Source of the DNA: a virus
DNA length: 23,298 nt
Direction: 5' to 3' (one strand)
IMG/VR virus record: IMGVR_UViG_3300037264_000383
Coordinates: 1 to 23,298 of that record
Shown here: piece after piece, positions 1 to 23,298 of the stretch
Layout: every line of letters begins with the position of its first letter
Position numbering within the stretch: the stretch's first letter is position 1
The notes under the pieces: model-generated
Database searches by the model: none
The model's input: only the letters and a program-made list of their open reading frames with translations
What the model was told of the DNA's origin: nothing
Position numbers and translations under genes: made by a program

Positions 1-1312
1 AACTTGTATCATACTTAATCGTTTGTTGTGGTGTGTTGTACAGTCTGCGGTAATTAACAGCGAGATACCTTAATGCGTCAACGATGTGAGTCGCCCAATT
101 GTCCATTGGCTTCGACTGATAACAAGCTCTCTGCTCATCATACTGCCTTTGATACTCACGTATGGCTCGAATACCAATCTGGCAATTCGTTTTATCGATA
201 CGCATTTTTGGAAAGATATACCGCATTGCTTCAATGCCATCTTCAAAGTTTACCTTCGGTGTTACCTGAAAAAACCATCCATGTTGTCTGGCTATCATCA
301 GACGAGACTCAGCCTGTTCCCAGCCTTGGTGAGCTTGCTTCACGTCATGAGGCATGAAGTGATTGCCCCATCTACAGCCGAATGATTGGCGAATCTGCTC
401 AACCTTATCCAAGTACCATTTCAACCCATACCCTGAGTCATGAACGATGTGAACCAGATTGATGTATCTGCCCTCAAGCTGAAACATCCAGCAAGCAGTC
501 GCATCTGTGCCGCCCAAATCCCAAACGGTGTGAAGTGGCAAAGCAGGATTAGGTTTGACGAATGTGAGTCGCCCTTCCTGTTCCATGTCAGACATTTCGC
601 GTGTGAAGTACGCCCCGATGTTCCCCACGTCAAAGTCACAATAGAACTCCTGTCTGATATGCTCCTCAGACATGCCCATCTCTTTTGCTTCTTTAATGAA
701 TGAGGCCGGGATGACTCGGGTGGTTCGCTCCTCATCTACGAAGGTTTGCTCGCAGGTTAAGTGCTGTACGAAGTAGCGAGGGTTATCCCTCACTTGGTCC
801 ATAACTTCCCATCCGTGGTTTTTCCCTCGTGGTGTGAACTGGAATATTTCAATACCACGGTTCTGAACCAAGATGGGATTAAGATACTGGCGAGCGAGAG
901 GATTGTGTAAGCTAAACTCAGAGTAAATAATGGTAATGGGGTTTGTACCCATAAGGCCATTGTAGTTATTACTTCCACCTAGCACCATCCTTGAGCCATT
1001 GATAAGCTCTATCTCCATTCGTGCTTCATTCTTCTTGGCAATAAGTGCGTCAGGAATTGCCGCGAGGAATGGCCGTCCGTCAAAGTCCATGCCCTTCCAG
1101 ATTACAGCCCGTGCTTGCTGAATCAATGGGAACAAATAGACATGAGTTCCTACCCGTGTAAGCGCACGCAATAACCATGCCTGAACCGAGATAACATCCT
1201 TCCCTGCTCGTCTATGAATTACCGAGCATACGTTTTTACCTTCTCGAACCGCTTGAAGGAATTCAACTTGGTAATGACGCGGAATCATTCCATAAGGAAC
1301 TTTGATGTACAC
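1..1312 (-). CDS. Terminase large subunit (TerL), 3' end outside window
   Basis: ATPase/nuclease motor that packages DNA into the prohead and cuts it. The frame is open from 1312 to the left edge (437 codons, no stop), so the C-terminus is missing. Visible motifs, numbered from the GTG: an adenine-binding-like PRHYQ at 11-15; a Walker A-like HRRAGKD at 33-39; a Walker B-like hydrophobic strand ending YSEF at 130-133, with Glu132 as likely catalytic carboxylate; a coupling motif FTPRGKNHG at 159-167. The RNase H-like nuclease acids are WDLGGTD (Asp265), PHD (Asp323) and HIVDALR (Asp412). The GTG start is chosen because it directly follows the rusA stop and has GGAG 9 bases upstream; the first in-frame ATG is codon 9, close to the PRHYQ motif. 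It is the last gene seen of the late block, while the small subunit lies at the other end. The family call is firm. Confidence 0.93.
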   Translation of the reverse strand, partial: MYIKVPYGMIPRHYQVEFLQAVREGKNVCSVIHRRAGKDVISVQAWLLRALTRVGTHVYLFPLIQQARAVIWKGMDFDGRPFLAAIPDALIAKKNEARMEIELINGSRMVLGGSNNYNGLMGTNPITIIYSEFSLHNPLARQYLNPILVQNRGIEIFQFTPRGKNHGWEVMDQVRDNPRYFVQHLTCEQTFVDEERTTRVIPASFIKEAKEMGMSEEHIRQEFYCDFDVGNIGAYFTREMSDMEQEGRLTFVKPNPALPLHTVWDLGGTDATACWMFQLEGRYINLVHIVHDSGYGLKWYLDKVEQIRQSFGCRWGNHFMPHDVKQAHQGWEQAESRLMIARQHGWFFQVTPKVNFEDGIEAMRYIFPKMRIDKTNCQIGIRAIREYQRQYDEQRACYQSKPMDNWATHIVDALRYLAVNYRRLYNTPQQTIKYDTS

Positions 1313-1651
1313 CTATAGTTTCTCCACCGTGACTTCAATCATTCCGAAACGACTGTCACTGCGCCTGATAGATAAATAATCAACTTGAGAATCATCATGA
1401 AAAACCTTTGCTGCTTGAAGGGAATCCAGTATTGACTTAAATAAATTGTCAAGGTCACGTCTACGCTTGTCTGGAGGGTGAGCAATGATTGAGACACATA
1501 ATCGGTCTTCGGTATCAAATCTCTCACACTCAAGACAGGCTCTAACGACCATCTCACGATACTTCTGGCCTTTGGTGGAAATAAAATAACGTGACCCATT
1601 ACGCCTCCAGTATGTGTTTGAGGAAGGAGGCCAAGGCAAAGTTATCAGCAT
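1313..1651 (-). CDS. rusA: RusA-like Holliday junction resolvase
   Basis: Predicted RusA-family endodeoxyribonuclease (112 aa; family usually about 120). It shows the RusA opening (LPWPPSSNTYWRR), the basic-acidic motif PPDKRRRDLDN at 59-69 with the metal-binding aspartates 66 and 68, and HDDSQVD at 85-91 supplying the further acidic residues. Its start ATG overlaps the stop of the upstream lipoprotein gene (TAATG), with AGGA 6 bases upstream. Its TAG stop is followed with no gap by the TerL GTG in the same frame. Being next to TerL suggests that it removes branches from replicated DNA before packaging, the role T4 gp49 plays; that is inference. The family assignment is strong. Confidence 0.92.
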   Translation of the reverse strand: MLITLPWPPSSNTYWRRNGSRYFISTKGQKYREMVVRACLECERFDTEDRLCVSIIAHPPDKRRRDLDNLFKSILDSLQAAKVFHDDSQVDYLSIRRSDSRFGMIEVTVEKL

Positions 1652-2145
1652 TAGCCATCCTCTCTAAGCGCATCATGACTGTCGCCATTGGAGTTCTTAA
1701 CCCAAGTCTGGCCATACATACATACAGCTCCACCATTGAAATGAGAACTTCCAAATACCCTAACAGCCATCCAGTATTTAAATGCTGTACCTGTGGTCAC
1801 ATGCTTATAAATAAGCGCATCATAAAAAATACTATCAGCCTCAGAGCGCGTCATCTCGCCCGGGCAAAAATAGATGTGGTCATGAATAATGGCAGCAGGT
1901 ATCGTGCTGGCTTTGTTAGGAGAATAGATTGACCATAATGACTTAGGGGTTGAGGCAAGGTCAGTAGTAAAGCTTTCTGGAACTACATATTGAACCCCAT
2001 CTACTTTGTAGTAGAATGGCTGGCACAAAGTGAAGTCGTAGTTAGCAAACGGATATAAGCACGGAGGTTTTTTAATCTCCAGCTTATGATGTGTTGAGCA
2101 TGAGCAAAGTAATAGGTATGACAAAATCCATGTCATTAGTCTCAT
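1651..2145 (-). CDS. DUF1353 family predicted lipoprotein
   Basis: A 164 aa protein with a short lipoprotein signal: hydrophobic residues 4-13, then lipobox LCSC with Cys16 as the probable lipidated residue. The rest matches my knowledge of DUF1353: FTTDLASTP at 59-67, AAIIHDHIY at 84-92 and a TRSEAD..FYDAL stretch at 99-111. The family occurs widely in phages and its function is not known to me; the conserved His-Asp pair is suggestive of metal binding. The start at 2145 has AAGGA 6 bases upstream. An in-frame TTG at 2196 would bury the signal peptide behind 17 polar residues and was rejected. A membrane-anchored phage lipoprotein beside other tiny genes could act in lysis (outer-membrane spanin-like) or superinfection exclusion, but no sequence evidence decides. 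Confidence 0.8.
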   Translation of the reverse strand: MRLMTWILSYLLLCSCSTHHKLEIKKPPCLYPFANYDFTLCQPFYYKVDGVQYVVPESFTTDLASTPKSLWSIYSPNKASTIPAAIIHDHIYFCPGEMTRSEADSIFYDALIYKHVTTGTAFKYWMAVRVFGSSHFNGGAVCMYGQTWVKNSNGDSHDALREDG

Positions 2146-2161
2146 ATACAATCCTTGTATA
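2145..2161 (-). promoter_or_regulatory. Hairpin with ribosome binding site in its loop, lipoprotein gene
   Basis: On the minus strand TATACA-AGGAT-TGTATA forms a perfect 6-bp stem with a 5-base loop. The loop holds AGGA, the core of the ribosome binding site, and the last base of the stem is the A of the ATG start. Other genes here share the layout (see findings). It could display the site, act as an operator for an RNA-binding protein, or be chance in AT-rich sequence. Confidence 0.45.
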
Positions 2162-2217
2162 GGACTGGCCGCCAGTTGGAAAAAGGAAGTGGTCAAAAAC
2201 CAAAGGCAGCCAGATAT

Positions 2218-2394
2218 TTATCTGCGATTGGTTTGCGGCTTCATTTTCATTCCAACGCGCATCTCAGCTGACTCCATGCCAGTTTGACGCTTCGCATCAT
2301 AATTTGGGGCGTACTGTACACGGTCATCGACCAATGTAGGAGATCGCCTAACAGGGGAAGTATCGCTCATGTCGCGTCCTTTCATCATCTTCAT
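2218..2394 (-). CDS. Small Met-rich hypothetical protein (58 aa)
   Basis: A short gene with a clear start: AGGAG lies 5 bases before the ATG, and the frame runs 58 codons to a TAA. The product is basic and rich in methionine (8 of 58), starts MKMMKGRDM, has a central VQYAPNYD motif and ends KPQTNRR. There is no membrane segment or signal peptide. It lies in the cassette between the second tail fiber and the DUF1353 lipoprotein, all on one strand with short gaps, so it is probably cotranscribed. The QYAPN motif resembles QYSPN in the 84-aa Met-rich protein at 21343-21597. I do not recognise a family. A minor virion or assembly factor is possible by position only. Confidence 0.6.
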   Translation of the reverse strand: MKMMKGRDMSDTSPVRRSPTLVDDRVQYAPNYDAKRQTGMESAEMRVGMKMKPQTNRR

Positions 2395-2409
2395 AGCAGC
2401 TCCTTGCTA
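2394..2409 (-). promoter_or_regulatory. Hairpin with ribosome binding site in its loop, 58-aa gene
   Basis: Minus strand TAGCA-AGGAGC-TGCTA: a perfect 5-bp stem with a 6-base loop containing the AGGAG ribosome binding site. The last base of the 3' arm is the A of the ATG. This is the same geometry as in front of the lipoprotein gene at 2145-2161. Confidence 0.4.
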
Positions 2410-2410
2410 A

Positions 2411-2620
2411 TTATTTTTTCTTTTTGCCAAGAATCTTGTTCGCCTTGGCATCAATTTTGCTCTCAGTACTTTTGCTCATACGCCCAGAGTTCACAGCCTG
2501 TGATGCTCTAGATTTTGCGTTGGCAGCATGGCTCTTATCGTTAACAGAATAAGAACGGTCAGCTCCAGCAAAGTCTGAGTTAGGTAATTTGTTTCGTTCT
2601 TTACTAGTGAGCTTCGCCAT
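2411..2620 (-). CDS. Small basic protein with RSYSVNDKSHA motif (69 aa)
   Basis: A 69 aa, lysine- and serine-rich protein. The first half has the pattern MAKLTSKERNKLP..DFAG..RSY.VND.SHAANAKSRASQ, which resembles a short conserved protein seen across phages and other mobile elements (typically KLP.. .FA.P..R.YPI.D..HA.NAL.R); I know no function for it. The C-terminus is a lysine tail. Its first codons overlap the end of the 74-aa gene by 17 bases in another frame, implying coupled translation. GGAG lies 7 bases before the ATG, with a weak 4-bp TTTG/CAAA stem around it. The family resemblance is from memory. Confidence 0.7.
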   Translation of the reverse strand: MAKLTSKERNKLPNSDFAGADRSYSVNDKSHAANAKSRASQAVNSGRMSKSTESKIDAKANKILGKKKK

Positions 2621-2828
2621 TTGTATTCTCCAAAGGTGCAGAATCCATTACAGCTTCACCGCTGGCAGCAGGGTCTTCTACTGGCGCAGGCGTACTCATT
2701 AATTGCTGAACCAACTGTTCAAGTATAGACGCAGCACCAATCGCTTGATGTAGGTCTTGAAATATTTTGTTCTTACGCTCAGTCATGACCGTCAAACTTT
2801 TAACCAAACCATCCAATGTTAAAGACAT
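2604..2828 (-). CDS. Small hypothetical protein with N-terminal helix (74 aa)
   Basis: A 74 aa acidic protein. Residues 1-45 read as an amphipathic helix with regularly spaced Leu, Ile and Val. Residues 46-74 are a flexible Pro/Ala/Glu tail (TPAPVEDPAASGEA). There is no signal peptide or transmembrane segment. A strong AAGGAG lies 6 bases before the ATG. It is the first gene after a candidate promoter at 2859-2888, so it may lead a separately expressed cassette running through TerL. I do not recognise the family. A fiber-associated or assembly role is a guess from position only. Confidence 0.6.
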   Translation of the reverse strand: MSLTLDGLVKSLTVMTERKNKIFQDLHQAIGAASILEQLVQQLMSTPAPVEDPAASGEAVMDSAPLENTNGEAH

Positions 2829-2858
2829 TCACTACTCCTTTAGATTAAAATTAATCCT

Positions 2859-2888
2859 ACTATATCCCAGCCTAGTGATAGATGTACA
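2859..2888 (-). promoter_or_regulatory. Candidate sigma70 promoter for the accessory/packaging cassette
   Basis: On the minus strand TGTACA (4 of 6 to TTGACA), an 18-base spacer, then TATAGT (5 of 6 to TATAAT). It sits in the 60-base gap after the second fiber gene and just upstream of the 74-aa gene, where a promoter would restart transcription of the small-protein, rusA and TerL cassette. The -10 hexamer is the same as in the stronger promoter at 18632-18660. Confidence 0.4.
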
Positions 2889-3629
2889 TCATCCATTTGT
2901 TTTGTAACATCCGCTAAGGTTAATCTGTGCTGTAGCTCCAATGTTAGTATTTGTCCATGTTGTCATCGAACCACCCGAAGTATATGAAGCAATTGTTGCT
3001 GTCGTTGCATTCCCGTTCACGCGAGGCAAAACCATTCCTGTAAATGTACAGCCCGGCATAGAATAAATTGAAAGACCTGGCCCATAAGTTGCTACTGCTT
3101 GATAAGGTAATCCAGAAATTAATAAATCACCTGTGCCTGCCCCAGTTTTATTTGACCAAGCTAAAGAAATATCTATGAAAACCAAATTATTTATTTTCAC
3201 ATAAGTACAGCCGCTAAAAGCCATTGTTCCGGGACTTCCACCGCCAAATGTAACTGTTAATGAGGCTGTATTAGATACATAAGAGGTTATTAATGGAACA
3301 CCATTGCCATAACTCCATGCTGCTGCTGTTGTTACGGAATTATTAACCATATTGAATACCGCATTGCCTCCTGCTGGCAATGTGCCGACATTATTACCAT
3401 TAGATGAATTTACAGCTACTGCTTGAGTGCCAAGGTTAATAATGGTAAAGGTGGTTCCATTAGGGACTGTACTTGAGGTAGGTAATTTAAATGAAGCACC
3501 AGTAGCAGTGCCCGTTATAACCTGCATTTGCGTGCTGTTAGCCGTCAAAACGATTGGTGTAAGGTTCACCCCTGCTTGAGTGGTGAACCCTTGGTTATAC
3601 TTATTGTTTAATCCATTCAATATAGTCAT
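2889..3629 (-). CDS. Second tail fiber / receptor-binding-like protein (246 aa)
   Basis: A 246 aa Thr/Ser/Asn/Gly-rich beta-structured protein directly after the main fiber gene. Residues about 24-110 form a module seen in many phage fibers: a TANSTQMQVITG start, FKLPTSSTVPNGTTFTI, a V.VNSSNG.. turn, an AGG.AVF strand and an AAAWSYG end. The C-terminal part (about 130-246), with a Y.KINNLVFIDIS strand and GDLLISGLPYQA, resembles the knob of small fiber proteins that bind receptors. The ATG has AAGGA 6 bases upstream, made partly from the stop codon of the previous gene. It lacks the T7 gp17-like attachment domain, so it probably attaches to the first fiber or the baseplate region. The host receptor cannot be inferred. 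Confidence 0.75.
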   Translation of the reverse strand: MTILNGLNNKYNQGFTTQAGVNLTPIVLTANSTQMQVITGTATGASFKLPTSSTVPNGTTFTIINLGTQAVAVNSSNGNNVGTLPAGGNAVFNMVNNSVTTAAAWSYGNGVPLITSYVSNTASLTVTFGGGSPGTMAFSGCTYVKINNLVFIDISLAWSNKTGAGTGDLLISGLPYQAVATYGPGLSIYSMPGCTFTGMVLPRVNGNATTATIASYTSGGSMTTWTNTNIGATAQINLSGCYKTNG

Positions 3630-3638
3630 ATTAGTTCC

Positions 3639-6359
3639 TTAAACGACATTTAATCCAGAAGATTGAGGAGCGCCAACTGAAGCCCATTTTGTATTGGCGA
3701 TGATACAAACCAGATAAATGGAATCAGTACCAGCTTGAGAAGTAACACTTCCAGTAACACCAACAGTTGAAGTGGCTATCCCTACCTGAACGCTTTGACC
3801 AGCAGCTTGAGCTATTGACCATCCGCCAGTATTCATCCCGACCAATTCAAGAACATCACCAACGGCTGCGGCTGCTGGTAGAGTAAATGTCACAAGAGAA
3901 CCATTGTTTGCAGCATATCCATTGTTAGTGGTCATAGCTTGAGATGTGCCAGTCACAACAGTAAATGGAGTTCCACTTGATGGTGTCGCCCATGTGCCAT
4001 CACCCCTCCAGAATGTAGACCCACTAGCACCTGTTCCTGAATTAAGATTAGTCACAGGCAAGTTTCCAGTAACACCATTGGCCAAGTTCACTTGATTCCA
4101 AGAGGGATTGTTACTTGCGCCTTGGTTGGATAAATACCGAGTAGCATTGGTATCTTTAGCCAGTGTGGAATATATGTTGGTGGCACTTCCATAAAGCAAG
4201 TCACCTTGGTTAACGCCAGTCAATCCAGTACCACCACCTGTTACAGGAATTGTTCCAGCAGTCTGACCGAACTGAATAAATACTATAGGGTCGGTACCGG
4301 CAGCTGTTACGGTAGCAGTTTCTAACCAGCCTGTGCCAGCGTTAGCCGTTCCTGCAATAACTGGAACAATGCCGCTGTTGTTAATATCAACTGGTTGGTC
4401 AAAGTCTGTGGCTCTAGTTAAAATCCAGTTGGTGGCTCCTGAGCCAACATTGGTTACTGTGTAAACGCCATTCTGTAATGTGCTGGCCTGATTCTTTATG
4501 AGTACTCTTTGGCCTACTGTAGGATTAAAACCATCCATTGCAAATACAACTGGCGCTCCAGCATTGGTAAGGGTTGCGCCAACACCAGCTGCCCCATTTG
4601 AATAGGTTACAGTCAAAGCCGCAGTGCTTGCGTAGTTGACTGACTCTTGAGGGTTAAATCCAGAGATAACCGAATCAACATAATTTTTTGTCGCAGCATC
4701 TTGCGCACTGATTGGGTCAACCACACCATTAATTTGATGGGTATTCATATTCAGTGCTTGGGATTGTGCGCCAAGCTGGGTGATGTTTAACTGTACGGCA
4801 CTTGGTAATGTAGTAACTATGCTTGGAACGCCAGCACCAGAAGTTCCAAGAACTCCATTGTTAGCAGTGGCAAGTCCTGATACGACAGTACCATTTGCTG
4901 AATACCATGCCAATTGATTAATTAACCCAGCACTTACTGTTCCTGAACCACCACCGCCAGCAGGGGTAGCCCATACGCCATCTCCACGCCAAAAGGTTGT
5001 ATTGCTTGCGCCACTACCACCGCCTAAATGTGTAACCGCTAAATCGCCAGAAACGTATGAAGCTAAATCAACTGGAGTTCCATTCCAAACCCCAGTGGTA
5101 ATTGTTCCTAGAGTCGTGATAGAAGCCTGACCTACATAATTAGCCGATATATCAATGACAGGATTTATGCCACCAGTTGAAGTTATGCGGTTGGTTGTTC
5201 CTGCTACACTTTTAACATTCCCGGCATCTAGTCCATCAACGTAGGTCTTGATTGATAAAGAGGTGGGTATGTTCGTAGCGGCAGCAGTAGCCATCGTATT
5301 GTCATTAATGATAGCTGATATAACCGTTGTTCCCTGAATAGTGAATGTTCCCGGGGTATCAATGGTTGCAGATAATGAAAGCACTGGATTAACGGGATCT
5401 GTATTATCAACATCAATTTCATTGGCTGTACCCGTTATAGAAAGTACGCCAGCATCTTCAATGATTTGAATCCAGTTTGTACCATCCCAGTACTCAAGGT
5501 ACTCAACATCAGTATTAAACCGGAAGAAGGTATGAGCACCGGGCGTAACAGGTCGTTGAGCGGTTGAGCCTCTAATCAATCCCATGCCCGATGTTCCGGG
5601 AAGGATTACGTTATCAGATATTTTATAAGTAGGATTACCAGCAACACCATTACCATTTGCAATATCAAGCTCATTGGCTGTTCCTTGTAATATTCGCGTT
5701 CCTACAAGTCCGGTAGCCGTGGTCACGAATGCCATGCCGCTTGGTAAGATACTTAGAGGTTGCGAGTTAGGCAGGTCAGTATTGGGCGTATTTAAAACAT
5801 AGGTCGCAATAGCTGGCCCAAATCCACCATCAGGAATGGATATGGCTTCAATTGCAGTGTTGTCAGCATTTTTACGCCAGCCATATTTTGCCGGAAGGAT
5901 TGGCAGAATCTTATCGCCACCACCTAGAATTGTGTCAGGCTCAATAGTAGCTGAGACATAATAGCCCGGATTGATTACTGTATCGTACATCTGCGCTTGC
6001 TGATCAACCAAGGTTAAAATACCGAAGTCTTGATTCAACATACTTGGCACGAAATTTGTATTGATGTACAGATTCAATCGTTCAGCAGGAGTGTTACGCA
6101 CAATGGTGATTACATCATTAAGCGCACGACCACTGAGGAAGGTTACTCGTACAGTCTGGCTTCCACCAACAAAGGTGACATTGTAAAGGCTAGGACTTAC
6201 CAACTGTGTAACATCATTAGGTGGAACGCCTACAGCGCGAGCATACACATCAATATCTGTAGCTACGTCAGCCGTCCAGTTTGTATTGAATACAGTTTGA
6301 GCAGCAGCAGCCACAAGCTGGGTACGTGGAATTACATCGTCTATCACTACTTGGGTCAT
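3639..6359 (-). CDS. Tail fiber protein with T7 gp17-like N-terminal domain
   Basis: A 906 aa fiber. Residues 1-140 resemble the T7 gp17 N-terminal attachment domain: VIPRTQLVAAAAQTVFNTNW at the start, a VTFVGGSQTVRVTF strand, then NDVITIVRNTPAERLNLY. The shaft carries shared fiber modules: two copies of FWRGDG[V/T]WATP (near residues 453 and 785); a DAATKNYVD trimer motif; and a module with GQRVLIKNQ, NGVYTV and RATDFDQP near 610-680. The C-terminal 110 residues form another common fiber domain (GYAANNGSLVTFTLPAAAAV, GWSIAQAAGQ, SIYLVCIIANTKW). The ATG has AGGGAG 7 bases upstream. It follows the gp16-like gene by 27 bases, mirroring the T7 order 16-17. It presumably binds the host surface; no enzymatic depolymerase motif was seen. 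Confidence 0.9.
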   Translation of the reverse strand: MTQVVIDDVIPRTQLVAAAAQTVFNTNWTADVATDIDVYARAVGVPPNDVTQLVSPSLYNVTFVGGSQTVRVTFLSGRALNDVITIVRNTPAERLNLYINTNFVPSMLNQDFGILTLVDQQAQMYDTVINPGYYVSATIEPDTILGGGDKILPILPAKYGWRKNADNTAIEAISIPDGGFGPAIATYVLNTPNTDLPNSQPLSILPSGMAFVTTATGLVGTRILQGTANELDIANGNGVAGNPTYKISDNVILPGTSGMGLIRGSTAQRPVTPGAHTFFRFNTDVEYLEYWDGTNWIQIIEDAGVLSITGTANEIDVDNTDPVNPVLSLSATIDTPGTFTIQGTTVISAIINDNTMATAAATNIPTSLSIKTYVDGLDAGNVKSVAGTTNRITSTGGINPVIDISANYVGQASITTLGTITTGVWNGTPVDLASYVSGDLAVTHLGGGSGASNTTFWRGDGVWATPAGGGGSGTVSAGLINQLAWYSANGTVVSGLATANNGVLGTSGAGVPSIVTTLPSAVQLNITQLGAQSQALNMNTHQINGVVDPISAQDAATKNYVDSVISGFNPQESVNYASTAALTVTYSNGAAGVGATLTNAGAPVVFAMDGFNPTVGQRVLIKNQASTLQNGVYTVTNVGSGATNWILTRATDFDQPVDINNSGIVPVIAGTANAGTGWLETATVTAAGTDPIVFIQFGQTAGTIPVTGGGTGLTGVNQGDLLYGSATNIYSTLAKDTNATRYLSNQGASNNPSWNQVNLANGVTGNLPVTNLNSGTGASGSTFWRGDGTWATPSSGTPFTVVTGTSQAMTTNNGYAANNGSLVTFTLPAAAAVGDVLELVGMNTGGWSIAQAAGQSVQVGIATSTVGVTGSVTSQAGTDSIYLVCIIANTKWASVGAPQSSGLNVV

Positions 6360-6386
6360 TGCTTATCTCCCTATATGCCCTGAGTC

Positions 6387-9300
6387 CTATTGTCTGTCGG
6401 GTAAATCTAATGATTCAGCCCAATGATTTAACAATCCCCTAAGCCCTAACGCTCCTGTCAGTGGCACTAAGCGGATTGCTTTTTTAGCATCTCCTGTCGT
6501 GAATTTCTTATCTGTTCCCATCGAGTGTTGTAAGATTGTGGCTATGTCCTCGGCAATTCCTGCCGCAGGGCCAAGCGCGCTCCACTTGTTCCACCCTTGA
6601 AAACGCTCTGTTGTTTTAGGCAATAACTCACCACCTAAGAATTTATTCATGGTTTGTAGTAAGTCTGGTGTATGACCTAATATGCCAGAGTTCGATACTG
6701 TCTCAAAGGCTTTTCCAAACCATGTGTCATCATTGTCAACGTCAGCCGCTTTCCCATTTGCAAGTTTCCTCAATGGGTCGGTCATAGCTCCTAACCCTAG
6801 CATAAATACTATGCCTTGAAGTTTTTGAGCGTCAGCACGTTGTAACATGGGAACGGTGTATTTATTAAAGGCTGAGAAGCCCCAGCCGTGGAACATGAAT
6901 ATCATTCCGAGGATTGGGTTGTTCGTCCAAAAGGGTGAATTGAACATTCCTTTTTGGATGATGGTATCGTACACACCACGCCTGATACTGCTTGCCATGC
7001 GTGCTACGGCTTCGTTGTCTTTCCATTCCCAGTACTTGGATTGGTAGGCATTTGATTTGGTCTTCCAGCCTGTACCTTCTTCAAAGGATTTGATAAAACG
7101 GTCTGCCCAAACTTTGGGGTCAATGCCATATTGGAGTAAGCCCATCTCATCTGTTTTAGAAAGTTTTCCCTCTCGAAAGTCATACATGTGCCTCATAATT
7201 TTAGATTGCATAATACCTGCGACAATGCGCTGGTTCGCGTTCTCAATAAAATTTGTTCCAAAAAAGTTTCCTGATAAGTGACCTACTTTCTCAAGTGCGC
7301 TTTCAAGGTGTGTGGCAATTGGAACATCACCAACCGATTGATTGTCGCTGTATCTTGAGGAGTAGCCTTGCTCTACGTGCTGTAAGGCCAAGTGAGCATC
7401 AGCCGCATTGCGAGCCGCCACTTCTGAAAGTTCGGAGTCTACATAGCCATTGAGTGTTTGAATGAATGGCTTGAGTCCATCACGCAAATAATTCCACATG
7501 CCGTGCTTTAAGATGATTGCGCCAATATCCGTAACCTGTGATATGGGAACACCACCAAGCTTGGTAGATGCGGCAAAGTTTTTAATGGCACGCGTCACCC
7601 TCAATGTCGAGGCCGAGGCATTCGTTCTGCCCATGAAGGTATCGAATAGATTCTTCATAAGGGTTTGGGCCTTTCTAAAGTCACGGTCAAGTTTGAGTAA
7701 CTCTTTGCCCCGTTGCTCTTCGGTAAGCTTCGTGTCTTTGTTGATATTCAATTCCATCTTGGTGCGTTCTTCGCCTAAGATACGTGCTAACCCCATTGCG
7801 CCATGCTCACCTTCAAGCATGTTAATGTCTTTGAACACTGTACCTAAAGCGATATGACGGCCTAGAGTACGCGCATAGGAAGCAGCAGCCTTTGGAACAT
7901 CAGCAGAAATAAATCGGGCATCATTTAATAATTTTGCCGGAATCATAAATGTTCTGCGTCCAAGAGGATTGGCGAACAAGCTAGGCATCATTGAGCCAAG
8001 CATTGATTGCTGAATTTGTTCTGTGGTGTTATTGAGGTACAGATTGCGCTGTGCTTCTGCCGCAGCGATACGGGCATCGTCATTGCCAAAGGGTGCGCGA
8101 AATCTTGCCCATTCATCAGGGTTCCTGAAATTAATAATGTTCTGGTCTTTGGTGAAGAACTTTTTCTTAATCTCGCCTCTGTGCGCGCGTTGCTCCAAAT
8201 CATCCAACAACTCAGACTCAGCAAGGCTTAACTCATGTGCTTTGCTTTCGGCCTCAGCAATTTCCTTCTCAAGTTTTTTCATCTTGTCGATATTGCGCTT
8301 GGTTGCTTCTTTGGTCACATTTTTCTTAGCAGAAGACTTGGCCGCTGAAAGCTTTGATTTAAGCCCTGAGACGATTTTCTTTTGCTCCGCTACCTTTGCC
8401 TTACCTTCATTGAGAGGGGCGTGTATAGCCCTTAATTCGTCCGCTTCTGATAGGGTTAGAAAGTTCCTGTCCTCTAACAGCAAAGCCACGTCATCGTCTT
8501 CGGCATCTCGCGCACGTCTTTCAATATCAAGCTGTATTGATTTAACTCGGTCACGCGCCTCTTTAATCTCATTAACGGCTGAACGGTCATAGGCTTCGCC
8601 AGTTAATTTATGCTCTTCCAGTTGCTTGAGAAAGGCACGTGCCTCATCCAAGGGTCGGGTAATTGATTCAAGTACCGAGTCTTGGCGTTTAAATTCATCT
8701 GATACGACCTGACGAAACTGGTCTTGTCGCTTCACTAAGGCCATGTTATCCATGTTCTGGGTGTAATAGCCTCGGGCATTACGTGGCGATAGAATCTCTT
8801 CGTCAAATCCTTTAACACTTAATAGCTGCTTGTACAGACTATCCGTATATTCTGTGTACATCTTAGATGCGGCATTGGTGCTTTTTGAATAATTAAATTC
8901 TTGGGTAATGGTTGAATCGACTACGTTGTAGTTGAAGTCTTCCCATTTGGTCTGTTCCCCTTTAAGCGCACGCTGTGACAATGCTTTGGTGGCATTCTTG
9001 ATGTTGTAGCCGCCTTCAATTCCATTCTCTTCTAGGAAGTGTCCACGGTATTTAAGATTGAAGTCCACGGCTCCAGCGTTGATTGCTGACATTAAATCCT
9101 CAGCGGTATCGGGTCTTGCTTTGCCTTCCATGACTCCTTTGGTGATAAGAGAATGGGAAGCCAGTAAATCAATAGCACCACGCATGGTTTCAAATCTGCT
9201 TCCAAAGGCTTGAACAATTGGGCTGCCCAGTACTGAGTTCCCGGCTAATTTAGAGACTCCGGGAATTCCAAAGAGGAATCCATGATGTAATGCGGAGTCC

Positions 9301-10193
9301 GCAAACTGTTGCGCTTGTTCGACCTTGGCAGCACTTATGCTATAACCGGGCGCGGAAGATGCTTTAATTCCTCCTGTAAGTCCTCCGGTTTCGGGATCGA
9401 CAACGTGGTTGAAGTCGACTCCTTCGTAGTTGTAGTTTGCCATTTTGCGAACATTCCAGAGTTTCCCTCCGCGATAAGCCGCGCCAAGACCAGCACCACC
9501 ACCAATAAAAGCAACGCCAAAAGCCGCGTCACGTAATGAGTTAATAGCAAAGTCTTCAAGGTTTCCTCCGGCTTCTGTAGCTTGCATAAATCCTTCATGC
9601 GCCACAGTTTGTAGGGCTACAGATGGAGCGACCTGTATAGCACCTTTAATCACGTTCTCAGCAATGCTTCCGTATTTAACACTGGCAGCAAATGGCAGGA
9701 TGGATGTAGGACCAAACACAGCTCCAGCAAATCCACCGATTAGCGCACCAGCAAAGGAGCCATTTGAGTAGGCTTCATTCTCTGTAATTTTATTTAAGAC
9801 ATATTGCTGGCGTGCGGCCACATCATTAGGGCTTTGGCCTTCTGAAATAAAATCCCAGTAGTTCGGGGGATAATCTTTCAGGTATTTAATATCATTGGGA
9901 TTAAACCCGTCAGGCACATCATCATCAGCTGGATGAAGAAATTCAGCTTCACGCGCTATAAATCGTCCGGCTTGGGCGAATTCGTTGTACTCACTGAATG
10001 CGTGGCCGAGGCTCGAAAAGAATCCCGGCTTCCTTTTTGGCTCCTTAAACGGTAATACTGGAGCGTCATTTGGCATGAGCATTGAGCCCGGGTCATCTCG
10101 GTACGCCTCAAGTGGCAAATGAGCGGTTGATAGGGGTTTCTGCTCTGGGGCATAGAAGTCTTCTATTGGTTTAAATTCTGGGTTCAAAGACAT
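6387..10193 (-). CDS. gp16-like large internal virion (DNA ejection) protein
   Basis: A 1268 aa protein in the T7 gene 16 position (gp16 has 1318 aa). Such proteins leave the capsid with the DNA and form the conduit across the envelope. Residues about 145-175 and 220-240 are Gly/Ala-rich hydrophobic segments (GALIGGFAGAVFGP; GVAFIGGGAGLGAAY). A long charged coiled coil, very rich in Lys, Glu and Ala, spans about 590-680, and the C-terminal part has a further hydrophobic region (GMIFMFHGWGF). Unlike T7 gp16, the N-terminus starts with Pro- and acid-rich sequence and shows no lytic transglycosylase motif; a separate lysozyme-like gene lies at 22641. The start ATG overlaps the upstream stop (TAATG). 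Assignment rests on order, size and composition. Confidence 0.82.
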   Translation of the reverse strand: MSLNPEFKPIEDFYAPEQKPLSTAHLPLEAYRDDPGSMLMPNDAPVLPFKEPKRKPGFFSSLGHAFSEYNEFAQAGRFIAREAEFLHPADDDVPDGFNPNDIKYLKDYPPNYWDFISEGQSPNDVAARQQYVLNKITENEAYSNGSFAGALIGGFAGAVFGPTSILPFAASVKYGSIAENVIKGAIQVAPSVALQTVAHEGFMQATEAGGNLEDFAINSLRDAAFGVAFIGGGAGLGAAYRGGKLWNVRKMANYNYEGVDFNHVVDPETGGLTGGIKASSAPGYSISAAKVEQAQQFADSALHHGFLFGIPGVSKLAGNSVLGSPIVQAFGSRFETMRGAIDLLASHSLITKGVMEGKARPDTAEDLMSAINAGAVDFNLKYRGHFLEENGIEGGYNIKNATKALSQRALKGEQTKWEDFNYNVVDSTITQEFNYSKSTNAASKMYTEYTDSLYKQLLSVKGFDEEILSPRNARGYYTQNMDNMALVKRQDQFRQVVSDEFKRQDSVLESITRPLDEARAFLKQLEEHKLTGEAYDRSAVNEIKEARDRVKSIQLDIERRARDAEDDDVALLLEDRNFLTLSEADELRAIHAPLNEGKAKVAEQKKIVSGLKSKLSAAKSSAKKNVTKEATKRNIDKMKKLEKEIAEAESKAHELSLAESELLDDLEQRAHRGEIKKKFFTKDQNIINFRNPDEWARFRAPFGNDDARIAAAEAQRNLYLNNTTEQIQQSMLGSMMPSLFANPLGRRTFMIPAKLLNDARFISADVPKAAASYARTLGRHIALGTVFKDINMLEGEHGAMGLARILGEERTKMELNINKDTKLTEEQRGKELLKLDRDFRKAQTLMKNLFDTFMGRTNASASTLRVTRAIKNFAASTKLGGVPISQVTDIGAIILKHGMWNYLRDGLKPFIQTLNGYVDSELSEVAARNAADAHLALQHVEQGYSSRYSDNQSVGDVPIATHLESALEKVGHLSGNFFGTNFIENANQRIVAGIMQSKIMRHMYDFREGKLSKTDEMGLLQYGIDPKVWADRFIKSFEEGTGWKTKSNAYQSKYWEWKDNEAVARMASSIRRGVYDTIIQKGMFNSPFWTNNPILGMIFMFHGWGFSAFNKYTVPMLQRADAQKLQGIVFMLGLGAMTDPLRKLANGKAADVDNDDTWFGKAFETVSNSGILGHTPDLLQTMNKFLGGELLPKTTERFQGWNKWSALGPAAGIAEDIATILQHSMGTDKKFTTGDAKKAIRLVPLTGALGLRGLLNHWAESLDLPDRQ

Positions 10194-12631
10194 TATCTGA
10201 AACTCCTTCCAAGGTGACTAATGGTTTCATCGACTCCAGCCTCAGCACGTCTTGCCTTTTTCGCAATACGTTCCTGATTCATCTGGTAGGCAGTCATGCC
10301 ACTTGGATTAAGTCCAACGAGTTCAAAGTATCGGTCATGTATTTGTTTGGAGTTTGGTAGATACACAGGCTCACTCAGTGGCCCTGCGAACCATCCATTC
10401 ATAGGCGCACTTGGCCCATCACCCATTCGCATTGATACGTTGTAGCTTCCGATTGTGCCATTGGCATCTTGTTGTAATCCGGGGTTAGCAGCGATTGCCA
10501 TCGTGAAGGACTCAACACGCTTACCCCCTTGATAGACGCGCTCAATCTTAATTGGGTCATTCTTAAATGAGTTGACCAAATTAATCGCATCATCCCACTC
10601 TTTATTGACTGGAACATTGCCGGGCATTGGCGATAAAGGCGCTCCTGAAAAGCCTGTGTGGCTGTGAGGCTCTTTACTGATTTTGGCAATAGTCGCCTGA
10701 GCATTTCTAAAGTCTTCATAACTTGGACGAGGAGCCAGTCTGTAAAAGAAGCTGATTCGACTGTCTTTGTTTTTAACCCCTTCTTCATAGGCAGCATTCA
10801 TTGGCGCAATCTGCTTTTGAATCTGCTCATAGAGGTCATGTTTGATTAATGGGTTTGCTCCTGAATCAAGGCCAATGGTTTGCTCAATGGGTTGAAACAC
10901 AAACTCTTGCTTGCCATTAATCTCCGTGACACCCCAAGCACGTTCAATGCCTTCACGAGTCATTTTGGTCGCACCTTCAACGTCACCGTTTAAGTACTCC
11001 ATGTTTGATTTGAATATGTTCTTGGCATGGATTGCGAAATAAGGCAGGTTATTTATTTTAGCCCCATCCCCCAAATCAGCGAACTGAGAAGCCCAAGAAT
11101 TAAGCCTTGATGGAGTATTAACTTTTGAGTTCTCCCATTGTCGTACAAGGGCGGTATTAATCTCCATTTGTTCTGGGGTCTTCTGTTGAACAATCTCCGT
11201 AGCTTTCTGAGCAGCGACATCAGGCGCATTACCGTCCTCCATCTGTGATTCAAAGTTTGTCATCATGGCTTCGGCTTTCTTATCCATGCCATTCAAGGCT
11301 TTAGGATTTGAGTTACGCAAAGCACGATAAGCATTGAGATTCCTAAGCATCAAGTCTGGATTGCCTGATAAAAATCCTGCGTTCATTTGGTGTGTGAAAT
11401 CTTGGATTGGCCCACCAGCTGTGGCCATAGCTTCGGCTTCGGCTTCAAAGTCATCGAGCTGCCTACCAGAGCTTGCCGCGCGTTGCTGAACATCTCCTGC
11501 GGCCTGAATTAAAGCGGCATTCTTTGTTTTATTGGAAGCCACGGCCATTGCGTAGGGGCTATTCCATTGAGGCATTAAGTTTGATACTTGCTGATTTGTT
11601 TTAAAATTCTTGCGCTGGTAGCTTGCCACTTGCGCCATAAAATTATTAAAGCGTGGCTTGCTTGTAGACTCTGCTTCTAATTGAGAAATAAAATCAGGAG
11701 TCAGCGTGCCTTCGTTTAACAACCGATTGGCTTCTGAATAGAGGCTCGTCTCATTGCGTTGTTGGAATGATTCTTGCAGAGCCACTTCACCCATGACGTT
11801 TCGCGAAATACCTTCCCACTCAAGGGTGTTCATGCCTTCTGGTTTCTTGGCCAGTAGGTCTGATAGGAATTGGTCGGATGTTTTGTTCTGGAATGCTTGA
11901 ACGGCTTGCCCTGAATATAATCCAGTGTACAAACTCATGCGCGCACTCTTTTCAGTAGCCTCAGCCTGTAATGGCGTAATCATGCCGCTGGCTTTCATTG
12001 AGTTGGTGCGCGCCAACATATCCTGCTGCATTTTCTCAGCCGCATCATAATTGCCACTGCGAGCAGCCTCATACATAGCGGAAAGCTGCGTGTTGTTAAA
12101 GAGTGATGCGTTCTGTAGGGCTTGAGTCTTTTGCTGCCCTATCATCTTCATATTGAGCTGACCTGAGCTATTCATCAACGAGGAGTTGAATTGAGCGGCA
12201 AGTCCGGGCTGTGCTTGAAGTGGCGCATTATTAATAATGTCGTTTAATCCCTCACTCATATTTTTGGTATAGGAGGCAATCATGTCAGGGGTTAACTTCC
12301 AAGCCTTGGCAAGTTCTTGCTGGCCTTCCTGCATTAATTTGTTAGCCTGTAGTCCAAGTGTATTTTGAGCTTGCGTGATATAGGCATTCGCATAGGCTTG
12401 GTCAGCCTTGGTCATAGGCGGCAGTAATGTACCATGAGGGTCTTTGCCAGCTTCATATCCACGCTTCTGCGCAAGGGTAGTTGAGGCTGTAATAGCAAGC
12501 TGCGAGCCGAACTCGCCTAGAGCTGTTGGTGTCAGGGCTGCGTTATCGAATGATTGAGTGTAGGCCGCTGGAGCTGTCGTATAATCAGGCGCGACTTCCT
12601 TTTTCATGATTGGAACTTGTTGACCAGCCAT
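10193..12631 (-). CDS. gp15-like internal virion protein
   Basis: An 812 aa, mostly helical, Gln/Ala/Asn-rich protein with few hydrophobic stretches, in the T7 gene 15 position (gp15 has 747 aa) between the gp14-like and gp16-like genes. In T7 this protein stacks on the portal inside the head and becomes part of the ejection tube; the same job is inferred here. The N-terminus MAGQQVPIMKKEVAPDY and the long run of predicted helices fit. The start at 12631 is chosen because its ATG overlaps the previous stop (TGATG) behind a G-rich site; an in-frame TTG 12 bases upstream lies inside that gene. No enzymatic motif was seen. The name rests mainly on order and size. Confidence 0.78.
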   Translation of the reverse strand: MAGQQVPIMKKEVAPDYTTAPAAYTQSFDNAALTPTALGEFGSQLAITASTTLAQKRGYEAGKDPHGTLLPPMTKADQAYANAYITQAQNTLGLQANKLMQEGQQELAKAWKLTPDMIASYTKNMSEGLNDIINNAPLQAQPGLAAQFNSSLMNSSGQLNMKMIGQQKTQALQNASLFNNTQLSAMYEAARSGNYDAAEKMQQDMLARTNSMKASGMITPLQAEATEKSARMSLYTGLYSGQAVQAFQNKTSDQFLSDLLAKKPEGMNTLEWEGISRNVMGEVALQESFQQRNETSLYSEANRLLNEGTLTPDFISQLEAESTSKPRFNNFMAQVASYQRKNFKTNQQVSNLMPQWNSPYAMAVASNKTKNAALIQAAGDVQQRAASSGRQLDDFEAEAEAMATAGGPIQDFTHQMNAGFLSGNPDLMLRNLNAYRALRNSNPKALNGMDKKAEAMMTNFESQMEDGNAPDVAAQKATEIVQQKTPEQMEINTALVRQWENSKVNTPSRLNSWASQFADLGDGAKINNLPYFAIHAKNIFKSNMEYLNGDVEGATKMTREGIERAWGVTEINGKQEFVFQPIEQTIGLDSGANPLIKHDLYEQIQKQIAPMNAAYEEGVKNKDSRISFFYRLAPRPSYEDFRNAQATIAKISKEPHSHTGFSGAPLSPMPGNVPVNKEWDDAINLVNSFKNDPIKIERVYQGGKRVESFTMAIAANPGLQQDANGTIGSYNVSMRMGDGPSAPMNGWFAGPLSEPVYLPNSKQIHDRYFELVGLNPSGMTAYQMNQERIAKKARRAEAGVDETISHLGRSFR

Positions 12632-13167
12632 CAGTACCCCCAAGAGAAGTTATCAGGATTAACCCACTGATTTGTTTTTGGAGTAGCACTTCCTTTGGTC
12701 TGGAACCATTCAGGCTTTAATAGTGAAGTCGTTTGAAGTGAATTAAATAAATCCTTGGTGAGGCTTTGGCCTAACTGACTTTCAGACTGTAGACTATGAA
12801 GACCTGACAATACATGATTGGCACGTAACTCTGATTCCTTGGCAAGCAAGTTCATTCTACGTGTGCGCTCATCACTATTGAAGGCTGACTCAGATTTAGC
12901 GGTTCCTGCTGAGAACACAGAGCCACCACGGTTTCCACGGGCTGTTTGAATCGCGATTTGTGAACCGATATTTTGACGCAGCTCTTTCATTTCATCCAAA
13001 GACGCTTCTGCACTTTGGAGTTTGATAGCCGCAAGGTTTGTACTGTATTGTTCCTGTTCAAGCTTACGGCCAAGCTTAATGAATTTGTCATTGGAATGTG
13101 CGCTAAAGATACTAGTCACCATTCCAGCCGCTTGCATTGACAGTAAGAATGCTGTCATTGGATCCAT
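12631..13167 (-). CDS. gp14-like internal virion protein
   Basis: A 178 aa protein (T7 gp14 has 196). The N-terminus MDPMTAFLLSMQAAGMVTSI is hydrophobic, as expected of a protein that inserts into the outer membrane at ejection. A long charged helix follows (KLGRKLEQEQ to LRQNIGSQIA), then a RGNRGGSVFSAGTAKS segment typical of these proteins, and a Trp-containing tail. AAGGAG lies 7 bases before the ATG. It sits between tail tubular B and the gp15-like gene as in T7, and its stop overlaps the gp15-like start. Good confidence from order, size and the Gly/Ser motif. Confidence 0.82.
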   Translation of the reverse strand: MDPMTAFLLSMQAAGMVTSIFSAHSNDKFIKLGRKLEQEQYSTNLAAIKLQSAEASLDEMKELRQNIGSQIAIQTARGNRGGSVFSAGTAKSESAFNSDERTRRMNLLAKESELRANHVLSGLHSLQSESQLGQSLTKDLFNSLQTTSLLKPEWFQTKGSATPKTNQWVNPDNFSWGY

Positions 13168-13180
13168 TCGCTAACTCCTT

Positions 13181-15727
13181 TTATGCGTCTACCTTGTAGA
13201 ATATTCCAGTCAGCCTCATGCCGAAGGGTTCTGTGTGATTGATAGTAAAGCTACTCTTCTTGAAATCATCCCATCCACCAAACACGGATATCTCAAAACT
13301 ACCTGTCACAGGCTCCGGTGGTGAACCGGGGTCGTACTGATTCAGGGTTTGCATTTGGATTGGGAACGTCAAGTTATCCTGAGTAATCGTACCACCAATC
13401 GTATCAGCAAATAAGAAGGTTGCGAAACGTAAGTGTTTTGTGTCAATCAGGTTTGAGCTTTTTGGATTGCCAGTCATCGATAAAGAGATAGGCATTGGTG
13501 TTATTTCAACATTAATCGGAAATCCATATTGGGCTACAGACACAGGTGTGGCGACTCCGTGTGCTTCAAAATTCACATTGCCATCAACGCCAACCGTTTC
13601 AAAGCCAAAGCCATCACCTTGCATTAATATGTCTTGAGCATTGAATCGTGGTTGACCGGAGATAACTGAGGTCGAACCCGATACTAATGGCGTGGGATAT
13701 ATTCCTGCGCAATCCACATAACTTTCAAAGCTTAATTGCTCAATGAGTAAGGTGGTCACTAATGGATAGGCTGTGACTGTGGATGATGTTCCGGCAGAAG
13801 TAATGACCAACGCATTATCATCGGCTAGGGCATCTGCTTGAGATAAGTAAATCTTGAATGTATTGGCATTAACCCCTACACCCCAATAGATTGTATTCAA
13901 TTCAATCTGAGGACTGGTCACAGGTAGCGTACCAGCAGTTGCGAACTCTATAGCAGTAAACGTATTTGTTGTCAATGCAATTGCAGTGGCCGTCAATGTA
14001 TTTGCAGTGAATCCACTAATGGCAATTGGCGCACCCGCTGTGGCTAATTGACGCTCAGTAACAAACCAAGCCCGGCCATCAAAGTTAGAGGTTACGGCTC
14101 TGAAATAAGCCTTACCATAGTTCTGTTCTAGTTCGGCATCTGTGAAGCCCGACACATTCTCACCGATAAGCGATTGGTAAATTGCCATTGTGCCGTCATC
14201 ATTTACGATGAACATGTAGCGTGAACCTGCGCGAATCTTATCAATGTAGGCAGCCTCATCAATCGGGCTGCGAATCAATTGCTCATTGGCAACCGAGATA
14301 ATATTTGAGGAATAGGCGTTGTTAAATCCATCCCAAAGCAAACTATGGGCATCATTACCTGACAATACAATAATCTGGTTATCAATCCCTTGAGGCTGAA
14401 CATTATCAGCAGGAGTTGAGTCCTGTAGGCTTAATGAGAAGTTCTGAGGGGTGACTACCGTTTCAGAAGACAAAGGCGTGGAGTACACACCTGAGTTCGT
14501 ATGAATGGTCAAGCTTCGGTAAGGCACAATAAATTGAATGTAGTTGACGGTATCTGAGGTCGGGAACCAGCTAATAGCCCCATCATCATCTGTCTCAATC
14601 AAGTCATCAAAATTATTGAACTGGTTACTTACTGAACCCCATAAGCCGTTGCTTAATGTATCAGTGTTGGCAAAGAATGATCTATTTTGAAATGAGGAGC
14701 ATTTGCGAGGCCAGCCTTGAGCATCGTTCCAAGCAGGTTCGGTGATTACAATATTGGTTCCGATAATCGCAGTCGTGTTATTAAATGGATGTTCGGATAA
14801 CACGGTGATGCTTGCCTTATTCGTTCCATTCACCGCTGTGATTCTGGCGATACCGCCATTGCCTATAATCGCGCCACCAACATAGTTTGCCGTGAAATTA
14901 AAGGTTCCTGCACTTCGAGTCATTGTGGTATTACCACTGACTGCTGTAGGGGTGAATGAGGTCGTTGAGTTATTATAAACATTCAATGGATTTTGAAAGT
15001 CAAACTGTGGCAGCGCACTAAATACCACGTTGCTGAATGTCCATGTGTTTTGGAATATCGCATTAGCACCAACACCAGCACTTGAGATAACAAACGCATT
15101 GGTATTGGCCGCAGCGTCCTCAGCTGTATAAAATACAGAGAATGATGTGGTTGTAAGGAATCGCGCAAAATAGGTTTTATTGGCATGAATCTGTGGCTTC
15201 GTTACAGGGATTGTTCCTGCGGTGAACCGCACAGGAAACCATGTGTTTGCTGTGAATGGGCCAGTGACAGTAAAGGCATTGGCTGTAAAACCTGTAATTG
15301 GTGTAGGCGCATTTGGCGCACGCTTTAAATCCATAGGAGGATAAATCCCAGTGGTTACACGGAATCGATTCTCAAGAATGGTGTGGTCAATCAGTTGAAC
15401 CTCATCAGCCAATATCGGTGAGGCAACGGTTGCTATCAGCTCACCTTCCAGATAAATATCAACAAACGCATTCCTAAATACAACAAGGTAGCAGCATTCA
15501 TTAAGGTACTGGAATGATTTAAAATAAATCTGTTTGTAGTTTGTAGCGGACAATGTGTTTAAATAAACTGTACCGAATCGCTTACCAGCTGAGCCTTGAG
15601 GAAAGCAAATGACATTCTTGGCACGCTTCAATCCTTGGTAATAGGCTTGCAGTGTTACCCGTGAGTACATCAGGGGTGACAGTTCACCCTTCGCAAAGAA
15701 ATCTTGTGACCATAGTATATGTGCCAT
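13181..15727 (-). CDS. Tail tubular protein B (nozzle), gp12-like
   Basis: An 848 aa protein that forms the tail nozzle (T7 gp12 has 794 aa). The opening MAHILWSQDFFAKGELSPLM and the RAKNVICFPQGSAGKRFGT stretch are typical of nozzle proteins of T7-like and related podoviruses, as is the middle part that reports W..V.NQFNNFDD and an IQFIVPY strand. Two copies of an inserted beta-rich domain of about 85 residues lie near 143-226 and 569-654 (separate entries). The ATG at 15727 has AAGGA 6 bases upstream; an in-frame TTG two codons earlier is unlikely. Gene order, tail tubular A immediately upstream and ejection proteins downstream, supports the call. Confidence 0.9.
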   Translation of the reverse strand: MAHILWSQDFFAKGELSPLMYSRVTLQAYYQGLKRAKNVICFPQGSAGKRFGTVYLNTLSATNYKQIYFKSFQYLNECCYLVVFRNAFVDIYLEGELIATVASPILADEVQLIDHTILENRFRVTTGIYPPMDLKRAPNAPTPITGFTANAFTVTGPFTANTWFPVRFTAGTIPVTKPQIHANKTYFARFLTTTSFSVFYTAEDAAANTNAFVISSAGVGANAIFQNTWTFSNVVFSALPQFDFQNPLNVYNNSTTSFTPTAVSGNTTMTRSAGTFNFTANYVGGAIIGNGGIARITAVNGTNKASITVLSEHPFNNTTAIIGTNIVITEPAWNDAQGWPRKCSSFQNRSFFANTDTLSNGLWGSVSNQFNNFDDLIETDDDGAISWFPTSDTVNYIQFIVPYRSLTIHTNSGVYSTPLSSETVVTPQNFSLSLQDSTPADNVQPQGIDNQIIVLSGNDAHSLLWDGFNNAYSSNIISVANEQLIRSPIDEAAYIDKIRAGSRYMFIVNDDGTMAIYQSLIGENVSGFTDAELEQNYGKAYFRAVTSNFDGRAWFVTERQLATAGAPIAISGFTANTLTATAIALTTNTFTAIEFATAGTLPVTSPQIELNTIYWGVGVNANTFKIYLSQADALADDNALVITSAGTSSTVTAYPLVTTLLIEQLSFESYVDCAGIYPTPLVSGSTSVISGQPRFNAQDILMQGDGFGFETVGVDGNVNFEAHGVATPVSVAQYGFPINVEITPMPISLSMTGNPKSSNLIDTKHLRFATFLFADTIGGTITQDNLTFPIQMQTLNQYDPGSPPEPVTGSFEISVFGGWDDFKKSSFTINHTEPFGMRLTGIFYKVDA
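13766..14023 (-). repeat. Duplicated domain in tail tubular B, copy 2
   Basis: Encodes about 85 residues beginning ISGFTANTLTATA, with GTLPVTSPQIELNTIYW in the middle and ADDNALVITSAGTSS near the end. It aligns along its length with copy 1 at 15050-15301. The DNA has diverged, so this is an old protein-level duplication or two independent insertions of one domain type. Confidence 0.65.
15050..15301 (-). repeat. Duplicated domain in tail tubular B, copy 1
   Basis: Encodes about 84 residues beginning ITGFTANAFTVTG, with GTIPVTKPQIHANKTYF in the middle and AANTNAFVISSAGVGA near the end, matching copy 2 at 13766-14023 motif by motif. Confidence 0.65.
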
Positions 15728-15738
15728 TACCAATCCTT

Positions 15739-16332
15739 TTAACCAACTTGGTTTCCAATGATTGTGCCTAGCATTCTATTATTGAGGACAGGGAAAGTAG
15801 CCTGTGTAAACTGAGGTCTATTCTGAGCCTCAACCGCTGCGCACATAGCATAAGCTGTTACTCGTTTAGCCTCTAATGGGGCGTAAAAATCTGGGCGTTG
15901 AGCACTGCTTAAAGCAAGATAGGCAGCTATCTCATAAATGAAATACTGGACAAAATGCGCTGGAAGCTTAGAAATATCCGGTTGAAATATATACTCCATC
16001 CAGAACTGACCTTGAAAGGCCGCATAGACTTTGGAGTTCTCATATATTTCCCATGCGTAAGTCTGAGGGAAAACCCTGATTGTTTTTAACCAACCTGCTG
16101 GCAATAGATAGATGGTCTTCCAAGGTGAAGGAGGCTCTTCTATTGAGATTGACAGTTGTTGGATTTGAGCGGCAAACCGCCAGTTGTTCTGAGCAAGAAC
16201 AGCGGGCAAAAGCATGTCAAAAGCCTGTTCTGCTGAAACAACTAGTTGATCACCATTTTCAAAAGAAACAATTGGGGCATGCCCAAGCAAAGATATAGCA
16301 TTGCTAACCATTGATTCTTTTGTGTTTGCCAT
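15739..16332 (-). CDS. Tail tubular protein A (adaptor/gatekeeper), gp11-like
   Basis: A 197 aa protein, almost exactly the length of T7 gp11 (196), which connects the portal to the nozzle. Diagnostic stretches are an N-terminal helix (VSNAISLLGHAPIVSF), a NNWRFAAQ motif, the Pro/Trp strand PPSPWKTIYLLPAGWLK, and the helical FVQYFIYEIAAYLALSSAQR near 125-145. AAGGA lies 8 bases before the ATG and is held in the loop of a 5-bp hairpin (16334-16351). An endonuclease gene on the other strand separates it from the head fiber gene, so it is the first late gene after that insertion; the -35 box of the endonuclease promoter overlaps its first codons. Confidence 0.9.
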   Translation of the reverse strand: MANTKESMVSNAISLLGHAPIVSFENGDQLVVSAEQAFDMLLPAVLAQNNWRFAAQIQQLSISIEEPPSPWKTIYLLPAGWLKTIRVFPQTYAWEIYENSKVYAAFQGQFWMEYIFQPDISKLPAHFVQYFIYEIAAYLALSSAQRPDFYAPLEAKRVTAYAMCAAVEAQNRPQFTQATFPVLNNRMLGTIIGNQVG

Positions 16333-16354
16333 AATAGAAATCCTTATCTATAAT
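16326..16354 (+). promoter_or_regulatory. Near-consensus sigma70 promoter for the endonuclease gene
   Basis: TTGCCA (5 of 6 to TTGACA), a 17-base spacer and a perfect TATAAT on the plus strand. Transcription would start near 16361, about 80 bases before the endonuclease ATG at 16442. The -35 box lies over the start of tail tubular A on the other strand. Its transcript would run antisense into the 3' end of the head fiber gene. Confidence 0.6.
16334..16351 (-). promoter_or_regulatory. Hairpin with ribosome binding site in its loop, tail tubular A
   Basis: Minus strand ATAGA-TAAGGATT-TCTAT: a perfect 5-bp stem with an 8-base loop carrying AAGGA. The 3' arm ends one base before the ATG of tail tubular A. 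Confidence 0.4.
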
Positions 16355-16441
16355 GCATTCGTGTCTAGCTCGACGGAGCGAATAGTTGATTCATCATCTT
16401 CGTGGCACATCAATTAATAGATGTCCTGATGAGGAATACTT

Positions 16442-16978
16442 ATGACACGTCCATGTGAAGCACCTTTTTGTTCAAAAAACTCTACTCGTTCTAAAGATAG
16501 ATTTTGCTAAGCTCACCGCTCTCAGTTTCAGAGAACAGGCATAAAACCATTTAAACCTATTTTGCCATATTGGGCAATAAAATGCTGCAAGCAACATGGG
16601 TTACTTATTTCAACTCATGTCTATTTAAACTCTTTCACCAATCGACTCATTTGCAAAATATGTATTAGTGAAAAAAATAAACTTAAATATAGCCCTTCCT
16701 TAGAAAAAATAAAAACAGCCAAGAAGAAAGTTCAAAACAGAAATAGAGTTATTAAATGCAAATACGCATTAACCTCAGCTGAATTTGAATCAATGCGCAC
16801 AAAACAAAACAATTTATGCGCAATTTGTTTATCTTCTTCCAAAAAATCTCTTCATATAGATCACTGTCATTCAACAGGAAAAGTCAGAGGTCTTCTTTGT
16901 ATGAAATGTAATATTGCGTTAGGTCTTTTCAAAGACTCCCTCAACTTACTAGAGAGAGCCATTGAGTATTTATCTTAA
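16442..16978 (+). pseudogene. HNH/endonuclease VII gene interrupted by an early TAA
   Basis: An ATG at 16442 with a good GAGGAA site 7 bases upstream opens a frame that hits TAA at 16508-16510 after 22 codons and then stays open to 16978. Read through, it spans 178 positions. The first part (MTRPCEAPFC..SKDRFC, then the stop, then AHRSQFQRTG) looks like a Cys-x4-Cys...Cys-x2-His zinc knuckle of a kind found at the start of phage HNH nucleases, and the stop lies inside the Cys-x2-His. A single base change from AAA, CAA or GAA would give TAA. It is either a decaying homing-type endonuclease, a read-through gene, or a sequencing error. The composition is much more AT- and Lys-rich than the flanking late genes, which fits a recent insertion. 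Confidence 0.65.
16562..16978 (+). CDS. Endonuclease VII-like HNH domain (intact part after the stop)
   Basis: The uninterrupted frame from a TTG codon: 138 aa. Cys-rich residues 9-35 (KCCKQHG, ICKICISEK) come first, then a very basic linker, then the recombination endonuclease VII domain: LCAICL, HIDHCHSTGKVRGLLCMKC and NIALGLFKD near 88-125. These give two Cys-x2-Cys zinc pairs and the catalytic His-Asp-His-Cys-His with the closing Asn. The TTG has no ribosome binding site, so it is not a convincing natural start; expression would need read-through from 16442 or internal initiation. The TAA stop overlaps the head fiber stop on the other strand. It is probably a free-standing homing-type endonuclease inserted between head and tail genes. 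Confidence 0.6.
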   Translation: MPYWAIKCCKQHGLLISTHVYLNSFTNRLICKICISEKNKLKYSPSLEKIKTAKKKVQNRNRVIKCKYALTSAEFESMRTKQNNLCAICLSSSKKSLHIDHCHSTGKVRGLLCMKCNIALGLFKDSLNLLERAIEYLS

Positions 16979-17646
16979 ACTGCTGCGCGTAGTACTTGGT
17001 AATTAAATACTGAGGCCGCACCGGGGGCACCAGAACATAAAACAGTAATGGTGTTAGCCGTAGCAGTTACTTTCTGTACATTCACCGCATTGGTAGAAGC
17101 TCCAATCTGGCAGAATGGCAAGTCAGTAATTAACATTCCAGTCACAGTAATGGTCACAGTTGCAGAACCACCACCTTGAGCCGAAGCACCTGCGTATTTA
17201 ACTACGTGTGAAGGCGCGATACCTGAGTCCAAGTTCTCTAAGGACACAGCACCATCTGCTAACTGCGCATTGGTAACAGCATCTAAAGCGAGCTTGCCAG
17301 TGGTAACTGCCAAGTTCTGAATGTTCGCAGTACCTACAGAGCCTGTAGGGAAAGCAGAAACCACAGTCACAGTACCAGCGTCACGGTTAACTGTTGCGAC
17401 TTGATAGAATATGGAAGCATCAGAGCCAACACAGTAAATCATGTCATTAACAGCCAAGTCATAAACGACTAGGGCAAAGTAATTAGCAGCACCAATCTGG
17501 GCTACAGTTTCAGCGGCAGATGCGTAGCTGAAAATTGCAGGGCCATTCTCTAACACCGTAGGGGTGTCAGGATTGAATGTTGTAGATATTTGACCAGCGT
17601 TATAGGCGTTGGTATGTCGTACAAATCGTTGTTGTTGAAAAGGCAT
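16975..17646 (-). CDS. Head fiber / capsid decoration-like protein (223 aa)
   Basis: A 223 aa protein directly after the major capsid gene. Residues 1-100 form a beta-rich capsid-proximal part. Residues about 108-140 are a repetitive segment with recurring units of the type NIQNLAVTTGKLA, DAVTNAQLADGAV and SLENL, a pattern of trimeric head fibers such as phi29 gp8.5. A C-terminal beta domain follows (TVTITVTGMLITDLPF; FNYQVLRAAV end). It probably sits on the outside of the capsid, perhaps helping adsorption. AGGGAG lies 9 bases before the ATG, 17 bases after the capsid stop, so it should share the capsid promoter. Some databases would call it a structural or decoration protein. Confidence 0.72.
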   Translation of the reverse strand: MPFQQQRFVRHTNAYNAGQISTTFNPDTPTVLENGPAIFSYASAAETVAQIGAANYFALVVYDLAVNDMIYCVGSDASIFYQVATVNRDAGTVTVVSAFPTGSVGTANIQNLAVTTGKLALDAVTNAQLADGAVSLENLDSGIAPSHVVKYAGASAQGGGSATVTITVTGMLITDLPFCQIGASTNAVNVQKVTATANTITVLCSGAPGAASVFNYQVLRAAV

Positions 17647-17663
17647 TTTAATCTCTCCCTAAA

Positions 17664-18494
17664 TTAGACGGACACGTCACAGTCGATTGCAATCACACCG
17701 CGTGGGTCAATGACCACCGCACCAGCAGAGAAGATTCCGTTCACTAACCAAGAAGTACGGTCAGGCAAGTAGTTAATCTCTGTTCTAAAGTCATGACCGA
17801 TAGCCATACCAGTAGACATTTTGTGCCACGCAAGCGCAGTCTGAATGTTTCCTGTTTGTGGCAAACCGCCCTCAGTCATTTGTGGGATTGTTACGAGGTT
17901 GATACCTAAGTAATCAAGCACCCAACCACGGTCTAAGATTCTATTTTCAGTGTAGAAAGTAGAAACGAACTGGTCGTCTTGCATGAGTGAACGCACGTTA
18001 GAAGCACTTAATGCAATCCATCGTTCGCCTTTAGGAATAGCGTTGTTTTCAAAGTACTCATATACTTGAGTGAACTTTAAGTAATCAAAGTTAGTGCCAC
18101 CATTAACAATGGTAGTACCTGGGCCAGCAGCAACCGCATCGATGATTATCTGGTCAGAACGTCTGCCCATACCTTGACCAACCAACATGGCATTTTCCAT
18201 TTTGGCATCAAAGTTAACAGTCAGTTCTTGTACAGTATCAACCGCAGTAGGAGTGGTGTACTTTTGAATTAAGCAAGTGACCTTGGTGTAGTCAGGGTCT
18301 TGGATTGTAACGGCCGCTAAGTACGCAGTAGGCACAGAGATAACTTGGTCTACTTTACGAAACTGTTCGTAAGCACCGATAACATCATTTTTTAAACGTA
18401 CTGAGTCTCGTAGCAAGAACCCTTTAGAACGGTATTCCGCTTTTACTAACTCATCGAAGTCTGTTTGTTGTACAGCAGTAAGTGACATTGACAT
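17664..18494 (-). CDS. Major capsid protein (276 aa)
   Basis: The main shell protein, from position after the scaffold and by resemblance to short podoviral capsid proteins of HK97 fold. It opens with DFDELVKAEYRSKGFLLRDSV, has the LTVNFDAKMENAMLVGQGMG helix region near 95-110 and FDYLKFTQVYEYFENNAIP near 140-160, and ends with a strand-rich AGAVVIDPRGVIAIDCD. At 276 aa it is shorter than T7 gp10A (345). It has its own promoter (18632-18660), a long structured leader and a G-rich site 8 bases before the ATG; a second ATG two codons later is possible. No programmed frameshift producing a longer minor form was found at the end of the gene. Confidence 0.85.
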   Translation of the reverse strand: MSMSLTAVQQTDFDELVKAEYRSKGFLLRDSVRLKNDVIGAYEQFRKVDQVISVPTAYLAAVTIQDPDYTKVTCLIQKYTTPTAVDTVQELTVNFDAKMENAMLVGQGMGRRSDQIIIDAVAAGPGTTIVNGGTNFDYLKFTQVYEYFENNAIPKGERWIALSASNVRSLMQDDQFVSTFYTENRILDRGWVLDYLGINLVTIPQMTEGGLPQTGNIQTALAWHKMSTGMAIGHDFRTEINYLPDRTSWLVNGIFSAGAVVIDPRGVIAIDCDVSV

Positions 18495-18526
18495 GGCAAT
18501 TTCCCCAAAAAATAATTAAAACCTTC

Positions 18527-18542
18527 TTCCTGAGTTCAGGAA
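18527..18542 (-). repeat. Palindrome in the capsid gene leader
   Basis: Minus strand TTCCTGA-AC-TCAGGAA, a 7-bp inverted repeat with two central bases, about 30 bases before the capsid start. It could be an mRNA-stabilising hairpin, a protein-binding site, or a weak terminator; the T-rich stretch after it is not immediately adjacent. Confidence 0.55.
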
Positions 18543-18561
18543 AACGGCGGCTCAATTACTA

Positions 18562-18615
18562 GTTAGGGCTGTCACGTTATGAAGGTGTCCGTTAGGGCTT
18601 CTGTGAGAGGTGTCC
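18562..18615 (-). repeat. Tandem imperfect direct repeat in the capsid gene leader
   Basis: Two units lie end to end: 18562-18590 (29 bases) and 18591-18615 (25 bases). Read on the plus strand, each starts GTTAGGGCT and ends AGGTGTCC, with different middles. Both lie downstream of the promoter at 18632-18660, so they would be transcribed in the capsid mRNA leader. Confidence 0.6.
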
Positions 18616-18631
18616 TGTTCGTATATAGGCT

Positions 18632-18660
18632 ACTATAGTAAACAAGTTTCTATTTGTAAA
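18632..18660 (-). promoter_or_regulatory. Sigma70-type promoter for the major capsid gene
   Basis: Minus strand TTTACA (5 of 6), a 17-base spacer, TATAGT (5 of 6). It is in the only sizeable gap of the head gene block, 138 bases before the capsid start, and should begin transcription near 18625. It would give the capsid and head fiber genes more mRNA than portal and scaffold, and implies use of host RNA polymerase for late genes. Confidence 0.65.
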
Positions 18661-18680
18661 GCCCATCCTAAAGATAGGCT
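18660..18680 (-). terminator. Hairpin at the scaffold gene end, possible weak terminator
   Basis: Minus strand AGCCTATC-TTTAG-GATGGGCT, an 8-bp stem (one G-T pair) with a 5-base loop, overlapping the scaffold stop codon. It is followed by only a short T run (TTTAC) that merges with the -35 box of the capsid promoter. It may slow read-through transcription or protect the 3' end; the poor T tract keeps confidence low. Confidence 0.35.
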
Positions 18681-19404
18681 AATTGCTTCCTACGATTCTC
18701 TCCAGTTTCGCATTCATTTCTTTACGGTACGCTGGGTCTGTTTTGAACTTGGCGTAGTTGGCATTAAGTTCAGAACGATACTCTTCGATTGTCATGCCAC
18801 CTGTGGACACATTGGTATTGCCTCCGGGAACCATTGTGGCGTTATTAATCATTCGATTGCGTATCTCTTCCAATGCTTCAATCGCATCAGCACTTCTCAT
18901 GCTGGCGCTCAATGTGGCAAAGGCTTTCTCTGACAGATTCGATTGAGCCCAGTTGTTTAAAGTCTGTAATCGTTGCGTAGCATTCTCACCGAGTTTAGCT
19001 TTCTCCTCGGTCATGTCAGTACGAAACTCATCCAGATACAAGCCAACTGTCTCAAGCATCTTGTCCATTACATCCTGTGGAACATGCTTTGATTTAGCAA
19101 AGTCAGCCATGTGCTGGAACGGCTCATAGTCCGGCTCCATCCATGAATCACCTTTGCTAAAGTCATATTCCTTTGGAGCTGTACCTAATCGACTTTCGAG
19201 TTCTTTGTAGGCTTTGGCAACGTCTGCGACTGATTTATACTTTTCAGGCAAGAACTGTGGACGCTCACCTTGTCCTGGTGTGTTTTCATCCCAGAACCAA
19301 CTAGGAGACTGCCCATCGTTAGTTCCGGGTTGGCCCGAAGTTTCTCCGCTATTTTCTGGCGTTCCATCTGGTGTGGTCGTAGTACCTTCATCTAATAAGC
19401 TCAT
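18679..19404 (-). CDS. Capsid scaffold (assembly) protein
   Basis: A 241 aa acidic, largely helical protein between portal and capsid genes, the position of T7 gp9. The N-terminal 50 residues are disordered and rich in Gly, Thr, Pro and Asp. A WFWDENTPGQGERPQFLPEKYKS-like segment near 36-58 and KAYKELESRLG after it are typical of podoviral scaffolds. The rest is helical, ending in a basic TIEEYRSELNANYAKF region and KLERIVGSN that could contact the capsid protein. The start ATG overlaps the preceding stop (ATGA), so translation is probably coupled. It is expected to leave the prohead before packaging. No protease gene was seen. Confidence 0.87.
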   Translation of the reverse strand: MSLLDEGTTTTPDGTPENSGETSGQPGTNDGQSPSWFWDENTPGQGERPQFLPEKYKSVADVAKAYKELESRLGTAPKEYDFSKGDSWMEPDYEPFQHMADFAKSKHVPQDVMDKMLETVGLYLDEFRTDMTEEKAKLGENATQRLQTLNNWAQSNLSEKAFATLSASMRSADAIEALEEIRNRMINNATMVPGGNTNVSTGGMTIEEYRSELNANYAKFKTDPAYRKEMNAKLERIVGSN

Positions 19405-19721
19405 TTAGTTAATTTCTCCGCTTCGATTCGTTGTTCGTGGGCTTTTATGCTGCCTCGAATTAATCTAAAGCCCTCTTTGAATCCTTCGTAGTACAGTGCG
19501 GCTTCTCCGGCATTGGGTAGGTTTGGGTTGGCAAAGCCGGGTAACAAGTACCTCTCCACAAACTGCTCCAATAATTTCTTGCCATCTGGCGTAGAGAAAA
19601 CCATATAACAAAGCATATCAAGCTCAACCACATCCGGCCTTTGCTTAAGCGCATCAATTTTTTCCTTGTAACCCTCAAAGTAATTCTCTTGTTGTAAATA
19701 GGGATTATCTTCAATACTCAC
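19401..19721 (-). CDS. Bbp19-like small protein (106 aa)
   Basis: A 106 aa protein between portal and scaffold. It has the pattern I associate with the Bbp19-like phage domain named from Bordetella phage BPP-1: MVFSTPDGKKLLEQFVERYL, then an acidic or Asn-rich loop and YYEGFKEGFRLIRGSI. I do not know its function; its place suggests a role in head assembly. The GTG at 19721 is chosen: it lies one base after the portal TAG and has AAGGAG 6 bases upstream. An in-frame ATG at 19790 would overlap the portal gene by 68 bases with no ribosome binding site. Its stop overlaps the scaffold start. Confidence 0.7.
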   Translation of the reverse strand: MSIEDNPYLQQENYFEGYKEKIDALKQRPDVVELDMLCYMVFSTPDGKKLLEQFVERYLLPGFANPNLPNAGEAALYYEGFKEGFRLIRGSIKAHEQRIEAEKLTK

Positions 19722-19722
19722 A

Positions 19723-21324
19723 CTACGCTCCTTGTGCTGATTCCTGTTCATCAGGGTTTGACATTGCTTGGTCAGACATGTTCTGCGCATTTTGAGCCGC
19801 AGCTTGAACCTGCTCTGGTGAGTTCAGGTATCTTGCATCTACTTGCATTTGCTCGGCTATGAGGTAAGGGGCCAGTCCGGGGTTGATATACATCAACGCA
19901 GGGCCGGGGCCAAACACACCTTGCATCAGCTGGTAGTACTGGGTGAACCTAGCTATATCCTGTTGACCTTTCATTAACGCTAAAGGCGAACGGTATCTGA
20001 AATTAACTTTCACTCCTTTAATTTCCAGCTTGGGTAGAATCCCCATCTTGTCTAACAAGAAGGCGCACCGCTTAATAACAGGCCACAAGAATTCTTGCTG
20101 TAGCCGTGAAAATAATGGCCCAATCCTTTGAGCCAAATTCTGTTGTTGAATCATGACCGCAGCAGCCGTCTCAGGTTGAATGCTTTGGTTAGGATTCACG
20201 TCATTGAATAGAAGGGTCTTAATCTGATTACGCAAATCCAGAATGGTCAATTGACTGAATTGAGGATTACTGGAGTCAGGTAGAGGTATAAGTGGAGGCG
20301 AGCCGCCTGAGCCGATAGGCGCAATAGGTATGACCGTAAACGGTGCAAGCTTAAATGTATGTGGATTGAATACCGCATCTGAAAACCCCATGTACGGTTT
20401 GAACGTGTTTAGATTGGCCGCTGCTAACTCTATTCTCGCGAGTTCATTCAAAGAGATAATTGAAGGCAGTGCGTCCATGACTGGGCCGCGACCAAAGACT
20501 TCTGAGTTTACTTTCTGGAATCGCCAAACGATTCCGGGGTTCGACTCGAATTCTTCCATTAGGACTGGACACTCTTCCGTGCCAACCATATAGAGATATT
20601 GTTTTTTTCTATGAGGCATGAACATCACGCCTTCATAAAGCTTCTGAACAACCGCATCAGGATTGTCAGCCAGCATTTGCATCATGTCGGGTGTGAGTAC
20701 TGCGTTCTTCCAACGCAAAGTTATTTCATTAATCTTTACATCTTCCCAGTAGCGATACCACGACTCAACCTTCCCTGTCATGGCCTCTTCTACTGCCAGC
20801 TTATCCATAGGAACTGAGCTGAATAATAAGGGCTGCTCATCGGTAAATCCGTTTATCACCAAGCAGCTTGTTCCGATTGCTAAGTCAAAGTAGCACTCAT
20901 TGATGACCACATCAAAGTTTGATTCATGAATGTAGACGAACAGCTTTCGCATGTAGTTGTCTAGCATTTCCTGAATCGTATTGCGGTCAATGTCCTCTTC
21001 TGTATTGAAAGTCTCATCAACGTCTAAGTACCCCCACTGAACCTGCGGAGGAGTCATAGCGTCATGAATCTTTGATACGAATGTCTTTGTGGCTTCCACG
21101 GCTGTAGTATCATAAATACGACTCGCCTTAAATTCCCCTTGCTGTTCCTTCGGTCGATAGAATCTATTCCGATTAGGCACGGCATAGTAATAACATGCTT
21201 CATGTAATGCTGCCCATAATTGAGCAACCTCAGCAGCAGAGCCTAATCTTTTTCTAAACAACACCCACAACTTCTTCGGGTCAAGCGCGACCGTACTAGG
21301 GTCTACTGCTTCCGGGTAGTCCAT
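19723..21324 (-). CDS. Portal (head-tail connector) protein
   Basis: A 533 aa portal, almost the same length as T7 gp8 (536), forming the dodecameric ring at one capsid vertex through which DNA passes. Family features: an N-terminal helix with VLFRKRLGSAAEVAQLWAAL; YDTTAVEATKTFVSKIHDAM..P near 70-92; FDVVINECYFDLAIGTSCLV near 135-155; the W..RYWEDVKIN region; VWRFQKVNSEVFGRGPVMDA near 268; and a C-terminal Gln/Ala-rich tail. AAGGG lies 7 bases before the ATG. TerL motor docking and tail tubular A attachment are its expected contacts. The call is firm. Confidence 0.95.
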   Translation of the reverse strand: MDYPEAVDPSTVALDPKKLWVLFRKRLGSAAEVAQLWAALHEACYYYAVPNRNRFYRPKEQQGEFKASRIYDTTAVEATKTFVSKIHDAMTPPQVQWGYLDVDETFNTEEDIDRNTIQEMLDNYMRKLFVYIHESNFDVVINECYFDLAIGTSCLVINGFTDEQPLLFSSVPMDKLAVEEAMTGKVESWYRYWEDVKINEITLRWKNAVLTPDMMQMLADNPDAVVQKLYEGVMFMPHRKKQYLYMVGTEECPVLMEEFESNPGIVWRFQKVNSEVFGRGPVMDALPSIISLNELARIELAAANLNTFKPYMGFSDAVFNPHTFKLAPFTVIPIAPIGSGGSPPLIPLPDSSNPQFSQLTILDLRNQIKTLLFNDVNPNQSIQPETAAAVMIQQQNLAQRIGPLFSRLQQEFLWPVIKRCAFLLDKMGILPKLEIKGVKVNFRYRSPLALMKGQQDIARFTQYYQLMQGVFGPGPALMYINPGLAPYLIAEQMQVDARYLNSPEQVQAAAQNAQNMSDQAMSNPDEQESAQGA

Positions 21325-21342
21325 GTAATTCCCTTTATTGGT

Positions 21343-21597
21343 TTAGCCCAATGTGTCGGAATAACCCATCACATTGCCGCGCATATCCGTGCGCCCTTGA
21401 GCTGCCATTTCTTTAGCAGCCGCATAATTCTGAACTTGATTAGAGGTCTTCATTTGATTCATCACTCTCTGATTAGGAGAGTACTGAATATCCGGCCCAC
21501 TAATCGGGTCGCCTAAGCGCATGGCCTCACCAGATGGATTCATTGTCTTCATCTGTACCATAGGCTTACCTTTCAACAAATTGGACATAGTAGCCAT
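21343..21597 (-). CDS. Small Met-rich protein ending GYSDTLG (84 aa)
   Basis: An 84 aa basic, methionine-rich protein (11 Met), with repeated QMKT units (VQMKTMN, NQMKTSN), a central IQYSPNQ motif and no membrane segment. GGAG lies 6 bases before the ATG. It is the gene just upstream of the portal and is separated from the 96-aa gene by 14 bases. The last seven residues, GYSDTLG, are identical to those of that neighbour although the codons differ. I do not recognise the family. Position suggests an early head or packaging factor; the shared tail suggests a common binding partner or cleavage site (inference). Confidence 0.7.
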   Translation of the reverse strand: MATMSNLLKGKPMVQMKTMNPSGEAMRLGDPISGPDIQYSPNQRVMNQMKTSNQVQNYAAAKEMAAQGRTDMRGNVMGYSDTLG

Positions 21598-21611
21598 TTG
21601 TTTCTCCGTGG

Positions 21612-21902
21612 TTAGCCTAGTGTGTCTGAATAGCCTGCGCTTGCCTCATCCATAAAGCCCGGGGCGCGATAAGCACGCTTGGCAGTACGTAATTGTTTTT
21701 CGGCAACTTTGTTTTTCTGAGTGGCTCGGTCTTCATCGACACGCGCAGACTCTTTGGCAATCTCTTCTTTCTGAGTCTTGTAGTAATCGATTTGTTCGGC
21801 AACCGCTCGATTCGCAGCCCGTCTATCGGCAGAATGTTGGTGAGGAATGACGTTAGAGATAGCACGCTCTGCTTTCTTTAACCATTTTGATAATTTGCTC
21901 AT
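21612..21902 (-). CDS. Small coiled-coil protein ending GYSDTLG (96 aa)
   Basis: A 96 aa strongly charged, helical protein. A basic N-terminus (MSKLSKWLKKAERAI) leads into a long Lys/Glu/Arg/Gln helix across about 35-80 that could be a coiled coil, then a RAYRAPGFMDEASA linker and the terminal GYSDTLG shared with the next gene. The ATG at 21902 is chosen because AAGGGAG lies 9 bases upstream; an in-frame TTG at 21926 has no such site. The ribosome binding site is in the loop of a TTTAA/TTAAA hairpin. No family recognised; it sits between TerS and portal. Confidence 0.7.
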   Translation of the reverse strand: MSKLSKWLKKAERAISNVIPHQHSADRRAANRAVAEQIDYYKTQKEEIAKESARVDEDRATQKNKVAEKQLRTAKRAYRAPGFMDEASAGYSDTLG

Positions 21903-21905
21903 TGG

Positions 21906-21921
21906 TTTAATCTCCCTTAAA
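21906..21921 (-). promoter_or_regulatory. Hairpin with ribosome binding site in its loop, 96-aa gene
   Basis: Minus strand TTTAA-GGGAGA-TTAAA: a perfect but all-AT 5-bp stem with GGGAG in the 6-base loop, ending 3 bases before the ATG. A looser version (TTTA...TAAA) surrounds GGGAG in front of the head fiber gene. Confidence 0.35.
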
Positions 21922-22004
21922 TCCAAATGTGAACATATATAACTTTCTTCTGAAACTCCATTTCATCTATTACACGATTTACAAACTGAATCGTATATGG
22001 GATA

Positions 22005-22586
22005 TTAATCTGTTTTTTCAGCTTTCTCAATTGAGTTAGAATTGTTGACACTGTGTACCCCCATTCTAGCTACATCGTCTTTAATAATATCCAATTGTTC
22101 TTGCATTTTAAATGTCTCAAATGCTCTAATGCCCACATTTATTGATTCCATCAATTGCTTAATCTCGGAAGCATTAAACTCTTCTGTGTTAGCCAAGGCC
22201 ACAAGCTCTTGGTATTGCTTGTAGGGATCGGATTTGGGATTGATTCCCATTCTAACTCTATTTTTACCTACACCATACCTCATAGCACCCGTTAAACGCC
22301 AGTGGTCGAAGTTAAAGAATTCTTCATTCTTTCCCAACTCACCTTCCTGTTCCCAGTTGTCACGGGAAAATACCATACCCATATCATAGCACTCGCGGAA
22401 AGGTTTATACTTCCCAATCCACCGATAGAATGCCGCCTTACTAATTCCTGCCTTCTTACAAAAGGCCGTCATGGTTCCTTCTTCGTTCATAACTGTTAGA
22501 ATCATTGGGCAGTGAACCGCTTCTTCGTACTTGGTTCCACCGTCTTTGATTTGCAAATAAAGCTTTTTTGCATCAATCTTTGACAT
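22005..22586 (-). CDS. Terminase small subunit (TerS)
   Basis: A 193 aa protein with an N-terminal helix-turn-helix of the small-terminase type: MTAFCKKAGISKAAFYRWI near 39-57, followed by FRECYDMGM, and a helical oligomerisation part to about residue 175. It is predicted to recognise the packaging start on phage DNA and to regulate TerL. It leads the minus-strand late block, while TerL is at its far end; in T7 the two are close neighbours. The AAAGGG ribosome binding site is 10 bases from the ATG in linear distance, rather far, but a 7-bp hairpin places it in a loop beside the start (22588-22606). The gene diverges from the lysozyme-like gene. A 78-base gap follows it, with no convincing signal. 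Confidence 0.85.
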   Translation of the reverse strand: MSKIDAKKLYLQIKDGGTKYEEAVHCPMILTVMNEEGTMTAFCKKAGISKAAFYRWIGKYKPFRECYDMGMVFSRDNWEQEGELGKNEEFFNFDHWRLTGAMRYGVGKNRVRMGINPKSDPYKQYQELVALANTEEFNASEIKQLMESINVGIRAFETFKMQEQLDIIKDDVARMGVHSVNNSNSIEKAEKTD

Positions 22587-22587
22587 A

Positions 22588-22606
22588 AATGAAAATCCCT
22601 TTCATT
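22588..22606 (-). promoter_or_regulatory. Hairpin with ribosome binding site in its loop, TerS
   Basis: Minus strand AATGAAA-GGGAT-TTTCATT: a perfect 7-bp stem with a 5-base loop holding GGGA; the 3' arm ends one base before the TerS ATG. Folding would shorten the unusually long 10-base gap between the ribosome binding site and the start. It is the longest of the five hairpins of this layout. Confidence 0.5.
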
Positions 22607-22640
22607 GGTTGAAGACAACACAATTAACATTTAAGGATGA

Positions 22641-23117
22641 ATGACAATGCTAGATTGCTCCCAGTTCCGTTCTCTAATTATAGAGCCAGTACTTTCAAAG
22701 TTAAAAGTGTATTCAAAAGGCGCAGAAGAACTCCTTGTCTTCACATGCGCGGCTGAATCATTGGGTGGTACGCTCCTCGCTCAAATTAAAGGCCCAGCCC
22801 TTGGAATCTTCCAGATGGAACCGAACACATACACCGACATATGGACTAACTATATACGGGCGCGTAACCAATTGGCTACCCTAATGGCTCTCCATTTTGG
22901 ATGTAACCGTGTTCCTGATATTGACCGGATGATTTATGACCTTCATTTTGCGACTGCAATGGCACGCATACATTATCTTCGGGTAACGGCAAATATACCT
23001 GACCCAGCGAATGTAGATGCGATATGGGATTACTATAAGAAATACTACAATACTGAGCAAGGCAAAGCTAAGAAAGAGGACGCAATTAAAAAGTATCAAG
23101 CGTTCATTCGCACTTAG
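22641..23117 (+). CDS. Lysozyme / transglycosylase-like protein (158 aa)
   Basis: A 158 aa protein with a lysozyme-fold pattern: a likely catalytic Glu39 in TCAAESLGG, the GPALGIFQMEPNTYTDIW segment at 51-68 that corresponds to the G-x-x-Q-x-P region of transglycosylases, a helical FATAMARIHYLRV near 103-115, and DAIWDYYKKYYNTEQGKAK near 126-144. It is predicted to cleave peptidoglycan, either as the endolysin or as a virion enzyme. No signal peptide or membrane segment, so an endolysin would need a holin, none of which is visible here. It is on the plus strand, divergent from TerS. The AAGGA site is 3 bases from the first ATG and 9 from a second ATG at 22647, which may be the real start. Confidence 0.7.
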   Translation: MTMLDCSQFRSLIIEPVLSKLKVYSKGAEELLVFTCAAESLGGTLLAQIKGPALGIFQMEPNTYTDIWTNYIRARNQLATLMALHFGCNRVPDIDRMIYDLHFATAMARIHYLRVTANIPDPANVDAIWDYYKKYYNTEQGKAKKEDAIKKYQAFIRT

Positions 23118-23298
23118 TAAAGCACTCTCGATGCTCGAAGGCTTCTGCGATATTCACTTCGTGGAAGCATATACCACACATAATCATTGACACGTTCCCA
23201 TTCTGCGTTGAGACAGGAATCCATTTATGGTAAGGCTCAAAGCCCTCGGCTGCTCTTGGACAACGGGATGACTTCTCAACCCAATCTGTACAGTCTGA
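23104..23298 (-). CDS. Cys-rich putative zinc-binding protein, C-terminal part only
   Basis: The frame is open from the right edge to a TGA at 23104-23106, giving the last 64 residues of a minus-strand gene whose start lies outside. It contains a CPRAAEGFEPYHKWIPV stretch, then MCGICFHE and an ECFTKCE end. The paired cysteines (Cys-x2-Cys, Cys-x3-Cys) and His residues suggest one small zinc-binding module. Its last bases overlap the end of the lysozyme-like gene, so the two are convergent. Coding is supported by the protein-like composition and the absence of stops, but the span is short. Function unknown. Confidence 0.5.
   Translation of the reverse strand, partial: SDCTDWVEKSSRCPRAAEGFEPYHKWIPVSTQNGNVSMIMCGICFHEVNIAEAFEHRECFTKCE

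Follow-up and report, generated by a model that had tools for sequence, protein, structure and literature searches.

The window, a 23,298-base IMG/VR virus record carrying a T7-type structural module on its minus strand, contains two adjacent minus-strand genes whose products, of 96 and 84 aa, are otherwise unrelated and each end in GYSDTLG followed by the stop codon. This shared tail is a real, protein-level feature. We propose that it is a short linear docking peptide that would seat both small proteins in the head-tail channel, a reading to which we give an even chance. An earlier note on this DNA had described the pair and its common ending, and translation confirmed both (Table 1).

Along the minus strand, the gene order is a weakly supported terminase small subunit, a 44-aa ORF, the 96-aa gene, the 84-aa gene and the portal, with both tail genes placed between the terminase small subunit and the PF12236-type portal. 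After the portal come a scaffold-like gene, the major head protein, an adaptor-like gene, a nozzle-like gene and an internal virion protein with an endolysin domain. Judging from position and length, the adaptor-like and nozzle-like products would fill the roles that their names imply. The 44-aa ORF, located between the terminase small subunit and the 96-aa gene and starting inside the 3′ end of the former, is a conserved small gene. It ends in ..KKVIYVHIWI and was seen in 35 of the 35 distinct loci with the 96-aa family (34 plus L105).

Table 1. Position and support of the features of the window discussed in the text
Feature	Coordinates	Strand	Support
96-aa small protein (P0002)	21612..21902	-	Translation, relatives, AlphaFold
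Last seven codons of the 96-aa gene, GYSDTLG + stop	21612..21635	-	Translation
84-aa small protein (P0001)	21343..21597	-	Translation, relatives, portal tree, AlphaFold
Last seven codons of the 84-aa gene, GYSDTLG + stop	21343..21366	-	Translation
Portal / head-tail connector	19723..21324	-	PF12236, E 2.9e-70; phrog_332
Adaptor-like tail protein, candidate docking ring	15739..16332	-	phrog_394 'tail protein', E 6.6e-21
Nozzle-like tail protein, T7 gp12 position, candidate docking partner	13181..15733	-	phrog_376 'tail protein', E 6.3e-69
Terminase small subunit, probable	22005..22586	-	phrog_24579, E 0.0018, weak; helix-turn-helix below the Pfam cut-off
44-aa ORF, GTG start	21917..22051	-	Translation; kept in relatives

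The back-translated motif plus stop occurs twice in the window, as compared with 0.00 occurrences expected from 100 shuffles. Given the C-terminal composition of 1,275 genes from relatives, two given proteins would match at seven terminal residues with a probability of 3e-9, or about 1.3e-6 over the 435 pairs formed by 30 genes. As an empirical control, we reduced 102 relatives with a portal to 75 distinct loci, without the window, and compared their tiled plus-strand genes. Only 5 of 6,323 within-locus gene pairs had at least four terminal residues in common, and all five were this gene pair; three terminal residues were common to five further within-locus pairs, two of which (in L008 and L010) were again this gene pair. 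Among random between-locus pairs, 28 of 178,502 had at least four terminal residues in common, a count that will include orthologues at shifted positions. The shuffles, the within-locus control and the composition estimate exclude a chance match. No third ORF of at least 40 aa ending in TLG was found in the longer contigs of seven relatives. A profile-profile comparison of both families aligned only the tail, pairing columns 87-96 with 76-85, the last ten. With nothing alike upstream, full-length homology of the two proteins is excluded, and the earlier remark that their bodies have no other clear similarity holds.

The tails differ at the codons that the earlier note had listed (96-aa/84-aa: GGC/GGT, TCA/TCC and CTA/TTG). 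Across ten genomes, the two tails of one genome differ by 0.79 per synonymous site, no less than tails from different genomes do, and most tail amino acids agree between both proteins in all ten. Because the synonymous sites are saturated, the match must be held at the protein level, as had been claimed, and a recent DNA copy is excluded as its source. The same saturation in our view refutes the idea that the tail arose by chance or is a nucleotide-level signal, such as a ribosome-binding site or a regulatory element translated by coincidence. Each tail's stop codon does lie at most 20 nt from the next start codon, as such an element might require, but synonymous codons differ throughout, no shuffle matches are expected and the within-locus matches of four or more residues all fall on this one pair, leaving this explanation with a negligible probability.

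Constraint on the tail is clearest in the 84-aa gene, with a pN/pS of 0.11 in the tail, 0.26 in the preceding 23 codons and 0.34 before those, the tail being the lowest of the three C-terminal segments measured. The tail of the 96-aa gene, conversely, is no more constrained than the rest of that gene (0.24 versus 0.25). Covariation of both tails within genomes was not significant in nine genomes, leaving out the near-copy L007 (53 of 63 residues match versus 51.2 expected, p=0.08). L010 (287-577 and 590-847) is the only genome seen with the final residue changed in both proteins, to GYGETLA and GYSDTLA, while its sister L012 ends in ALSDTLG and GYSDTLG. This double G to A change is a single event, suggestive of linked tails.

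To judge from its distribution, the 96-aa family is old and conserved. Among relatives whose portals are about 50% identical or more, it is present in each one whose sequence extends beyond the portal on the upstream side, and its gene is always followed immediately by the portal or by the 84-aa gene. In 33 of the 35 distinct loci (34 loci, 32 of them with LG, plus L105, and excluding L120, L144, L146 and L169), the protein ends in L-G or in L-G followed by one or two further residues, an ending seen in 4 of 544 genes located elsewhere in the set of 75 loci. Five more loci have a family member ending in LG (L176, L183, L184, L186 and L188), and L188, a Burkholderiales MAG contig, is the single portal relative found in GTDB genomes. 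The two exceptions are L010, with TLA, and L018, with TMG. These are also the nearest approach (in L010 in both proteins, in L018 in the 96-aa protein) to a close homologue that has lost the tail and kept the rest, which the earlier note had named as the observation that would count against it and which was not found. By eye, the homologues in L106 (..TLGDSTGLPNKLGTA), L108, L110 and L188 carry the LG end twice in tandem in one protein. AlphaFold, run on the family alignment, predicts helices at residues 3-18 and 22-79 of the 96-aa protein, with a mean pLDDT of 91-92 at residues 41-70 and 54 for the last six. A tblastn search of the 96-aa protein against 50,697 phage records gave zero matches at E<=10. 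Searches for relatives of solved structure found none for either of the two families or for the distant module described below; the weak matches, such as XPA, ZapB and gp41, look like coiled-coil or basic-stretch matches.

The 84-aa family is restricted to a close clade of ten genomes (the window, L002, L005 and L007-L013), and where present in relatives its gene also sits just upstream of the portal. All its members carry the tail or a one-residue variant, ending in GY[SAT]DTLG or, in L010, GYSDTLA, and the conserved C-terminal part reads QGRTDMRGNVxGYSDTLG. The AlphaFold model from the family alignment contains one helix, at residues 43-66, in an otherwise low-confidence chain (mean pLDDT 61.8). 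In single-chain models of both proteins the tails have low confidence, and both are probably small bodies with flexible ends, a property required of a tethering peptide.

On a maximum-likelihood portal tree with 23 rows, the distribution of the 84-aa gene requires two changes. The simplest account is that it was gained once, at a well-supported fork (100/97), and lost in L176, although two gains are a possible alternative. L176 is placed among the carriers and does not have the gene, indicating that the 84-aa protein is dispensable. In the nearest outgroups of the carriers, the 96-aa protein already ends in xS[DN][TK][LM]G; the portal tree and the distribution thus indicate that the 96-aa protein had its tail by the time the 84-aa gene arrived. 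This order, and the appearance of the 84-aa gene, most simply once, beside the 96-aa gene, would also suit a relic, in which a new 84-aa gene took over its 3′ end from the 96-aa gene by partial duplication or recombination. We nevertheless consider a mere relic unlikely, since the synonymous sites are saturated (pS 0.79) yet most amino acids are the same in ten genomes, and since the profile comparison found no similarity upstream of the tail. Saturated synonymous sites with kept amino acids indicate that selection now holds the tails, whatever their origin.

Related ends also occur in distant podophages, whose portals are about 21-33% identical (the best 80 of at least 596 portal relatives). 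Their small genes before the portal have different bodies and related R-rich/LLS...TLG ends, exemplified by ..RRGRRSLLTG..KNTLGA in Hodr, ..STTLGG (gp43) and ..ANTLGAKTKV (gp42) in MEP301, and ..DTLLGK (gp63), ..SLTLGE (gp62) and ..RSLLGS (gp61) in HTVC035P; TLG-type ends are sometimes found on two or three neighbouring small genes. A profile of this module (R/GG-RR-LLS...TLG), built in four rounds from ten ends with seeds near portals and searched over all genes, matched 51 of 1,275 genes at E<1e-3, all of which end from 2,305 nt before to 7 nt after the portal start. The module begins well upstream of TLG and often extends beyond it, for instance as TLGxxRNPR. After thinning to 75 loci there were 31 module genes, with 25 loci containing one, three containing two and 47 none; 35 of these 47 are 96-aa family loci and 12 have neither. 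Before thinning, two neighbouring genes passed the threshold in HTVC035P, L127, L128, L155 and L165.

Outside the 96-aa loci, T/K/N/S-LG was present in the last 12 residues of 28 of 179 portal-proximal small genes versus 3 of 261 others (Fisher 3.6e-9, a p-value that is too small because the loci are related; the split counts L120, L144, L146 and L169 as 96-aa family and L105 as outside). Likewise, an RNP motif anywhere in the protein was found in 27 of 391 portal-proximal small genes versus 1 of 544 others, again in related loci, often just after TLG or replacing it. At least two portal-proximal small genes had RNP in common in 10 loci, as compared with a mean of 3.7 and a maximum of 9 in 5,000 permutations. 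Two neighbouring pre-portal small genes with RNP near the C-terminus, with or without TLG, were observed in L119, L121, L129, L157, L123 and L126. TLG-type ends therefore occur in many, not all, distant podophages, and the feature is not universal: by eye, there was no TLG-ending small gene before the portal in Vibrio phages 1.138.O and CKB-S2, Alteromonas ZP6, T7 or HTVC019P, and the only ORF of SIO1 that fits the end pattern is an unrelated one.

The window families appear only weakly linked to this distant module. Both consist of small proteins that end in T/K-L-G and whose genes closely precede the portal, and neither reaches the threshold of the module profile (E<1e-3, last 45 residues). 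A clean profile of the 96-aa C-terminus gave a best E of 0.10 outside both families (MEP301 gp42), setting aside L105, which is a missed family member. In rank tests, the 96-aa profile ranked module genes up (p 1.4e-7) but not significantly so without its last 8 residues (p 0.056), and the 84-aa profile had no preference for them (p 0.24). At most, therefore, the end itself is shared with the module.

The closest functional precedent comes from T7. Its gp6.7 and gp7.3 are small virion proteins whose genes lie shortly before that of the portal. In the cryo-EM structures of PMC11784390, the ordered part of gp7.3 (99 aa) is residues 84-98; six copies sit where nozzle and adaptor meet, each fixed to two neighbouring gp12 nozzle subunits, and the 83 N-terminal residues, which are not resolved, are taken to account for density around the DNA end. 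Twelve copies of gp6.7 are described as contacting the portal barrel through an N-terminal loop, whereas once ejection has occurred gp6.7 binds gp14 and the nozzle interface (PMC11784390). We compared gp7.3 in PDB 9jyz and gp6.7 (88 aa) in PDB 9jyy, 9jyz and 9jz0. Like them, the window proteins are small and encoded just upstream of a T7-type portal gene; unlike them, they are known from genes alone, whereas the virion location of the T7 proteins is proven. No sequence homology of the window proteins to gp7.3 or gp6.7 was detected with PHROG, Pfam or PDB, and gp7.3 ends in ..SSGGGINI whereas the window proteins end in TLG. Among 32 test proteins, the module profile ranked gp7.3 first (E 0.018, its score reached by 0 of 500 shuffles), aligning residues 69-87, which adjoin and slightly overlap the docked segment; on the same set it gave an E of 2 for P0001 and no match for P0002. 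These results are only suggestive of homology between the module and gp7.3. Similarity between gp6.7 and gp7.3 themselves was not significant, with 137 of 2,000 shuffles scoring as high. In the T7-like phages Peru-2 and ICP3, gp6.7 and gp7.3 counterparts are described as not readily identifiable (PMC13320782).

Two PHROG families provided further comparisons. The first, phrog_831 (for instance HTVC035P gp63 and the C-terminus of gp61), also comprises small portal-proximal proteins with a C-terminal GRKSTILTG...DTLLG module, and its one profile matches two genes in one three-gene run. It does not match the window proteins, however, and its module extends further upstream than the window end. 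The second, phrog_541 (129 aa, annotated as head-tail adaptor), weakly matched residues 3-53 of the 96-aa protein (E 0.00058). This match covers 61 of 129 profile positions, falling short of full length, and involves the helix, not the tail; it is possibly a coiled-coil match, and the window already has a separate adaptor-like gene.

The conserved tails, the low pN/pS of the 84-aa tail and the tail-sharing in distant podophages fit a docking signal for a common partner, as the earlier note had suggested, although the partner that we favour has changed. That note had named portal, scaffold or terminase. Since T7 gp7.3 docks its C-terminus at the nozzle-adaptor junction, we favour the nozzle or adaptor; the portal also stays a candidate because T7 gp6.7 binds the portal barrel. 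With the precedent docking on the nozzle, a common partner in the nozzle, adaptor or portal channel appears likelier than scaffold or terminase. The T7 precedent and the flexible ends of the models together suggest that GYSDTLG most likely places both proteins at a single type of ring site. The 96-aa and 84-aa proteins, working like gp6.7 and gp7.3, would share this docking site, most likely at the nozzle/adaptor junction or, failing that, on the portal; the tail would secure their incorporation into the virion, and later they would be ejected or displaced. The older, helical 96-aa protein would have had the tail first, and the 84-aa protein, joining the lineage later with the same tail, may occupy the same or equivalent sites. 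Virion location, docking and partner are our inference, and the window proteins would represent a variant of the small portal-adjacent podophage proteins, for which a docking role is the best, albeit unproven, reading of the sequences.

Two other roles for the tail fit the data less well. It could be a C-terminal degron, through which host proteases would clear the small proteins once these have been ejected or when assembly has failed, but we regard this as quite improbable, and L-G is not known as a bacterial C-degron. In L010 both proteins end in LA, as a degron might, although the distant module starts well upstream of TLG and often runs past it, neither of which a degron needs. T7 gp6.7 and gp7.3 are nonetheless reported to be degraded by cellular proteases (PMC11784390). 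Still less probable is a signal for maturation cleavage, also put forward in the earlier note, or for prohead targeting. Both genes adjoin head genes, as this would predict, but a cut at a motif located at the very end would remove almost nothing, and comparison with PHROGs gave no match to a protease family for 18 proteins of the window, some of which have no match at all, the window being part of a genome; the suggested cleavage gained no support.

More broadly, ejectosomal podophages might use a C-terminal docking code, by which unrelated small proteins would enter one ring of the portal-tail channel via the same peptide; we advance this tentatively, rating its chances somewhat below even. 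Such a code would have peptides of TLG type, RNP type and, perhaps, the GINI type of T7; new virion proteins could be added by gaining the peptide alone, and the peptide might double inside one protein, as in L106, L108, L110 and L188. A peptide tag, not a whole domain, would then be enough for phages to load additional cargo into the ejection channel. Small proteins beside podophage portals are mostly annotated as hypothetical, and a shared terminal peptide provides a sequence handle for finding them and predicts a common binding site. Among the matches listed in the open-licence literature, judged by titles and the opening of abstracts, we found no description of a shared C-terminal peptide, nor is one mentioned in the portions available of PMC11440229, PMC10386132 or PMC10575957.

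Elsewhere in the window, the 69-aa protein at 2411-2620 (minus strand) matches phrog_16160 (E 1.3e-26), and the 158-aa protein at 22641-23117 (plus strand, opposite to the structural genes) matches phrog_3108 (E 7.5e-38). Among the structural genes, and also on the opposite strand, lies a 138-aa ORF (16562-16978, plus strand) with a CxxC...HxDHCH...CxxC pattern, which we take to resemble a homing enzyme of the HNH / endonuclease VII type.
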